NCBI GenBank assembly: GCA_902617025.1
Contig: CACMVB010000006.1
Location: 1 to 64,000 of the forward strand
Length of the DNA: 64,000 nucleotides
From: an uncultured Pelagibacteraceae bacterium
GTDB taxonomy: Bacteria > Pseudomonadota > Alphaproteobacteria > Pelagibacterales > Pelagibacteraceae
Reading direction: 5' to 3'
Below are positions 1 through 64,000 of this stretch, piece after piece. Under the pieces are notes generated by a model. That model was given only the letters and a program-made list of their open reading frames with translations, made no database searches and was not told the origin of the DNA. Position numbers and translations under genes: made by a program. Within the stretch, counting starts at the first letter, position 1, and each line of letters opens with the position of its first letter.

Positions 1-137
1 TAGAAAAATTAGAAGATTTAGAGCTTCTAGGATTTCTCGAAAACCAAATTAAGGTAAAGATGATTAAATTGTCAGATCAATCTATTTCAGTTGATAATCC
101 ATCTGATATAAAAAAGGTTGAGAGGATACTAAAGTAA
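1..137 (+). CDS. KdsB-type CMP-sugar cytidylyltransferase, C-terminal fragment
   Basis: This is the last 44 codons of a gene cut by the window edge; the reading frame begins at base 3 and stops with TAA at 135-137. The visible tail has a helix rich in Leu/Glu (EKLEDLELL), a Lys-rich strand, and an ending of the type V-D-N-P-S-D-I-x-x-V-E. This matches the C-terminus of 3-deoxy-manno-octulosonate cytidylyltransferase (KdsB), which couples an acidic keto-sugar to CMP. Only the tail is seen, so the substrate is unknown. It lies 3 nt upstream of an aminotransferase and probably belongs to the same operon as the aminotransferase, SDR and aldolase genes that follow. Confidence 0.65.
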   Translation, partial: EKLEDLELLGFLENQIKVKMIKLSDQSISVDNPSDIKKVERILK

Positions 138-140
138 TTT

Positions 141-1217
141 ATGAGTAACTTCATTTACGAAAAAAAAAAAATTAGTATAGTTAAAAGATTACGGATAGCT
201 GAAAATAGAGATTTAAAAAAAGGACTTAGACTCAATAGAAATGAGAGAGTTGATAATTATCCAAAAAATATTTTCAAAAAAATTTTTACAAGTGCAAAAG
301 AATATGACTTAGGAAAATATCCTGATCAAAGTAAAATTTACAAAACATTATCAAAATTTATTGGATTTAAGGAAAAAAACTTTATAATTTCATCTGGTAT
401 CGATGGAAGTATAAAAAGTATTTTTGAGATATTTACTGATGCGGGAGATAAAATTGCTTTACTGTACCCAACTTATGCTATGTATGAAGTTTATAGCAAG
501 ATATTTAAAACAAGACTTTTTAAAATTGGATACACTAATTTTAAGCTAGATAAAGAAAAACTCTATAAAACAATTAAAACAAAAAAAATTAAGATATTAT
601 TTATTCCAAACCCTAACCAACCTATCGAGGATGTTATCTCTTTAAATGAGATGAAAAAAATATGTAAGATTTGTAAAAAAAATAAAGTTTTATTAGTAGT
701 TGATGAAGCTTATCATATGTTCGGTGCCCCAACTTCAGCTAGCCTATGCAAAAAAAATGAAAATATTATAATTCTAAGAACACTTTCTAAGTCTTTTGGA
801 TTACCATCGATAAGATTTGGATATGTAATTGGCCACGAAAAATTAATTAATATTTTTCAAAGTTATAGATTAGCTTACGAAAGCAACTTTTTCTCAGATA
901 AGGTAGTCGAATATTTTGTTAAAAATTTTTCTATTATTTCAAGTTATATAAAGGAAGTAAAAAAAGGACGAAATTATTTTAAAAAGGAAATTGAGAAATT
1001 AAATTTAAAAGTAATTGGAAATAAATCAAACTTTTTATTAATAGATTTTAAATCTAATATATTACTAAAAAAAATAATTAATATATTTGAAAACAAAAAA
1101 ATTTATGTCAAATCAAATTATAAAGGAGCCTTAAGCAATTGCATATTAGTTACTTGCGGAACAAAAAAAAACATGAAAAAACTTGTAAATATTATCCGCA
1201 AAGAAATTAAACAATGA
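141..1217 (+). CDS. PLP-dependent class I/II aminotransferase (HisC-like fold)
   Basis: A 358-residue fold-type I aminotransferase resembling histidinol-phosphate aminotransferase. It has an NPNQP segment near residues 157-161, the PLP-ring Asp188 with Tyr191 (VDEAY), and the Schiff-base lysine in TLSKSFG at Lys217, followed by Arg225. Family members transfer an amino group from glutamate or another donor to a keto group. Its place between a KdsB-type cytidylyltransferase and an SDR plus aldolase in a polysaccharide region suggests it modifies a sugar or sugar-acid precursor rather than making histidine; this is inference. Its stop overlaps the next ATG (ATGA, 1214-1217), so the two genes are translationally coupled. 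Confidence 0.8.
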   Translation: MSNFIYEKKKISIVKRLRIAENRDLKKGLRLNRNERVDNYPKNIFKKIFTSAKEYDLGKYPDQSKIYKTLSKFIGFKEKNFIISSGIDGSIKSIFEIFTDAGDKIALLYPTYAMYEVYSKIFKTRLFKIGYTNFKLDKEKLYKTIKTKKIKILFIPNPNQPIEDVISLNEMKKICKICKKNKVLLVVDEAYHMFGAPTSASLCKKNENIIILRTLSKSFGLPSIRFGYVIGHEKLINIFQSYRLAYESNFFSDKVVEYFVKNFSIISSYIKEVKKGRNYFKKEIEKLNLKVIGNKSNFLLIDFKSNILLKKIINIFENKKIYVKSNYKGALSNCILVTCGTKKNMKKLVNIIRKEIKQ

Positions 1218-2137
1218 ATGTTATAATAACAGGTGGAAATGGTTTTGTAGGCACAAAGCTAGCTGAAAAATTTAATAGCCATGGACATAAAATTTTTTTG
1301 TTAGATTATAAAAAAAAATCACAAAACAAAATTTTTTTAAAAAAAGGTAAATTTAAAAAAGTTGATATTACATCTTTTAAATCGCTTGAAAAAGTTCAAG
1401 TTCCAAATAATGCAATTTTATTACATTGTGCTGGACAACCATCTGCTGCTGTGTCTTTTAAGAGGCCCTTTGATGACCATAAAAAAAATATTTTGGGAAT
1501 GCTAAATATAATTAAATTTGCAAAGAAAAAGAAAGTAAAAAAAATTATCTTTGCTTCAACTTTTAATATTTATAAAGAAAACTTTAGATTTACAAAACTT
1601 AAAGAAAATTCTGAGTGTAAGCCAAAATCCTTATATGCAATTTCAAAACTAGCAGCAGAAAATTACTTAAAGGTTTATGGTGGTCACTTAGGTTTAAAAT
1701 GGAATATATTAAGAATGTTCAATATTTATGGACCAGGACAAGATAAAAACAACAAAAATCTTGGTATGATAAGCATCTTTCTTAACATGGCAAAAAATAA
1801 TTCTAATGTTTTGGTAAAAGGTAGTTTGAAAAGATTTAGAGATTTTATTTATATTGATGACGTTACCGAGGCTTGGTATCGACTAGCATTAGATAATAAA
1901 AATTATAATAAGACATATAATTTGGGATCTGGAAAAAAAACAACTTTAAAAAAATTATTTAATCACATTGAAAAAACTATTGGAAAAAAAATCAATGTTA
2001 AGGAAGCAAAAGGTACTCCTGGTGATTTTTTAGGCTGTTACGCTGATATTAATAAGATTAAAAAGGATTTAAAATTTAAACCAAAAATAAATCTCAGCAA
2101 AGGATTAAAACTTTTTAATAATTGGCTGAGTGAATAA
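1214..2137 (+). CDS. NAD-dependent epimerase/dehydratase (extended SDR)
   Basis: A 307-residue extended short-chain dehydrogenase. The nucleotide-binding motif GGNGFVG is at residues 7-13 and the catalytic pair YxxxK is Y141/K145 (YAISK), with Thr116 at the usual Ser/Thr position. The later FNIYGPGQ and RDFIYIDD segments are typical of nucleotide-sugar 4-epimerases and dehydratases. It probably oxidises, epimerises or dehydrates a nucleotide-activated sugar for the surface glycan; the exact substrate cannot be read from sequence. It is tightly packed with the aminotransferase upstream (4-nt overlap) and the aldolase fusion downstream. Confidence 0.85.
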   Translation: MNVIITGGNGFVGTKLAEKFNSHGHKIFLLDYKKKSQNKIFLKKGKFKKVDITSFKSLEKVQVPNNAILLHCAGQPSAAVSFKRPFDDHKKNILGMLNIIKFAKKKKVKKIIFASTFNIYKENFRFTKLKENSECKPKSLYAISKLAAENYLKVYGGHLGLKWNILRMFNIYGPGQDKNNKNLGMISIFLNMAKNNSNVLVKGSLKRFRDFIYIDDVTEAWYRLALDNKNYNKTYNLGSGKKTTLKKLFNHIEKTIGKKINVKEAKGTPGDFLGCYADINKIKKDLKFKPKINLSKGLKLFNNWLSE

Positions 2138-2138
2138 T

Positions 2139-3716
2139 ATGAAATTAAATTTGTTAGATTGCACTCTTCGTGACGGTGGATATTATAATAATTGGGCATT
2201 TGATAATAAATTAGTCAAAAACTACATTTCAAATATTAAAAAATCTAATATTGACATAATTGAAATTGGATTTCGTTTTTTCAATAATAACTCATGCGGT
2301 AAATTTGGTATAACCAAAGAAAATCTAATTAAAGATTTTAATTTTGGCAAAAATCAATCATTAGCAGTTATGATTAATAGTGCAGATTTAGCAGATGATA
2401 AAGATTTTCAAAAAAAAATAAAAAATCTTTTTGTAGAAAAAAAGAATTCTAATATAAATTTAGTAAGATTTGCCACTCATTTAAAGGATGTTAAAAAGAT
2501 TATACCTAAAATGAGATATATCAAAAAATTAGGTTATGACACTGCTTTAAACTTGATGCAAATTGATAAAATAACACCTAATCAATTAATCAAAGTTCTT
2601 AAATTAATAGATAAAAGTAATGTAGTCGATGTTTTTTACTTTGCAGACTCATTTGGAAATTTAAATACAAAAAAAGTTAGAGATATATGTAAGATAATAA
2701 AAAATAATTGGAATAAAGACTTTGGGTTTCATGCCCATGATAATTGTGGACTTGCACTCAAAAACAGTGTGTGTGCCATTAATAATGGCGCTAATTGGAT
2801 TGACTCTACAATTATGGGCATGGGCAGAGGAGCAGGCAATGTAAGCACAGAGGAAATTTTAAAAAAATTAAAAAAAAAGAAAGAAAAAAAATACAACCTT
2901 GATCCAGTGCTGAAACTTGCAAATACTTACTTTAAACCTTTAAAAATAAAATATAAATGGGGTAAATCACAATATTATTTCTTATCAGCCAAAAAAAATA
3001 TACACCCTAGTTATATTCAAGAAATTTTGGTTGATAAACGTTATAACCATAGTCAAGTTGTTGAGATAATTAACGATTTATCAAATTTAAAAGCAAGCTC
3101 ATTTAATCCATTAATGCTTAAAGATTTAATAAATGAAAAAACAAATGGTAGTTGGAATGCAAAAAATTGGTGCAAAAACAAAAATATTTTAATACTCGGT
3201 CAAGGTAAGAGTATAAAAAATGATAGAAATAAAATTTTAAAATTAATTAAGAAAAATTCTTGTAAAGTTCTATCGTTAAATATCAATAAGATGATTGAGG
3301 AAAAATATATAGACCACTTCTTAGCATGTCATGAGTCAAGGGTAATGATAGATTCAAAAAAATATATAAAATATTATAACAAAATGATTGTACCTACTGA
3401 CAGATTTAAAAATATTTTGAAAAAAGAATTATCAAAAAAAATTAAAAATTACGGGATGGTAGTTAAAAAAAATTCTTTTAAACAATATAAAAAATATTGT
3501 GAATTACCAAGCAATTTAGCCATAGGTTATGCTATCTCACTTTGTTTGATTGGCAAATCATCAAAAATTTTTTTAGCAGGATTTGATGGATACAAGAATA
3601 ACCATATTCTAAACTTAGAGATGAATAACTTTTTTCAAATTTTAAATAAAAAATATCCGTCGTTAAAATTAGTTAGTATTACTAAAACTCATTATAAACT
3701 TAAAACTGCCAAATAA
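2139..3716 (+). CDS. HMGL-type aldolase fused to a GPG-S-like C-terminal domain
   Basis: The N-terminal ~340 residues form a DRE-TIM metallolyase barrel: the DCTLRDGG start motif and the HAHDN metal-binding motif (about residue 198 from this start) are those of 4-hydroxy-2-oxovalerate aldolase and HMG-CoA lyase relatives. The last ~180 residues form a separate domain opening with ILILGQGKSI and containing LAGFDGY, resembling the Rossmann-like DUF115/MptE-type domain; that match is tentative. An in-frame GTG at 2130 could add three residues and overlap the previous gene; ATG 2139 sits just before the conserved barrel. Such aldolases make or cleave C-C bonds with pyruvate-type enolates. Context suggests synthesis of an unusual acidic or amino sugar. 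Confidence 0.75.
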   Translation: MKLNLLDCTLRDGGYYNNWAFDNKLVKNYISNIKKSNIDIIEIGFRFFNNNSCGKFGITKENLIKDFNFGKNQSLAVMINSADLADDKDFQKKIKNLFVEKKNSNINLVRFATHLKDVKKIIPKMRYIKKLGYDTALNLMQIDKITPNQLIKVLKLIDKSNVVDVFYFADSFGNLNTKKVRDICKIIKNNWNKDFGFHAHDNCGLALKNSVCAINNGANWIDSTIMGMGRGAGNVSTEEILKKLKKKKEKKYNLDPVLKLANTYFKPLKIKYKWGKSQYYFLSAKKNIHPSYIQEILVDKRYNHSQVVEIINDLSNLKASSFNPLMLKDLINEKTNGSWNAKNWCKNKNILILGQGKSIKNDRNKILKLIKKNSCKVLSLNINKMIEEKYIDHFLACHESRVMIDSKKYIKYYNKMIVPTDRFKNILKKELSKKIKNYGMVVKKNSFKQYKKYCELPSNLAIGYAISLCLIGKSSKIFLAGFDGYKNNHILNLEMNNFFQILNKKYPSLKLVSITKTHYKLKTAK

Positions 3717-4666
3717 TGAATTGTAAAATTTGTGAATCTAAATGTAAAAAAAAAAAAATTTTAACAAGGTCAAATAATAGATTAAATCTTTTTTATTGTA
3801 AAAAATGTGATTTCGAATATTTTTCACATAATCCAAAAAAAAAACTAGTTTTAAATAAATTAAATATATCAAGGTTAAAGAAAGCAGGTCTTCAAATTCC
3901 AAGCTATAACGAAGACTTTAATAATGGACTTACCCAATCCAAAAACTATATAAAAAAATATATTAAAAAAAACGATAAAAAGAAAAAAATATTAGAAATA
4001 GGATGTAGTTTTGGATATTTTTTATATTCTCTTAAAAAAAAAGGTTTTTCAAATGTTTATGGTCTTGAAATTAATAAAGTATGTAAAAATTTCGTTAATA
4101 ATAAACTTAAAATTCCATGTTTTACAGATTTAAAGAATATCAAAGAAAATGTATTATTTGATAAAATTTTCTTATTTTATAGTTTTGAATATATTCATGA
4201 TCCAAAAGATTATTTAAAAAAATTATTTTCGAAACTAAATAAAAAAGGAAAAATTTATATAATTACACCTAATAAAAGAGACGTTTTAAAAGATATAGTT
4301 CCAGGAAGTAATTTTAAAAATTTTTTTTATGATATTAGCTCAGTAAATTATTTTTCAAAATTAAGTTTTCAGATATTAGCTAAAAACTTAAAATTGAAAA
4401 ATTATTCAATAAAAACTAATCAAGGGTACAGTTTAGCAAATTTATTTCAATGGTATCTCAACAAAAAACCAATGAAGACCAATCTAGTTGGTGAAGATAA
4501 ATACATTGAAGGACTTATTCAAGATATTAGATATAGTAAATTCCAACAAAATAATTTAAAAAAAAAAATAATTTCATTGATTAATTCAACTAACCATGAA
4601 TATAAAAAAATACTTTCAAAATACAATTATGGAAATCAAATAATTTTTTATATTGAGAAGAGATAA
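3716..4666 (+). CDS. SAM-dependent methyltransferase with N-terminal zinc-ribbon-like motif
   Basis: A 316-residue class I methyltransferase. The N-terminus has paired cysteines C3/C6 and C28/C31, suggesting a small zinc-binding knuckle, and the SAM-binding motif I is ILEIGCSFG at residues 92-100. This arrangement resembles sugar methyltransferases of surface-polysaccharide and secondary-metabolite clusters. It likely methylates a sugar or lipid-linked glycan in the cytoplasm. The ATG shares its first base with the TAA stop of the aldolase gene, so co-translation is likely. The acceptor and whether it methylates C, N or O cannot be judged. Confidence 0.75.
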   Translation: MNCKICESKCKKKKILTRSNNRLNLFYCKKCDFEYFSHNPKKKLVLNKLNISRLKKAGLQIPSYNEDFNNGLTQSKNYIKKYIKKNDKKKKILEIGCSFGYFLYSLKKKGFSNVYGLEINKVCKNFVNNKLKIPCFTDLKNIKENVLFDKIFLFYSFEYIHDPKDYLKKLFSKLNKKGKIYIITPNKRDVLKDIVPGSNFKNFFYDISSVNYFSKLSFQILAKNLKLKNYSIKTNQGYSLANLFQWYLNKKPMKTNLVGEDKYIEGLIQDIRYSKFQQNNLKKKIISLINSTNHEYKKILSKYNYGNQIIFYIEKR

Positions 4667-4670
4667 TTAA

Positions 4671-5978
4671 TTGACACAAACAAAAATCTTAGAACAAATA
4701 AAAAAAATCGTTAAGAGTAATCTAATTCTCGAACCTGAAATCTCTATAAGTGATTACTTTTTTTTTACATCATGGTCGGATTCCTATGGGAAATGGAATT
4801 TAAATAAAATTTTAAAAAAAAGAATAAACTTCTTTGAAAATTTAAATTACCTAATTAAATACGCAATTATTTATTCTATTGCAGATCTAGAAAAATATAA
4901 ATTAACTTACTCTAAAAAAAAAAATAAAAGTCAAAACTTAATAATTTCCTATACTAACAATTATAAATTATTAAAAAATTATGATAATTATTTTTCTTGT
5001 GTAATCAAAAAATCAAATAAAACCAGATGGTTTCTGATTAATTTAGATAGATTCAAGAGAATAAAAAATTTGCCATATAATCTAACAGTTTTATCTAAAC
5101 AGAAAAACTACTTTTACTTTAATTTAAAGTTTTATTTAAATATCTTCAAATTTATATTTTTTATATTATTTTTTAAAAAAAAAATTTATGATGATAAGTT
5201 TTTTGATACATTAAAGAGTGGAATTTTACAAATATTAAAAAAATCAAACTTTTCAAAGATTTATATTCCATATGAGTCACAACCTCATCAACATCAAATT
5301 ATAAAAATAATAAAATCATTTGATAAAAAAATCAAAATAATCGGATATTTACATTCAAGCTTGACTCCATTACCCACTGATTTTATTTACAAAAAAAAAT
5401 ACGAACCTGATATTTTAATTGTTCATGGATTAGCACAAAAAGAGATCTTAGTTAAACACTTAGGTTGGCAGAGTAAAAATATAAGAAATTTAAAATCTTT
5501 TAGATACACAAAAAAATCAAAAAGTTTTTTTACAAATAAACTTTTTTTGCCATTTTCTTTAAACAAACCTGACAAATTGAAATTTAATATGAAAAATTTT
5601 TTAGAATTATATAGTATTAAAATAAATCAATTTAATATTGTTAATCATCCACTCATGCTTAATTCTACAAAACATAAAAATTTTATTAATGAAATTAAAA
5701 ATATACAAACTTTAAAAAAAAATTCTAAAAATCAGATCAAAAATATCTCAATTGTTGTAGGAGTGTCAGCTATTATTTTAGAGATGCTTGAAAATAATAT
5801 CGAGGTAATCCATATTTGTTCAGAACCGATCTTTGAGAAACATTCTAGTGAGATATGGAAGAATATTATTGTAAAAGAATTAGTTAAAGGTGTTTATAGT
5901 TATAAAATTAAAAAGGTCAAATCACTAATAAATTTTGGAAAAAAAAATGAATTCCAAAATAAATGTAAAATTTACTAA
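4671..5978 (+). CDS. Putative GT-B-like surface-carbohydrate protein, function not recognised
   Basis: A 435-residue protein starting at TTG 4671, four bases after the preceding stop. I do not recognise the family with confidence. Residues around 200-260 read as a Rossmann-type half (YIPYESQPHQHQ, GYLHSSLTPLP, ILIVHGLAQKEIL), and near residues 365-385 a GVSAIILEMLENNIEVI stretch resembles the nucleotide-sugar side of GT-B glycosyltransferases, where S/A-x-x-L-E-A-L precedes a change-of-strand motif. A hydrophobic stretch near residues 155-170 may touch the membrane. Placement among polysaccharide genes supports a glycosyltransferase or related transferase role. It could also be a polymer-modifying protein of unrelated chemistry. 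Confidence 0.5.
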   Translation: MTQTKILEQIKKIVKSNLILEPEISISDYFFFTSWSDSYGKWNLNKILKKRINFFENLNYLIKYAIIYSIADLEKYKLTYSKKKNKSQNLIISYTNNYKLLKNYDNYFSCVIKKSNKTRWFLINLDRFKRIKNLPYNLTVLSKQKNYFYFNLKFYLNIFKFIFFILFFKKKIYDDKFFDTLKSGILQILKKSNFSKIYIPYESQPHQHQIIKIIKSFDKKIKIIGYLHSSLTPLPTDFIYKKKYEPDILIVHGLAQKEILVKHLGWQSKNIRNLKSFRYTKKSKSFFTNKLFLPFSLNKPDKLKFNMKNFLELYSIKINQFNIVNHPLMLNSTKHKNFINEIKNIQTLKKNSKNQIKNISIVVGVSAIILEMLENNIEVIHICSEPIFEKHSSEIWKNIIVKELVKGVYSYKIKKVKSLINFGKKNEFQNKCKIY

Positions 5979-5999
5979 AATGATATTATAATAAAAATT

Positions 6000-6698
6000 A
6001 TGAAAGTGGTTATAATGTGCGGAGGGCTTGGATCAAGATTGGGAGATGAAACTAAGAAAATACCTAAACCAATGGTTAAAATTGGATCTTATCCAATTTT
6101 AGAGCATATCATGCAGATATATAAAAAAAATGGTTTCGACGATTTTATTTTAGCTACTGGATATAAGCATAATATTATTAAAAAATATTTTTCTAAACAC
6201 AAAAAATTTCAAAAAGTAAAGATTTTAAATACTGGTGAGAAAAGTTTAACTGGTAGAAGATTGTATAAACTTAAAAAGATCTTATCAAATGAGAAAAAAT
6301 TTATGCTAACTTATGGTGACGGACTTACAAACCAAAAAATAAAAAATTTAATCACATTCCATTTAAAAAGTGGTAAAGTTGCAACGTTAACTGCGGTAAG
6401 GCCACCAGTTAGATTTGGCGAAATAAAATTGAATCGATCTAAAGTTACTGGATTTGCCGAAAAACCTCAGGCGACTAATGGTTGGATTAATGGGGGTTTT
6501 TTTGTTTTTGATAAAAAAATTTTTAATTTTCTAGATAATTCTAATGTAATGCTTGAAAGAAAACCAATGCAAAAACTCTTAAAAAAAAAAGAGCTAAGTG
6601 CTTTTAAACACTATGGAGATTGGCAATGTATGGACACTGTAAGAGAAAAAAATCTTTTAAATGATATGTACAAAAAAAATAAACATTTTTGGAGGTAA
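6000..6698 (+). CDS. rfbF: Glucose-1-phosphate cytidylyltransferase-type nucleotidyltransferase
   Basis: A 232-residue nucleotidyltransferase converting a hexose-1-phosphate and CTP (or another NTP) to the NDP-sugar. The signature GGLGSR is at residues 8-13, PKPMV at 22-26 and YGDG at 105-108 (metal-binding Asp107); the ending GDWQCMDTVREK matches RfbF, which is about 255 residues. The next gene is a clear CDP-glucose 4,6-dehydratase, which strongly favours CDP-glucose as product. Its stop codon lies just downstream of a GGAGG that serves the next gene. Confidence 0.88.
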   Translation: MKVVIMCGGLGSRLGDETKKIPKPMVKIGSYPILEHIMQIYKKNGFDDFILATGYKHNIIKKYFSKHKKFQKVKILNTGEKSLTGRRLYKLKKILSNEKKFMLTYGDGLTNQKIKNLITFHLKSGKVATLTAVRPPVRFGEIKLNRSKVTGFAEKPQATNGWINGGFFVFDKKIFNFLDNSNVMLERKPMQKLLKKKELSAFKHYGDWQCMDTVREKNLLNDMYKKNKHFWR

Positions 6699-7771
6699 GA
6701 CTGCTTTTATCAAATTTTTATAAAAATAAAAAAATATTAATTACAGGTGTCACTGGTTTTAAAGGCTCTTGGTTAGCATCATGGCTATCTATACTTGGAG
6801 CAAAAGTTTATGGTATTGGATATCAGCCAAATCAAAATAAAAAACTTTTTTATGATCTGAGATTAACAAAAAAAATTAACTTTAGTTTTGTCGATGTTAG
6901 AGATTATAAAAAACTAAATCAAAAAATAAAACGTATTAAACCGTCAATAATATTTCATCTTGCTGCTCAGCCATTAATATACGAATCATATAAAAAACCT
7001 TATTTGACCTTTGATATTAACATCAACGGAACGCTAAATATTATGGAAATAATCAGAAAATCTAAATTTATAAAGTCTGCAATAATCGTGACTTCAGATA
7101 AGTGTTATGAAAGTAATAATTCTACAAAAGGATTTAAGGAGGGGGATAGGCTTGGAGGCATAGATCCATATAGTGCTTCTAAAGCTAGTGCAGAGCTGAT
7201 TACAAGAGCTTATAATAAAAGTTTTTTTGGAAACAGAAAAAATAAATGTGGCGTATCCACTGGCCGTGCTGGAAATGTTATTGGTGGCGGAGATTGGTCA
7301 AAAAATAGATTAATACCGGACACAATTATTTCTTTAAAAAATAAAAAAAAAATTATTATAAGAAATCCGAATTTTAATAGGCCTTGGCAGCATGTTTTGG
7401 AACCTTTGAAAGGGTATTTAATTTTAGCCTTAAGGCAATACAATAACCCAAAAAAATTCTCATCAGCTTGGAATTTTGGTACAAAACCAAATAATGTGAC
7501 TAGTGTGAAAAAAATTGCTGAATATATAATTAAATTTTGGGGTAGTGGTAATTTAAAAGTTAAAAAAAATAAAATTTATGAGCAAACAAATTTACAGCTT
7601 AATATAAAAAAATCTCAAAAAAAATTAAAATGGAGTCCAACATACAACATTAAAGAAAGTGTAAAACTAACTACCGACTGGTACAAAGAAGTTTTAATTT
7701 TTAAAAAATCTTCAGAAAAAGTAACCTACAATCAAATAATTAAATATATGTATGACAGTAAAATCAATTAA
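6689..7771 (+). CDS. rfbG: CDP-glucose 4,6-dehydratase
   Basis: An extended SDR of up to 360 residues that converts CDP-glucose to CDP-4-keto-6-deoxyglucose using tightly bound NAD. Counting from TTG 6689, the Rossmann motif ITGVTGFKGSW spans about residues 18-28, HLAAQPLI follows near 90, SDKCY near 136-140, and the catalytic YSASK is Y161/K165; GGGDW and the RPWQHVLEPL segment are diagnostic of RfbG. No ATG is available near the N-terminus. Either TTG 6689 or CTG 6701, the latter five bases after GGAGG, must be the start. The 3' end overlaps the next gene by 20 nt. Confidence 0.92.
   Translation: MEVRLLLSNFYKNKKILITGVTGFKGSWLASWLSILGAKVYGIGYQPNQNKKLFYDLRLTKKINFSFVDVRDYKKLNQKIKRIKPSIIFHLAAQPLIYESYKKPYLTFDININGTLNIMEIIRKSKFIKSAIIVTSDKCYESNNSTKGFKEGDRLGGIDPYSASKASAELITRAYNKSFFGNRKNKCGVSTGRAGNVIGGGDWSKNRLIPDTIISLKNKKKIIIRNPNFNRPWQHVLEPLKGYLILALRQYNNPKKFSSAWNFGTKPNNVTSVKKIAEYIIKFWGSGNLKVKKNKIYEQTNLQLNIKKSQKKLKWSPTYNIKESVKLTTDWYKEVLIFKKSSEKVTYNQIIKYMYDSKIN
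6691..6695 (+). promoter_or_regulatory. Strong Shine-Dalgarno GGAGG for rfbG
   Basis: GGAGG lies inside the last codons of rfbF. It is five bases upstream of an in-frame CTG at 6701 and directly after a TTG at 6689. It decides between two non-ATG starts for rfbG and favours CTG 6701. Confidence 0.6.
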
Positions 7772-8162
7772 GTTTTTTAAAGGAAAAAGAATTAAAAACT
7801 ATAAAGGTGATATAATTAAATTTATTTCAAAAAAAAACAAATTATTTAAAAAATTTGGAGAAATTTATTTTTCCGAAATTAAGAAAAATAAAATAAAAGG
7901 GTGGAATTTTCATAAAAAATATACTTGTTTACTAATTGTACCATATGGCAAAGTAAAATTTATCATTTTAAATCCTATAAATAATAAACAAAGCACTATA
8001 ACTCTCAGTGAAAAAAATAATAGTATTTTACAAATCCCTCCTAAGCATTGGTTTTGTTTTCAATCTTTGACGAATAAATCTATCATTACGAATTTATTAG
8101 ATGGAGAACATGATCCTAAAGAAACAAAAAAATCTAATTTTTTATCGAATATAAAAACCTAA
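7752..8162 (+). CDS. RmlC-like cupin, probable CDP-4-keto-6-deoxysugar epimerase
   Basis: A short 136-residue double-stranded beta-helix protein. The KGWNFHKKYTCLL and VPYGKVKFIIL stretches align with the RGLHyQ...KLV...G.V.DV core of dTDP-4-keto-rhamnose 3,5-epimerase (RmlC), but it is about 45 residues shorter. Short relatives occur beside rfbF-rfbG in other polysaccharide clusters, where they are thought to act on the CDP-4-keto-6-deoxy sugar. It overlaps rfbG by 20 nt, so co-translation is likely. Its 3' end overlaps the convergent glycosyltransferase gene by 29 nt. Exact stereochemistry is not predictable. Confidence 0.7.
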   Translation: MTVKSIKFFKGKRIKNYKGDIIKFISKKNKLFKKFGEIYFSEIKKNKIKGWNFHKKYTCLLIVPYGKVKFIILNPINNKQSTITLSEKNNSILQIPPKHWFCFQSLTNKSIITNLLDGEHDPKETKKSNFLSNIKT

Positions 8163-8928
8163 AAAACTTTTTAAGTTTAAAGAAAAAATATTTGGATATT
8201 AATATTATTTTTTCTTTAGTTGAAGGATCTAAATTTTTAAGCGACCATATTAATAATCTAATTTGCTCATTAACTATAGTTTTAGTCTTTGATAATCTGA
8301 AACCTTCAGAATTACTATGGATTCTTGCTTTTAAAAGATTTTCATTCGAAATATATATTTTATAATTTTTAAAAACCTTTAAATAAAAAGCATAGTCTTG
8401 AGCATAAAGAAATTTTTTTGGATATTTTCCGATTTTTGAGATTAAATTTTTTCGATACATCACCGTCGAGTGTGCGATTATATTTTTAAATATTAAATCT
8501 CTATAATTAATATTTTTATAATTCATATATTTTTTTTTTTTAATTTTATTCCTTTCGTCTATAATCTGGCAATTAGATGATACTAAAGATAAGTTTTTAA
8601 ACTTATCAAAATATTTAAATTGTTTTTTAAGCCTTCCACGTAAAGCTACGTCATCAGAGTCCTGAATAGCAACAAACTCCCCCTTACAAAAATCTAAACC
8701 ATAATTTAAACAATTAGTTCTTCCTATATTTTTTTTTAAGAAGATTTTTTTTATTCTTTTATCCTTAAAGCTTTTCAATACTTTTCTACTTTTATCGGTT
8801 GATCCATTATCGATAGCTATTAACTCCCAATTACTATAATTTTGATTTAAAATACTAATGATTGAGTTTTTTAAATAATTTTGATGATTATAAATAGTCA
8901 TCAAAACTGATATTTTTGGTTTTTTCAT
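8134..8928 (-). CDS. Glycosyltransferase family 2
   Basis: A 264-residue GT-A fold glycosyltransferase. It opens with ISVLMTIYNHQNYL, followed by IDNGSTD near residues 39-45 and the metal/nucleotide-binding QDSDD at 89-93. The conserved mid region continues with HSTVMYRKN. Members transfer a sugar from an NDP donor to a growing glycan on the cytoplasmic face of the inner membrane. It stands alone on the minus strand and overlaps the convergent cupin gene by 29 nt, without room for a terminator between them. Confidence 0.88.
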   Translation of the reverse strand: MKKPKISVLMTIYNHQNYLKNSIISILNQNYSNWELIAIDNGSTDKSRKVLKSFKDKRIKKIFLKKNIGRTNCLNYGLDFCKGEFVAIQDSDDVALRGRLKKQFKYFDKFKNLSLVSSNCQIIDERNKIKKKKYMNYKNINYRDLIFKNIIAHSTVMYRKNLISKIGKYPKKFLYAQDYAFYLKVFKNYKIYISNENLLKARIHSNSEGFRLSKTKTIVNEQIRLLIWSLKNLDPSTKEKIILISKYFFFKLKKFFRFLYSIKN

Positions 8929-9027
8929 ATTTAATAAGTTACTAACATTAATTTAATATTGAAATACTTAAAATAGTTTATAAAAATTTAAATTGTAAAA
9001 TTTTTATTTTAAAAGCTGGGCAAATTT

Positions 9028-10302
9028 ATGAAAAGCAAGCATTTCACATTAAAGAATTTTTTTTTCTTTTTATTTATATCATCCTACATATCTGGTTTTT
9101 TTTTGAGAGAAAATATAGCCGGTGGCGCTGAAACCGATTTTTTAAATTTTACTTGGCCTTTAATCATATCTTTTAAGGAAAATTTCCACTTTACTTTAAA
9201 GAATTATGGATCTTTTGGGGAAGGAAGTTTACCTTTATTTCACATTATAAATGCTTATTTAAATCCACTTTCTTTTAATCAGTTTTTTTTTCAGGGCTCT
9301 ATAACCTTAATTTCGGTTTTAAATGTAATTATATTTTCACAAATAATTGAAAAAAAATTTCAATTAAAAAAAAAGGATGCACTATTATATTCATGTATAT
9401 TTTTAATATTACCTTTTTTTAGATCCTCAGCATTTTGGGGCATAACTGAAAATTTTGGGTGGCTATTTTTACTTATATCAATAAAATATTATAATATACT
9501 TGAGCAAAAAAAATCTAAAGGTAAACAAATAGATATTTTCTTAACTTGTCTATTTTCTAGTTTAGCACTTTACATAAGGCCTTATTTAGTATTTTTTCCA
9601 GTTTTTTTTATTTTAAAAACATTAATTTATAGGGAATATAATTTACTTAAATCCTCAGTAATATTTTATCTCATATTTTCAATACCTGGCATTTATTTAA
9701 TTTATATATGGGGTGGAATATTCAAAATTGGAGAAAGTGAAATTAATTTACTTAAAGATTACCATAATCCAAAGTTTATTATAAAAAATTTAATAATTTT
9801 TTCTTCATTATTCTTTTTTTATTCATTGCCTTTTGAATTTTTAAAAAAAAACTATTTGAATAAAAAAGTTATTTTTGTTTTTTCGTGTGTATTTATATTT
9901 TTATTATTTATAAATTATTTTGAAATATTTAATTATTTAAATTTAATTAAAATTGGCGGCGGTATATTTCTAAAAATTAATCAATTTTTATTCGGGGAAA
10001 ACTTAATTTTCTTTCTTGCTATCTCTGCATTAGGAATTCTCGTTATATTTAAATATAGTTTAATTTCAAAAAAAAATAATATAATATTAATTTCTCTAAT
10101 TGTTTTTTGTTTTCCAAAATACATTCTTCAAGAGTATTTTGAGCCTTTAATTTTGATAATTTTATTTGGGCTTATTGATTTAGGTAAAGTAGATTTAAAA
10201 AAGTTGAAAAAAAAAGCCACTATTTTAATCTTTTGCACATACTTTACTGTTTATTATTTTGGCAGCTTTGTTTATAGATACTTCGTTTATCCAATTAGCT
10301 GA
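9028..10302 (+). CDS. Polytopic membrane protein, possible GT-C glycosyltransferase
   Basis: A 424-residue, very hydrophobic protein with roughly ten predicted membrane segments. After the first segment comes a loop with GGAETDF, where GT-C glycosyltransferases usually carry an acidic ExD/DxD-like motif; later FFRSSAFWGITEN and YIRPYLVFFP segments resemble GT39/ALG10-like membrane sugar transferases. These use polyprenyl-phosphate sugars on the periplasmic side. I cannot assign a family with certainty; a flippase- or polymerase-like role is also possible. It is preceded by 99 bp of very AT-rich intergenic DNA and ends 8 nt inside the convergent methyltransferase gene. Confidence 0.55.
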   Translation: MKSKHFTLKNFFFFLFISSYISGFFLRENIAGGAETDFLNFTWPLIISFKENFHFTLKNYGSFGEGSLPLFHIINAYLNPLSFNQFFFQGSITLISVLNVIIFSQIIEKKFQLKKKDALLYSCIFLILPFFRSSAFWGITENFGWLFLLISIKYYNILEQKKSKGKQIDIFLTCLFSSLALYIRPYLVFFPVFFILKTLIYREYNLLKSSVIFYLIFSIPGIYLIYIWGGIFKIGESEINLLKDYHNPKFIIKNLIIFSSLFFFYSLPFEFLKKNYLNKKVIFVFSCVFIFLLFINYFEIFNYLNLIKIGGGIFLKINQFLFGENLIFFLAISALGILVIFKYSLISKKNNIILISLIVFCFPKYILQEYFEPLILIILFGLIDLGKVDLKKLKKKATILIFCTYFTVYYFGSFVYRYFVYPIS

Positions 10303-11530
10303 TTATTTTTGGTGAGGGAAGTGGAACAATAAATTTTCCTTTAAACCCTTTTTTTTTAAAGTTACTAATGAGAGTTTTAGATATATGCCACGAAAGTAAC
10401 AGCAGATAGTCAGGTTTATTTTTTTTTATAATTTTCTCGTTTACTATTGGGATATTAGTTCCAGGCATATACTTTCCAATTTTATAAGACCCGTTTATTT
10501 CTAAGATATATTTTAGAATATCCTCATTTAAACCTACATAGTTAACTAGTGTAGCAGCTCTAGATGGAGCCCCTACACCGAAAATTATTTTATTTTCAAA
10601 TTTTAGTTTTTTTAATAAAGAGTAAAGTTTAACCTTCGATAAAACTACATTATTTTTGAATTCTTTAAATCTTTTTTTAGAAAGAAATTTTTTCTCAAAA
10701 TTTAATATTTTTTTTACTGATGGGTCAATTCTTTGTGAATTATTTTTTGTCACATAAACTCTTATCGACCCCCCATGAGTAGGTATCTCTTTTGCGTAGA
10801 AAATTTTAAGATTATATTTCTTAAATAAATAACTTAAACTTGATAATGAATAATATCTCATATGTTCGTGGTAAATAGTGTCATATTGAACTGTTTTTAT
10901 TAATGGCACGAGATAATGAGACTCAGAAATAAATACCCCATTTTTATCTAAGATTTTAATAATATTTTTCATAACTTGGTCAATGTCATCAATGTGGGCA
11001 AAGACGTTGGTTGCAGTAATTAATTTTGCCTTCCCATATTTTTTTAAAATTATATCTGCGGTTTTTTTGTTAAAATATCTTAAGAGCGTATTGATACCTT
11101 TTCTAATAGCTATCTTACCAACTAATTCAGGCGTTATACCTAGGACCTTATATTTCTTTTTAAAATTACTAAGTAAATTACCATCATTAGATCCAATATC
11201 TATAACCAGATTGTTTTTTTTCAGATTAAGTTTTTTTTCACACTCTTTAAAAAGCTCTTTAAAGTTTTCTCGTAAGATTTTTGTAGTACTGCTGGTGTAT
11301 GGGTAACTCTTTGGAAAAATTATTTCTTTATTTACTATTGTACTTAATTGAACAAGTTTTGAAGATTTAGAGTACATGAGCTCAGCAGGGAAGAAGATTT
11401 CCTCATTTTTATTACCTTTTATAGAGTAATAATTATTAACTGCCGGTAAATATCCAAGTGATAAAATCTTGGATAAATCTTTTTTTTTAGAAATTTGACA
11501 TCTATCAATTGTCTTTGATCTTTTAATCAT
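10295..11530 (-). CDS. Sugar C-methyltransferase (TylC3/NovU type) with degenerate zinc site
   Basis: A 411-residue three-domain C-methyltransferase that transfers methyl from SAM to C3 of a 4-keto-6-deoxy NDP-sugar. The SAM motif VIDIGSNDG is at residues 109-117. The catalytic segment YDTIYHEHMRYYSL near 216-229 and THGGSIRVYV further on are retained, and the C-terminal domain is complete. The N-terminal zinc-binding domain is altered: of the usual four cysteines only C11 remains, with Ser at 14, 54 and 57. It fits the CDP-4-keto-6-deoxyglucose made by rfbF/rfbG, which would give a branched deoxysugar; this link is inference. Confidence 0.82.
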   Translation of the reverse strand: MIKRSKTIDRCQISKKKDLSKILSLGYLPAVNNYYSIKGNKNEEIFFPAELMYSKSSKLVQLSTIVNKEIIFPKSYPYTSSTTKILRENFKELFKECEKKLNLKKNNLVIDIGSNDGNLLSNFKKKYKVLGITPELVGKIAIRKGINTLLRYFNKKTADIILKKYGKAKLITATNVFAHIDDIDQVMKNIIKILDKNGVFISESHYLVPLIKTVQYDTIYHEHMRYYSLSSLSYLFKKYNLKIFYAKEIPTHGGSIRVYVTKNNSQRIDPSVKKILNFEKKFLSKKRFKEFKNNVVLSKVKLYSLLKKLKFENKIIFGVGAPSRAATLVNYVGLNEDILKYILEINGSYKIGKYMPGTNIPIVNEKIIKKNKPDYLLLLSWHISKTLISNFKKKGFKGKFIVPLPSPKIIS

Positions 11531-11561
11531 ATAAATATTTTAAAACTTTTAAGCCATTTCT

Positions 11562-12734
11562 ATGTATAAAAAAAGGCAAATTTCGATAATAGGTGGAGCA
11601 GGACATGTCGGTTTCCCGCTGGGTTTAGTATTGAGCTCTAAAGGCTACTATGTAAAATTAATTGATAAACATCAAGAAAATATTAAAAAAATTAATTCTG
11701 GTGAAACACCTTTTTTAGAAAAAGGTGCGAAGAGGTTACTAAAAAAAATGTTAAGAAAGAAAAAAATTATGGCCTCTTCAAATTTAAAGGAAATAAAATT
11801 TAGTAAATTTATAATTATTTGTATAGGTACACCGATAAATAAAAACCTAAAACCTCAAACTAAACAATTTTTCAATTTTTTTTCATATTTATTTAAACAT
11901 GTAACAAAAGAGCAAATCATAATAATAAGAAGTTCAGTTTTTCCAGGTATAGTAAATAAAATTTTTAAAAAATTCGGAAAAATAAATAAAAATATTTCCT
12001 ATTGTCCGGAAAGAATTGTCCAAAGTAAAGCTTTAGTTGAGTTACCAAATCTACCCCAAATAGTATCTGGTTTGACTAAAAAATCTATAAAAGAGTCCAG
12101 CACACTTTTTAAAAAAATTTGCAAAAAAATTTTAATCTCAAGCATTAAGGAAGCTGAATTAATAAAATTATTTTCAAACACAAATAGGTATATAAACTTT
12201 GCAATTGCGAATCAGCTATACTTAATATGCGATAAATATAATGTTGATTTTAAAAACGTAAGAAATTTAATGAGATTAGGATATGAACGAAATTTGAATT
12301 TACCATCTGCAGGTTTCTCTGCTGGCCCTTGTCTTTTAAAAGATACCATGCAACTAAGCTCTTTTTATAAAGGAAATTTTGAACTTGGTTTAGCCTCCAT
12401 GAAAGTAAATGAGAGTATGGTTGAATTAGTTATCAAAAAAATTAAAAAAATTAAAAATTTTGAGAAAAAAACTATAGGAATTTTAGGTATAACATTTAAA
12501 GCTGAAACTGATGATATACGAGATTCATTGTCCTTATCTTTGATTAAAAAATTAAAAAAAATTAAATTAAAAGCAATTTATACAGATGTATATTACAAAG
12601 ATAAATATTGGCATGACTTTAAGTCTTTAATAAGAAAATCAGATATAATTATTTTAGGTGCTCCTCATAATAAATATAAATCACTTAAGTTACCGAAAAA
12701 TAAAAATTTGATTGATATTTGGGGAATTATTTAA
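11562..12734 (+). CDS. UDP-sugar 6-dehydrogenase (UDP-ManNAc dehydrogenase-like)
   Basis: A 390-residue UDP-glucose/GDP-mannose dehydrogenase-family enzyme performing two-step NAD oxidation of a sugar C6 alcohol to a carboxylate. The N-terminal dinucleotide motif GGAGHVG is near 11-17, CPER at 148-151, the central helix KLFSNTNRYINFAIANQ around 203-219, and the catalytic cysteine C257 in GPCLLKD. The central helix resembles WecC-type UDP-N-acetylmannosamine dehydrogenases more than UDP-glucose dehydrogenase. The product would be a uronic acid for the surface glycan. It is divergent from the C-methyltransferase across a 31-bp gap. Confidence 0.85.
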   Translation: MYKKRQISIIGGAGHVGFPLGLVLSSKGYYVKLIDKHQENIKKINSGETPFLEKGAKRLLKKMLRKKKIMASSNLKEIKFSKFIIICIGTPINKNLKPQTKQFFNFFSYLFKHVTKEQIIIIRSSVFPGIVNKIFKKFGKINKNISYCPERIVQSKALVELPNLPQIVSGLTKKSIKESSTLFKKICKKILISSIKEAELIKLFSNTNRYINFAIANQLYLICDKYNVDFKNVRNLMRLGYERNLNLPSAGFSAGPCLLKDTMQLSSFYKGNFELGLASMKVNESMVELVIKKIKKIKNFEKKTIGILGITFKAETDDIRDSLSLSLIKKLKKIKLKAIYTDVYYKDKYWHDFKSLIRKSDIIILGAPHNKYKSLKLPKNKNLIDIWGII

Positions 12735-12736
12735 TT

Positions 12737-13522
12737 ATGAAAAAATTAAATTTTATATTTGTCGGAGGAAAAAAACTTGGTTATGAATCTTTGAATTTTT
12801 TACTTAAAAAAAATTATAGACCGCTTTGCGTTCTTCCAAACAAGGATGACAAAGGTTTCGATAATTCTTTCAATAAATCAATTGTAAAATTAGCTAAAAG
12901 CAAAAAAATTAAAATTACAAATTTGAAATCTTTAATTAATTTTTTGAAAAAATATGAAAATAATTTAGATGTAATCTTTTGCTTAGGCTCAACAAGAATT
13001 TTGCCACAAAATATTTTAATGATTCCAAAAATGGGCACACTAAACATCCATCCTTCTTTGTTACCAAAATACAGAGGGCGATATTCATTAGTTCACTCTA
13101 TTGCAAATGGAGAAAAATATGCAGGTTTGACATCACACTGGATAGGAAAAGAAATAGATCTAGGAGAAATTATATCAAAAAAAAAAATTATTATTTCAAA
13201 AGAAGACACTGGTGGCACGCTTTATAATAAATTTACAAATAGCGCCATAAGAGAATTCAAAAAAATATTTTCAAAAATTATTGAGAGAAAAAAAATAAAA
13301 ACTTACAAACAAAAAAAAGGTGTTACTCGTTATAAAAATAAACATTTTCCTAATAATGGAAAAATTAATTGGAACTGGTCTGGAAATAAAATTTATAATT
13401 TTTTGAGATCAATGATACATGAACCTTTTCCACCGCCAGAAATTAAAATCGGTTCACAAAATTATTATTTAGTAAGTAAAAACTTACTATTACGTAATAA
13501 AATCATAAAGTCACCAAAATGA
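12737..13522 (+). CDS. Sugar N-formyltransferase (Formyl_trans_N family)
   Basis: A 261-residue formyltransferase. From ATG 12737 the catalytic triad of the methionyl-tRNA formyltransferase superfamily is visible: N103 and H105 in NIHPSLLPKYRG, and D141 in KEIDLG. It is too short and too diverged for Fmt (about 310 residues) and sits next to a sugar aminotransferase. This suggests N-formylation of a 4-amino- or 3-amino-dideoxy sugar nucleotide with N10-formyl-THF, as in VioF, QdtF or WbtJ. An upstream TTG at 12719 is in frame, but ATG 12737 begins the first beta strand exactly and follows the previous stop by 2 nt. Confidence 0.85.
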   Translation: MKKLNFIFVGGKKLGYESLNFLLKKNYRPLCVLPNKDDKGFDNSFNKSIVKLAKSKKIKITNLKSLINFLKKYENNLDVIFCLGSTRILPQNILMIPKMGTLNIHPSLLPKYRGRYSLVHSIANGEKYAGLTSHWIGKEIDLGEIISKKKIIISKEDTGGTLYNKFTNSAIREFKKIFSKIIERKKIKTYKQKKGVTRYKNKHFPNNGKINWNWSGNKIYNFLRSMIHEPFPPPEIKIGSQNYYLVSKNLLLRNKIIKSPK

Positions 13523-14623
13523 AAAAAATAATATTAGCTCAACCATTAATTAATATAAAAGACTCCAGTAAAATACTAAATTCAGTTTTAAGAAGTAATT
13601 TTATAAATGAGGGATCTCAAACTAAAGAATTCGAAAAAAAAATCTGTAAGTTGTTAAAAGTAAAGTACGCAGTAGCAACTACTAGCGGGACAATAGCAAT
13701 ATTTCTTGCTTTAAAAGCAGCTGGCATAAAAAAATGGAGATGAAGTTATTATCCCTAATATTACTTTTCCTGCTACGGCTAATGCAGTGAAGATGGCAGG
13801 AGGTAAAATAATTTTGGCAGATGTGAATCCTATAAATTTATTAATTGATGAAAAATCTTTAATAAAAAGAATTAATCCAAAAACCAAATTTATTATTCCA
13901 GTTCATGTGTCTGGAAGAGGTGAAAATATAAGAAAGATTGTGAGTTTGGGAAAAAAAAAATCAATCAAAATAATAGAAGACGCTGCTGAGGCTTTAGGAT
14001 CAAAAAGCCAAGGTAAAAGCCTAGGAAGTTTTGGCATAGCAGGTTGCTTCTCATTTGCCCCAAATAAAATTTTAACTACTGGCCAAGGTGGCATAGTGGT
14101 AACAAATAATTTTAAATTATTTAAAAAACTCAAAAGACTTAAAGATCAAGGCAGGGAAGGTCCAACTACAGGAGGCGAAGATAAATATGTCTCAATTGGA
14201 TATAATTTTAAATTTACTAATTTACAATCTTCTCTGGCACTATCACAAATTAAAAATATTAATTGGAGAATGAAAAAATTAAGGGAGATTTATAAATTTT
14301 ACTTAAAGAATATTAAACAAAATAAATACTTTAGAATTATTAACTTTAATATTAAAAGCGGAGAACTCCCTTTATGGATTGATGTATGGTGTTCAAATCG
14401 AAACAAATTATATAATTTTCTTAAATCTAAAAACATTGTATGTAGGTATTACTGGGAACCTATTAATACCTGTAAACCCTACAAATCATCTTTTAAGAAC
14501 CTATCAAATTCAAAAAAACTACAAAAAAAAATGATGTGGTTACCTTCTTCTTTAGATATGAGTGTAAAAGAACAAAAAAAGGTTTGTGAAAAAATAAATT
14601 ATTTTTTCTCAAAAATAAATTAA
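13519..14623 (+). pseudogene. DegT/DnrJ/EryC1 sugar aminotransferase, frameshifted in an A-tract
   Basis: Two reading frames (13519-13743 and the frame containing 13787-14623) together encode one DegT-family PLP aminotransferase. Deleting one A from the seven-A run at 13728-13734 restores AAGI-KNGDEVIIPNITFPA and a single 367-residue protein, the normal family length. The PLP-binding VATTSGTIA is near residue 52, EDAAEALGS near 153, and the Schiff-base lysine in APNKILTTG at about residue 183 of the joined product. The family adds an amino group to a keto-sugar nucleotide. With the N-formyltransferase gene overlapping its start by 4 nt, an N-formylamino sugar (for example N-formylperosamine-like) is the likely product. 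Sequencing error, slippage or true decay are all possible. Confidence 0.85.
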
Positions 14624-15342
14624 TGAAAAAAGAATTATCAATTATTTTACCAATATTTAATGAGAAAGATAGCCTACCAATTATGGTAAGGCTTTTAGAT
14701 TCATCTATAAGTTTTAAAAAAGAAATAATCATTGTTTACGACTCCGAAAATGACAACGCAATAGATGTAGCAAAAGATTTAGCTCATGAATTAGAGCATG
14801 TGAAATTGGTACATAATAAAATTGCTCCTGGAGTAAGATTTGCAGTTGAAGCTGGCGTAAAGGAAGCTAATTACGACATTATTTTAATAACTGCAGTAGA
14901 TGAAATTTTTCCAATTTTAGCAATTGAAAAAATGATATCGCATTTGATAAAAAATAATTTAGATTTTTTAAGCGGAACAAGATATTCAAAAGGCGGTATC
15001 CGCCTAGGTGGTTCTATAGTAGGTTCGATTTTTTCAAGAACAGCTAATAATCTTTTCAAATTATTTACAAACATTCCTCTAACTGATTGTACTACAGGAA
15101 TAAAAATGATGAAAAAAACAGTTTGGGAGACAATCAAACTTGAGTCTAAGCCAATAGGTTGGGCTTATTCATTTGAATTATCAATAAAAGTATATCTAAG
15201 AGGTTTTAAAATAGATGAGTACCCTCTTAAATCTGTAGATAGATTATTTGGCGGATCATCAACATTTAAGTTTGGTCCTTGGCTTAAAGAATATCTTAGG
15301 TGGTTCATTTGGGGCATAAGGAAAATAAAAAATGAGAAATAA
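14623..15342 (+). CDS. GT2 family, polyprenyl-phosphate sugar transferase-like
   Basis: A 239-residue GT2 protein of the dolichol-phosphate mannosyltransferase (DPM1) type. It opens with LSIILPIFNEKDSLP and has ITAVDE near residues 89-94, where the acidic metal-binding residues lie. The LSGTRYSKGG and CTTGIKMMKK segments are typical of DPM-like enzymes. Such enzymes load a sugar onto undecaprenyl phosphate at the inner membrane. There is no obvious C-terminal membrane anchor beyond an amphipathic WLKEYLRWFIWGI tail. It shares one base with the aminotransferase stop and overlaps the next gene by 11 nt. Confidence 0.85.
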   Translation: MKKELSIILPIFNEKDSLPIMVRLLDSSISFKKEIIIVYDSENDNAIDVAKDLAHELEHVKLVHNKIAPGVRFAVEAGVKEANYDIILITAVDEIFPILAIEKMISHLIKNNLDFLSGTRYSKGGIRLGGSIVGSIFSRTANNLFKLFTNIPLTDCTTGIKMMKKTVWETIKLESKPIGWAYSFELSIKVYLRGFKIDEYPLKSVDRLFGGSSTFKFGPWLKEYLRWFIWGIRKIKNEK

Positions 15343-16270
15343 AAAAAATTATTTAGTAACTGGTGGAACAGGATTTATAGGAGCAGGTATATGTAAAATG
15401 TTATTAAAACTTGGTCACAAAGTCACTATTCTTGATAATAATTCAAGGGGAAAAATATCAAGATTATTTAAAATTAAAAAAAAAATTAAATTTATTAAAG
15501 GTGATATAAGAGATAAAAAAAAGGTTTTTAACAGTCTTAAAAATATTGATGCAGTTATTCATCTTGCGTATATAAATGGTACAAAATTTTTTTATGAAAA
15601 ACCGGATTTAATATTGGATGTTGCAGTAAAAGGACTAATGAATATTTTTGATGGTTGTATTAAATATAAAATTAAAGAATTATATCTTGCCTCAAGCTCC
15701 GAGGTTTATCAAACTCCAACCAAGATACCAACAGATGAGAAAGAACCTCTTAAAATTCCAAATGTTTACAATCCTAGATATTCTTACGGAGGTGGAAAAA
15801 TTTTAACTGAGTTAATGGGAATTAGTTATGGTAAAAGATATTTCAAGAAACTGGTAATTTTTAGACCTCATAATGTTTATGGACCAGATATGGGTAATGA
15901 GCATGTTATACCTGAATTTATAAATAGATTTAAAAAACTTAGAGGTAAAAATTTTAAGATCCAAGGAAATGGATCTGAGACAAGATCGTTTATTTACATT
16001 GATGATTTTGTTCGAGCTTTTAGATACATTCTTCAAAAAGGTAAACATCTTCAAATTTATAATATAGGAACAAATGAAAAAGTTAAAATTAACATACTTG
16101 CTAAAAAACTTTCAAAAATTTTTAATAAAAAGATAGTTATTAAAAAATCAAAATTATTTAAAGGTAGCACAAAAAAAAGATTACCAAATATAAATAAGAT
16201 CAAATTACTTGGATTCAAACAAAAAATAAAGTTAGATCAAGGATTAGATTTTTTAGTAAATTATAACTAA
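15332..16270 (+). CDS. NAD-dependent epimerase/dehydratase (nucleotide-sugar SDR)
   Basis: A 312-residue extended SDR with GGTGFIG at residues 11-17, SSSEVY at 121-126, the catalytic Y152/K156 in YGGGK, and FRPHNVYGP plus RSFIYIDD in the C-terminal half. It belongs to the GalE/UDP-glucuronate decarboxylase-like branch and probably epimerises or decarboxylates an NDP-sugar. A uronic-acid-forming dehydrogenase is present in the same region, so a decarboxylase is one option, but the sequence does not settle this. The start overlaps the preceding glycosyltransferase by 11 nt, which points to one operon. Confidence 0.83.
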   Translation: MRNKKNYLVTGGTGFIGAGICKMLLKLGHKVTILDNNSRGKISRLFKIKKKIKFIKGDIRDKKKVFNSLKNIDAVIHLAYINGTKFFYEKPDLILDVAVKGLMNIFDGCIKYKIKELYLASSSEVYQTPTKIPTDEKEPLKIPNVYNPRYSYGGGKILTELMGISYGKRYFKKLVIFRPHNVYGPDMGNEHVIPEFINRFKKLRGKNFKIQGNGSETRSFIYIDDFVRAFRYILQKGKHLQIYNIGTNEKVKINILAKKLSKIFNKKIVIKKSKLFKGSTKKRLPNINKIKLLGFKQKIKLDQGLDFLVNYN

Positions 16271-16283
16271 ATTAATTTATTGT

Positions 16284-17003
16284 ATGAGGAAGGACGTTTA
16301 CACAAGACATATTAAAAATGAAAAAAAACATTGGTGGTTTTCTGCTAGAAGAGAAATAATCTATTCTGTTATATCTAATTTAAAACAAAAAGAGTCTATT
16401 ACAATTTTAGACTTTGGCGCTGGTAGTGGAGCTAATATTGAGATACTTACAAAACTAGGAAAAGTTGATGTTTACGAGACAAATACTCAAGCTAAAAATT
16501 TTCTAAAAACTAAATTCAAAAATTTTAAAAATGTAAAAATTATAACCAAAATAAAAAAAAAATATAATCTTATAATCGCTGCAGATGTAATTGAGCATAT
16601 AAAAAACGATAAAAAAGTGTTAAAAATTTTTTTTAATTGTTTAAAGAAAAATGGACATTTACTTATCACAGTACCAGCATTCAATTTTCTTTTTTCGAGC
16701 AAAGATGTAGCTTTAAAACATTTTAGAAGATACAACAAATTCAATTTGAAGAGTTTACTAAAAAGATATTTTAAAATTAAAAAATTATCTTACTTTAATT
16801 TTTTTTTATTTCTTCCTATTGCAATCTCAATCTTATTTTACAAAATTAAAAGAAAAAAATTTATAAAATTTGTTGAGACAACCCCACCAAATTATTTGAA
16901 TTTTATATTAAAAAATATTTTTTTAGTTGAGAAGTATCTTTTAAGATTTTTTAATTTTCCTTTTGGTATATCAATCATAGCTTTGGCAAAAAAAAATGAT
17001 TAA
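16284..17003 (+). CDS. SAM-dependent methyltransferase (Methyltransf_23 type)
   Basis: A 239-residue class I methyltransferase with an N-terminal HWWFSARR motif near residues 17-24, SAM motif I LDFGAGSGA at 42-50, AADVIEH in the middle and HLLITVPAF as motif III. A hydrophobic segment near 172-185 may associate with the membrane. HWWF-type methyltransferases are common in polysaccharide and lipid-linked oligosaccharide clusters beside DPM1-like transferases, as here. It overlaps the next GT2 gene by 8 nt. The acceptor is unknown. Confidence 0.8.
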   Translation: MRKDVYTRHIKNEKKHWWFSARREIIYSVISNLKQKESITILDFGAGSGANIEILTKLGKVDVYETNTQAKNFLKTKFKNFKNVKIITKIKKKYNLIIAADVIEHIKNDKKVLKIFFNCLKKNGHLLITVPAFNFLFSSKDVALKHFRRYNKFNLKSLLKRYFKIKKLSYFNFFLFLPIAISILFYKIKRKKFIKFVETTPPNYLNFILKNIFLVEKYLLRFFNFPFGISIIALAKKND

Positions 17004-17718
17004 TGAGTTAAGTATAGTTTTCCCTCTTTTTAATGAAGAAAAAAGACTTAGAGAAACCTTTTTAGGGATTGCAAAATTCAAAAAAAAAGTTAGAAAAAAA
17101 AAAATAGAAATAATTTTTGTTGATGATGGTAGTACTGATAATTCAGATCTATTAATAAATAAATTTATTAGCAAAGAAAGTTCTAAAAATTTTCTTGTCA
17201 AATTTCATAAATTAAGAAAAAATATGGGAAAAGGTTATGCATTAAAATTTGGAGTTAAGAAATGTAATTTTAATTGGATTTTAACAACTGATATTGATTT
17301 ATCGGTACCATTATCTCAAATATTTGAATGGGAGAAGAAAAATTATTTTAAATCAAACAAAGTTATTTTTGGTTCAAGAAACCACGAAAAATCAAAAGTA
17401 AAAAAAAATTACTTTAGGTATATTTTAGGTAAGTTTTTTAATTTTTTCGTTATTAGTATTTTAAATATTTCATTATTAGATACGCAGTGTGGATTTAAAT
17501 TTTATTTGAATTCAGTGGCAAAAAAAACATTTGCAAATTTAACAAACTATGGATTTACACATGATTTAGAATTAGTACTTATTTTAAGAAAAAAAAAAAT
17601 AAAGATAATCGAAGTTCCTGTTAAGTGGGTACATAAAAAAGGAAGTAAATTAAACATTTTGTTTGAACCAATAAAAATGTTTTTGAATATTCTAATTCTG
17701 AGATTTAAATATTTTTAG
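16996..17718 (+). CDS. GT2 family, dolichyl-phosphate glucosyl/mannosyltransferase-like
   Basis: A 240-residue GT-A enzyme close in layout to ALG5/DPM1. It has LSIVFPLFNEEKRL at the start, VDDGSTDNS at residues 42-50, MGKGYALKFGVKKC near 76-89, the metal-binding DxD in TTDIDLS (D98, D100), and DTQCGFKFY in the second half. It would transfer a hexose to undecaprenyl phosphate for use by periplasmic GT-C enzymes, and membrane proteins of that kind lie nearby. Its end overlaps the convergent DUF6311-like gene by 14 nt. Confidence 0.85.
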   Translation: MINELSIVFPLFNEEKRLRETFLGIAKFKKKVRKKKIEIIFVDDGSTDNSDLLINKFISKESSKNFLVKFHKLRKNMGKGYALKFGVKKCNFNWILTTDIDLSVPLSQIFEWEKKNYFKSNKVIFGSRNHEKSKVKKNYFRYILGKFFNFFVISILNISLLDTQCGFKFYLNSVAKKTFANLTNYGFTHDLELVLILRKKKIKIIEVPVKWVHKKGSKLNILFEPIKMFLNILILRFKYF

Positions 17719-19866
17719 AAAATAAATTAAAATTTAATAGTAAAAAATTTAATTGACGAGAGTCGGGACTTAAAAGTAAATCGAAAGGTGATATTGGACT
17801 ATCATTTTTGAACTCAATGTTTAAATAATTTTTATCAATATTTTCATTTTTAATTTGAAAGATAATTTTTCTTTTGTTCTTTTCAGAGTTTTTATCAAAT
17901 TTTAAATTAAGATTATTATTAAATTTTCCATTAACAAAAACATCGATATCAATTTCTTTATTTTTTTCATTTAAAAATGGAATAACATCCATTTCAAAAA
18001 ACAAATTATTTGTTCTTTTTATCTTAAAAAACAAATTGGAAATTTTACCCTCACTCCAAATTCCATCTTTATTAAAATTATGAGACCATCCAAAACCTAC
18101 AAAATTATTGTTATCATCAAATGCTACTTTTTTTTCTTTAAAAATGTAGGTTGATAGACTTCTATACTATTAAGAATTTCTTTATCTTTCTTATTCATCA
18201 AATTTTTTTTATTTTTTATCATAACCCAAACATTGTCTTTAAAGAAAAAACCAACTTCACTATTTCTGAAAATTTGTTTTAGGGCTAAAAGATGACCAAT
18301 ATTATCAATAATATAAATTGTATTTTCGTCTAATTTTTTTTTACTGAAATTTTCAGCTAGAACATATCTATTATTTGCTGCTTTTTTTCGATCTACTCTG
18401 GCCATTTTGATAATATTAGTTTTATAAATATTATTGACCTCCATAAAGTAAGCAAATTTATCAAAATATTTGTTATAGTTTACAGGATTAGTGGTGATAA
18501 CATATTTTAGTTTTGAAATTTCATCTTTGCCCCAAAATTTATCATTAATTTGTTTAATTTGATTTTTATCATTATTATCTGATGAATAAAATTTTAAAGC
18601 AGGTGAAATATCTATTAATTGAACTGTAAAAATGAATAAAAAAATTAAAAATGAATGTTTTTTAAATTTTAAAAAAATGAAGTATATAGATAAAAAGATA
18701 ATAAAATAACTAACAACCCAAAATAATCTTCCAGAGGATCTTATGATACTTAAGGGTCCGTATAAATAGTCAGAAAGTGGAATAGATAAAATTTCAGTTC
18801 TTCCTATAGCAATATTATTACTCAACGATAATAAAAATATAATTAACATTGCAAAATATATTCCACTATCAAATATTTTATTACTAAGTAATTTAAAATT
18901 ACTTTTGCTTATTAATGAATATATTCCTAAGATAATTAATATTATTCCTCCAAAACCCAAATAATTAAACCCCTCTAACTCTTCCCCCGTAGCTAGTTGA
19001 ATATCAGGTAGTATTAAAGACCAAGAAATATTCTGATGTGAAATGAAAGGGTCGAAAATGCTTAGGAGGTTTAATTTATATATTCCAAAGCCTAATGCGA
19101 ACGTATCTACGACTCTTACTTCAAAATATCCAACTAAAAACATTAATATAAATAACAAAATGTGGCATACCAAAATACAAGATATATATTCTTTAAAATA
19201 TATTTTCTTTTTTAAATAACTAAAAATTTTAATTGAATTAAATATTATTAAATTAATGACAGTAAAATAAAAATGAATTAATGAAGTGAAAAGAATTAAT
19301 AAGATCCAATGCGTATCTTTAGTTTTATCTTTGTTAAATATCAAAAAAATAGATAATATTAAAGTCCAGTGACCGAATAATGCTGGATGCCATCCTATTC
19401 TATAAAGAGCAGGTGGGAAAAGTAGAAAAAAAAAGGATAGAATTATTGATATTTTTTTTTTACCAGTTATTTTAAATATAAGAAAAAAACTTAATATTCC
19501 TTGAAAAAAAAAACAAATAACAAACCATAGTGAGATATATTGAAATTTCTCAGGCAATAAAAAGTTTATCGACTTAAACAAAAGAGCAAGAAAAGGTATT
19601 GAGTCTGAATAAACTATAGAATTTCCTATTTCAGTTCCAAAATTTGGATTAGCACCTAAAGGAAATCTCCAAATATCATTTTTAAAAAAATGCCAGCCTA
19701 GTTGATGCGCTGATCTATCATCACCAGAAAAAAGCCATTGTGTATTACTTAAATTAAGAGTTTCAAAGCCATTAAATAATGAAGTTAAAATTAATGATAC
19801 AAACAAATAAAAAGAAAATATCTTTAAATTAAAATTATTAAAATATTTTTTTGCTATCGATTTCAT
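17705..19866 (-). pseudogene. DUF6311-type membrane protein split by a poly-A frameshift
   Basis: The main frame 19866-18124 encodes 580 residues with about ten membrane segments. The motifs GDDRSAHQLGWHFFKND, PLGANPNFG and YSDSIP after the first segment are typical of DUF6311 membrane proteins, presumed GT-C-like glycan enzymes. It stops with TAG at 18126-18124 after an eight-A run (18128-18135 on the plus strand as T). In the alternative frame the coding continues without interruption as VAFDDNNNFVGFGWSHNF to 17705, a beta-rich soluble C-terminal domain of about 140 residues. One extra A would join them into one 720-residue protein. The start overlaps the O-antigen ligase gene by 29 nt. Confidence 0.75.
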
Positions 19867-21133
19867 GATATTTGTAATTAATTAGCGCTGCAGCAATCCA
19901 TACTAAAGAACCATTCCAAGTTGTAAACAAACTCCCAGTAGATTTAATTGGGAATAACTCAATCATAAAGTTTAATAATATTAAAACCAAAACTAATTTA
20001 TCTATATTCAAAATTTTATTTTGTAAAATCAGTTTTATTTTTTCAATTAAAATAAGTATAACAAATATTGTAATAAACATGAATCCGATCAAACCTGTGT
20101 CATGTAAAACTTCTAAATGATAATTATGTGGATGAGTTGAGCAAATTGTATTTTTTTCTAAAAGATATTTTTTACATTCAAATCTAAAGGACTTAAGTCC
20201 ATTTCCAATTATTTTATTATCATCAAATGATTTAAATGCTGTCAGGAATATTTTTCCATGATTTGGAAGAATTCTGTGTCCAGATGATACTTCTGAGGTT
20301 AAATTCTCTGTCTCATTTGAAACTTTGTTAAAATTTACAAATTTACCAACCTTATTAATAAAACTTTCATATTTAATATTAGTTTGTTCATTTGTTTGAT
20401 ACAGATAAGTAAAAATGGGAGTCAAAAAGATAAAAGCTATAATTAATTTTTTTCTAAATTTGGAAAAAAATATAATTAATATTAATGACGAGGCTATTAA
20501 AATAAAAAAAGAAATTCTGTTACTTGCAACAAATGAGCCAAAAATTATTATCATAATTAGAAATAATGAAGAAAAAAAATTTTTTTTATTATTCTTTTTA
20601 AATATTAACAAACTTCCAATTAAAGAAAAAAGAAACAATTTTTGTAAATAGGCACCAGCGATAGCTTCATGTTCAAAAACTCCTGTTATCCTTCCTTCCC
20701 ATGGCTTATATCCTAAGATATTTTTTCCATAAAAAAACTGAATTATTAAATCTAAAGAGACTAAACTAACTAAAATAATACATACAACAAAAAAATAATC
20801 CAAATTAATTTTATCATTTTTAATTAAAGTTTCTAAAGATAAATAGAGAAGAAAAAATTTTAATAATAATATTGATTTAATTAAGTTTGAGATTTCAATA
20901 GTCTTTACATTTAAAATTGAAGATATGATTATTGTTACAAAAAATAAAAGAAGAAATATACTTGGTCTACTAAGAACTATTTTTATTTTTTTATGCATAA
21001 AAAAGTAAAAGCTCAAAAATAAAAAAATTATCAAATTTATATTTACAATTAAACTTCCAAGTATTAACGAAAGAGGAAAAAAATAAAATGAAATTTCAAT
21101 TAATGAAAAAGGTAATTTTTTATTTAAAGACAT
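19838..21133 (-). CDS. O-antigen ligase / polymerase family membrane protein (WaaL/Wzy_C)
   Basis: A 431-residue polytopic protein with about eleven membrane segments. The Wzy_C signature is visible: ASNRIS near residues 203-208 on one side, and a large periplasmic loop ending in HPHNYHLEVLHDTGLIG at 334-350, with conserved His residues of the ligase family. Such proteins either ligate finished O-polysaccharide to lipid A-core or polymerise repeats, in the inner membrane facing the periplasm. It lies at the right edge of the variable region and is divergent from tRNA-Val, with a 92-bp AT-rich gap that must hold promoters for both. Confidence 0.85.
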   Translation of the reverse strand: MSLNKKLPFSLIEISFYFFPLSLILGSLIVNINLIIFLFLSFYFFMHKKIKIVLSRPSIFLLLFFVTIIISSILNVKTIEISNLIKSILLLKFFLLYLSLETLIKNDKINLDYFFVVCIILVSLVSLDLIIQFFYGKNILGYKPWEGRITGVFEHEAIAGAYLQKLFLFSLIGSLLIFKKNNKKNFFSSLFLIMIIIFGSFVASNRISFFILIASSLILIIFFSKFRKKLIIAFIFLTPIFTYLYQTNEQTNIKYESFINKVGKFVNFNKVSNETENLTSEVSSGHRILPNHGKIFLTAFKSFDDNKIIGNGLKSFRFECKKYLLEKNTICSTHPHNYHLEVLHDTGLIGFMFITIFVILILIEKIKLILQNKILNIDKLVLVLILLNFMIELFPIKSTGSLFTTWNGSLVWIAAALINYKYHEIDSKKIF

Positions 21134-21225
21134 TTAAATTTTATTTGCAAAATGGTAGTTATATTTATATAGCTATTTTGTAATTATTAAATTAAAAATA
21201 ATCTAAATTTAAAATTTTTATTTTA

Positions 21226-21300
21226 GGGCGTGTAGTTCAGTGGTAGAACGCTACGTTGACATCGTAGAGGTCATAAGTTCAATTCTTATCACGCCCACCA
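21226..21300 (+). tRNA. tRNA-Val (GAC)
   Basis: A full cloverleaf: acceptor GGGCGTG pairs with CACGCCC, the D arm is GTTC/GAAC, the anticodon stem CTACG/CGTAG closes a TTGACAT loop with anticodon GAC, and the T arm is ATAAG/CTTAT. The CCA end is encoded (21298-21300). It marks the border between the glycan region and the 5S rRNA gene. Confidence 0.95.
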
Positions 21301-21368
21301 CAGATTAATACTGAATTTAATGAAATTAATGGGTATTTACATATGAAATCAAAACAACTATAAAACAT

Positions 21369-21485
21369 TGCCTGGTAATTATTGCGAAGGGGCCACACCC
21401 GATCCCATACCGAACTCGGAAGTTAAGTCCTTCAGCGCCGATGGTACTTTATCTTAAGATATGGAAGAGTAGGACGTTGCCAGGC
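21369..21485 (+). rRNA. rrf: 5S ribosomal RNA
   Basis: The ends TGCCTGGTAA and TTGCCAGGC pair. Inside are the universal 5S segments ACACCCGATCCCATACCGAA, CTCGGAAGTTAAG, GCGCCGATGGTA and GGAAGAGTAGGACG. Length is about 117 nt. No 23S or 16S gene lies within 21 kb upstream, so it is detached from the rest of the ribosomal operon. It may be transcribed with tRNA-Val and rpmJ. Confidence 0.97.
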
Positions 21486-21495
21486 TTGAAAAATT

Positions 21496-21621
21496 ATGAA
21501 AGTAGCTAGTTCTTTAAAATCACTAAAAAAAAGAGACCTTAATTCAAAGCTAGTTAAGCGAAGAGGAAAGCTTTACGTAATTAATAAAAAGAATCCAAAA
21601 TTTAAAGCTCGTCAAGGTTAA
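21496..21621 (+). CDS. rpmJ: Ribosomal protein L36, zinc-free form
   Basis: A 41-residue basic protein ([14 protein letters not shown]..., ending NPKFKARQG) that matches the longer type-B L36 of the large ribosomal subunit. It has none of the four zinc-ligand Cys/His residues of type-A L36. It begins only about 10 nt after the 5S rRNA gene and has no obvious Shine-Dalgarno of its own beyond AT-rich sequence. It is too short for standard ORF cut-offs but unmistakable by motif. Confidence 0.93.
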
Positions 21622-21626
21622 TAATC

Positions 21627-21737
21627 ATGAGCGATAACGACTATAAAAAAACATACAACGGTTTTACCAAGTTTGTTTTATGGGGAACATTAGCAGTGAT
21701 AGCTGTTTTAGTAATACTGGCTATTACTTTACTTTAA
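21627..21737 (+). CDS. Small membrane protein, aa3-type cytochrome oxidase subunit IV-like
   Basis: A 36-residue protein with a short polar N-terminus (MSDNDYKKTYNGFTKF) and one membrane helix (residues about 17-35). This is the layout of the bacterial aa3-type cytochrome c oxidase subunit IV family, which in several alphaproteobacteria is encoded directly upstream of the transhydrogenase genes, as here. It starts 6 nt after rpmJ. The link to an oxidase is family knowledge; the sequence itself only shows a single-pass mini-protein. Confidence 0.7.
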   Translation: MSDNDYKKTYNGFTKFVLWGTLAVIAVLVILAITLL

Positions 21738-21756
21738 AATTAAAGAAATTAATAAA

Positions 21757-22851
21757 ATGATAGTAGGTTCAATTAAAGAAGATTTATCATCAGAAAAAAG
21801 AGTTTCTATCACTCCTGAGACAGCAAGGAATATAACTGGCTTAGGATTAAAAGTGTGTATTGAAAAAAATTACGCAACTCATTTGGGTATCAATGATAAT
21901 GAATATAAAAAAACTGGAGTAGAAATTAAAGACTCATCAAGCGAAGTTTTAAACTCAAGTAATTTGATAATAAAGGTAAATTGCCCCTCTGAAAATGAAA
22001 TTAGTTTATTGAAAGATAAATCAATTTTAATTGGTATGCTCAATCCATCAAAAAACAAAGATCAAATAAAAAAAATTATAAAAAAAAAAATAAAAACTTT
22101 TTCACTTGAATTATTACCTCGTATCACACGAGCTCAGTCCATGGATGTATTATCCTCTCAATCAAATTTAGCTGGATACAGAGCGGTAATAGATTGTGTT
22201 GCTGAATTTGAAAAAGCTGTGCCTATGATGATGACAGCTGCTGGAACTGTACCAGCTGCTAAAGTCTTGGTCATTGGAGCAGGTGTAGCAGGTTTACAAG
22301 CAGTTGCAACTGCTAAAAGATTAGGTGCAATAGTTTCAGCAACTGATGTTAGAGCAGCATCAAAAGAGCAAGTTGAAAGCTTGGGTGGAAAATTTTTGAC
22401 CGTAGAACAAACAGAAGATATGGAAACAGCTGGAGGATATGCAAAAGAAGCTACAGAAGATTATAAAAAAAAACAAGCAGAAATGATGAAAGAAGCACTT
22501 AAGAAAAATGATATAGTTATTTGTACCGCACTAATACCTGGTAAACCGGCACCAAGAATATTAAATGAAGATTTAGTAAAATTAATGAAACCTGGCTCTA
22601 TAGTTTACGATTTGGCAGCAGAACAAGGAGGTAATTCTGCATATTCGGAAGCTGGAAAAATAAATACAATTGAGGGAATTAAAGTAATAGGTGTAAAAAG
22701 TTTAATGAATAGTTTGCCACTGACTGCTTCAAGTTTATACGCTAAAAACTTGTTTAGCTTCATAAGAAATTTATATAGTAGAGAAAAAAAAGATTTTAAT
22801 ATTAATTTAGAGGACGAGATAATTACAAAATCATTAATTAGAGAAGATTAA
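21757..22851 (+). CDS. pntAA: NAD(P) transhydrogenase alpha subunit, part 1 (NAD-binding domain I)
   Basis: A 364-residue soluble domain I of the proton-translocating transhydrogenase, homologous to alanine dehydrogenase. It opens with IVGSIKEDLSSEKRVSITPE. The RITRAQSMDVLSSQSNLAGYRAV segment and the Rossmann motif VIGAGVAGLQAVATAKRLGA are present, and it ends with a region matching the short form used with separate domain II. It binds NAD(H) at the cytoplasmic face and donates hydride to NADP+ bound on PntB. The next gene starts after a 2-nt gap; the three-gene split is typical for alphaproteobacteria. Confidence 0.97.
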   Translation: MIVGSIKEDLSSEKRVSITPETARNITGLGLKVCIEKNYATHLGINDNEYKKTGVEIKDSSSEVLNSSNLIIKVNCPSENEISLLKDKSILIGMLNPSKNKDQIKKIIKKKIKTFSLELLPRITRAQSMDVLSSQSNLAGYRAVIDCVAEFEKAVPMMMTAAGTVPAAKVLVIGAGVAGLQAVATAKRLGAIVSATDVRAASKEQVESLGGKFLTVEQTEDMETAGGYAKEATEDYKKKQAEMMKEALKKNDIVICTALIPGKPAPRILNEDLVKLMKPGSIVYDLAAEQGGNSAYSEAGKINTIEGIKVIGVKSLMNSLPLTASSLYAKNLFSFIRNLYSREKKDFNINLEDEIITKSLIRED

Positions 22852-22853
22852 GT

Positions 22854-23165
22854 ATGGAAATAGATCCATTTATATTTAGATTAAGTATATTTATTTTATC
22901 AATCTTTATCGGCTATTATGTTGTTTGGAGTGTTACACCATCTCTACATACACCTTTGATGTCTGTAACAAATGCTATTTCATCTGTCATAATAGTTGGT
23001 GCTATAATAGCTGCATTAGCTGGATCATCAGAGAGTATTTTTGATATATCAAGTATTTTTGGATTTTTAGCTATTGTATTAGCCGCAATAAATATTTTTG
23101 GTGGGTTTTTAGTAACTCAAAGAATGCTTCAAATGTATAAAAAAAAGAAAGATAAAAAGAAATGA
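22854..23165 (+). CDS. pntAB: NAD(P) transhydrogenase alpha subunit, part 2 (membrane)
   Basis: A 103-residue membrane protein with three to four helices, matching the membrane part of the alpha subunit. It contains VVWSVTPSLHTPLMSVTNAISSVI, the conserved PNT segment, and a basic C-terminal tail (KKKKDKKK). With PntB it forms the proton channel of the inner-membrane transhydrogenase. It overlaps pntB by 4 nt (ATGA). Confidence 0.96.
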   Translation: MEIDPFIFRLSIFILSIFIGYYVVWSVTPSLHTPLMSVTNAISSVIIVGAIIAALAGSSESIFDISSIFGFLAIVLAAINIFGGFLVTQRMLQMYKKKKDKKK

Positions 23166-24565
23166 TATCGGCAAACTTATCAGCAATTTTTTATTTAATC
23201 TCAGGAATATTATTTATTCTTGCATTAAGAGGATTGTCTTCTCCGGATACATCCAGACAAGGAAATTATTTTGGAATTGCAGGCATGATAATTGCAATTG
23301 TTGTAACATTTTTATCAGTCGGAAATTTTTCTGCTTCGCTAATTTATGTAGTAACTTTTTTATTAATTGGTGGAGCGATTGGAGCTTTTATAGCCTTTAA
23401 AATCCCGATGACTGCAATGCCAGAGTTGGTTGCAGGTTTTCATAGTTTAGTTGGATTAGCTGCAGTGTTTGTTGCTATAGCAGCTTTTCTAAATCCTGAA
23501 GCTTTCAATTTAGGAGTAGTTGGCGGAATTAAACTAGCAAGTTTAATAGAAATGTCCATTGGCGCTGCAGTAGGAGCAATTACTTTTTCAGGGTCTATTA
23601 TAGCATTTTTAAAATTAAGAGGAATAATGTCTGGATCCCCAATAACTTTTGGCGGTCAACATTTTTTAAATTTGATACTAGGAATAGGAATTTTTATCTT
23701 AATTTATTATTTATGCATCACCCAGTCAGCAAATATTTTTTGGACCGTAATAATGATTTCTTTTCTTGTTGGTGTTTTACTAATTATACCAATAGGTGGT
23801 GCAGATATGCCTGTAGTAATTTCAATGCTAAACTCCTACTCAGGTTGGGCTGCAGCTGGAATAGGTTTTACATTAGAAAATACTGCCTTAATTATTACAG
23901 GAGCACTTGTAGGTTCATCAGGAGCAATACTTTCTTATATAATGTGTAAAGCCATGAATAGGTCCTTTGTAAGTGTAATACTTGGAGGGTTTGGTGCAGA
24001 TAGTTCATCTAGTAATACAAAAGAAAAGCAAGATCAAAAGCCAGTCAAGAGTGGTAATGCTGAAGATGCAGCTTTCTTAATGAAAAATGCTTCATCAGTG
24101 ATTATAGTTCCAGGTTACGGAATGGCGGTAGCACAAGCTCAACATGCTTTAAGAGAGATGGTAGATAAATTAAAAAAGAACGATATCAAAGTTACATACG
24201 CTATACACCCTGTCGCCGGTAGGATGCCCGGACATATGAACGTTCTATTAGCAGAGGCTAATGTTCCATATGATGAAGTGTTTGAGTTAGAGGATATAAA
24301 TAATGATTTTGCTAATTCCGACGTTGCATTCGTGATTGGAGCAAATGATGTAACAAATCCCGTAGCTAAAACAGATCCTAAAAGCCCAATATTTGGCATG
24401 CCAGTTCTTGATGTTGAAAAATGTAAATCCGTTTTATTTGTTAAGAGAAGCTTGTCCCCTGGATATGCTGGAATAGATAATGAATTATTTTATAAAGATA
24501 ATACCTTGATGTTGTTTGCAGACGCAAAAAAAATGACAGAGGATATTGTTAAAAATTTAGATTAA
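23162..24565 (+). CDS. pntB: NAD(P) transhydrogenase beta subunit
   Basis: A 467-residue protein: about nine membrane helices in the first 270 residues, then a soluble NADP(H)-binding domain III with VIIVPGYGMAVAQAQHALREM, HPVAGRMPGHMNVLLAEA, VIGANDVTNP and KRSLSPGYAGI. It uses the proton gradient to drive NADPH formation from NADH. It is followed without a gap by a transaldolase-type gene whose ATG shares its first base with this stop codon, so both may serve NADPH and pentose-phosphate balance. Confidence 0.97.
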   Translation: MISANLSAIFYLISGILFILALRGLSSPDTSRQGNYFGIAGMIIAIVVTFLSVGNFSASLIYVVTFLLIGGAIGAFIAFKIPMTAMPELVAGFHSLVGLAAVFVAIAAFLNPEAFNLGVVGGIKLASLIEMSIGAAVGAITFSGSIIAFLKLRGIMSGSPITFGGQHFLNLILGIGIFILIYYLCITQSANIFWTVIMISFLVGVLLIIPIGGADMPVVISMLNSYSGWAAAGIGFTLENTALIITGALVGSSGAILSYIMCKAMNRSFVSVILGGFGADSSSSNTKEKQDQKPVKSGNAEDAAFLMKNASSVIIVPGYGMAVAQAQHALREMVDKLKKNDIKVTYAIHPVAGRMPGHMNVLLAEANVPYDEVFELEDINNDFANSDVAFVIGANDVTNPVAKTDPKSPIFGMPVLDVEKCKSVLFVKRSLSPGYAGIDNELFYKDNTLMLFADAKKMTEDIVKNLD

Positions 24566-25263
24566 TGAAAACAAAGATATTTTGCGATATAGCTGACTAT
24601 GAAACAATTAAACTTTTTAATAATAAACCAATAGTTGATGGATTTACAACCAATCCCAGTTTAATGAGATTAGCAGGAGCAAAAAATTATAAAAATTATT
24701 CTCTTAAAATTTTGAAGACTTGTAACAAAAAACCAATTTCTTTTGAAGTATTTGCAGATAAATTTAAAAATATGCTTGAGCAAGCCTATGAAATTAATTC
24801 TTGGGGCAAAAACGTTTATGTAAAAATACCTGTTGTTAATTCTAAAGGTAAGTTTACTGGACCAGTAATTAAAGAATTAAGTGATAAGGGAATCAAACTA
24901 AATATAACTGCAGTTTACACTTTTGAGCAAACTCAAAAAATTTTTAAAAACTTAAATAAAAAAACTAAATCTATAATCTCTATATTTGCTGGAAGAATGG
25001 CTGATAAAGGCAAGGATCCACTACCAATATTCAAAAAAAGTATTTCTTTAACAAAAAAGAATAAAAATATTCAAATCCTTTGGGCAAGTACTAGAGAGGC
25101 TTATAATTACACTCAAGCCAAACAAATTAATTGTGATATCATTACTATGCCACCAAAAGTTATCAATCAAATCAATGGTTTTGGAAAAAGTTTCAAATCA
25201 ATGACACTTGACACCGTAAAAAGCTTTCTAGCTGATAGTAAAAAGTCGAGATTTAGTCTTTAA
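24565..25263 (+). CDS. tal: Transaldolase / fructose-6-phosphate aldolase family
   Basis: A 232-residue TIM-barrel class I aldolase of the short TalC/FSA type. FCDIADYETI and VDGFTTNPSL form the N-terminal part, the Schiff-base lysine is K87 in VYVKIPV, and ILWASTREAYN plus DIITMPPKV lie in the C-terminal part. It moves dihydroxyacetone units in the non-oxidative pentose phosphate pathway, or acts as F6P aldolase; short members do both and the sequence does not decide. Its TAA overlaps the convergent typA stop by 4 nt (TTAA). Confidence 0.88.
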   Translation: MKTKIFCDIADYETIKLFNNKPIVDGFTTNPSLMRLAGAKNYKNYSLKILKTCNKKPISFEVFADKFKNMLEQAYEINSWGKNVYVKIPVVNSKGKFTGPVIKELSDKGIKLNITAVYTFEQTQKIFKNLNKKTKSIISIFAGRMADKGKDPLPIFKKSISLTKKNKNIQILWASTREAYNYTQAKQINCDIITMPPKVINQINGFGKSFKSMTLDTVKSFLADSKKSRFSL

Positions 25264-27089
25264 GAGGCTTTAGACTTAGCTCGAGAGAGCCTTTTTCTTT
25301 CCTGCGGATCTAAAATCAACTTTCTTAACCGACAAGACTTAGGTGTTATCTCTAACGCTTCATCAGTATTTAATAAACTTAATTGTTCAGCAATAGCCAT
25401 TTTTCTTACTGGAGTTAAAACAACATTTTCATCAGTATTTTGTGTTCGCATATTCGTTAATTTCTTTCCTTTCATTACATTAATTTCAAGATCTCCTGTT
25501 TTTGATGAAATACCTACAATCATCCCTTCATAAACAGGATCATTATGAGTTACGAGCATTTCTCCTCTAGCTTGTAAATTAAAAATTGCGAACGCAACTG
25601 CTTTTCCTGTTTCCATAGATATGAGAGCACCATTTCTTCTACCTTCCATTTCACCAGTGTAATCCCCATAGGAATGAAAGATTCTATTTATTACTCCAGT
25701 CCCTTTAGTTAAAGTCAAAAATCTGCTTGTGTAGCCCATTAAACCTCTAGTTGGTGCATGAAAAATTAGTCTTTTCTTATTCTTACCTGTATCTTTAAGA
25801 TCAACTAGTTTACCTTTCCTTCTATTCATTGAGTCAATAATTTTTGATGAGTATTCTTCATCTAAATCCATAGTAATTTCTTCAATTGGCTCTTGTTTTT
25901 TTCCTACATTATCCGCTTTAATTAAAACTTTGGGAGGACTAACAGTCATCTCAAATCCCTCCCGCCTCATCTGGGTCAAAAGAATTTCTAACATTAACTC
26001 TCCTCGTCCACTGATCACAAATGAGTCTTTATTAGAATTTTCCTCAAAAGTTATTCCAACATTATTTTCAGCTTCTAAAATTAATCGTTCGCGTATCTGA
26101 GTACTTGTTAATTTCTTTCCCTCCGTTCCAGCTAAAGGAGAACTATTAACTGTTATTGTAATAGACATTGTCGGAGGATCGATGGGTGTTGCACTAATTG
26201 GTTTGTTTAACTCTAAATCACAAATTGTATCTGATACGTTTGCTTTTTCTAAACCTGCGATTATTACAATGTCTCCTGCTTCTCCTGTTTGAATTGGAAC
26301 TCTTTTAGTGCCTTCATATCTAAAAATTTTCGTTAATCTTCCCTCATCAACCTTTTCACCTTTAAGATTTATCGCCTTAATTTGCTGATTTGCTTTTGCA
26401 GTTCCTTGAGCTATTTTACCAACTAAACTTCTTCCTAAAAAGCTGTCGGCATAGAGCAAAGTAGACAGCATAGCGAATGGCTGAGTTTTGTCTAAATTAG
26501 TTGGTTTTACATGTTTAATAATTAAATCCAGCAATGGGTTTAAATTTTCCCTAGGGCCATCAATATCTTTAGAAGCCCAACCCGATCTACCACTTGCATA
26601 TAAAACCGGAAAATCTAATTGTTCTTCATTAGCATCCAAGCTAACAAAAAGATCAAATGTTTCATTTAAAACTTCATTTGCTCTTTGATCAGCCTTATCC
26701 AATTTATTTATTAGTACAATTGGTTTTAAACCTTGTTTTAAAGCTTTTGCTAACACAAATTTTGTTTGTGGCATCACACCCTCTGCTGAGTCTATTAATA
26801 ACAAAGCCCCATCAGCCATATGTAACACTCTTTCTACTTCGGCTGCAAAATCTCTGTGACCTGGAGTATCGATAATATTAATTCTAGACTCTTTCCAATT
26901 AATTGATGTAGGTTTCGCAAGAATTGTAATTCCTCTTTCTTTCTCTAATTCACCTGAGTCCATTACTCTCTCTTCGATATTCTCATTTTTTCTGAAAGTA
27001 CCACTCTGTTTCATTAGACTGTCAATTAAAGTTGTTTTTCCATGATCAACATGAGCTATAATTGTAATATTTCTAATTGTGTTTGTCAT
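25260..27089 (-). CDS. typA: Translational GTPase TypA/BipA
   Basis: A 609-residue ribosome-associated GTPase. G1 is AHVDHGKTT near residues 13-21, G2/G3 are ERGITI and DTPGHRDF, G4 is NKLDKAD, and the BipA-specific C-terminal part includes GRGELMLEILLTQMRREGFE, RGLMGYTSRFLT and EGMIVGISSK. It helps ribosome assembly and stress adaptation. It lies just downstream of tRNA-fMet on the minus strand; its stop overlaps that of the convergent transaldolase gene. Confidence 0.97.
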   Translation of the reverse strand: MTNTIRNITIIAHVDHGKTTLIDSLMKQSGTFRKNENIEERVMDSGELEKERGITILAKPTSINWKESRINIIDTPGHRDFAAEVERVLHMADGALLLIDSAEGVMPQTKFVLAKALKQGLKPIVLINKLDKADQRANEVLNETFDLFVSLDANEEQLDFPVLYASGRSGWASKDIDGPRENLNPLLDLIIKHVKPTNLDKTQPFAMLSTLLYADSFLGRSLVGKIAQGTAKANQQIKAINLKGEKVDEGRLTKIFRYEGTKRVPIQTGEAGDIVIIAGLEKANVSDTICDLELNKPISATPIDPPTMSITITVNSSPLAGTEGKKLTSTQIRERLILEAENNVGITFEENSNKDSFVISGRGELMLEILLTQMRREGFEMTVSPPKVLIKADNVGKKQEPIEEITMDLDEEYSSKIIDSMNRRKGKLVDLKDTGKNKKRLIFHAPTRGLMGYTSRFLTLTKGTGVINRIFHSYGDYTGEMEGRRNGALISMETGKAVAFAIFNLQARGEMLVTHNDPVYEGMIVGISSKTGDLEINVMKGKKLTNMRTQNTDENVVLTPVRKMAIAEQLSLLNTDEALEITPKSCRLRKLILDPQERKRLSRAKSKAS

Positions 27090-27091
27090 TT

Positions 27092-27168
<77 letters not shown>

Positions 27169-27173
27169 ATAAA

Positions 27174-27377
27174 TTACTTTTTTTTTATATTTATAGCTTG
27201 AAGTTTATTTTTTTCTTTCTTGATATCGTAAATTATTATTTGATCCTCTTTAAGCACTCTCAATTTTGAGTCTTCTAAAGCCGATACATGAAGAAAAATA
27301 TCTTGATTGGTTTCGTCATCTGTAATGAAACCGTAACCTTTTTTGGCGTTAAACCATTTTACTTTACCCGATGGCAT
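27174..27377 (-). CDS. Cold-shock domain protein
   Basis: A 67-residue OB-fold protein. GKVKWFNAKKGYGFI carries the RNP1 motif, DIFLHVSAL the RNP2 motif, and the end is lysine-rich. It binds single-stranded RNA/DNA and acts as an RNA chaperone. An ATG at 27392 would add five residues, but an AGAGGA element lies about 8 nt before ATG 27377, and the protein then begins MPSGKVKWF as in homologues. It lies 25 nt downstream of rpsU and may be cotranscribed with it. Confidence 0.93.
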   Translation of the reverse strand: MPSGKVKWFNAKKGYGFITDDETNQDIFLHVSALEDSKLRVLKEDQIIIYDIKKEKNKLQAINIKKK

Positions 27378-27402
27378 ATTTAATCCTCTCATTTTGAAAA
27401 AG

Positions 27403-27597
27403 TTAATATCTATTTTTAAGTTTCTGAAGTTTTTTTATTCTTTTTAAATTTTCGGTTTGAACTCTCTTTTTTCTTTCCGATGGTTTTTCATAAGTGCTTT
27501 TCATTTTCATTACCTTAAAAAAACCTTCCTTTTGGAGCTTCCTTTTTAAAACTCTAATGGCTTGCTCAACGTTGTTATCTTTTACATCTATTTTAAT
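27403..27597 (-). CDS. rpsU: Ribosomal protein S21, apparent ATT start
   Basis: A 64-residue small-subunit protein. KDNNVEQAIRVLKRKLQKEG and YEKPSERKKR match S21, which sits near the anti-Shine-Dalgarno end of 16S rRNA. No ATG, GTG or TTG occurs between the upstream in-frame TAA and the conserved region. Candidate starts are CTG at 27609, ATT at 27597 and ATA at 27591. Only ATT has a perfect GGAGG five bases upstream, and it gives MKIDVKDNNV, one residue shorter than usual. The gene ends with TAA at 27405-27403, just before the cold-shock gene. Confidence 0.85.
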   Translation of the reverse strand: MKIDVKDNNVEQAIRVLKRKLQKEGFFKVMKMKSTYEKPSERKKRVQTENLKRIKKLQKLKNRY

Positions 27598-27602
27598 AAA
27601 TA

Positions 27603-27607
27603 CCTCC
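27603..27607 (-). promoter_or_regulatory. Shine-Dalgarno GGAGG of rpsU
   Basis: A consensus GGAGG on the minus strand with a five-base TATTT spacer to ATT 27597. Consensus-strength ribosome binding sites are rare in this window, and this one fixes the unusual rpsU start. Confidence 0.7.
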
Positions 27608-27648
27608 AGTTAATTTTCATGGTTGTTAACATTTGCAGATTTATTTGT

Positions 27649-28233
27649 CTAGGCTGAAGCTAATTGAGCTTTCTTTTCCTCTCTAATTTTAGCTTTTTTC
27701 TCTCTCTCAATTCTTCTTTTTGCCTTTTCTAGGCTTTTTTGAAAAGCCTCTTGAGTGCATAATGCCAAAATTACTGGATCTCGTGGCTTTAAATTAGAAA
27801 AGTTCCAGTAGCTTCTTTTTCTTATTAAAGAAACGGTTCCTTTAGTACTACCAACTAGTTTTGAAATTTGACCATCCGTGAGTTCCGAAGCATTTTTACA
27901 TAACCATAAAATTGCATCAGGCCTATCTTGTCTCTTTGATAAAGGCGTATATTTGGGTTTTTTTCTTTCCTTAAGTTCAACTTTATCAATTTTTTTTATT
28001 AGACTTAATTTTTTTTCTGGATCTCTAGAGCAAATTTCTATTTCCTCTCTTGAAAGCTGACCAGCTAAAATTGGATTATAAGCTTTTATTCCTTTTGCTA
28101 CATCTCCATCAGCAATTCCTTTAATTTCTAATTCATGTAAGTTACAAAATTCTGCAATTTGTTTAAAAGTTAATGTTGTGTTTTCCACTAGCCATACAGC
28201 AGTGGCTTTTGGCATAAAAGGTATATCACTCAT
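27649..28233 (-). CDS. trcR: Cell-cycle regulator TrcR (DUF1013)
   Basis: A 194-residue protein of the DUF1013 family, found almost only in alphaproteobacteria. The N-terminal part has PFMPKATAVWLVENTTLTFKQIAEFC, the middle YTPLSKRQDRPDAILWL, then a helix-turn-helix-like ISKLVGSTKGTVSLIRKRSYWN, and a basic tail of KRRIEREKKAKIREEKKA type. TrcR is reported as a conserved cell-cycle transcription regulator associating with RNA polymerase. It starts 3 nt after rpmE stops, so they form one unit. Confidence 0.85.
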   Translation of the reverse strand: MSDIPFMPKATAVWLVENTTLTFKQIAEFCNLHELEIKGIADGDVAKGIKAYNPILAGQLSREEIEICSRDPEKKLSLIKKIDKVELKERKKPKYTPLSKRQDRPDAILWLCKNASELTDGQISKLVGSTKGTVSLIRKRSYWNFSNLKPRDPVILALCTQEAFQKSLEKAKRRIEREKKAKIREEKKAQLASA

Positions 28234-28236
28234 AAA

Positions 28237-28461
28237 TTATTTTTTTGATCGAAGATTGCTAAATTTTTTGTTATATTTACTTACTCTTCCTTTATCTAAG
28301 ATTTTTTGAGAACCTCCTGTCCAGGCGTGATGAGACTTTGGATCAATATCTAATTTTAAAACGTCATTTTCTTTACCCCAAGTAGACTTTGTCTCAAACT
28401 CTGTTCCATCAGTCATTACAACTTTTATTTTATGATAATCAGGATGTATGTTTTTTTTCAT
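28237..28461 (-). CDS. rpmE: Ribosomal protein L31, zinc-free form
   Basis: A 74-residue L31. [29 protein letters not shown] and the later [25 protein letters not shown] are diagnostic. The CxxC zinc-binding residues of the C+ form are absent; there is no cysteine at all. L31 bridges the large and small subunits. The gene is placed between suhB and trcR and read in the same direction. Confidence 0.95.
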
Positions 28462-28489
28462 GTTGGGTGTTTTATATTAATAATGGTTT

Positions 28490-29290
28490 TTACTCAATAT
28501 CTTTTTTAAAAATTAATTCGCTCAAATCATTATGAATATGTGAATTAGTTGCAAGAATATTCTTTTTTATAGGTGAATCATTTTCTGTATCAAAAAAATC
28601 TAGATATCCACCCGCTTCTTTTAAAATTATAATACCTGCGGCTATATCCCAGTAATTTAACTCTCTTTGCCAATAGCCATCAAATCTTCCACAAGCTACA
28701 TAAGCTATGTCCAAAGCAGCGCTTCCAAACTTTCTTACATTAGAAACATTTTTTGAGACATTAATATATTCAGAAAAAATTTTATCTTTAATTTTGCTAG
28801 CTCCTTTAGGACCGCCAGTCACTATTAGAGCATCATTAATTTTCTTTTTATTGGAAACTCTTATTCTTGAATTATTGAGGTAAGATCCATTACCTTTTTC
28901 AGCACAAAACATTTCATTCATAATAGGATTAAATATAACACCACATTTAACTTCACTATTTTCTTCGTAAGCAATTGATATTGCAAATTGAGGTATACCA
29001 TTTAAAAAGTTTAGTGTGCCATCTATTGGATCAATAATCCATCTATTATCCAAATTATATTTATTTATTATTCCCGATTCTTCGGTTACTATTCCGTAAT
29101 CCGGATGAGCTTTTTGTAATTCGTCTATTATAATTTTTTCAGTTCTTTTATCTGCTGATGTTACGAAATCTCCAGGACCTTTAGTTGAAACTTGTAAATT
29201 TTCTATTTCTCCAAAATCTCTTATAAGCGATCTTGAAGCTTTCATACATGCTCTTGTTATCAAATTAATTTGAGGAGAATTTAATCTCAT
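28490..29290 (-). CDS. suhB: Inositol monophosphatase family protein (SuhB)
   Basis: A 266-residue Mg2+/Li+-dependent phosphatase. The metal site is visible as TEESG (near 79-83), IDPIDGTLNFLNG (near 101-113) and WDIAAGIIILKEAGG in the C-terminal half. The alphaproteobacterial SuhB hydrolyses inositol-1-phosphate-like substrates, and in E. coli it also supports rRNA transcription antitermination. The ATG is one base into the efp stop (29290), so it is coupled to efp upstream. Confidence 0.92.
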   Translation of the reverse strand: MRLNSPQINLITRACMKASRSLIRDFGEIENLQVSTKGPGDFVTSADKRTEKIIIDELQKAHPDYGIVTEESGIINKYNLDNRWIIDPIDGTLNFLNGIPQFAISIAYEENSEVKCGVIFNPIMNEMFCAEKGNGSYLNNSRIRVSNKKKINDALIVTGGPKGASKIKDKIFSEYINVSKNVSNVRKFGSAALDIAYVACGRFDGYWQRELNYWDIAAGIIILKEAGGYLDFFDTENDSPIKKNILATNSHIHNDLSELIFKKDIE

Positions 29291-29853
29291 TAATTGACTC
29301 TTTTTACATATTCAAGTGTTCGAGTATCAATAATTATTTTTTCTCCACTTTCTATAAATGGTGGGACATTAATTTTAATACCACAATCAAGAAGAGCAGG
29401 TTTATAAGATGATGAAGCTGTTTGGTTTTTAATAGCAGCATCCGTAGTTTCAATTGTACATTCAATATTATTTGGTAACTCAATTGATATCGGCTTATCT
29501 TCCATAAAAGAAATTGTAACTTCTAAATTTTCTTTTAATAATTTATGCTGTTCTCCAGCTATAGATTTGGATATTTCTACTTGCTCATAAGTATTATTAT
29601 CCATAAAATGGCAACTATCTCCCTCTAAATACAAAAAATTAAATTTTTTTTCATCAACTTCGGCTTTTTCTACTGTTTCGCTTGATCTAAATCTTTCATT
29701 CAGCTTTGTACCTTTGATAACACTTTTTAACTCTACCTGATTAAAAGCCCCACCTTTCCCAGGCTTAACATGTTGAGTTTTAAGAACATTCCAATAATCA
29801 TTTTTATGTTCAATTATCATTCCAGGTTTTATTTCAATAGCAGTTATTTTCAT
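29290..29853 (-). CDS. efp: Elongation factor P
   Basis: A 187-residue, three-OB-domain translation factor that relieves ribosome stalling at polyproline. The modified lysine is K33 in the loop KPGKGGAF. The C-terminal part has YKPALLDCGIKINVPPFIESGEKIIIDTRTLEYVKR. The N-terminus overlaps thiE by 4 nt. Order thiE-efp-suhB is common in alphaproteobacteria. Confidence 0.97.
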   Translation of the reverse strand: MKITAIEIKPGMIIEHKNDYWNVLKTQHVKPGKGGAFNQVELKSVIKGTKLNERFRSSETVEKAEVDEKKFNFLYLEGDSCHFMDNNTYEQVEISKSIAGEQHKLLKENLEVTISFMEDKPISIELPNNIECTIETTDAAIKNQTASSSYKPALLDCGIKINVPPFIESGEKIIIDTRTLEYVKRVN

Positions 29854-30452
29854 TTGAATTTTCTTATCGCAATTTCCGGTTTTAGTTTGGGGTTATCCCA
29901 AATAAAACTTGATATTGCAATATATTTTGCTCCTGCTCTTATTAATTTTTTGTAATTTTTATTGTTTATTCCACCTATAGCTACAATAGGTTTTTTTACG
30001 TTCTTTTTTGCCCATCTCAAAATATTAAGATTGGCTTTTGTTGCATTTTGTTTAAGTTTAGATTTAAAAAAAGATCCAAAAGCAATATAACTTGCATTAT
30101 TTTTAATTGCATTAGCTGCAAGTTTTTTTGAGTTATGACATGTGATCCCAAATATTTTATTTTTGAGTTTTCTTTTAGCTTTTGAAAACGACCCATCATG
30201 TTGACCCATATGACATCCATCAGCGTTTATTTTTGATGTTAAAATAAAATTATCATTAATGATAAACTTAACTTTATGCTTAGTGGTAATTTTTATAATT
30301 TTTTTAGAGAAATTAAAAAGTTTTTTTTGACTCAAATTTTTCAATCTTAATTGAAAAAATTTCACATTCTTACAAGACAATACTTTATCTAAACTAGCGA
30401 AGAAATTCTTGTCAATTTTATTAGGTGAAATTAAATATACTAATTTCTTCAA
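29850..30452 (-). CDS. thiE: Thiamine-phosphate synthase
   Basis: A 200-residue TIM barrel that joins hydroxymethylpyrimidine diphosphate and thiazole phosphate. FFQLRLKNLS near 33-42 carries the phosphate-binding/QlR motif, FIINDN is next, then DGCHMGQHDGSF (the HxGQxD motif) and FGSFFKS, ending with VAIGGINNKN. The closely packed fba lies upstream and efp downstream. thiD is also present in this window; SAR11 is known to lack thiC and to need an external pyrimidine precursor. Confidence 0.9.
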   Translation of the reverse strand: MKKLVYLISPNKIDKNFFASLDKVLSCKNVKFFQLRLKNLSQKKLFNFSKKIIKITTKHKVKFIINDNFILTSKINADGCHMGQHDGSFSKAKRKLKNKIFGITCHNSKKLAANAIKNNASYIAFGSFFKSKLKQNATKANLNILRWAKKNVKKPIVAIGGINNKNYKKLIRAGAKYIAISSFIWDNPKLKPEIAIRKFK

Positions 30453-30457
30453 ATGTT

Positions 30458-31474
30458 TTAGGCCGCAAATTCTTTCTCTAATTCTTCAGACCACTCCCCT
30501 TTAGATGACAGACCATTCATTTTAGCTCTATGGTTAAAGGCTTTTTGAATATTTTCTGTATTTTCTTGATTTTTTCCAAATTCCTTTAATGCACTTGCTT
30601 GTAACCCTCTTCCATAAGAGAAAGTAATTAAAAAATTACTATCATTTATTTTATTTATTTCATTAAGATTTTTACTAGACTCAATTTCAGACTGACCGCC
30701 TGATAAGAAGGCAATTCCAGGAACATCATTTGGAACATTTTTTTTTAAGCAGTCTAAAGTTTTTTTTGCAATTTCTTCTGCATTAGATTTATCTTTGCAC
30801 TCCGAGCCGGGTATAACCATATTAGGTTTAAGAACAGTTCCTTTTAAATCAACTTTATGTATTTCTAATTCGTTATAACACTCATTCAGTACATTTGTTG
30901 TAACTTGATAGCACTTATCAATATTATGTGAACCATCCATCAAAACTTCTGGTTCGACTATCGGTACCATTTTAGCCTCTTGAACTAAAGAAGCGTATCT
31001 TGCTAATGCGTGGGCATTCGACTTAATAGATTGGGCAGATGGAAATTTATCTGAAATTTTATAGACAGCTCTCCATTTCGTAAATCTCGCACCTAAACCA
31101 TAATACTCTTTTAACCTTTCGCGTAAACCATCTAAACCCTCTGTTACAGTTTCATCACTTGATCCAGCAAGAGGTTTAGCACCTTTATCAACTTTTATTC
31201 CTGGTACAGCTCCATGTTTAGATATTAATTCTGGAATTGACGGACCCAAGGTAGTTTTTTGTCTTATTGTTTCATCAAATAAAATTACTCCTCCAATAAA
31301 ATCTTTCATAGCACTTGAATTAAAAAGAGTTTGTCTAAAATTTAGTCTATTCTTTTCTATGTTTTCAACATTTATACTTTTAAATCTTTTAGCTATTGTT
31401 CCAGTACTTTCATCTGCAGCAAGAATACCTTTTCCTTTAGCACACATTTTTTTGGCTATTTCATTTAATGTCAT
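30458..31474 (-). CDS. fba: Class I fructose-bisphosphate aldolase
   Basis: A 338-residue class I aldolase. GKGILAADESTGTIAKRF is the conserved N-terminal signature, KWRAVYKI carries substrate-binding residues, EPEVLMDG and VLKPNMVIPG hold the active-site Glu and Schiff-base lysine, and AFLSGGQSE the phosphate-binding loop. It interconverts fructose-1,6-bisphosphate with GAP and DHAP and is likely used for gluconeogenesis. It lies in a tkt-pgk-fba-thiE-efp-suhB run, all on the minus strand. Confidence 0.96.
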   Translation of the reverse strand: MTLNEIAKKMCAKGKGILAADESTGTIAKRFKSINVENIEKNRLNFRQTLFNSSAMKDFIGGVILFDETIRQKTTLGPSIPELISKHGAVPGIKVDKGAKPLAGSSDETVTEGLDGLRERLKEYYGLGARFTKWRAVYKISDKFPSAQSIKSNAHALARYASLVQEAKMVPIVEPEVLMDGSHNIDKCYQVTTNVLNECYNELEIHKVDLKGTVLKPNMVIPGSECKDKSNAEEIAKKTLDCLKKNVPNDVPGIAFLSGGQSEIESSKNLNEINKINDSNFLITFSYGRGLQASALKEFGKNQENTENIQKAFNHRAKMNGLSSKGEWSEELEKEFAA

Positions 31475-31483
31475 AGCAATTAT

Positions 31484-32674
31484 TTATTTTAAAACACTTA
31501 TACCAGGCAAGTCTTTTCCTTCTAAGTACTCTAAAAACGCTCCTCCTGCTGTTGATAAGTGAGAGAAAGTAAGTTTGTCATTACTTTTATTAATTGCTGC
31601 GAAAGTGTCTCCGCCTCCAAGAATAGATATTAAAGATTTTTCAATAGTATTTTTTGAGATATTTTCTGCAATCGATAATGTGCCTTTTAAGAAGTTCTTA
31701 TTTTCAAAATACCCGGCTGGTCCATTCCACAGAACAGTATTTGACTCGTTTATCATTTTTTGAATTTTTTTTATTGTATTGAAGCCAATATCTAAAATGA
31801 TTTCATTTTCTTGAATCTCATTAAGATTTTTATTTTTACCAGTTCCTTCAAAGTCTGTTCCTACTACGCAATCTTCAGGTATAAATATTTTACAATTATG
31901 TTCCTCTGCGTTTTTATAAATATTTGCTATTGTCTCTTTTGTATTTTGTTCAATTAAAGATTTACCAACTTTTAAATTCTTATGAACGAGGAAATTATTA
32001 GCCATTGCTCCAACAATCACTATATTGTTTACTTTTTTTATAAGATTAGTAATCACATTAATCTTTGTAGAAATTTTTGATCCTCCAATAATGCAAGTGA
32101 CTGGTTCTTTTTTATTTTTTATAACAAGATTTATTGCCGTTATTTCTTTTTTGAATAATGGTCCAGCATAACTTTTTTTTACAAATTTTGTTATACTATG
32201 CACAGAAGCTTGTTTCCTATGAGAGCATGAAAATGCATCATTAATATAAATGTCCCCAAGTTCACCTAATTTTTTTGAAAAATCTAGGCCATCTTCGGTT
32301 TCTTCTTTATAAAATCTTATATTCTCAATTAATATTACCTCACCCCCTTTTAGTTGAGAAAATTTTTCTTTAGTTTCAAAATCAAAAGTTCCTCTAAAAA
32401 AATAAACATTAGTTTTAAGCGTATCTTTAAGATATTTGTAGATAGGTATTAAAGACAGATTAGGGACATTAATTCCTTTTGGTCGACCTAAATGACTAAT
32501 AATTATAATTTTTGCTTTTTTTTCAATTAGTCTATTTATAAAAGGTAAACATAAAGTTATTCTTGTATCATCTTTTATAACTTTGTCTTTTATTGGTACG
32601 TTTAAATCTAATCTAAGAATTATCTTTTGATCTTTGATTTCTAAATCGTCAGGAAAGAAATTTATTTCGCCCAT
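31484..32674 (-). CDS. pgk: Phosphoglycerate kinase
   Basis: A 396-residue, two-domain kinase. RLDLNVPIKD near residues 21-30, SHLGRPKG near 59-66, ENIRFYKEE, then the C-terminal nucleotide site with GGSKISTK and GGGDTFAAI. It interconverts 1,3-bisphosphoglycerate and 3-phosphoglycerate. It follows transketolase by 9 nt, with no gapA between them, unlike the usual tkt-gap-pgk order. Confidence 0.97.
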   Translation of the reverse strand: MGEINFFPDDLEIKDQKIILRLDLNVPIKDKVIKDDTRITLCLPFINRLIEKKAKIIIISHLGRPKGINVPNLSLIPIYKYLKDTLKTNVYFFRGTFDFETKEKFSQLKGGEVILIENIRFYKEETEDGLDFSKKLGELGDIYINDAFSCSHRKQASVHSITKFVKKSYAGPLFKKEITAINLVIKNKKEPVTCIIGGSKISTKINVITNLIKKVNNIVIVGAMANNFLVHKNLKVGKSLIEQNTKETIANIYKNAEEHNCKIFIPEDCVVGTDFEGTGKNKNLNEIQENEIILDIGFNTIKKIQKMINESNTVLWNGPAGYFENKNFLKGTLSIAENISKNTIEKSLISILGGGDTFAAINKSNDKLTFSHLSTAGGAFLEYLEGKDLPGISVLK

Positions 32675-32683
32675 CGACTTCTA

Positions 32684-34666
32684 TCACTCTCTCAATTTTT
32701 TTTGTATAAAATTCGTTATATCTTCTTCTGATAATTTAAAATGTTTGTAAACTTCTTTATAAGGAGCACTTTCACCAAATTTATTTATACCTAAATTGGC
32801 GCCTTTATTTTTAATATATTTTTGCCAAGACATTACACTTCCAGCTTCTAATGTGATAATCAATGAGTTATCTTCTAAAATATCTTTTCGGTAATCTTCA
32901 GGTTGTTTATCAAAAAGCTCCATACATGGCATTGAAACTACTTTTGAGTGGATATTGTTTTCTTTAAGTTTATTTTGAACTTTTAAGGCGAGCTCTACCT
33001 CAGTACCTGAAGCAATTAATGTTACATTGCTCTCATGCGAAGTTAAATTAACCACATAGGCTCCTTTTTCACATTTATTCTCTGTAGAATTGCTCGGATT
33101 GATGTAAGAAACTTTTTGTCTCGATAAAGCAATAGCACTTGGGTTATTTTCACTTTTTAAAGCTATTTCCCAACATTCAAACGTTTCATTAATATCTGCT
33201 GGCCTGAAGACATTTAAATTTGGAATCGCTCTCAACCCAGTAAGTTGTTCTATAGGTTGGTGAGTAGGACCATCTTCACCAAGACCAATCGAGTCGTGTG
33301 AAAATACATAAATTACCTTAAGACCCATTAAAGCAGAAAGTCTTATAGAGGGTTTACAATAATCTGAAAATATTAAAAATGTTCCACCGTAAGGTATTAT
33401 ACCTCCATAAAGCGCTAAACCATTCATGACTGCCGCCATGCCGTGTTCTCTAACTCCGTAATGAATATAATTTCCATTAAAATTTTTAGAGTTTATAATT
33501 TTAGAATTATTTGTTTTTGTATTATTAGAACCACTTAAATCTGCAGAACCACCTATTAATTCAGGAAGAAAAGCAGATATTTTTTCTATAGCGGCCATCG
33601 AGCATTGTCGTGTAGCTAGACTTGGCTTAGATTCAAAATATTTATCTTTTTCTTGACGAATTAAATTTTCTAAACCTTTCAAATCCACTTTCTCATTAGT
33701 GCCATTAAGCACACTTTTTATTTCAGGATTTTTTTTATTTACTATTTCAAGCCAGTTATTTTCCAGTTGCTCACCCTTATTACCTATATTTCTCCATTCA
33801 TCTATTATTTCTTGAGGCACTTCAAACGGCTGATTGTTCCATTTTAGTTTTTTTCTCACTAAAGCTATTTCTTCATCTCCTAAAGGAGAGCCGTGAGAGG
33901 AAGCTTTTCCAGATTTATTAGGTGATCCAAATCCTATTATAGTTTTACAAGATATTATTGTAGGTTTTTTTGATTTTGATGCTTTTGTGATCGCTTTTGA
34001 AATTTGCTTTTCATTGTGACCGTTTACTTCTAAGAAGCTCCAACCATACGACTCAAATCTTTTTTTGTAATTATCTGAAACACTAAGCGATGTTGAACCA
34101 TCAATTGAAATTTTATTATTATCAAAAAAAACTATTAAATTCTTTAATTTTAGATGGCCAGCTAGGCTCATTGCTTCATGACTTATTCCCTCCATTAAGT
34201 CCCCGTCACTCGCAATTACGTAAGTTTTATTATTAATAATATTTGAACCAAATTTTTTTCTATAAATTTCTTCAGCTATTGCCATTCCAACTGCATTACC
34301 TAAGCCCTGACCTAAAGGCCCGGTAGTTGTCTCAATACCTGTTCCTTTTTGGTACTCAGGGTGTCCAGCGCATATAGAATTAAGTTGCCTAAAATTTTTT
34401 ATGTCTTCAATTTTGATAGACTTATATCCTGTCAAATATAATAACGAGTAAAGAAGCATTGAACCGTGACCTGCAGATAAAATAAGTCTGTCACGATTAA
34501 TCCAATTAGGATTTTTTGGATTAAACCTCAGGTGGTATTTTAATAGGACAGTTGCAACATCCGCCATTCCCATCGGCATACCTGGATGACCAGAATTTGC
34601 TTTTTGCACAGCATCAATTGATAAAAATCTTAATGCATTCGATAATTGATTAAAATTTATACTCAC
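32684..34666 (-). CDS. tkt: Transketolase
   Basis: A 660-residue thiamine-diphosphate enzyme moving two-carbon units in the pentose phosphate pathway. [13 protein letters not shown] is near 25-37, the TPP-binding GDGDLMEG-type motif appears as [14 protein letters not shown], and [10 protein letters not shown] and [15 protein letters not shown] lie in the Pyr domain. It starts with GTG at 34666 and is divergent from the DUF4164-zapA operon across 57 bp. It heads a minus-strand operon of central carbon genes. Confidence 0.97.
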
Positions 34667-34677
34667 TTTTAATAACC

Positions 34678-34704
34678 TATATAGACTTAAACTAAGTATA
34701 TCAA
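34678..34704 (-). promoter_or_regulatory. Candidate promoter of the tkt operon
   Basis: On the minus strand TTGATA (34704-34699) is followed after 15 bases by TATATA (34683-34678), about 12 bases before the GTG of tkt. The spacer is shorter than ideal and the area is AT-rich, so chance is possible. Confidence 0.35.
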
Positions 34705-34712
34705 TAATATGA

Positions 34713-34718
34713 TATAAT
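34713..34718 (+). promoter_or_regulatory. Candidate -10 element, possibly leaderless transcript
   Basis: A perfect TATAAT lies only five bases before the ATG of the DUF4164 gene at 34724. If used, transcription would start at or near the A of ATG. No good -35 hexamer is seen at 16-18 bases. Confidence 0.35.
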
Positions 34719-34723
34719 TATTT

Positions 34724-35044
34724 ATGAGCTTAGATAAGAAAGAAAAAAACTTAAATCATTTGATTAATAAACTCGACTCTTTAAGTTTAACTTATTCACA
34801 ACCTAATTATGAAATAGAAAAAATTAGATCTGAGAAAAACGAAATTTTATTGCAAAAAAAAGAATTGGAAAAAAAAAATCAAGAATTACTTAGAGAGCAT
34901 AAGTATTTAAAGGAAAAAATTAAAAATTTTAAATTTGATGAGAAAAAAAGGGTTCAATTAGAGGAAAATTTTAACCAAGAAATTGAGGAGCTCAGTCAAG
35001 AAACTGAAAATTTGGTTTTAGAAATTGAAAAATGGCAAACGTAA
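34724..35044 (+). CDS. DUF4164-like coiled-coil protein
   Basis: A 106-residue, highly charged protein predicted as coiled coil over nearly all its length (roughly residues 20-103). It contains no enzyme motif. A small coiled-coil DUF4164 gene directly before zapA is common in alphaproteobacteria, and the 13-nt overlap with zapA suggests a partner role in division, possibly with ZapA. The function of the family is not established. Confidence 0.7.
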   Translation: MSLDKKEKNLNHLINKLDSLSLTYSQPNYEIEKIRSEKNEILLQKKELEKKNQELLREHKYLKEKIKNFKFDEKKRVQLEENFNQEIEELSQETENLVLEIEKWQT

Positions 35045-35478
35045 ACGTAAAATTTAATAATAAAGATTATCTTCTTTCATGTGACGACGGACAAGAAGAG
35101 TCATTGAAGAAATTAACTAAATTTTTAGATAAGAAATATCTAGAATTAAAAGAAAAACTGGGTAATATCGGTGAAAATAAGCTTTTATTAATTACCACAA
35201 TTCAATTAATCGATGAGTATTTTGACCTAAGACAAAAAGTAACGGAACAAAAATCAAAATTAGATGAAATTTCAAGTAAGTTTAAAGAAATAAAATTCTT
35301 AGCTATACAGTATAAAAAAGATAAAGATGATGAAATTGAAAAATTGAACCACAAGCTAGAAAAATTTAAAGATACTATTGAAGAAAACAAAAATCATTAT
35401 GAGCTAATGCTCGATAAAACTACACAGTCACTAGAAAAAATTATTTCTCATACAGAGTCCTTGTCTAAAATACAATAG
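35032..35478 (+). CDS. zapA: Cell division protein ZapA
   Basis: A 148-residue protein with the ZapA head at the N-terminus (VNVKFNNKDYLLSCDDGQEESLKKLTKFLDK) and a long C-terminal coiled coil. ZapA bundles FtsZ filaments at the division ring. It is longer than E. coli ZapA (109 residues) because the coiled coil is extended. It is followed immediately by the 5-formyl-THF cyclo-ligase gene; the 6S RNA often found in this gap in other bacteria has no room here. Confidence 0.85.
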   Translation: MANVNVKFNNKDYLLSCDDGQEESLKKLTKFLDKKYLELKEKLGNIGENKLLLITTIQLIDEYFDLRQKVTEQKSKLDEISSKFKEIKFLAIQYKKDKDDEIEKLNHKLEKFKDTIEENKNHYELMLDKTTQSLEKIISHTESLSKIQ

Positions 35479-36033
35479 ATGGATAAAAAAGGGCTGATCA
35501 GAAAAAAATACCTACTAAGAAGAAAAAAAAATTACTTTCAAATAAATGAAAAGTTCTTTTTTCCTTTGATTAAGATTATAAAAGAAAAATTAAAAAACAA
35601 AAAAAAGATAATTGCTATATATTACCCAAGTTTTTATGAACTAAATGTTCTAAAGATATTTGATGTCGAATTTTTTAAAAAATTTAATTTTTTATTACCT
35701 ATTATCTCCAAAACAAACTCAATGAATTTTCATAAGTGGAATAAAGGCGAAGTTTTAGTTTTAAATAGATTAGGAATACCCGAACCATTAAAGTCAAAAA
35801 AAATAATTCCGACAATGATATTAGTTCCCCTTTTAGCTTTTGACAAAGACAAAAATAGAGTTGGATATGGAAAGGGATTTTATGACAGATATCTTGGTAG
35901 ATTTTTAAAAGCAAATAAAAAGATAATTGTAGTCGGTATTGCATTTTCGTTTCAAAAATACCATAAACTGCCAGTAAACAATCACGACCGTAAATTAGAT
36001 TTTATAATTACTGAAAAAGGAGTGATAAAATGA
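35479..36033 (+). CDS. fau: 5-formyltetrahydrofolate cyclo-ligase
   Basis: A 184-residue enzyme making 5,10-methenyl-THF from 5-formyl-THF with ATP. LIRKKYLLRRKK near the start, then IPTMILVPLLAFDKDKNRVGYGKGFYDRYL near 113-140 with the conserved GxGKGFYDRYL, are diagnostic. It starts directly after the zapA stop and overlaps the next gene by 4 nt. zapA followed by this gene is conserved in many proteobacteria. Confidence 0.92.
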   Translation: MDKKGLIRKKYLLRRKKNYFQINEKFFFPLIKIIKEKLKNKKKIIAIYYPSFYELNVLKIFDVEFFKKFNFLLPIISKTNSMNFHKWNKGEVLVLNRLGIPEPLKSKKIIPTMILVPLLAFDKDKNRVGYGKGFYDRYLGRFLKANKKIIVVGIAFSFQKYHKLPVNNHDRKLDFIITEKGVIK

Positions 36034-36836
36034 AAATTTTAATTTTAGGAGATGTAATGGGTCCATCAGGTAGAAAAGCTTTAAAAGAAAATCTTCCAAG
36101 AATAATTAAAGAAAATAAAATTAATTTCTCAATAGTAAATGGAGAAAATGCTGCAGACGATGGCAAAGGTATTACCGAAGAAATTGCTGAGAAGCTTTTT
36201 TCACTAGGCATAGATGTAATTACTTCCGGAAATCACATTTGGGATAAAGAGGAAACACTAAGTTATATTGAGAGGGAAAACAGATTATTAAGACCGGCTA
36301 ACTTAGCTGATGGATCTCCAGGAAGAGGTTTTGGAATTTATTTTACAAAAGATAAAAAATATAAAGTCGGAGTCATAAATTTAATGGGCAATGTGTTCAT
36401 GAGAAAAACAGAAGATGTTTTTAAAAAAGCAAAAGAAATTAGTGAAAAAATTAAAATTAAAAAAAATGTCGATTTTTCCGTAGTTGATTTTCATGGAGAA
36501 ATAACCAGTGAAAAAATGGCAATTGGTCATTTTTTTGATGGCGTATCTACTTGTGTTGTAGGGACACACACTCATGTTCCAACCGCTGACACAAGAATTT
36601 TAGAAAAAGGGACTGCTTATCAAACTGATATTGGAATGTGTGGTGATTACAACTCAGTAATTGGGATGAATAAAGAAAACTCCTTAAAAAAATTTTTTAA
36701 AGATAAAGAGGCAATAAAACATTATCCATCAGATGGAGTAGGAACATTATCTGGAATAATCGTCGAAGCAGACAAGGTATCTGGGTTAGCGATTAAAATT
36801 TCTAGATTAATTACTGGAGGTGTTTTAAAGAAATAA
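36030..36836 (+). CDS. YmdB-family metallophosphoesterase
   Basis: A 268-residue calcineurin-like phosphoesterase of the TIGR00282/YmdB family. Metal-ligand motifs are GDVMG near 7-11, NGENAADDGKG near 39-49, TSGNHIWD near 66-73, DFHGE and GTHTHVPTAD. Family members hydrolyse cyclic nucleotides (2',3'-cAMP in Bacillus). The biological role in SAR11 is unknown. It is in one operon with the cyclo-ligase and yebC genes. Confidence 0.88.
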   Translation: MKILILGDVMGPSGRKALKENLPRIIKENKINFSIVNGENAADDGKGITEEIAEKLFSLGIDVITSGNHIWDKEETLSYIERENRLLRPANLADGSPGRGFGIYFTKDKKYKVGVINLMGNVFMRKTEDVFKKAKEISEKIKIKKNVDFSVVDFHGEITSEKMAIGHFFDGVSTCVVGTHTHVPTADTRILEKGTAYQTDIGMCGDYNSVIGMNKENSLKKFFKDKEAIKHYPSDGVGTLSGIIVEADKVSGLAIKISRLITGGVLKK

Positions 36837-36838
36837 TA

Positions 36839-37561
36839 ATGGCAGGGCATTCTCATTGGGCTGGAATAAAACATAAAAAAGGAAGAGCAGATAAAGAAAG
36901 ATCTAAAATATTCTCAAAACTTTCTAGAGAAATAACTGTTGCTGCAAAGCTAGGAGATAAAGATCCTGACATGAATTCAAGATTGAGAACAGCTATCCAG
37001 GCAGCTAAACAAGCTAATATGCCGAAAGATAATATTTCAAGAGCTATAAGCAAGTCTGAAAATACAAATGAAAAAAATTTTGAAAATTTAAGGTATGAAG
37101 GTTTTGGCCCTTTTAACATTGCGCTAGTAATTGAAACATTAACCAATAACAAAAATAGATCAGCATCGAGCATAAGAACTGTTTTACAAAAAAACGGAGG
37201 AAGATTAGGCGAAACTGGTTCTACCACACACATGTTTAATAGTTGTGGAATTATCCATATTGATAAAAATAAGATTAGTGAAGATGATGCTTTTGAAATT
37301 GCAATAAGTTCTGGAGCAAAAGACTGTTTAAAGATTAATGGTTACTATGAGATAATAACTGAAAAAGAGGATTTTTATAAAATAAAAACCATATTTGAAA
37401 AAAAAATAGACAATTTTTCCTATTCCGCTATTGAGTGGAGAGCGCACAACTATTTAAAATTAGATAAAGATAAAAGCAAAAAAATGATTGAAGTGCTGAG
37501 CGCTTTGGAAGAAATTGATGATGTCCAAAACATATTTATTAATGCAAATTTAAAAGATTGA
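36839..37561 (+). CDS. yebC: YebC/PmpR-family protein
   Basis: A 240-residue protein. MAGHSHWAGIKHKKGRADKERSKIFSKL is the hallmark N-terminus, and GGRLGETGSTTHMF a conserved middle motif. YebC proteins were annotated as DNA-binding regulators, and recent work assigns some of them a ribosome-stalling relief role similar to EF-P. In most alphaproteobacteria it is followed by ruvC-ruvA-ruvB; here only a RuvC-like gene follows. Confidence 0.96.
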   Translation: MAGHSHWAGIKHKKGRADKERSKIFSKLSREITVAAKLGDKDPDMNSRLRTAIQAAKQANMPKDNISRAISKSENTNEKNFENLRYEGFGPFNIALVIETLTNNKNRSASSIRTVLQKNGGRLGETGSTTHMFNSCGIIHIDKNKISEDDAFEIAISSGAKDCLKINGYYEIITEKEDFYKIKTIFEKKIDNFSYSAIEWRAHNYLKLDKDKSKKMIEVLSALEEIDDVQNIFINANLKD

Positions 37562-37565
37562 TATT

Positions 37566-38057
37566 ATGAAAATAATTGGCATAGACCCAGGATTAAGTGG
37601 AGCAATAGCTATTTTAGAAAATAAAAAAGTATTAAAAATTTTTGATATGCCAGTAATGTCGGAAGGAAAGAAAAACAAAAGGCAATTAAATAGTGCTCAA
37701 TTAGTGAATATAGTAAGGGAAAATATCAATAATAATGAGGAAATAGCAGTTGTTGTTGAACAGGTTAATGCAATGCCTGGTCAAGGTGTTACAAGCATGT
37801 TTAACTTTGGTCAAACATTTGGTGCCATTAAAGGTGTTTGTGCGGCTTTAAGGTTACCAATATATTTTGTTAGACCTTCAAAATGGAAAAAACATTTTGA
37901 ATTAATTAATTCATCAAAAGATGCAAGTAGAACAAAAGTTATAGAAATGTATCCTTGTTTATCCAATCAATTATCAAAAAAAAAAGACGTTAATAAGTCT
38001 GATGCTATTTTAATTGCAAGATTCTATAGCGATACAAGACTATTAGATAAAAAATAG
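37566..38057 (+). CDS. RuvC-like Holliday-junction endonuclease, atypical
   Basis: A 163-residue RNase H-fold protein with catalytic-type acidic residues D7 (IGIDPGLSG), E65 (VVVEQVNAM) and D146 (KSDAILIA), with D141 close by. The spacing fits crossover-junction endonuclease RuvC. However, QVNAMPGQGVTSMFNFGQTFG and RPSKWKKHF are closer to phage- or mitochondrial-type RuvC-like resolvases than to E. coli RuvC. It is in the canonical place after yebC. ruvA and ruvB are not next to it. Confidence 0.75.
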   Translation: MKIIGIDPGLSGAIAILENKKVLKIFDMPVMSEGKKNKRQLNSAQLVNIVRENINNNEEIAVVVEQVNAMPGQGVTSMFNFGQTFGAIKGVCAALRLPIYFVRPSKWKKHFELINSSKDASRTKVIEMYPCLSNQLSKKKDVNKSDAILIARFYSDTRLLDKK

Positions 38058-38115
38058 TAATAAATTTATAAAAAAACGCCAAATTCATGACACATTCTAA
38101 AAGTAATTAATTTCA

Positions 38116-38796
38116 ATGGAACAAGATATTGCAGCTCAAGTAGTAGGTCTAGGTGGAGCCTCAGATTTTACACTTTGGAGTCTTTTTATGAGAGCTGACT
38201 TTGTTGTAAAATTTGTAATCATATTACTTATAGCTAGCTCAATATTCTCTTGGGCTTTGATTTTTGATAAATTTAAATTATTCAAAACAATTAATAAATC
38301 TACTCAAGATTTTGAAAAAAAATTTTGGAAAGCAAAATCTGCAGAGAGTTTTAATAATAATCTTCCTGTAAATTCTACCGATCCTGCAACATTAATCTTT
38401 AAAGCAGCTATGGCAGAATTATTAAAAACTAAAAGACAATCTACTGCTGTTCAAACTGCAAGAGTAGAAAGAATTCTTGAAATTGCAACAGACAATGAGT
38501 TAAAAAAAGTAGAAAAAAATTTTACATTCCTTGCTACGATAGGATCTACCGCACCATTTATTGGCTTATTCGGAACTGTTTGGGGTATCATGAATTCTTT
38601 TCAATCGATAGCTATCTCTAGAAATACTAGTCTTGCTATAGTTGCGCCTGGTATAGCCGAAGCTTTATTTGCTACCGCATTAGGACTTCTTGCTGCAATA
38701 CCAGCAGTAGTTGCTTACAACAAATTTAATAGTGACTCTAGAAGATATTTCTCAAGAATAGATAATTTTTCAAAAAGATTTTTATCAATAATTTAA
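38116..38796 (+). CDS. tolQ: Tol-Pal system protein TolQ
   Basis: A 226-residue inner-membrane proton-channel subunit of the MotA/TolQ/ExbB family. It has an N-terminal membrane segment near 30-52 and two further ones around 140-165 and 175-200, with the signature FLATIGSTAPFIGLFGTVWGIM and PGIAEALFATALGLLAAIPAVVAYN. Together with TolR it powers outer-membrane constriction and lipid homeostasis. It starts 58 bp after the RuvC-like gene; ybgC, often found here, is missing. Confidence 0.96.
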   Translation: MEQDIAAQVVGLGGASDFTLWSLFMRADFVVKFVIILLIASSIFSWALIFDKFKLFKTINKSTQDFEKKFWKAKSAESFNNNLPVNSTDPATLIFKAAMAELLKTKRQSTAVQTARVERILEIATDNELKKVEKNFTFLATIGSTAPFIGLFGTVWGIMNSFQSIAISRNTSLAIVAPGIAEALFATALGLLAAIPAVVAYNKFNSDSRRYFSRIDNFSKRFLSII

Positions 38797-38802
38797 TCAA
38801 TA

Positions 38803-39216
38803 ATGGCTTTTAAATTTAATCGCTTAAGAAATGAACCAATGAGTGAGATAAATGTAACTCCATTTGTTGACGTTATGCTTGTTCTTTTAATAATTTTCAT
38901 GGTTACAGCACCACTTTTGACAGTTGGAGTTCAAGTAGACCTACCTGAGTCCGCAGCCGACTCTCTACCAGATGATCAGGAACCTTTGACTATTAGCATT
39001 AATTCAAAAGGTGAAATTTATATTCAGGAACATCAAGTAACTTATCAAAAGATGGTTCCTAAGCTGCTAGCAATAGCAAAAAATAGAACTGATACTAGGA
39101 TTTATGTTCGTGGGGATAAAAATATTAATTATGGAAGAGTATTAGAGGTAATGGGCACTTTATCTGGTGCTGGATTTTCTAAAGTTGCTTTAATTTCTGA
39201 GCCTTATAAAAACTAG
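38803..39216 (+). CDS. tolR: Tol-Pal system protein TolR
   Basis: A 137-residue ExbD/TolR protein: SEINVTPFVDVMLVLLIIFMVTAPLL is the single membrane helix with the essential aspartate (D in PFVDVMLVLL, about residue 24), followed by a periplasmic domain. It couples proton flow through TolQ to TolA. It follows tolQ by 6 nt and precedes tolA by 8 nt. Confidence 0.96.
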   Translation: MAFKFNRLRNEPMSEINVTPFVDVMLVLLIIFMVTAPLLTVGVQVDLPESAADSLPDDQEPLTISINSKGEIYIQEHQVTYQKMVPKLLAIAKNRTDTRIYVRGDKNINYGRVLEVMGTLSGAGFSKVALISEPYKN

Positions 39217-39224
39217 GATGAAAT

Positions 39225-40034
39225 ATGATAAAAAGTTTATTTTACTCAATAACATTTCATTCAATAATGATTTTACTAACTATATTAAGCTTACCATTTA
39301 TGCTTAGAGAGCCTATTGATTTACCCCCAATAGTATCAGTAGAATTAATTCAAATATCAGATAAGACTAACATTCCTTACGCACCCAAAGCGAGAAAAAT
39401 TATTGAAGAAACAAAAAAAAAAGAGGAAACAAGAGTTGTTTCAGAGCAAGCCCCACCTGTAGCCAAGGCAAAAGAAAAACCAGATAGAATTCCACTTCCT
39501 CAGGAAAAAAAAGAGGAAAAAAAACTAGTTAAAAAAAAGCAAAATCCAGAGGAAATTAAACCTGAGATTAGACAGTCTTCAGAATTTGAAAAAAAAGAAA
39601 TTATTGATACAAATCAAATAGCTGCTTTAATTGATAAAGCTAAAGAAATTCAGGCCGTAGAGAAAAAAAAAAGAGATGAAATTACTCAAAGCAGCAAAAA
39701 AAACTCTTTCGCAACTGGGCTTACATTATCCGAGGAAGATGCTTTGAGAGCTCAAATTTTTGGTTGCTGGAGTATTCCTTTGGGTCTACCTTATGATGAA
39801 AATTTACTTGTAAGAATAAAGCTTCAATTGAAAAAAGATGGAACTATAATGAAATCAGAAATTATAGATCATGAAAGAATGAACAGGCCAGGTCAGAAGT
39901 TTTACAAAGTTTTAGCTGAAAGCGCACTTAGAGCAGTGAGATTGTGTCAACCATTAAAAGTTCCACCAACTGGTTACGACAAATGGAAAGATTTACAGTT
40001 AAATTTTAATCCTGTGGAAATGTTGAAAGGATAA
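39225..40034 (+). CDS. tolA: TolA-like energy transducer
   Basis: A 269-residue protein with one N-terminal membrane helix (residues about 7-25), a long Lys/Glu-rich, proline-containing stalk to about residue 160, and a C-terminal domain containing GCWSIPLGLPYDE and KVLAESALRAVRLCQPLKVP. The latter is typical of alphaproteobacterial TolA/TonB C-terminal domains. It spans the periplasm to contact Pal and TolB. The sequence similarity is low in the stalk, and the assignment rests on topology and position. Confidence 0.85.
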   Translation: MIKSLFYSITFHSIMILLTILSLPFMLREPIDLPPIVSVELIQISDKTNIPYAPKARKIIEETKKKEETRVVSEQAPPVAKAKEKPDRIPLPQEKKEEKKLVKKKQNPEEIKPEIRQSSEFEKKEIIDTNQIAALIDKAKEIQAVEKKKRDEITQSSKKNSFATGLTLSEEDALRAQIFGCWSIPLGLPYDENLLVRIKLQLKKDGTIMKSEIIDHERMNRPGQKFYKVLAESALRAVRLCQPLKVPPTGYDKWKDLQLNFNPVEMLKG

Positions 40035-41372
40035 ATGAGAATTTTTTTCTATATAATATTATTTAATCTAATTTTAATAAATAGGTCTTACTCTTTAATT
40101 GAAGTTGATATCACAAGAGGTAACTTAGATCCTTTGCCAATCGCAGTGTCACCATTGCATGTTGATATAAAATCTGAAGGATACAAAGATATCAAAATAA
40201 AGGAATTAGGTGATAATATATCTAAGATAATTGAGAGGAATTTTAAAAGCACTGGGCTGTTCAACCCTTTGAAAAAAGATGCATTTGTTCAAAAACCTGA
40301 CATAGCTCATTTAAAACCTAGATTTGAAGATTGGAGACTAATTAAAGCTCAAGCTTTAGTAACAGGAAAGCTTCTTATAAAAAACGAAAAACTAAAAGTT
40401 GAATTTAGACTTTGGGATCTTACGGCATCAAAAGAAATGACGGCTTTAGCTTTCACAACAACTCCGTCAAATTGGAGAAGAGTCGCGCATATAATATCTG
40501 ATAAAATATATGAAAGGTTGACAGGTGAAGAAGGATATTTTGATACTAGAATAATTTTTGTAGCAGAAAGTGGTCCCAAAAATCAACGAGTAAAAAAATT
40601 GGCTATAATGGACCAGGATGGCGCTAATGTTAAATATCTTACTCTAGGAAATGAACTTGTTCTTACTCCAAGATTCAATCCAACCAATCAAATGGTTACT
40701 TACATGTCATATTTTAGAAATATGCCAAGAGTTTATTTGCTGGATATTGAGACAGGAACTCAAGAGGTTGTTGGCAACTTTCCTGGTATGACTTTTGCTC
40801 CGAGATTTTCACCTGACGGAAAAAAAATTATTATGAGTTTTGCAAAAGATGGAAACTCAGATATTTATACGATGAATTTAGAAACACGAGTAGTTGAGCG
40901 AATTACTGATCATTCTTCAATAGATACATCTCCATCATTTTCTCCAGACGGAAAGTATATTGCATTTAATTCGGATAGAAGCGGACTACAACAATTATAC
41001 GTTATGAGGAGTGATGGCAGCAATGTAAAAAGAATTACTTTTGGTAAAGGTATCTACGGAACTCCTGTTTGGTCTCCTAGAGGTGATTTAATAGCATTTA
41101 CTAAAATGCACAAAGGGAGGTTTTATATTGGAGTTATGAGAACCGATGGATCAGGGGAGAGATTGCTTACAGAAAATTATTATCAAGAGGCACCATCATG
41201 GTCACCAAATGGAAGAGTGTTGGTTTTTTATAGGGAGACAAAAGCTGGAGAAAAAGGGAAGGGATTTTCCGCAAAATTATGGTCAATAGACATTACTGGT
41301 TATAATGAGAGAAAACTTAGCACTAAAACAGACGCTTCAGACCCATCTTGGTCCTCATTATTATCTAAGTGA
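40035..41372 (+). CDS. tolB: Tol-Pal beta-propeller protein TolB
   Basis: A 445-residue periplasmic protein. A signal peptide occupies the first ~20 residues ([18 protein letters not shown]), an N-terminal TolB domain follows, and then a six-bladed propeller with repeats of the form [39 protein letters not shown] and [12 protein letters not shown]. It binds Pal. It starts directly at the base after the tolA stop. Confidence 0.97.
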
Positions 41373-41447
41373 GGTTGAATTTTATGTAAAATATACTTGA
41401 ATAATTGAGAATAATTTGAAATAACCACAATGAACCTAGGGGAAAAA

Positions 41448-41924
41448 ATGACACTAAAAACGAATTTAAAAAACTTATTATTAGTAATTTTCGCAACACT
41501 AATTTTAAGTGCATGTTCTACTGCAAAAAAATCAGGAGACATAGACGGAGACGTATATACTGGCAAAGAAACTGTTGAGTATTTGGCTTCTGGTGTACCT
41601 GATAGAGTATTCTTTGCAACTAACAAGTCTTCTTTAACTACTGCTTCCAGAGCAACATTGAGAAAACAAGCAACATTTTTACGAAAAAATAAAAATCTTA
41701 ATGTGACCATTGAAGGCCATGCAGACGAAAGAGGCACAAGAGAATATAACTTAGCTTTAGGCGAAAGAAGAGCTAACGCTGCAAGAGATTATCTAATGAC
41801 ATATGGTATTTCTGGAAAAAGAATATCAGTAATAAGTTACGGTAAAGAAAAACCTGTTAATCCAAAATCTTCACCTTTATCTTGGTCACAAAACCGAAGA
41901 TCAGTAACTGTCAAAGTTAACTAA
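41448..41924 (+). CDS. pal: Peptidoglycan-associated lipoprotein Pal
   Basis: A 158-residue outer-membrane lipoprotein. From ATG 41448 a signal peptide ends in lipobox LSAC, with the Cys near residue 22. The OmpA-like peptidoglycan-binding domain is complete: VFFATNKSSLT, GHADERGTREYNLALGERRA and SYGKEKPV. An ATG at 41430 is in frame, but an AGGGGA element lies just before 41448 and the signal peptide fits better. A TATACT hexamer at 41392-41397 may be a promoter -10. A clear terminator follows. Confidence 0.95.
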   Translation: MTLKTNLKNLLLVIFATLILSACSTAKKSGDIDGDVYTGKETVEYLASGVPDRVFFATNKSSLTTASRATLRKQATFLRKNKNLNVTIEGHADERGTREYNLALGERRANAARDYLMTYGISGKRISVISYGKEKPVNPKSSPLSWSQNRRSVTVKVN

Positions 41925-41941
41925 TATAATTTAGTAATTTT

Positions 41942-41980
41942 AAAGACCCTTTGAAAGCTTTTTCAAGGGGTCTTTTTTTT
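41942..41980 (+). terminator. Rho-independent terminator after pal
   Basis: AAAGACCC-TTTGAAA pairs with TTTTTCAAGGGGTCTTT, closed by a short GC loop and followed by a run of eight T. It is the clearest intrinsic terminator found in the window and separates pal from cpoB. Confidence 0.85.
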
Positions 41981-42007
41981 GCCATCTTATCCAAATAATA
42001 AAGAATC

Positions 42008-42967
42008 ATGGCATTAAAAAAATTTTTAAAATCAACTTTTTTTATAATAATTTTATTTAACTTCACTGTTCTCAACGCTGAAGAGGAAGAAATTTATTTG
42101 AAATCAATATCAGATCAGATTCAAGTTATAACAAAAGATTTAAAAACTTTAGAAAAAGCTGTATATAAAAAATCCGATATCTCCTCATCTATTAATACTT
42201 CGTCATCAACACCAAGCGGTTTAAATGAAGACATTCTTACAAAACATCTTTTAAAATTAAATGAAATTGAAGACCAGTTTAGGGAATTAACTAATAAATT
42301 TGAGGAAGTTAATTTTAAACTAGATAAGTTGTCTTCAAGGGTTACCAAAATTCAGTCTGATACACAATTAAGATTTTCAGACTTAGAAAATGATTCAGTT
42401 TCGACAAAAAAAAATGATCAAGTAAGTCTTCCAGGAACTAGTAAGCCACAAGATTTTGGAGCAAACCCTGGATATAAAACAACAAATTTACCAGCCGAGC
42501 AAACTATAAATTCTGTCGAAAGTGCTCAAACAGTGATTACAGAGCAAGCTGAAAAAAAAGAGTCTTTATTACCAGATAAGCCTGCTTTAGAACAATATGA
42601 ATTTGCTGTGAGTTTTATGAAGATAGGAGATTATGAAACAGCAGAATTTGCTTTAAAAGAATTTATTGAAAAAAATAAAGACCATGATTTAGCAGGAAGT
42701 GCACAATACTGGTATGGCGAGACTTTTAGAATTCGACAATTATATTCAGATGCTGCAACTGCTTACTTAGATGGTTACCAAAATTACCCAAAAAGTAAAA
42801 AGGCCCCTGACAATCTTCTAAAGCTAGGAATTACTATGGTCCAACTTGGTGAAAAAGATCAAGGTTGTAAAATGATTTCAGGCTTGAAAAAAGAATACCC
42901 AAAAGCAAGCAAGTCTGTGTTACAAAAAGCTCAGTATGAGCAAAAAAAATTCAAATGTAATTCTTAA
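42008..42967 (+). CDS. cpoB: Tol-Pal system protein CpoB/YbgF
   Basis: A 319-residue periplasmic protein: a signal peptide to about residue 24 (cleavage near LNA-EEE), a coiled-coil segment (about 28-130), a low-complexity linker, and three TPR-like repeats from about residue 195 (YEFAVSFMKIGDYETAEFALKEFIEKN, YWYGETFRIRQLYSDAATAYLDGYQNYP, LLKLGITMVQLGEKDQGCKM). It coordinates cell-wall synthesis with Tol function. It overlaps tilS by 32 nt. Confidence 0.93.
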   Translation: MALKKFLKSTFFIIILFNFTVLNAEEEEIYLKSISDQIQVITKDLKTLEKAVYKKSDISSSINTSSSTPSGLNEDILTKHLLKLNEIEDQFRELTNKFEEVNFKLDKLSSRVTKIQSDTQLRFSDLENDSVSTKKNDQVSLPGTSKPQDFGANPGYKTTNLPAEQTINSVESAQTVITEQAEKKESLLPDKPALEQYEFAVSFMKIGDYETAEFALKEFIEKNKDHDLAGSAQYWYGETFRIRQLYSDAATAYLDGYQNYPKSKKAPDNLLKLGITMVQLGEKDQGCKMISGLKKEYPKASKSVLQKAQYEQKKFKCNS

Positions 42968-43955
42968 AAATTTTTTTAGGGAATTTAAAGATTTATCTAA
43001 AATTTATTTAAGCTTTAAAAAAAAGTTAGATAGCATTAAACAAAAATCTTATGTAGTTGCTGTTTCTGGAGGACCAGACAGCTTAGCTTTAGTAGCTTTA
43101 TCAAAGGCTTATAGTTATCAAAAAAGAGCTAAATTTTATTACGTTTTAATTAATCACAACATAAGAAAAAATTCTTTTTCTGAGTCAAAAAAAGTAAAAT
43201 TTTTACTAAAAAAAAACAAGATAAGTTTAACAATTATCTCAAATAAAAAAAAAATTTCTTCAAATATACAAAACTCAGCTAGATTAATTAGATATCAATT
43301 TTTAACTTCATTTTGTAAAAAGAAAAAAATTAAATACATATTAACTGCACATAACTTAGAAGATCAAATTGAAACTTTTTTTATAAGACTTTCAAGAGGA
43401 AGCGGATTAAAAGGGTTATCTTCTATGAGGGATTTTACCAATTTAAGTAATAAAATTATATTATACAGACCTCTTCTAAATATTAAAAAAGAAGAGCTTG
43501 TTAAGATTACTAAAAAAATTTTCGGTTATTATATTAAAGATCCCTCAAATAAAGATAAAAAATATCTTAGATCTAGAATTAGATCTTTAAAAAAACCACT
43601 AAAACAAAGTGGAATAGAATACGACCAAATTTTAAGATCAATCAATAACCTAGCTTCAAGTGAAATTGTTGTAGATAAATTTTTTCAGAATAAATTCAAA
43701 GAAACTGCCAAATGTTTTAAAAATAAAGTTTATATAAACCTAAAAAAGTTTATGAAATTAGACACCGAGATAAAGATTAGGACGATCAACCTGTCGATTA
43801 AAAGTATAAAAAAAAACTACTATAATCCTAGATCTAAAAAGGTAATCTATTTAATAAAAAAATTAGAAATTGATAAAAATGCTAAAAGTACTTTAGCTGG
43901 ATGTATATTTGTGAGGGAAAAAGAGAAAATATTGGTAAAAAATGAGAAAAAATAA
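42936..43955 (+). CDS. tilS: tRNA(Ile)-lysidine synthetase TilS
   Basis: A 339-residue N-type ATP pyrophosphatase that modifies C34 of tRNA-Ile(CAU). The PP-loop SGGPDS is at residues 44-49, then VLINHNIRKNS, ILTAHNLEDQIETFFIRLSRGSGLKGL and RSRIRSLKKPL. It is shorter than E. coli TilS (432 residues); the C-terminal lid domain is reduced or absent. tilS-ftsH is a common neighbourhood. Confidence 0.92.
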   Translation: MSKKNSNVILKNFFREFKDLSKIYLSFKKKLDSIKQKSYVVAVSGGPDSLALVALSKAYSYQKRAKFYYVLINHNIRKNSFSESKKVKFLLKKNKISLTIISNKKKISSNIQNSARLIRYQFLTSFCKKKKIKYILTAHNLEDQIETFFIRLSRGSGLKGLSSMRDFTNLSNKIILYRPLLNIKKEELVKITKKIFGYYIKDPSNKDKKYLRSRIRSLKKPLKQSGIEYDQILRSINNLASSEIVVDKFFQNKFKETAKCFKNKVYINLKKFMKLDTEIKIRTINLSIKSIKKNYYNPRSKKVIYLIKKLEIDKNAKSTLAGCIFVREKEKILVKNEKK

Positions 43956-43989
43956 TGATTTTCCTATGAATAAGTTATAATTTGTCTTA

Positions 43990-44019
43990 TTTACAACTAA
44001 TTTTTAATTAAATTATACT
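43990..44019 (+). promoter_or_regulatory. Candidate sigma70-type promoter of ftsH
   Basis: TTTACA at 43990-43995 and TATACT at 44014-44019 are separated by 18 bases and lie about 33 bases before the ftsH ATG, in the longest gap of this region. Confidence 0.45.
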
Positions 44020-44052
44020 TGTTTATTACAAATTAATAACTATTTAGAATTT

Positions 44053-45948
44053 ATGAATATGAGAAATCTAGTAATGTGGGTAATTATAGTTTTACTTTCT
44101 GTGGGGCTATTCAATATGTTTCAAGACCCAAACAAAATCAGTTCAGAAGCTAATACACTGCCTTTCTCAAATTTCTTAAACGAAGTTGACGCAGGAAGAG
44201 TTGTAGAGGTAAAAATTCAAGGTAATAACATTTCAGGAATTCTAGCAGATGGAAATAAATTTTCTACATATTCTCCAAACTACCCTGAATTAGTAGATAA
44301 ACTTTCATCAAAAGGAGTTAGCATAGTTGCCTCACCTCAAGAAGATAAGATGCCATCACTTCTAGGAATTTTATTATCTTGGTTTCCAATGTTACTATTA
44401 ATTGGTGTTTGGATATTTTTCATGCGTCAGATGCAAGGCGGTAAAGGTGGTGCAATGGGTTTTGGAAGATCCAAAGCAAAATTACTTAATGAAGCTCAGG
44501 GTAAAGTTACTTTTAATGATGTAGCAGGTGTTGAAGAGGCTAAAGAGGAAGTCGAGGAGATAGTTGAATTTTTAAAGGATCCAAAAAAATTTAGTAGGTT
44601 GGGTGGAAAAATTCCTAAGGGAGCACTTTTAATTGGCCCTCCTGGAACTGGAAAAACATTATTAGCTAAAGCGATCGCAGGGGAAGCAAATGTTCCATTT
44701 TTCTCAATTTCTGGGTCTGACTTTGTAGAAATGTTTGTTGGTGTAGGTGCATCTAGAGTAAGAGATATGTTCGAGCAGGGAAAAAAACATTCTCCTTGTA
44801 TTATATTTATAGATGAGATTGATGCGGTTGGTCGTAGCAGAGGCGCTGGTTTAGGTGGAGGTAACGACGAAAGAGAGCAAACTCTAAATCAACTACTTGT
44901 GGAAATGGACGGATTTGATACTAATGAAGGAATTATTTTAATCGCTGCAACAAACAGACCCGACGTCTTAGACCCAGCATTATTAAGGCCAGGGAGATTT
45001 GACAGACAGGTTGTAGTTGGAAACCCAGATATAATCGGAAGAGAGCAGATTTTAAAAGTTCATATTAAAAAAATTAATACAGGTCCAGATGTTAAATTAA
45101 GAACTATTGCAAGAGGAACTCCGGGATTTTCAGGCGCTGACCTTGCTAATTTAATAAACGAGTCCGCATTACTTGCTGCAAGAAAAAATAAAAGAGTTGT
45201 TACTATGTCCGATATTGAAGAAGCGAAAGATAAAGTGATGATGGGTGCAGAGAGAAGATCTATGGTCATGTCAGAAGATGAAAAAAAACTTACTGCTTAT
45301 CATGAAGGAGGTCATGCAATTGTAGCTCTTAACGAAAAAGCCTCAGATCCAATTCACAAAGCAACAATTATACCTAGAGGTAGAGCTTTAGGTATGGTAA
45401 TGAGACTTCCAGAGAGAGACCAATTATCAGTTACTAGAGAAAAAATGCATGCAGACATTGCGGTAGCAATGGGTGGAAGAATTGCAGAGGAAATTATATT
45501 CGGTCACGATAAAGTGACTTCAGGTGCCTCATCAGATATAGAAATGGTTACCAAAATGGCAAAAAATATGGTTACTAAATATGGTATGACTAAAGAACTA
45601 GGTGCTATTGCCTATGGTGAAAATGAAGAAGAAGTATTCCTAGGAAGATCTGTTACCAAACAACAAAACATGTCAGAAGAAACAGCAAAAAAAATTGACG
45701 AAGAGGTGAAAAAAATTGTAGACAAAGGATATGAAAGAGCAAGAAAAGTCCTTACTGAAAAGATAGACGATCTTCACAAAATTGCTAAAGCATTACTTGT
45801 CTATGAGACACTTTCAGGCGATGAAATAAGAGATTTAATATTAAAAAATATAAAACCAACTAGATCGTTTAAAGAAGAAGAAAATGATGAAGGAACTTCC
45901 TCATCAGCACTAGGCTCAATAGGTTTAAAACCGAAACCAGCAATTTAA
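44053..45948 (+). CDS. ftsH: ATP-dependent zinc metalloprotease FtsH
   Basis: A 631-residue membrane-anchored AAA+ protease. Two N-terminal membrane helices (about 4-22 and 103-123) flank a periplasmic loop. Walker A GPPGTGKT is at 195-202, Walker [13 protein letters not shown] near 252-263, the SRH near [19 protein letters not shown], and the zinc site HEGGH near residue 420. It degrades membrane and regulatory proteins, including RpoH in other bacteria, and rpoH is 5 kb away. Confidence 0.98.
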
Positions 45949-45955
45949 TCATTTT

Positions 45956-47020
45956 ATGATTAAATATTACACAAGGGCGTGTAATTTTTATCATGGCAAT
46001 CAAGCTAAAATTTTAATCAAGAACAATCTTGCTTTACCACTTTGTGGAAATTCTCAAATTGCATTTGATCATCTTGAGATCTTTTCTAGAAAAAATAAAA
46101 AAATATCAAGTAAGATTTTACATTTTAAAAATATTAAAAATCTTAAGCTGAAAGAAAAGAAAAAAATTAAGATAGACTTAAAAAAGATTATATCAAAAAG
46201 AAAAAATTTCTTGAATTATGTTAATTTTAGCAAAACCACGATCATGGGTATATTAAATTTGACCCCAGATAGTTTTTCAGATGGAGGAAAATTTAATAAA
46301 AAAAGAGAGTCATTCAAACAAATAGATAACTTAGTTAAATCAGGTGCAAAAATAATTGACGTTGGAGGAGAGTCAACAAGACCTGGATCTAAAACAATTC
46401 ATCCAAAAATTGAATGGGGAAGAGTAGAAAAAGTAATAAGAAACTTCAAAAAAAGATATAATAAAATGTGTTTATCTTTCGATACGAGAAAATTAAATCT
46501 AATGGTAAAAGGCATTAAATCTGGAGTTGACTTAATTAATGATGTTTCTGGATTTGAGTATGATAAAGAGTCACTTAAAAATTTAAAAAAATATAAAATC
46601 CCGAAAGTCTTACATCATATGCAGGGGACACCTCAAGATATGCAAAAAAACCCAAAATATAAAAATGTATTACTAGATATTTACGATTATTTTGAAAATA
46701 AAATTAATAATCAATTTAATGATAAAAAAATTATACTAGATCCTGGTATTGGTTTTGGTAAAACATTGAAACATAATTTGACTTTATTATCTAAAATTTC
46801 TTTGTTTCATAGTCTTGGATTTCCAATTTTAGTTGGAACTTCTAGAAAGAGATTTATAAATCAAATTTCTGGAAAGTTTGATAGCAAAGATAGAACTGGT
46901 GGGACAATAGCCTCAGTTTTATACTTATTGTCTCAAGGAGTACAAGTATTCAGAGTACATAATGTGAATGAGGTAAAACAAGGAATTCTAGTTTTTGAAA
47001 AAATACTTTATAGTAAATGA
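45956..47020 (+). CDS. folP: Dihydropteroate synthase
   Basis: A 354-residue enzyme condensing pterin diphosphate with p-aminobenzoate. The catalytic barrel starts near residue 97 with MGILNLTPDSFSDGG; GGESTRPGSK, SFDTRK, NDVSGF, DPGIGFGKT and VGTSRKRFI all follow. About 90 residues precede the barrel, starting MIKYYTRACNFYHG, a basic extension of unknown role. It starts 7 nt after ftsH and overlaps glmM by 4 nt; in many alphaproteobacteria ftsH-folP-glmM is a conserved order. Confidence 0.95.
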   Translation: MIKYYTRACNFYHGNQAKILIKNNLALPLCGNSQIAFDHLEIFSRKNKKISSKILHFKNIKNLKLKEKKKIKIDLKKIISKRKNFLNYVNFSKTTIMGILNLTPDSFSDGGKFNKKRESFKQIDNLVKSGAKIIDVGGESTRPGSKTIHPKIEWGRVEKVIRNFKKRYNKMCLSFDTRKLNLMVKGIKSGVDLINDVSGFEYDKESLKNLKKYKIPKVLHHMQGTPQDMQKNPKYKNVLLDIYDYFENKINNQFNDKKIILDPGIGFGKTLKHNLTLLSKISLFHSLGFPILVGTSRKRFINQISGKFDSKDRTGGTIASVLYLLSQGVQVFRVHNVNEVKQGILVFEKILYSK

Positions 47021-48360
47021 TCAATAAATATTTTGGAACAGATGGTATTAGGGGTACTGTAAATCAAGGAAATATTACAGGGGAAAAGTTTTTCAAATTT
47101 GGTCTTGCGTCTGGAACTTACTTCAAAAATCAGAAAAAAAATAAACAAATAGCAATAATAGCTAAAGACACAAGATTATCTGGTTATACTTTAGAACCTG
47201 CGCTAGTATCAGGCCTTGTGTCAGGCGGCATGCATGTTTTTACTTTAGGACCACTACCGACAAATGGACTAGCGATGTTAACAAAAAAAATGAAAGCAAA
47301 CATGGGCATAATGATAACAGCTTCTCATAATTCATTTTATGATAATGGCCTGAAACTTTTTGGGCCTGATGGAATGAAACTTTCAGATAAAATTGAGAGG
47401 AAAATTGAGAAATTAATAGATGCAAAGATAACAGATCAATTATCAGATCCTAAATTCCTAGGTAGAGTTAAAAGATTAGAAGATGGGAATGAAAGATATA
47501 TAAAAATTTTACAGAGTAACTTTCCGAAAAATTTTAATCTAAAAGGTTTGAAAATTGTTCTAGATTGTGCAAATGGTGCAAGTTATAAATCTGCTCCAAA
47601 ATTGCTTAAAATTCTGGGTGCCAAAGTTATTTCAATTGGAGTACAGCCTAATGGCCTTAACATTAATAAAAAATGTGGCTCTACTTATCCAAATAAGATA
47701 AAAGCCGCTGTTAAAAAATTTAAAGCACATGTAGGTATCTCATTTGATGGTGACGCTGATAGAATTATTATGTGTGATGAAAAAGGTAAAATTGTAGATG
47801 GTGATCAAATTATTGCAATGCTCGCAAAAAGATGGAAATCAAAAAAGATACTTAAGGGAGGTGTGATCGGAACTTTAATGTCGAATTATGGCTTAGAAAA
47901 ATTTCTAAAAGATGAAAAAATAAAATTTTATAGGTCTAAAGTTGGAGATAGATATGTTAAGGAAAAAATGAAAAAATTGAATTTTAATCTGGGTGGAGAG
48001 CAATCTGGTCATATAATACTTGGTAAATTTGCTACTACAGGCGATGGACTTTTAGTTGCATTAGAAGTTTTATTCTCACTAAGAAAGAATAAGAAGGCAA
48101 GTAAATTATTGAACGTATTCGACCCTATGCCTCAAATCTTAGAAAACATTAAAGTCAAAGATAAAGATATTATTGATCTACCTAAATGTAAAAATGTAAT
48201 TAAATCAGCGCATCTAATAATGGGCCGACATGGAAGAATTTTAGTAAGAAAATCTGGAACTGAACCAATAATAAGAATAATGGCTGAGTCGCGTAATAAA
48301 ACTTTAATTTCAAAGTGTATAAATTTAATAAAAAAATCAATAAAACAACTTGAAACCTAG
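47017..48360 (+). CDS. glmM: Phosphoglucosamine mutase
   Basis: A 447-residue alpha-D-phosphohexomutase making glucosamine-1-phosphate for UDP-GlcNAc. FGTDGIRG is near residues 6-13, the phosphoserine loop TASHN (Ser103), the Mg2+ loop SFDGDADR near 244-251, the sugar-binding GGEQSGH near 326-332, and the phosphate-binding RKSGTEPIIRIM near the C-terminus. It supplies precursors for peptidoglycan and LPS. It overlaps thiD by 11 nt. Confidence 0.97.
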   Translation: MINKYFGTDGIRGTVNQGNITGEKFFKFGLASGTYFKNQKKNKQIAIIAKDTRLSGYTLEPALVSGLVSGGMHVFTLGPLPTNGLAMLTKKMKANMGIMITASHNSFYDNGLKLFGPDGMKLSDKIERKIEKLIDAKITDQLSDPKFLGRVKRLEDGNERYIKILQSNFPKNFNLKGLKIVLDCANGASYKSAPKLLKILGAKVISIGVQPNGLNINKKCGSTYPNKIKAAVKKFKAHVGISFDGDADRIIMCDEKGKIVDGDQIIAMLAKRWKSKKILKGGVIGTLMSNYGLEKFLKDEKIKFYRSKVGDRYVKEKMKKLNFNLGGEQSGHIILGKFATTGDGLLVALEVLFSLRKNKKASKLLNVFDPMPQILENIKVKDKDIIDLPKCKNVIKSAHLIMGRHGRILVRKSGTEPIIRIMAESRNKTLISKCINLIKKSIKQLET

Positions 48361-49162
48361 ATCTAAAATTTTAATTGTTGCTGGTTCTGACTCTTCAGGA
48401 GGAGCAGGAATACAAGCAGATATAAAAACAATTACATCTTTAGGAGGCTATGCAATGACTGCAGTGACAGCGATTACTGCACAGAATACCACTGGAGTAA
48501 TCTCTGTTAAACCTATCAGTCCTAAAGAAATAGAAAAACAGATTTTATTTACATGCAAAGATATAAACCCAGATGCTATAAAAATAGGCATGCTTCATTC
48601 TTCAAAGGTGATTGAAACAATATCGAGAACATTAAAAAAAGTAAAAACAAAAAAAATAGTTTTAGACCCAGTAATGATTGCTAAAGGAGGTGCAAAATTA
48701 ATAAGTAAGTCTGCTGTACAAACCTTGAAGAAAAATTTAATAAAAAAAGTATTTTTAATAACACCAAATATTCCAGAAGCTGAAATCCTTACAAAAATTA
48801 AGATAAGAAGCACTGATGATATGATTAAAGCAGCAAAGATATTATTAACATATGGAGTTAAAAATGTTTTACTTAAAGGTGGTCATATTAATTCAGACAT
48901 TTTGACTGATATTTACTTGAATAAATATGAAAAAATAATTTTCAAAAATAAAAAGATTAAAACTAAAAATACCCATGGCACAGGTTGTACTTTATCTAGT
49001 GCAATAGCAACATTTTTATCGTGTGGAAAACCTCTAAAGAAATCTTGTGAGTTAGGAATTAAATATGTTAACCAAGCTATTAAATCTAATTTAGTTTATG
49101 GAAAAGGTCATGGACCAATAAATCATTTAAATTCAATTATAGTGGATAAAAAATTTATATAA
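48350..49162 (+). CDS. thiD: Hydroxymethylpyrimidine (phospho)kinase ThiD
   Basis: A 270-residue ribokinase-fold enzyme phosphorylating [20 protein letters not shown] is at residues 11-27, ALxAQNTTGV-like ITAQNTTGV follows, [12 protein letters not shown] lies in the centre and [14 protein letters not shown] carries the catalytic anion hole. It starts with TTG at 48350; no ATG is found before the conserved motif. It fits a salvage of pyrimidine precursors known for SAR11. Confidence 0.94.
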
Positions 49163-50454
49163 TGAAAAATGTTGTAGTTGTAGGATCACAGTGGGGAGAC
49201 GAGGGTAAAGGAAAAATTGTAGATTGGCTATCAAGTGAAGCTGATGTTGTGGTTCGTTTTCAAGGAGGGCATAATGCAGGCCATACATTAGTGATAGACA
49301 AAAAAGTATTTAAACTAAGATTGTTACCATCTGGAATTGTGAGAGATAGCAAAGTTTCTATTCTTGGAAACGGAGTTGTGATCGATCCTTGGGCACTGCT
49401 TGATGAGATAAATGAAATTCAAAAAAAAGGTGTCAAAGTAACCCCAGAAAACTTCATGATATCTGAGTCTTCTTCTTTAATACTTCCTTTCCATCAAGAA
49501 ATGGATGAAATAAGAGAAAACGCTGCTGGAGAAGGAAAGATTGGAACAACAAGGAGAGGAATAGGACCTTGCTATGAGGACAAAGTAGGCAGGAGATCTA
49601 TCAGAGTTATGGACCTTAGGTCAGAAAGTAATTTAGATAATAGATTAGAAAATGTTCTATTGCATCATAACGCAATTAGAAAAGGACTTAAAAAGAAAGT
49701 ATTCAAAAAAGAAGAACTTAAAAAAAAACTATTAAAAATAGCTCCAGAAATATTAAAGTTTGCAAAACCTGTATGGCTTAAACTTAAAGAATTTAAGAAT
49801 GAGAGAAAAAAAGTATTATTTGAGGGAGCTCAGGGAATTCTTTTAGACGTCGATCATGGTACCTATCCTTTTGTCACATCATCTAATACTTTACCTGCTA
49901 CGGCTGCAACTGGGTCTGGAACTGGTCCAGAAAACATAGGATATATCCTTGGAATTACAAAAGCATATACAACGAGAGTTGGAAGTGGTCCTTTTCCGAC
50001 AGAGCTTAAAAATGAAATTGGCGAAGCTTTAGGAAAAAAAGGAAACGAATTTGGAACGGTGACTGCTAGGAAGAGAAGATGCGGATGGTTTGATGGAGTT
50101 CTAGTTCGACAAACAATTAATATTTCTGGCATAAATGGAATAGCCCTCACAAAGTTAGATGTATTGGATGAGCTTGAAGAAATAAAGATGTGTATAGGTT
50201 ATAAATTGAATGGAAAAAAAATTGATTACTTACCTGCAGCATCTGAAGATCAATTTAACATCAAGCCTATTTACAAGTCATTTAGTGGTTGGAAAAGTAA
50301 GACACAGGGAATAAGGAATATGCAAGATTTACCTGAAAATGCAAAAAAATATGTTTATGCATTAGAAGATTTTATCGGAGCAAAAGTTTCAAGTATCTCA
50401 ACTAGTCCTGAGCGTGATGATACAATTCTTATAGAAGATCCTTTTAAATCTTAA
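49162..50454 (+). CDS. purA: Adenylosuccinate synthetase
   Basis: A 430-residue GTP-dependent enzyme forming adenylosuccinate from IMP and aspartate. [16 protein letters not shown] is at residues 8-23, [10 protein letters not shown] near 36-45, [14 protein letters not shown] near 128-141, [37 protein letters not shown] and a C-terminal TSPERDDTI. It shares its first base with the thiD stop, and its stop overlaps that of the convergent rpoH by 4 nt (TTAA). Confidence 0.97.
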
Positions 50455-51344
50455 CTCGCTGGAAGTAAGTTTTTAGACTTTCCAGCATTAATCATTGTTT
50501 TTTGTAACTTTTCAAAGGCCTTCGTTTCAATTTGTCTAATTCTTTCTCTGCTTATGCTGTATTTTTTGCTTAGCTCCTCTAAAGTTGAGGGATTATCAAT
50601 TAATCTTCTTGCTATAATTATTTCTTTTTCTCTCTCGTTTAAAACTTTCATCGCACTTTCTAATAGCTCTTTCTTGTCATTATATTCTTGTTTCTGGGAC
50701 ACTAATAATTCTTGATCTAAACTATCGTCTACTAACCAATCTTGCCATTCATCATTCTCACCATCTTTAATAGGGTCATTTAATGATTTTTCTTGACCCA
50801 TCATTCTCCTATTCATATTGATTACCTCTTTTGAATCAACATCTAATCTATTTGAGATTTCTTTTACCTGTTCATCTTTTAAATCTCCTTCTTGGTCAGG
50901 TGCTATTTGGTTTTTTATTTTCTTTAAATTAAAAAAAAGTTTCTTCTGTGCAGTTGTAGTGCCCATTTTAACTAAACTCCAAGACCTTAAAACATACTCT
51001 TGTATTGCTGCTTTAATCCACCACATTGCATATGTTGCTAATCTAAAACCTTTGTCTGGGTCAAATTTTTTTACAGCTTGCATTAATCCTAAATTACCTT
51101 CAGAAATTAGCTCGTTGACTGGTAAACCATAACCTCTATATCCCATAGCAATTTTTGCAACTAGCCTTAAGTGACTTGTAACTAATTTATGTGCAGATTG
51201 TAAATTTCCATTTTCTCGCCAATTTTTGGCAAGCATGTATTCTTCTTCAGCATCTAACATCGGAAATTTTTTAATTTGCGATAGATAAACCGATAATCCC
51301 CCTACAGATGGTGATGGCAAATTACTAATGCTATTATTTTTCAT
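50451..51344 (-). CDS. rpoH: Heat-shock sigma factor RpoH (sigma-32)
   Basis: A 297-residue sigma-70-family factor. Region 1.2/2 has [25 protein letters not shown], region 2.4 [21 protein letters not shown], the RpoH box [10 protein letters not shown] just after, and a C-terminal [21 protein letters not shown]. It directs transcription of heat-shock genes. ftsH, whose product degrades it in other bacteria, lies nearby. It is divergent from no gene; rluD is upstream on the same strand by 30 nt. Confidence 0.96.
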
Positions 51345-51374
51345 AAGAAAGATTTATATATTATTTTTAATTTT

Positions 51375-52355
51375 TCAACTAGTCAGATCTTCTAAAATAT
51401 TAAGTATTTTCTTTAAATTTCTTGGTATTTTTGACTCAAATTTAACTAAGAAATTTTTTGTTGGATGTATAAATTCAAGAGTTTGTGCATGGAGAGCTTG
51501 ACCGTCTAAATTTTCTAAAGCTTCTAAAAAATTTTTATTAATATTTTTAAATTTTAAATTTTTTTTTCCATATTGTTTATCTCCAAGTAAAGATGATCCT
51601 TTATGGTTAATATGAACTCTGATTTGGTGGGTTCTTCCAGTTTCTAATTCACATTCTAAGAGGCTTATTTTAGGAATATTTTTTATGACAAAAACTTTTA
51701 ATGTTTTATAATTTGTTATTGCCTTTTTTCCTCTTACCTCACTTACAGACATCAACTGCCTGTTCTTTTTGCTTCTGGAAATCAATGTTTCTACACGACC
51801 GTTTAGTGGCCTGATGACTCCCCACACAAGACATATATATTTTCTTCCAATAGAATGATTAGCAAATTGTTCCCCAAGTTTTGAGTGGGCTATATTATTT
51901 TTTGCTACTACCAAAAGCCCAGTTGTATTTTTATCAATTCTGTGGACTATGCCAGGTCGTAGATGCCCATTAAGATTAGATAAGTTTTTTTTATATTTAT
52001 GCACTAATGCATTTGCTAAGGTATTTTCAAAATTTCCAGCTCCAGGGTGAACCACCATACCCTTAGGTTTATCTATTACTAGAATATCCTCATCTTCAAA
52101 TACTATGTTAAGTTTAATATTTTTAGGATTTAATTTATTGTCTTTTTTTAAATCAATTTGAAAATTTATTTGGTCATTAGTTTTAATTTTTGAAGATGGT
52201 GAACAGACAATCTTATTATTTATACTTAAATTACCTTTTTTGATTTGCTTTGTTAAAAATGAGCGAGTGTATTCCTTAATTTTTTCAGATAAAAATACAT
52301 CAACTCTTTTAAAACTATCTACCTTTTTAACTGAGAATTTTATTGTTTTATTCAT
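51375..52355 (-). CDS. rluD: 23S rRNA pseudouridine synthase RluD
   Basis: A 326-residue RluA-family enzyme: an N-terminal S4 domain (RVDVFLSEKIKEYTRSFLTKQIKKG) and a catalytic domain with GMVVHPGAGN near 98-107, the catalytic aspartate in HRIDKNTTGLLVV near 136-148, and the C-terminal GRTHQIRVHINHKG. It likely modifies 23S rRNA helix 69 positions. It lies directly upstream of rpoH, same strand, and divergent from tRNA-Arg. Confidence 0.94.
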   Translation of the reverse strand: MNKTIKFSVKKVDSFKRVDVFLSEKIKEYTRSFLTKQIKKGNLSINNKIVCSPSSKIKTNDQINFQIDLKKDNKLNPKNIKLNIVFEDEDILVIDKPKGMVVHPGAGNFENTLANALVHKYKKNLSNLNGHLRPGIVHRIDKNTTGLLVVAKNNIAHSKLGEQFANHSIGRKYICLVWGVIRPLNGRVETLISRSKKNRQLMSVSEVRGKKAITNYKTLKVFVIKNIPKISLLECELETGRTHQIRVHINHKGSSLLGDKQYGKKNLKFKNINKNFLEALENLDGQALHAQTLEFIHPTKNFLVKFESKIPRNLKKILNILEDLTS

Positions 52356-52380
52356 AAATTAATTTAGATTATTAAATATT

Positions 52381-52458
52381 GCGCCGGTAGCTTCAACTGG
52401 ATAGAGCGCCGGATTTCGGCTCCGGAGGTTATGGGTTCGACTCCTATCCGGCGCACCA
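52381..52458 (+). tRNA. tRNA-Arg (TCG)
   Basis: Acceptor GCGCCGG pairs with CCGGCGC. The anticodon stem CCGGA/TCCGG closes the loop TTTCGGC with anticodon TCG, and the T arm is ATGGG/CCTAT with TTCGACT. CCA is encoded. Two bases after it lies the end of the convergent GT17 gene. Confidence 0.93.
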
Positions 52459-52460
52459 AA

Positions 52461-53273
52461 TTATAAAATCCATTCTTTTAATTTTTGTTTATTTTCTCTA
52501 ATATAATCCGGAAAAGTTTCATCAATTTCAACTTTTTTATATTTAATATCCCGATCAAATAAATCTAATCCTTTAGAAATTTTATGTTCTATATTATTCA
52601 AATCTGTAAATTCACTTACATTATATTCTTGGTGAGCGTAAGACTTAATTTTTTTTATTATTGAATCAGGATTTTTTAAAAAACTAAAATGCCAACCACC
52701 TTCATTAATCAATTGTATATCCCTTTTAAAAAATTTCCAAAATGGTTTTTTCTTTATCTTTATATCTCTCAACCACTGAGGTGACTTAAGAAACTTTTTC
52801 TTACAAATCTTTGTTCCAGCCCAATAGCCATCACTCACATTTAACAAATTTATTTTTGATTGAAAATTTCTCTGTAAAAAACATGCATAAATATTATTTA
52901 TATCAAATTCACTTATTTTTTTTGGATTGGGAATTTCATCTATATCTGAGATCATTATCAAATCTTCATCTGCAAATTTTTTATAACCCTTTTCTAGGGA
53001 ATTTCTTTGAAACTGATCCCTAATATGGCTTTTGTTCCAACCCTTTTTAAAATTTTTAATATCTCTAGGCAAATCATCTATTACAATATAATCAATCTTG
53101 TCTTCAAATTTTTTAAATTTATTTATATCAAAGTTGAGCTTTTTTTCTTGTCCAGCATGAGTTCTCGTTGCTTCAACTATTATGAATTTATCAACTTTTT
53201 TATGAAGAGTGTTAAGTCTTATTTCTAAAACAAGATCTTCATCAAAATACATAAAACAGTCAATTAATTTCAT
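52461..53273 (-). CDS. Glycosyltransferase family 17-like
   Basis: A 270-residue protein resembling GT17 (beta-1,4-N-acetylglucosaminyltransferase, MGAT3-like). MKLIDCFMYFDEDLVLEIRLNTL, FIIVEATRTHAG, a DDLP motif, MISDIDEIPNP and GGWHFSFLKNP are typical. The DxD-like SDIDE is near residues 115-119. Bacterial members modify surface glycans. It lies outside the main variable region, between tRNA-Arg and an ABC-2 exporter, and may work with that exporter on a surface polymer. Confidence 0.8.
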   Translation of the reverse strand: MKLIDCFMYFDEDLVLEIRLNTLHKKVDKFIIVEATRTHAGQEKKLNFDINKFKKFEDKIDYIVIDDLPRDIKNFKKGWNKSHIRDQFQRNSLEKGYKKFADEDLIMISDIDEIPNPKKISEFDINNIYACFLQRNFQSKINLLNVSDGYWAGTKICKKKFLKSPQWLRDIKIKKKPFWKFFKRDIQLINEGGWHFSFLKNPDSIIKKIKSYAHQEYNVSEFTDLNNIEHKISKGLDLFDRDIKYKKVEIDETFPDYIRENKQKLKEWIL

Positions 53274-53277
53274 TTTA

Positions 53278-54069
53278 TTATTCGCCCATATTTATCAAAG
53301 TTCCTCGTTTTTTTGCTCCAAAATAAGACGCATAAAAAACTATAATACCAAAAACAAAATAAATGAGTGAAATCCCAATTGATTTAAATATATTTAAGTA
53401 ATTCACATTTTCAGTCATAAGAATATTTCTCATCTCCTCAAATATATGAACAAGGGGAAGAGCCTTTGCAATTATTTGTAGAGCATATGGTAAAATTTCA
53501 ATTGGATAATATATGCATCCTAAAGGTGCTAGAAAAAATAAACTTGCCCAAGCTATATTTTCGAAAGAAGGCCCGTACCTTAGCAATCCTGAGGTAACAA
53601 GAAGACCTAAGGTAATTCCAAATAAATACAAAGACAATAATAAAAAAATTAATGGTACGCCTAAATTTAAAACTGAAACCCCAAACAAAGGTATAGCAAT
53701 TAAAACTGCTGGCACTAAACCTATGAGTGTTCTGAGTATTGCGGTAAAAGTTAAAGCAGCAATAATTTCTCTAATTTTTATAGGAGCAATAAATAAATTA
53801 GTAAAATTTCTACTCCAAATTTCTTCTAAAAACATCATATTAAAACTTATGCTAGCTCTAAACAAGAAATCATAAAGTATTGCTGCGGTCAAAATAATAC
53901 CTATAGTATTGTTATAGTATTCAGAATTTAAAGTGAAAAATTTTGATATAAACCCCCAGAGAAAAATTTGTACTGTAGGCCAATAAATAAGATCTAATAC
54001 TCTTGGAAAAGAATTGATTATTAAATAAAGATGTCTTAGACCTAGAGCATATATTTTGTTAAAATTCAT
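53278..54069 (-). CDS. ABC-2 type export permease
   Basis: A 263-residue membrane protein with six hydrophobic segments in the ABC-2 arrangement. The LDLIYWPTVQIFLWGF beginning and the loop SFENIAWASLFFLAPLGCIYYPIEILPYALQIIAKALPLVHIFE are characteristic of polysaccharide/drug-type ABC-2 permeases. The ATP-binding gene upstream overlaps by 11 nt, forming a two-subunit exporter. The substrate is unknown; a lipid-linked glycan is plausible given the GT17 gene beside it. Confidence 0.85.
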   Translation of the reverse strand: MNFNKIYALGLRHLYLIINSFPRVLDLIYWPTVQIFLWGFISKFFTLNSEYYNNTIGIILTAAILYDFLFRASISFNMMFLEEIWSRNFTNLFIAPIKIREIIAALTFTAILRTLIGLVPAVLIAIPLFGVSVLNLGVPLIFLLLSLYLFGITLGLLVTSGLLRYGPSFENIAWASLFFLAPLGCIYYPIEILPYALQIIAKALPLVHIFEEMRNILMTENVNYLNIFKSIGISLIYFVFGIIVFYASYFGAKKRGTLINMGE

Positions 54070-54790
54070 CTTTACTCCTAGCGAGTTTTAAAAAAGTTTC
54101 TTCTAAATTATTTCTACCGTGTTTTTTTATTAGACCTTCACAAGTCCCACTATCTATAATTTTGCCTTGTCTCATCATTATTACACTATCACAAAGTCTT
54201 ACCACTTCATTCATATTGTGAGAAGCAAGCAAAATAGTTATCTTATTTTTTGATTTATAATCCTGAATGTAACTTCTTATGAAGTCTCCAATATCAGGAT
54301 CTAAGCTAGCAGTTGGTTCATCTAAAAGTAAAATCTCTGGTTTATTTATGAGTGATTTTGCCAGAGAGACTCTGTTTTTTTGACCCGAAGAAAGCTCACC
54401 AGTTTTCCTTGTAAAAAATTTTTTTATATCTAAATCTTCTGAAATTTCATGAATTCTATTATTAAGATTTTCTATACCATACAATCTTCCATAGATTTCA
54501 AGATTTTGTTTTACTGTTAATTTTTTTGGCAACTCAACGTATGGCGAAGCAAAATTAAATCTTTTTAAAATTTTATCTCTACTAATTTCATTAATATTTT
54601 TATTTTCTATTATTATTTCTCCTTTAGACGGAGTTACTAGTCCAAGAATCATCCCTATTGTTGTTGTTTTCCCGCATCCGTTTGGACCAAGTAGTCCAAC
54701 AGTATTATTTTTTTCAATATTAAAGTTAATATTATTTACAGCTAAATATTTATTAAAACTTTTAGTGAGATTTTTAATTTGTATAAACAT
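54059..54790 (-). CDS. ABC transporter ATP-binding protein
   Basis: A 243-residue nucleotide-binding subunit. Walker A GPNGCGKTT is at 35-43, the signature LSSGQKNRVSLAKSL near 129-141, Walker B ILLLDEPTASLDPD, and the His switch ASHNMNEV. It powers the ABC-2 permease encoded downstream. Its start shares a base with the tsaC stop. Confidence 0.93.
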   Translation of the reverse strand: MFIQIKNLTKSFNKYLAVNNINFNIEKNNTVGLLGPNGCGKTTTIGMILGLVTPSKGEIIIENKNINEISRDKILKRFNFASPYVELPKKLTVKQNLEIYGRLYGIENLNNRIHEISEDLDIKKFFTRKTGELSSGQKNRVSLAKSLINKPEILLLDEPTASLDPDIGDFIRSYIQDYKSKNKITILLASHNMNEVVRLCDSVIMMRQGKIIDSGTCEGLIKKHGRNNLEETFLKLARSKDEF

Positions 54791-55737
54791 TATTTAGAAG
54801 CTCTTTTTAAACGATCATTAATAGCTATACCCGCACCGAAATTTGGTATTTTAGCTACAAATATTTTTTTATATCCGCTTTTTTTAATTTTTCTTAAAGT
54901 TTTATATAGATTAGCTGCCGCTTCTTTCAAGTCACCTTTTTTACTCAAATTGAAGTAATTAAGATTTTTTTTATATTTTTTTCCGAAAACTATATAAGCG
55001 TGATCTCTATTTTTTGGCTTACTACCTAAAATTAGAGGAATACCTGGGGAATAATGTTTTTTCATCATCCCAGGGGATTTTATATTTGATTTTTTTTTAG
55101 ATAAATTTTTTTTTAAAATACTTTTTATTTCTTCCGAACTTATGACACCTGGTCTTAAGATTTTCGGTTCGGTAGTTAAATCTATAACTGTAGACTCAAT
55201 TCCAAATTTTGAATTTCCACCATTAATAATTATTCTTAATTTTTTTTTAAAATCATCAAATACATCATAGGCATTAACTGGACTTAATTTCGATGATAGG
55301 TTAGCACTTGGCATTGCTAGTGGAAAGTTTGTAAATTTTAAAATAGATTGAATTATTTTATGATTAGGGAATCTTATCGCTACAGTTTTTAAATTAGATG
55401 TTGCCAGTGGAACAATTTTTGTTTTTTTATTTTTTTTTAGCACAAATGTTAATGGGCCAGGACAAAATGCTTTATAAAGTTTAAAAAAACTATCATTTAA
55501 TACAACGTCTTGTTTTACATATTTAAGATCAAGATAATGAATTATTAAAGGGTTTTTTTTTGGCCTTTTTTTTATTTCAAAAATATTTTTAACAGCTTTA
55601 TTTGAATATGCGTTTCCAGCTAGACCATAAACTGTCTCGGTGGGTAATCCAGCAATTTTGCCTTGTTTAAGAGATTCGACAGTTTTTTTAAGCAACTTTT
55701 TGTTAAAAGAATATATATTTGAATAGATGTTTTTCAT
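54790..55737 (-). CDS. tsaC: L-threonylcarbamoyladenylate synthase (Sua5 type)
   Basis: A 315-residue enzyme for the first step of t6A tRNA modification. GKIAGLPTETVYGLAGNA near 27-44, KKRPKKNPLIIHY, PGPLTFVL and AMPSANLSSKLSPV form the YrdC domain; KSPGMMKKHYSPGIPL starts the extra Sua5 domain. Length is near that of long Sua5 proteins. It is divergent from xseB across 21 bp. Confidence 0.92.
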   Translation of the reverse strand: MKNIYSNIYSFNKKLLKKTVESLKQGKIAGLPTETVYGLAGNAYSNKAVKNIFEIKKRPKKNPLIIHYLDLKYVKQDVVLNDSFFKLYKAFCPGPLTFVLKKNKKTKIVPLATSNLKTVAIRFPNHKIIQSILKFTNFPLAMPSANLSSKLSPVNAYDVFDDFKKKLRIIINGGNSKFGIESTVIDLTTEPKILRPGVISSEEIKSILKKNLSKKKSNIKSPGMMKKHYSPGIPLILGSKPKNRDHAYIVFGKKYKKNLNYFNLSKKGDLKEAAANLYKTLRKIKKSGYKKIFVAKIPNFGAGIAINDRLKRASK

Positions 55738-55758
55738 AATTTAATTATTATTTAGCTT

Positions 55759-55962
55759 ATGAAAATTGAAAATATTCCAGCTGATATAAAAAGTAAATCA
55801 TTAAAAGAAGCTAAAGAGGAGATCAACGAAATACTTGTTAAGCTCGAAACTGAAAAAATAGATTTTAATAGCATAGAAATCACCTACAAAAGACTCATGA
55901 GTTTAAACAAACATGTTGAAAATATTTTTAAAACAAGGTCAAAAGAATTATCTAACTCATAA
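55759..55962 (+). CDS. xseB: Exodeoxyribonuclease VII small subunit
   Basis: A 67-residue helical protein with the XseB pattern (KSLKEAKEEINEILVKLETEKIDF, then a second helix with LMSLNKHVENIFKTRSKEL). It associates with XseA, which is not in this window, to degrade single-stranded DNA. It lies upstream of ispA and dxs, the usual order in proteobacteria, 11 nt before the ispA start. Confidence 0.82.
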   Translation: MKIENIPADIKSKSLKEAKEEINEILVKLETEKIDFNSIEITYKRLMSLNKHVENIFKTRSKELSNS

Positions 55963-55972
55963 ACTCAATTAT

Positions 55973-56845
55973 ATGATAAAATTAAGACTGAAAAAAAATG
56001 CCAAAAAGATCGATAATTTCCTAATTAAGTTTTTAAAGAAACAAAAAAAAAGCTTATTGGTTACCCCGATGAAATATGGTGTTATTGGTGGAGGAAAAAA
56101 AATAAGAACTACAATTATTTTTGACACCGCTAAATTATTTAAAATAAAAGAAAATAAACTTTTAGAAATTTGTGCTGCAGTTGAATGTATACATTCTTAT
56201 TCCCTTATACACGATGATCTACCATGTATGGATGATGATTCAATAAGAAGAGGGAAACCTTCAACTCACAAAAAATTTGGAGAAGCCACCGCAGTTTTGG
56301 CGGGCAACTCTTTATTGACCTTAGCTTTTGAGATAATTTCAGAAAATAATTCATTATCTTTAAAACAAAAAAATGAAATTATTATTTTATTATCTCATTG
56401 CTCTGGCCACACAGGAATAGCTGGAGGTCAACAACTTGATTTAAAATTTGAAAATAAAAAAAAATCATTCAATAAAATTGTGGATATGCAAAGAAAAAAA
56501 ACTGGAAAATTATTCAGTTTCTGCCTTCAATCAATTGCTATTCTAGCTAATAAAAATAAAAAAGAAAAAAAAGCATTAGGAAAACTCGGTGAAGAGATTG
56601 GTCTATTGTTTCAACTTTCTGATGATTTTTTAGATATAAAAGGATCAAAAAACTTAGTGGGAAAACCGATCAAAAAAGATAAAAAAAAAGGTAAGTCAAC
56701 GTTGGTAAGCTTAATGGGTTATGAAAATACACTAAGGTATGCACTTAATTTAAAAAAAAAAATATTGATAAATTTAAAGAAACATGGAAAAAATGCAGAT
56801 AGTTTAATTAATACAATAGAATTTATACAAGGAAGAAATTTTTAA
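55973..56845 (+). CDS. ispA: Farnesyl/geranylgeranyl diphosphate synthase
   Basis: A 290-residue short-chain prenyl transferase. [11 protein letters not shown] near 38-48, the first Asp-rich motif [10 protein letters not shown] near 77-86, GGQQLDL, and the second Asp motif LSDDFLD near 215-221. It makes C15/C20 diphosphates for quinones and undecaprenyl chains. ATG 55973 is chosen over ATG 55913 because it follows the xseB stop and begins the first helix; the longer version would overlap xseB by 50 nt. Confidence 0.9.
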
Positions 56846-58764
56846 TGACAAAATTAATAAAACAAATAAATTTTCCCTCTGATTTAAGGAAATTTAAAAA
56901 AGAAAACTTAAAACAAATTTCTAACGAACTTAGAGAAGAGTTAATTGACGTAGTTTCTGAGACAGGTGGACATCTTGGAGCAGGTTTAGGTGTTGTTGAA
57001 TTAACAATAGCATTGCATTACGTTTTTGACACTCCGAAAGATAAATTGGTATGGGATGTTAGCCACCAATGTTACCCACATAAAATTATTACTGGAAGAA
57101 GAGATAGAATAAAAACTTTGAGAAAAGGTGGAGGTCTTTCAGGTTTTACCAAACGAACTGAAAGTGAATATGATCCATTTGGTGCCGCACATAGTTCAAC
57201 TTCAATCTCTTCAACGTTAGGTATGTCTGTAGCAAAAAAATTATCTAATAATAAAAATAATGTAATTGCTGTTATTGGAGATGGGGCTATGAGTGCTGGA
57301 ATGGCTTATGAGGCAATGAATAATGCTGGGGCATTAAAATCCAACTTAATTGTTGTTTTAAACGATAATGATATGTCAATTGCTAGACCCGTAGGTGCAA
57401 TGAGCAAGTATTTAGCTAATCTACTTTCTGGAAAATTGTATTTCAGTTTTAGAGAAACAATCAAAATGATTATATCAGCATTTTCAAAAAGGTTCAGTCA
57501 AAAAGCTGGAAAAGCAGAAGATATGTTAAGAAATATTGTTACAGGAGGAACTCTTTTTAGTGAATTAGGATTTTATTACGTTGGTCCTATCGATGGTCAT
57601 GATGTAGAAAACTTAGTTCAGATATTTGAAAACGTAAAAAGTTCTAATCACCAAGGTCCAGTTTTAATACACGTAAGGACTCAAAAAGGAAAAGGATATA
57701 AACCAGCTGAAGAGTCAGGTGATAAATATCATGGAGTTTCAAAGTTTAATGTTACAACTGGAGAACAGACAAAGTCTCAATCTAACACTCCGTCTTATAC
57801 TAAAGTTTTTGCCGAAACTTTAATAAAACACGCGGAGCAGGATACTAAAATTGTAGGAATTACAGGTGCTATGCCTTCTGGAACAGGTTTAAATCTATTT
57901 GAAAAAAGATTTCCTGATAGAGCTTTTGATGTTGGAATAGCTGAGCAACATGCTGTTACATTTGCTGCAGGTTTAGCCACAGAAGGCTATAAGCCATATG
58001 CAGCAATTTATTCAACTTTTTTACAGAGAGCTTATGATCAGGTGGTACATGACGTTGCTTTACAATCTTTACCAGTAAGATTTGCTATTGATAGAGCTGG
58101 TTTAGTCGGAGCAGATGGACCAACTCATGCAGGTTCATTTGACATCACTTATTTAACCACTTTACCAAATTTTGTAGTTATGGCTGCAAGTGATGAAGCT
58201 GAATTGGTAAAAATGATTAATACTTCAGTTGAAATTAATGATAAACCATCTGCTTTTAGATATCCAAGAGGAAACGGTATTGGTATTAAGTTACCTTCTA
58301 TAAAAGAAGTTTTAGAGATCGGAAAAGCAAGAACTATCCAAGAGGGAAAAAAAGTAGCTTTATTAAATTTTGGAACAAGACTTGAGGAATGTAAAAAAGC
58401 ATCTGAAAAACTTTCTACAAAAGGAATTGAGTGTACAATTATCGATGCTAGATTTGCTAAACCACTTGATGAAAGATTAATTATGGAAGTCGCAACAAAT
58501 CACGAAGTATTAATTACGATTGAAGAAGGTTCGATAGGTGGATTTGGGTCCCATGTAATGCAATTGTTATCAGATAGAGGAGTTTTTGATACTGGTTTAA
58601 AATTTAGGTCTATGATCTTGCCAGATATTTTTATTGACCAGGATACACCTGAAAAAATGTATCAAACAGCTGGTCTTGATAATTTATCAATAGTTAGTAA
58701 AGTTGAGGAAACTCTAAATTCAAATGTTATTGTTGCAAAAAATAAAAATAAAATTATTCACTAA
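56845..58764 (+). CDS. dxs: 1-deoxy-D-xylulose-5-phosphate synthase
   Basis: A 639-residue thiamine-diphosphate enzyme for the first step of the MEP isoprenoid pathway. The TPP site [18 protein letters not shown] is near residues 145-162, VLNDNDMSI follows, and the Pyr domain has [17 protein letters not shown]-like [32 protein letters not shown] and RYPRGNG. It starts on the last base of the ispA stop. Its stop overlaps the convergent aroC stop by 4 nt (CTAA). Confidence 0.98.
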
Positions 58765-59843
58765 CCGCACTGAGCTCTATTCATTAATAAATGATCTAAT
58801 AAAACACAGGTGATCATTGCTTCACCTATCGGAACAGCTCTAATTCCTACACACGGATCATGCCTTCCTCTCACAGAAATTTTTGTATTTTTACCTTTTT
58901 TATCTATTGTTCTACGACTAGTTAATATAGATGACGTAGGTTTTACTGCGAAAGAAGCTACAATATTTTGTCCTGAGGATATTCCTCCCAAGATTCCACC
59001 AGCTTGATTAGATTTAAATTTTACTTTTCCAGAACCTTTGCTCATCTCATCAGAATTTTCCTCACCACTTAAAAAAGCAGCATTCATACCTGCGCCTATA
59101 TTTACACCTTTAACTGCATTAATACTCATAAGCGCTGCAGCTATGTCCGTATCTAATTTAGAATAAATTGGAGCACCTAAACCAACCGGAACTCCTGTAG
59201 CTCTCAATTCTATTATTGCTCCACAAGATGAACCTGCCTTTCTTACAGCTAAAAGATATTTTTCCCAAAGTTTAACAGACTTTTTATCAGGGCAGAAAAA
59301 AGGATTTTTTCTAATTTCTCTATCATTCCAATTTGATTTATCACAAGACATTAAACCTAACTGAGTCACTGCACCAATCACATTAAACTTTAAGCCAATC
59401 ATTTTTTTTAAAACAACTTTTGCTACTGCTCCAGCCGCAACTCTACATGCTGTTTCTCTTGCAGATTGCCTACCTCCACCCCTGTAATCTCTTATTCCAT
59501 ATTTTTTGAAATAAGTATAATCAGCATGACCAGGTCTAAACTTATTTTTAATTGTTTCGTAGTCTCTAGATCTTTTGTCTTCATTATAAATAATAATTGA
59601 AATTGGTGTTCCAGTTGTTTTACCCTCAAACACACCAGATAAAATTATGGCCTTATCTGACTCTTTTCTTTGTGTAGTAAACTTTGACTGCCCAGGTCTC
59701 CTTCTGTCCATATCTTTTTGAATATCTTTCTCAGATAAAGGTATATTTGGAGGACAACCGTCGATTATACAGCCAATCGCTGGTCCATGAGACTCTCCCC
59801 ATGTAGTGAACCGAAAAATTTTTCCAAAAGTATTAAAAGACAT
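58761..59843 (-). CDS. aroC: Chorismate synthase
   Basis: A 360-residue FMN-dependent enzyme forming chorismate. [19 protein letters not shown] near 16-34, [14 protein letters not shown] near 48-61, [50 protein letters not shown] and [19 protein letters not shown] are all present. It is divergent from pdxH across 34 bp. Confidence 0.98.
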
Positions 59844-59877
59844 AGATAATTAATGTATAAATTATTTTAAAGAAATT

Positions 59878-60510
59878 ATGAATCAAAAAAATGGCAAAAA
59901 TTCACTGGGTTTAGATATTATCTTTGAGGATATAGATAATCCTATAGAATTGTTTAAAAAATGGTTTTCGAAAGCTGAGAAAAGTGAAATTAATGACCCT
60001 AATGCTGTGGCTATTGCAACTTCAAATAAATATAATCAGCCAAATGTAAGAATGGTTCTCCTAAAAGGTTTAAGTGAGAAAGGATTTGTTTTTTATACAA
60101 ATTTTAATAGTAAAAAAGGAAATGAACTTAAAGAAAATCAAAAAGCCTCTATGTGCTTTCACTGGAAAAGTTTAAGACGTCAAGTAAGAGCTATCGGAAA
60201 AGTAGAGGAAGTTTCATCTAAAGAGGCAGATGATTATTTTAACTCACGACCATACAAAAATAGAATTGGTGCATGGGCTTCATCACAATCAGAAATTTTA
60301 GACCAAAGAGAAACTTTTACGAACAAAATAAAACAATTCGAAAAAAAATTTCCTGATCAAAAAAATGTACCTAGACCTCCGCATTGGTCTGGATGGAGAT
60401 TATTACCGGAAGAAATTGAATTTTGGCTAGATGGAGATGGAAGAATACACGAGAGACTCAACTACAGAAAAAAAAATGGAAGTTGGGAAAAAGAACTTCT
60501 TTATCCTTAA
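59878..60510 (+). CDS. pdxH: Pyridoxamine/pyridoxine 5'-phosphate oxidase
   Basis: A 210-residue FMN enzyme making pyridoxal phosphate. NAVAIATSNKYNQPNVRMVLLKG near 41-63, FYTNFNSKKGNELKEN, and the C-terminal RPPHWSGWRLLPEEIEFW and RIHERLNYRK are diagnostic. It starts 35 bp from aroC. Its stop overlaps ispB by 4 nt (TTAA). Confidence 0.96.
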   Translation: MNQKNGKNSLGLDIIFEDIDNPIELFKKWFSKAEKSEINDPNAVAIATSNKYNQPNVRMVLLKGLSEKGFVFYTNFNSKKGNELKENQKASMCFHWKSLRRQVRAIGKVEEVSSKEADDYFNSRPYKNRIGAWASSQSEILDQRETFTNKIKQFEKKFPDQKNVPRPPHWSGWRLLPEEIEFWLDGDGRIHERLNYRKKNGSWEKELLYP

Positions 60511-61520
60511 AAGGATCTATTGAGACTAAAGCTAGTTAAATTTTGTAAGATTTTTTTATCTTCGTTATCAGGAAAAATTGCTAATGCATCATAAGAAACA
60601 TTTACGAAGTATTCTGCTTTTTTAAAAGTAGCTTCTACAGCTTTATACTTATTTATAAGAGACAATGTATTATTAAAATCTTGTTCGGTTCTTTTTTCTC
60701 TTCTCATAATTTCATTAAGAAAATTTTTTTCTTCTTTATTTCCTTTTTGAAAAATAATAATCATAGGAAGAGTAACTTTTCCTTCAAAAAAATCCTTACC
60801 AATTTCTTTACCAAATAATTTTTCTTTTGCATAAAAGTCAAGGGCGTCGTCTGCAATTTGAAAAGCCAATCCTAAGTTTCTTCCGTATGATTCTAGAGCT
60901 TTTTTTTCTTTTTCATTACTTCCTGACAAACAAGATCCTGTTTTAGTTGCAGCAGAAAAAAGTGAAGCTGTTTTTAAATTTATTATATCTATGTATGTTT
61001 CCTCTAGCAGGTCAGCTTCACCTTTATGTTGAAGTTGAAGAACCTCACCCTGAGCAATTTTTGAGGATGTAGAAGATAACAATTTTAAAACTTCTAAATC
61101 ACCATCTTCAACCATCATCTCAAAACATCGACTTAGCAAATAATCACCTACCAAAATAGATGATTGATTACCCCAAACAGAATTTGTAGTTTTTACACCT
61201 CTCCTCAATTCACTTTCATCAATTACGTCATCATGTAAAAGAGTTGCAGAATGTATTAATTCAACACAGGCAGCTAAATTTATGTCTCTTTTATCTTCTT
61301 TATACCCAGTTAATTTTGCAGACTCTAAAGTAAGGAGTGCTCTTAATCTTTTGCCGCCTGACCTTAAATGATGATTGCTCATCTTCTGAATTAGATTTAC
61401 TTCACTTCTTAATTTTTCTTGGATAAGATTTTCAACTTTTTGTAATTTATTACCAAGAAGGTTCTTAAGTTCTAGATAAGCAGAATTAGCTGATTTTTTT
61501 AGAGGTATTACTGATCCCAT
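60507..61520 (-). CDS. ispB: Long-chain polyprenyl diphosphate synthase
   Basis: A 337-residue trans-prenyltransferase that builds the ubiquinone side chain. GGKRLRALLTLE near 56-67, the first Asp motif LLHDDVIDES near 94-103, GDYLLSRCFEM, and the second Asp motif QIADDALDF near 221-229. It is upstream-divergent from the S49 peptidase gene, across a 150-bp gap with a possible small structured element. Chain length cannot be read from sequence alone. Confidence 0.93.
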   Translation of the reverse strand: MGSVIPLKKSANSAYLELKNLLGNKLQKVENLIQEKLRSEVNLIQKMSNHHLRSGGKRLRALLTLESAKLTGYKEDKRDINLAACVELIHSATLLHDDVIDESELRRGVKTTNSVWGNQSSILVGDYLLSRCFEMMVEDGDLEVLKLLSSTSSKIAQGEVLQLQHKGEADLLEETYIDIINLKTASLFSAATKTGSCLSGSNEKEKKALESYGRNLGLAFQIADDALDFYAKEKLFGKEIGKDFFEGKVTLPMIIIFQKGNKEEKNFLNEIMRREKRTEQDFNNTLSLINKYKAVEATFKKAEYFVNVSYDALAIFPDNEDKKILQNLTSFSLNRSF

Positions 61521-61670
61521 TTACAATATTTATATTTGTTTTTAGCCAATAATAAATTTTTAAATGGTCCCGTGGTGACGCACCCATAATTCAACTATAA
61601 GTAGCGTAATTATTAATTAAAATTTAATTTTTTACTGTTATAAGAATATAATCAATCATCAAAAAAAAAT
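61521..61670. other. Largest intergenic gap, with a small inverted repeat
   Basis: This 150-bp gap lies between two divergent genes (ispB and the S49 peptidase). At about 61565-61588 a locally GC-richer block reads CCCGTGGTGACGCACCC, with GGTG-ACG-CACC able to form a hairpin. A later TAGCGTAA could pair its GCGT with ACGC of the loop. The rest is AT-rich and probably contains both promoters. No tRNA or ORF is seen. Confidence 0.4.
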
Positions 61671-62483
61671 ATGTTTTCAATTTTTAAGAAAAAAAAAGTG
61701 GTTCCGCATATCAGACTTACAGGCATCATAGGTTCAGCGGGAAAATTTAAACAAGGCATGGAATTAGCCAATCAGAGAGATATTTTGAAGAAAGCTTTTG
61801 CAGTAAAAAAAATTTCTCACGTTGCAATTTCAATCAATTCCCCTGGCGGATCACCAGTTCAGTCACATTTAATATATAGCTATATAAGGCAGCTGGCTGA
61901 AAAACATAAAGTAAAAGTTATTGTATTTGCAGAAGACGTTGCAGCATCAGGTGGATATTTTATTGCATGCGCGGGAGATGAGATTTATGCAAATTCAAGT
62001 TCAATCATTGGTTCAATAGGAGTAATTTCTGCATCCTTTGGTTTTAAAGACCTAATTCAAAAGATTGGAGTTGAAAGAAGAGTTTATACAGCTGGAAAAA
62101 ATAAAAGCACTTTAGATCCATTTAAAGAAGAAAAAGAGGAGGACATTAAAAGATTAAAAACTATACAACTTGAATTACATGAAGACTTTATAAAAGTTGT
62201 TCAAAATAGCAGAGGGTCAAAACTTAAGGATCCTGAAAAAAATAATATTTTTACTGGAGAATTTTGGACTGGGAAAACATCATTAAAGCTTGGCTTGATT
62301 GACGGTATTGGAAACGCTGATCAAGTGTTAAAAGAAAAATTTGGTGAAAAAGTAATTATTAAAACGTTTGAAAAACCTAAAGGTTTTATTGCAAGAAAAC
62401 TTTCTTCCTCTGTTCAAGACCCAGTTGAAAAACTTTTAAATTTAATTGAAGAAAAATCGATGTGGCAAAAATTTGGTTTATAG
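61671..62483 (+). CDS. S49-family (SppA/SohB) serine peptidase
   Basis: A 270-residue ClpP-fold protease. SINSPGGSPVQS near 61-72, the nucleophile region VAASGGYFIACAGDEIYANSSSIIGSIGV near 97-125, and the general-base lysine near TAGKNKSTLDPF around residues 143-154. It lacks a clear N-terminal signal anchor, unlike typical SppA, and probably cleaves signal peptides or other small membrane-derived peptides at the inner membrane. It ends one base before glyQ. Confidence 0.88.
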   Translation: MFSIFKKKKVVPHIRLTGIIGSAGKFKQGMELANQRDILKKAFAVKKISHVAISINSPGGSPVQSHLIYSYIRQLAEKHKVKVIVFAEDVAASGGYFIACAGDEIYANSSSIIGSIGVISASFGFKDLIQKIGVERRVYTAGKNKSTLDPFKEEKEEDIKRLKTIQLELHEDFIKVVQNSRGSKLKDPEKNNIFTGEFWTGKTSLKLGLIDGIGNADQVLKEKFGEKVIIKTFEKPKGFIARKLSSSVQDPVEKLLNLIEEKSMWQKFGL

Positions 62484-63368
62484 ATGCCAGTTAAAAAAAA
62501 AGTTAAAAAAAAAAATAACTCTCTCTCTTTTCAAGATATAATAATGAATCTTCAAAAGTTTTGGGGAAGAAATGGCTGTGTAATTTTACAACCATATGAT
62601 TTAGAAGTTGGAGCTGGGACTTTTCATCCTGCAACTACTTTAAGATCTCTAGGCCCGAAACCATGGAAAGCTGCTTATGTTCAACCTTCAAGAAGACCAA
62701 CAGATGGTAGATACGGTGAAAACCCAAATCGTTTACAACATTATTATCAATATCAAGTAATTATTAAGCCATCCCCGAGCAACATTAAACAAACATATTT
62801 AAAAAGCTTAGCGGCTATTGGTATTGATGTAAAAAATCATGATATCCGTTTTGTTGAAGATGATTGGGAAAGTCCAACCTTAGGAGCAGCAGGATTAGGA
62901 TGGGAAGTCTGGTGTGATGGAATGGAGATTACCCAATTTACTTATTTTCAACAAATGACAGGTATAGAATGTAAACCTGTTCCAGTTGAAATTACTTATG
63001 GTCTTGAGAGGCTATGTATGTTTGTTCAAGAAAAAAATAATGTTTTTGATCTGGATTGGAATAATAATGGTGTGAAATATAAAGAAGTTTTCTTTCAAGC
63101 CGAAAAAGAATTTTCTGCTTATAACTTTGAGTTTGCGAATACTGATTCTTTACTTAAAAATTTTGAAAATACTGAAAATGAATGTAAATCTTTACTTCAA
63201 AAAAATCTTTCATTACCAGCTTATGATCAGTGTTTAAAAGCTAGTCATATATTTAATTTATTAGATGCTCGAGGCGTTATAGGTGTAGCAGAAAGAACTG
63301 GTTATATCACAAGGATAAGAGAGCTCGCAAAAGGATGCGGTGCACTATGGTTAAGCTCTCAAAGTTAA
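62484..63368 (+). CDS. glyQ: Glycyl-tRNA synthetase alpha subunit
   Basis: A 294-residue class IIc aminoacyl-tRNA synthetase catalytic subunit. [74 protein letters not shown], and LERLCMFVQ are conserved. It works as an alpha2beta2 complex with GlyS, which begins 3 nt downstream. It begins with a Lys-rich extension (residues 1-14). Confidence 0.98.
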
Positions 63369-63371
63369 TTT

Positions 63372-64000
63372 ATGGCAGAACTTTTATTGGAACTTTATAG
63401 TGAAGAAATTCCACCTCAACTTCAAATAGGAGCAAGAACACAACTTAAGGAATTTATTGAGAGTTCATTTAAAGATAATGAAATAAAATATAAAGAGTTA
63501 TTAGTATTCTCTTCGCCAACAAGACTGGTTCTTTTAGTTAATGATATAGCTGAAAATATAAAAGTAGCAGCTAAAGAAATTAAAGGACCCAAAAAAGGAT
63601 CTCCTGATCAAGTTATACAAGGTTTTGTGAAAGCAAAAAAAGTATTAGAACAAGATTTATTCGAAAAAGATACTGATAAAGGAAAATTTTACTTTATTAA
63701 AACTCAACCTAAGTCAATTTTAGTTGAAGAATTATTAAGCAAAATTATCCCAAGAGCTATCAGTTCAATTAGTTGGAAAAAGTCAATGAAATGGTCTGAT
63801 CACAATTTAATGTGGGGAAGACCTCTTCAGTCTATATTTGCAATATTTAATAATAAAAAACTTTATTTTAAATTTGATCATTTAGAGACAACAGATAAAA
63901 TAATTGTCGAGCAAGATCTAATAACAAAATCTAGAATAATAAATAATTTTAAAGAGTACTTAAGTTTTCTTAAAACTTTTAATATTATTGTTGATCATCA
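63372..64000 (+). CDS. glyS: Glycyl-tRNA synthetase beta subunit, N-terminal part
   Basis: The first 209 codons of glyS, cut by the window end. AELLLELYSEEIPPQ at residues 2-16, FSSPTRLVLLV near 46-56, GPKKGSP, and KSMKWSDHNLMWGRPLQSI near 137-155 match the family N-terminus. The beta subunit recognises tRNA-Gly and supports catalysis by GlyQ. It starts 3 nt after glyQ stops. Confidence 0.96.
   Translation, partial: MAELLLELYSEEIPPQLQIGARTQLKEFIESSFKDNEIKYKELLVFSSPTRLVLLVNDIAENIKVAAKEIKGPKKGSPDQVIQGFVKAKKVLEQDLFEKDTDKGKFYFIKTQPKSILVEELLSKIIPRAISSISWKKSMKWSDHNLMWGRPLQSIFAIFNNKKLYFKFDHLETTDKIIVEQDLITKSRIINNFKEYLSFLKTFNIIVDH

Follow-up and report, generated by a model that had tools for sequence, protein, structure and literature searches.

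A pyruvate-aldolase fusion linked to CMP-sugar activation in a SAR11-type genome and a candidate route to surface ulosonic acids

Sialic- and Kdo-like acids shape the encounters of bacteria with phages, predators and hosts, and the genes for their synthesis are usually sought via NeuB and KdsA. At the edge of contig C6 of a SAR11-type genome (G000), the tail of a KdsB-type cytidylyltransferase is followed in a tight, same-operon run by an aminotransferase (AT), an SDR and a two-domain HMGL-type aldolase, raising the question of what a pyruvate aldolase contributes next to a CMP-sugar-activating enzyme. The window analyzed here, meaning the whole stretch of 64,000 nucleotides, holds no more of the KdsB gene than this tail because the contig starts there. 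All four families named in a preliminary description of this DNA were matched (Table 1), and the joints between consecutive genes, from the KdsB tail to the methyltransferase (MT), measure +3, -4, +1 and -1 bases. The aldolase was taken to start at an ATG, while a GTG at position 2130 is also possible. The reading of the AT as HisC-like and of the SDR as an extended one was likewise borne out, the AT scoring 214.4 bits against the HisC model TIGR01141, below its cut-off of 276.55.

Table 1. Positions of the cassette genes and domains in the window, with the evidence for each assignment.
Feature	Position	Strand	Basis
KdsB-type (CTP_transf_3) CMP-ulosonate synthetase, C-terminal 44 codons, frame 3	3..137	+	NCBIfam KdsB models
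HisC-like PLP aminotransferase (AT)	141..1217	+	PF00155 (Aminotran_1_2) E 1.6e-41; SKSFGL lysine motif
Extended SDR (GalE/dehydratase-like)	1214..2137	+	PF01370 (Epimerase) E 2.4e-46; GGNGFVG + YAISK
Two-domain HMGL-type pyruvate-aldolase fusion	2139..3716	+	PF00682; closest solved chain 3dxi
Aldolase domain, DRE-TIM barrel	2139..3137	+	Conserved R11, D12, H198, H200, N202; DmpG 1nvm alignment
Putative C-terminal Maf/GT42-type domain, 192 aa	3138..3713	+	AlphaFold2 model + VIA-align
SAM methyltransferase (MT), within same syntenic block	3716..4666	+	PF13489
Family GTc14, candidate CMP-ulosonate transferase	4671..5978	+	Invariant motifs, AT-locus linkage; without Pfam match

Residues 6-260 of the aldolase, numbered on its 528-aa GTG frame, match the HMGL-like family PF00682 (E 8.1e-30; 104.5 bits against a Pfam gathering cut-off of 29), and no second family was found in the Pfam scan at E≤0.001. 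A search of the PDB returned 3dxi, Bacteroides vulgatus BVU_2661, as the closest solved chain (E 4.3e-51); the motif LDCTLRDGGYY is common to both, and the crystal comprises the N-terminal domain, the C-terminal part being absent. To our knowledge, 3dxi was deposited as a putative aldolase with no tested function, and we know of no assayed member of this group of HMGL aldolases. While single-sequence scans of genome contigs and viral contigs found no relatives, a profile scan succeeded. It found at least 585 relatives, of which the 80 best were kept, so that the set leans to close relatives; near-identical strains were retained, and fusion carriers among these best 80 include SAR11, Halomonas, Idiomarina and Marinobacter.

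The preliminary description proposed to test whether the metal and substrate sites are intact. R11, D12, H198, H200 and N202 are each kept in 79 or 80 of the 80 aligned rows (relatives of 500-560 aa). The first four align with Arg17, Asp18, His200 and His202 of DmpG (1nvm), its metal and pyruvate residues, and each is kept in 79 of 80 rows. The barrel, the arginine and the metal ligands are thus shared with the DmpG/BphI 4-hydroxy-2-oxovalerate aldolases; the window aldolase, however, remains below the cut-offs of that family (100.3 of 286 bits for TIGR03217 and 114.5 of 229 bits for NF006049), is fused to a second domain and lies in a surface-glycan island. DmpG/BphI usually has a dehydrogenase partner, whereas none was noticed beside the window aldolase. 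A further difference is Tyr15 (Tyr in 78 of 80 rows) at the position of DmpG His21, the catalytic acid/base residue. This substitution, together with the designation of 3dxi as just a putative aldolase, would suit an HMGL domain that performs no aldol chemistry or another reaction (Claisen, lyase), with the C-terminal transferase-like domain as the working part. We regard such a reading as improbable, given the near-invariance of R11, D12, H198 and H200 and the repetition of the KdsB pairing by an unrelated pyruvate-aldolase family, HpcH/HpaI (see below).

The partners of the aldolase were counted at 87 loci. Of 98 source loci, those without a called aldolase ORF (L072, L075, L107, L132), the duplicates (L064, L066, L067, L103) and the short or unclustered ones (L135, L140, L143) were dropped, and since some GC-rich loci (L073, L093) had been misread in ORF calling, the count was repeated in six frames. 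A same-strand cytidylyltransferase was present at 80 of the 87 loci by the six-frame count, and immediately downstream of the aldolase in 59. In the count based on called ORFs it was the next gene at 58 of 87 loci, compared with 101 of 1128 ORFs overall (binomial P ~1e-39, the loci being non-independent). Within 1.5-kb flanks, it was found at 15 of 16 aldolase loci from the same order and at 0 of 13 control loci carrying other HMGL-domain genes; the control comprised all 13 weaker HMGL-domain loci, at most 11 of them from the same order. The short flanks of L022, a single-domain relative, contain no cytidylyltransferase. A HAD gene lies within 4 kb of the aldolase in 57 loci and was not found at that distance in the other 30; both partners lie within 4 kb in 55. 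On Leisingera plasmids the aldolase, a 'Kdo cytidylyltransferase' and a HAD gene stand in tandem. When partner cytidylyltransferases were scored with TIGR00466, that of L039 passed (168.9 over a cut-off of 155.2), and those of L041 (152.1) and L046 (134.9) fell below; a relative of the HAD protein of L041 was not found in G000, this being a weak test.

The AT, by contrast, accompanies the aldolase at just 2 of the 87 loci. The conserved unit is therefore the aldolase plus a CMP-sugar synthetase, to which a HAD phosphatase is often added, and not the four genes. Accordingly, the link between aldolase and CMP activation proposed in the preliminary description is supported, while the exact four-gene set named there is not conserved. 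Phosphonate-type routes also combine CMP activation with an HMGL enzyme; this reading was rejected, as the partners belong to KdsB/PseF-like and HAD families. No PEP mutase turned up in the family scans made here.

The AT was examined in its own right at 21 SAR11 loci (20 and the window), leaving out four weaker matches (G005, G010, G069, G128) and scoring a KdsB match of 30 bits at L185 as absent. A cytidylyltransferase is located near the AT in 17 of the 21, and KdsB, AT and SDR are contiguous in the order of the window at five (the window, L161, L162, L163 and L181), supporting a linkage of AT and SDR to KdsB in other SAR11 genomes. The SDR following the AT in the latter four is 43-49% identical to that of the window, and the MT following the SDR in L161 and L162 is 43-45% identical. 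None of the four carries the HMGL fusion; in the three with visible upstream DNA, an HpcH/HpaI pyruvate aldolase takes its place, and at 8 of 10 SAR11 loci this aldolase is the gene immediately before KdsB. Since both aldolase types are present at five non-SAR11 loci (L068, L086, L087, L094, L110), they are not simple substitutes for each other. At L087, L094 and L110, the gene after HpcH/HpaI is a KdsB that does not belong to the 52-row group of KdsB enzymes described below.

The HisC family acts on a keto phosphate. The AT could thus, together with the SDR, serve another product of the same operon, for example a small amino headgroup like serinol phosphate, made from a keto phosphate, while aldolase and KdsB make a CMP-ulosonate. 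Besides the HisC-like character of the AT, its rarity at aldolase loci and the several distinct gene orders in which its relatives occur would fit this alternative, as would a precedent from the Campylobacter capsule, where Cj1437 transaminates dihydroxyacetone phosphate (PMC11800397). We nevertheless consider a separate headgroup rather unlikely, because the cytidylyltransferase recurs near the AT in most SAR11 loci and the three genes are contiguous in five of them.

In NCBIfam the KdsB tail is matched best by a model of a KdsB subfamily (E 9.1e-9, positions 203-245 of 250), in line with the assignment made earlier; comprising 44 residues only, it reaches 34.8 bits against a cut-off of 193. 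The tail shares 68% identity with L038:18559-19332. For a KdsB N-terminal half lying at the contig end of C13 in G000, that same gene is the best match once the fragment's own locus is set aside. The C13 fragment is thus likely to be the other part of the KdsB gene cut off in the window. It belongs to a 52-row KdsB group (100/97), nearly all rows of which lie within three genes of the aldolase, and groups with these aldolase-linked enzymes apart from housekeeping KdsB. A full-length, more distant KdsB of G000 at C2:111320, presumably the housekeeping copy, is 28% identical to the window tail. The possibility that the tail is the housekeeping KdsB was therefore rejected. The preliminary description had noted neither a HAD phosphatase nor the HpcH/HpaI aldolase as an alternative, nor the probable second part of KdsB on C13.

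G000 has a single KdsA match, at C3:147307-148074 on a contig other than that of the cassette, and genes that appear NeuB-like by eye are located in the same island at L038 and L039. A KdsA or NeuB homologue could thus provide the acid, with the aldolase running backwards to trim or recycle it like N-acetylneuraminate lyase. This appears very improbable, as lysis would leave unexplained the tight link to CMP activation and, at the majority of loci, to a phosphatase, and neither inspection by eye nor annotation pointed to a NeuB- or KdsA-type gene next to the pair of the window, of C13 or of Leisingera.

The C-terminal domain of the fusion was modeled with AlphaFold2 (pLDDT 93.1). By VIA-align, the model superposes on Maf 5mu5 (Z 13.5, rmsd 3.3 over 178 residues) and the GT42 sialyltransferase CstII 1ro8 (Z 11.0, rmsd 3.8 over 165 residues), with HPPK (11.0) and SteA (10.5) scoring close to CstII and thiamine pyrophosphokinases also matching the fold. 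The top Foldseek row is HPPK, and neither Maf nor CstII appears in the best 50 rows. The C-terminal domains of 26 of 69 aligned members match PF01973 at E≤0.1 (best 2.8e-7), whereas the window copy does not. The best-aligned folds are thus those of Maf flagellin glycosyltransferases and GT42 sialyltransferases, and a transferase role is putative. One Maf enzyme accepts CMP-Neu5Ac and CMP-Kdo (PMC11339370). The earlier label of this domain, 'GPG-S-like', is ambiguous and may denote GpgS (glucosyl-3-phosphoglycerate synthase) or a GxGxS motif; the window sequence reads ILGQGKSI. A GPG-synthase reading was set aside as unsupported: a GpgS-type family is listed neither among the Pfam families of the 69 members nor in the best 50 VIA-align rows, an absence that falls short of proof. 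A regular-expression search for HP/SS-type motifs gave nothing useful.

A further candidate transferase, GTc14, is present in 14 of the 21 AT loci and has PYExQPxQ, H228 and HP at 326-327 as invariants across seven aligned members. It matched no family in Pfam or NCBIfam and no PDB sequence at E≤10; an alignment of the ~600-aa neighbors was too diverse for use.

Taken together, our results make it fairly probable that the module is a pyruvate-aldolase rather than a PEP-synthase route to a CMP-activated, possibly aminated 3-deoxy-2-ulosonic acid for a surface glycan. The HMGL domain would couple a pyruvate enolate with an aldose or its phosphate, yielding a Kdo- or sialic-like acid; the HAD enzyme, where present, would remove the phosphate, and the KdsB-type enzyme would form the CMP-ulosonate, to be used by the fused Maf/GT42-type domain or a neighbor such as GTc14. 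The AT and SDR of this lineage may tailor the sugar, most simply by oxidation of one hydroxyl and its replacement by an amino group; the keto acid itself may be aminated, and the MT may add a methyl group. The analysis shows the gene linkage, the conservation of aldolase residues, the fold adopted by the fused domain and the presence of an unrelated pyruvate-aldolase family beside KdsB in the matching SAR11 blocks; the direction of the aldol step, its substrate and product, and the roles of AT and SDR are inferred.

The Kdo pathway (KdsA, KdsC, KdsB) follows a similar logic, with a C3 unit and an aldose phosphate, a HAD phosphatase and CMP activation by KdsB, and HAD and KdsB-like families were matched in the aldolase relatives. 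It differs in that an HMGL-type aldolase replaces KdsA, a PEP-dependent enzyme of a different family that is absent from the cassette; G000 keeps KdsA and another KdsB elsewhere. In the Shewanella KdnA/KdnB route to 8-amino-Kdo, an ulosonic acid is oxidized, transaminated and CMP-activated, starting from ordinary Kdo. KdnB, however, is an iron-containing ADH (its step is described in PMC5125639), whereas the window encodes an SDR and a HisC-like AT. More tentatively, and perhaps against the odds, anabolic metal-dependent pyruvate aldolases may constitute a third logic beside PEP-dependent KdsA/NeuB, having arisen independently from HMGL and HpcH/HpaI families, each with its own KdsB-like synthetase groups, the HMGL version being joined to a sialyltransferase-fold domain and feeding a SAR11 oxidation-amination branch toward a new amino-ulosonic acid at the cell surface.

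Among the papers listed in literature searches, none is presented as treating an aldolase/CMP-sugar-acid module of this kind, and the words 'aldolase' and 'CMP' are absent from the main text of a paper on the SAR11 surface island (PMC2217521). Should such acids be products of pyruvate aldolases as well, the corresponding glycans could escape notice in SAR11, Halomonas, Idiomarina, Marinobacter and further carriers of the fusion, and the HMGL fusion would be a marker gene for the route. The three-gene Leisingera version is a compact form of the module, small enough for a one-pot assay.

The SAR11-type genome G000, whose contig C6 holds the window, amounts to 1.04 Mb. The first 6 kb of the window are coded on one strand, the genes being spaced by -4 to +4 bases. 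Genes for a glucose-1-phosphate cytidylyltransferase-like protein and a CDP-glucose 4,6-dehydratase were identified by NCBIfam 3' of the cassette (window 6000-7771), and the region therefore appears to be a surface-glycan island such as those known in SAR11 (PMC2217521). These two genes form a second CTP-dependent sugar branch adjoining the cassette.

Genes of the cassette at the start of the window
Feature	Position	Strand	Basis
KdsB tail	3-137	+	family match
AT, HisC-like aminotransferase	141-1217	+	family match
Extended SDR	1214-2137	+	family match
Two-domain HMGL aldolase	2139-3716	+	family match
Methyltransferase	3716-4666	+	family match
435-aa GTc14 protein	4671-5978	+	0 matches in Pfam and NCBIfam

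The two-domain aldolase was found in 16/200 genomes, its own included (open frame ≥500 aa, E≤1e-36), and in 3/398 evenly drawn Pseudomonadota species at E≤1e-40, its own included and one matching over residues 1-251 only; its distribution is thus patchy. Relatives picked up by a profile scan come from Halomonas, Idiomarina, Marinobacter, Pseudomonas, Paracoccus, Rossellomorea, Prochlorococcus and Omnitrophota, among others. The preliminary description had proposed that cytidylyltransferase, AT, SDR and aldolase form one pathway. The link between aldolase and cytidylyltransferase held up, since a same-strand cytidylyltransferase is present in 80 of 87 deduplicated aldolase loci, a set leaning to close relatives, while the AT is not a conserved part of this association (2/87). 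The cytidylyltransferase lies within 4 kb in 78 loci (best-scoring family KdsB-like in 58, PseF/NeuA-like in 20) and directly downstream in 59; the stretches of L085, L088, L104, L108, L126, L137 and L141 lack one on the same strand. The SDR (E<1e-20, anywhere in the stretch) occurs in 10/87 loci, a HAD gene within 4 kb of the aldolase in 57/87, and both HAD and cytidylyltransferase in 55/87. Based on earlier ORF calls, the cytidylyltransferase is the next gene in 58/87 loci compared with 101/1128 of all ORFs, an enrichment whose P of ~1e-39 presumes independent loci, which these are not. As a control, equal 1.5-kb flanks were compared: a cytidylyltransferase was found near 15/16 aldolase genes, the only miss being the window itself, which is cut at the contig edge, but near 0/13 other HMGL-domain genes. 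Likewise, none was found in the 1.5-kb flanks of the single-domain relative L022. Leisingera plasmids carry the bare form, annotated as aldolase, 3-deoxy-manno-octulosonate cytidylyltransferase and HAD hydrolase.

Near the aldolase in L038, L039, L088, L093, L104 and L141, genes for radical SAM proteins recur, either of the SPASM type or containing a B12-binding domain, some of them assigned by clustering or by eye. The aldolase clusters of L082, L087, L094 and L110 contain an Fe-S gene whose product is similar to LdpA, a circadian protein, a label based on Pfam for L087 and on clustering for the other three.

Among solved chains, the aldolase is closest to 3dxi (E 4.3e-51), a Bacteroides protein labelled as a putative aldolase, followed by DmpG-type aldolases, and 3dxi was also the top fold match of the whole-protein model (pLDDT 82). 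Residues R11, D12, H198 and H200 align with R17, D18, H200 and H202 of 1nvm, which have roles in pyruvate and metal binding, and each is conserved in 79/80 aligned rows (the best 80 of at least 585 relatives). The question of intact metal and substrate sites, raised in the preliminary description, is thus answered in favour of these four residues, but not of the His21 position of the DmpG type, which is Tyr15 in the window aldolase; the acid/base step therefore probably differs from that of the DmpG type.

Relatives of the AT were traced to 20 further SAR11 loci (n=21 with the window). A cytidylyltransferase lies between five genes upstream and six genes downstream of the AT in 17/21 loci, and a GTc14 gene is nearby in 14/21, once on the opposite strand. 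L161, L162, L163 and L181 have contiguous KdsB-AT-SDR genes in the order of the window, with identities to the window of 39-44% (AT) and 43-49% (SDR); L161 and L162 also share the methyltransferase (43-45% identical). The HMGL fusion was not found in these four stretches. Instead, an HpcH/HpaI aldolase lies upstream of KdsB in three of the four blocks, those with visible upstream DNA (PF03328, E 5.3e-30 in L161 and 4.6e-22 in L163; L181 by a custom-built profile), preceded in L161 by a HAD gene. The HpcH/HpaI protein is present in 10/397 genomes at E≤1e-50, a threshold at which no match was found in G000. KdsB directly follows it in 8/10 SAR11 loci (L161, L163, L181, L202-L206); in L200 KdsB lies four genes upstream, and in L201 another cytidylyltransferase lies three genes upstream. 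Neither AT nor HMGL fusion was found in the 7/10 loci outside the AT set. Two unrelated pyruvate-aldolase families are thus paired with KdsB-type genes, and within the KdsB-AT-SDR block the HpcH/HpaI aldolase stands where the HMGL aldolase is missing, which hints, more strongly than any other observation, at a need for pyruvate aldol chemistry. However, five non-SAR11 loci (L068, L086, L087, L094, L110) contain both aldolases, which argues against a clean swap. The HMGL aldolase is joined with an AT also in L187 and L093. Four further SAR11 genomes (L165, L169, L182, L183) keep the order AT, GTc14, ~246-aa protein, KdsB, ~370-aa protein, with neither aldolase type labelled among the genes displayed.

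The C-terminal domain of the aldolase, modelled alone with 69 aligned members, gave a confident structure (pLDDT 93.1, pTM 0.91). Its first Foldseek match was HPPK of Methanocaldococcus (E 1.8e-4), while Maf and CstII were not found among the best 50 matches listed; the model leaves room for a pyrophosphokinase-like role. With VIA, a more sensitive realignment of the Foldseek candidates, the best match was the Maf glycosyltransferase 5mu5 (Z 13.5), followed at Z 11.0 each by HPPK, the sialyltransferase CstII and another sialyltransferase, from Pasteurella, and then by SteA (10.5), thiamine pyrophosphokinases (~9) and mammalian sialyltransferases (7-8). PF01973 (Maf/MptE family) matches 26/69 members, the window copy being unmatched. 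According to PMC11339370, the PF01973 domain of Maf resembles CstII, and CMP-Neu5Ac and CMP-Kdo are substrates of a Maf enzyme. Given the likeness to Maf and sialyltransferases and the adjoining CMP-ulosonate synthetase, the natural reading is that the fused domain is a putative CMP-ulosonate transferase or sensor.

Gene linkage, conserved residues and fold are direct observations; as to reaction direction, substrate and product, we infer a route in which pyruvate and an aldose (phosphate) would yield a 3-deoxy-2-ulosonic acid (phosphate), a HAD enzyme would release the free ulosonic acid, the KdsB-type enzyme would form CMP-ulosonate with CTP, and the fused domain or GTc14 would transfer it. 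Because no match to the HAD phosphatase of aldolase locus L041 was found in G000, the phosphate step is unproven in this genome. KdnB and KdnA oxidise and aminate a hydroxyl to give 8-amino-Kdo (KdnB step: PMC5125639). By analogy, SDR and AT could oxidise and aminate a hydroxyl; alternatively, they could make a separate headgroup, like the serinol phosphate made by Cj1437 (PMC11800397). Among the open-access papers listed, none was described as combining CMP activation with an aldolase of the HMGL or HpcH type, or as treating the HpcH/HpaI-KdsB pairing, which is a weak negative, and we rate the cassette as a variation on known ulosonic-acid activation pathways. The GTc14 relatives, which lie near AT and KdsB genes, have a PYExQPxQ motif, a conserved His and an HP motif in common, making GTc14 a candidate new glycosyltransferase family.

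A KdsB gene at the end of contig C13 of G000 (locus L159) is cut off within its N-terminal part (L159:5664-6047). The KdsB gene L038:18559-19332 is the best match of this fragment outside its own locus (69%) and ties for the best score of the window tail (68%), the matched parts being separate (residues 15-141 versus 211-251). The two pieces are thus probably one KdsB gene split by an assembly gap of ~70 codons. The window tail and the C13 fragment are 28% and 35% identical, respectively, to the second KdsB of G000 (C2:111320), which we infer to be the housekeeping copy. A midpoint-rooted tree of 70 rows (ORFs above 150 bits, the C13 fragment and the C2 gene, the latter on a long branch) separates 52 rows from the other 18 (support 100/97). 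Among the 52 is the C13 fragment; the other members of this group lie at most three genes from an HMGL aldolase, except for the L038 gene, which is elsewhere in an aldolase-bearing locus. The 18-row group includes the C2 gene together with KdsBs from the HpcH-linked blocks and from L087, L094, L110 and L113, with the aldolase-linked KdsB of L038/L039 as an exception. Positions 3-6047 of C13 are the likely upstream continuation of the island and encode, in order, an asparagine synthetase-looking protein, one of 575 aa that is unmatched in Pfam, one weakly matching 2OG-oxygenases and the N-terminal half of KdsB.
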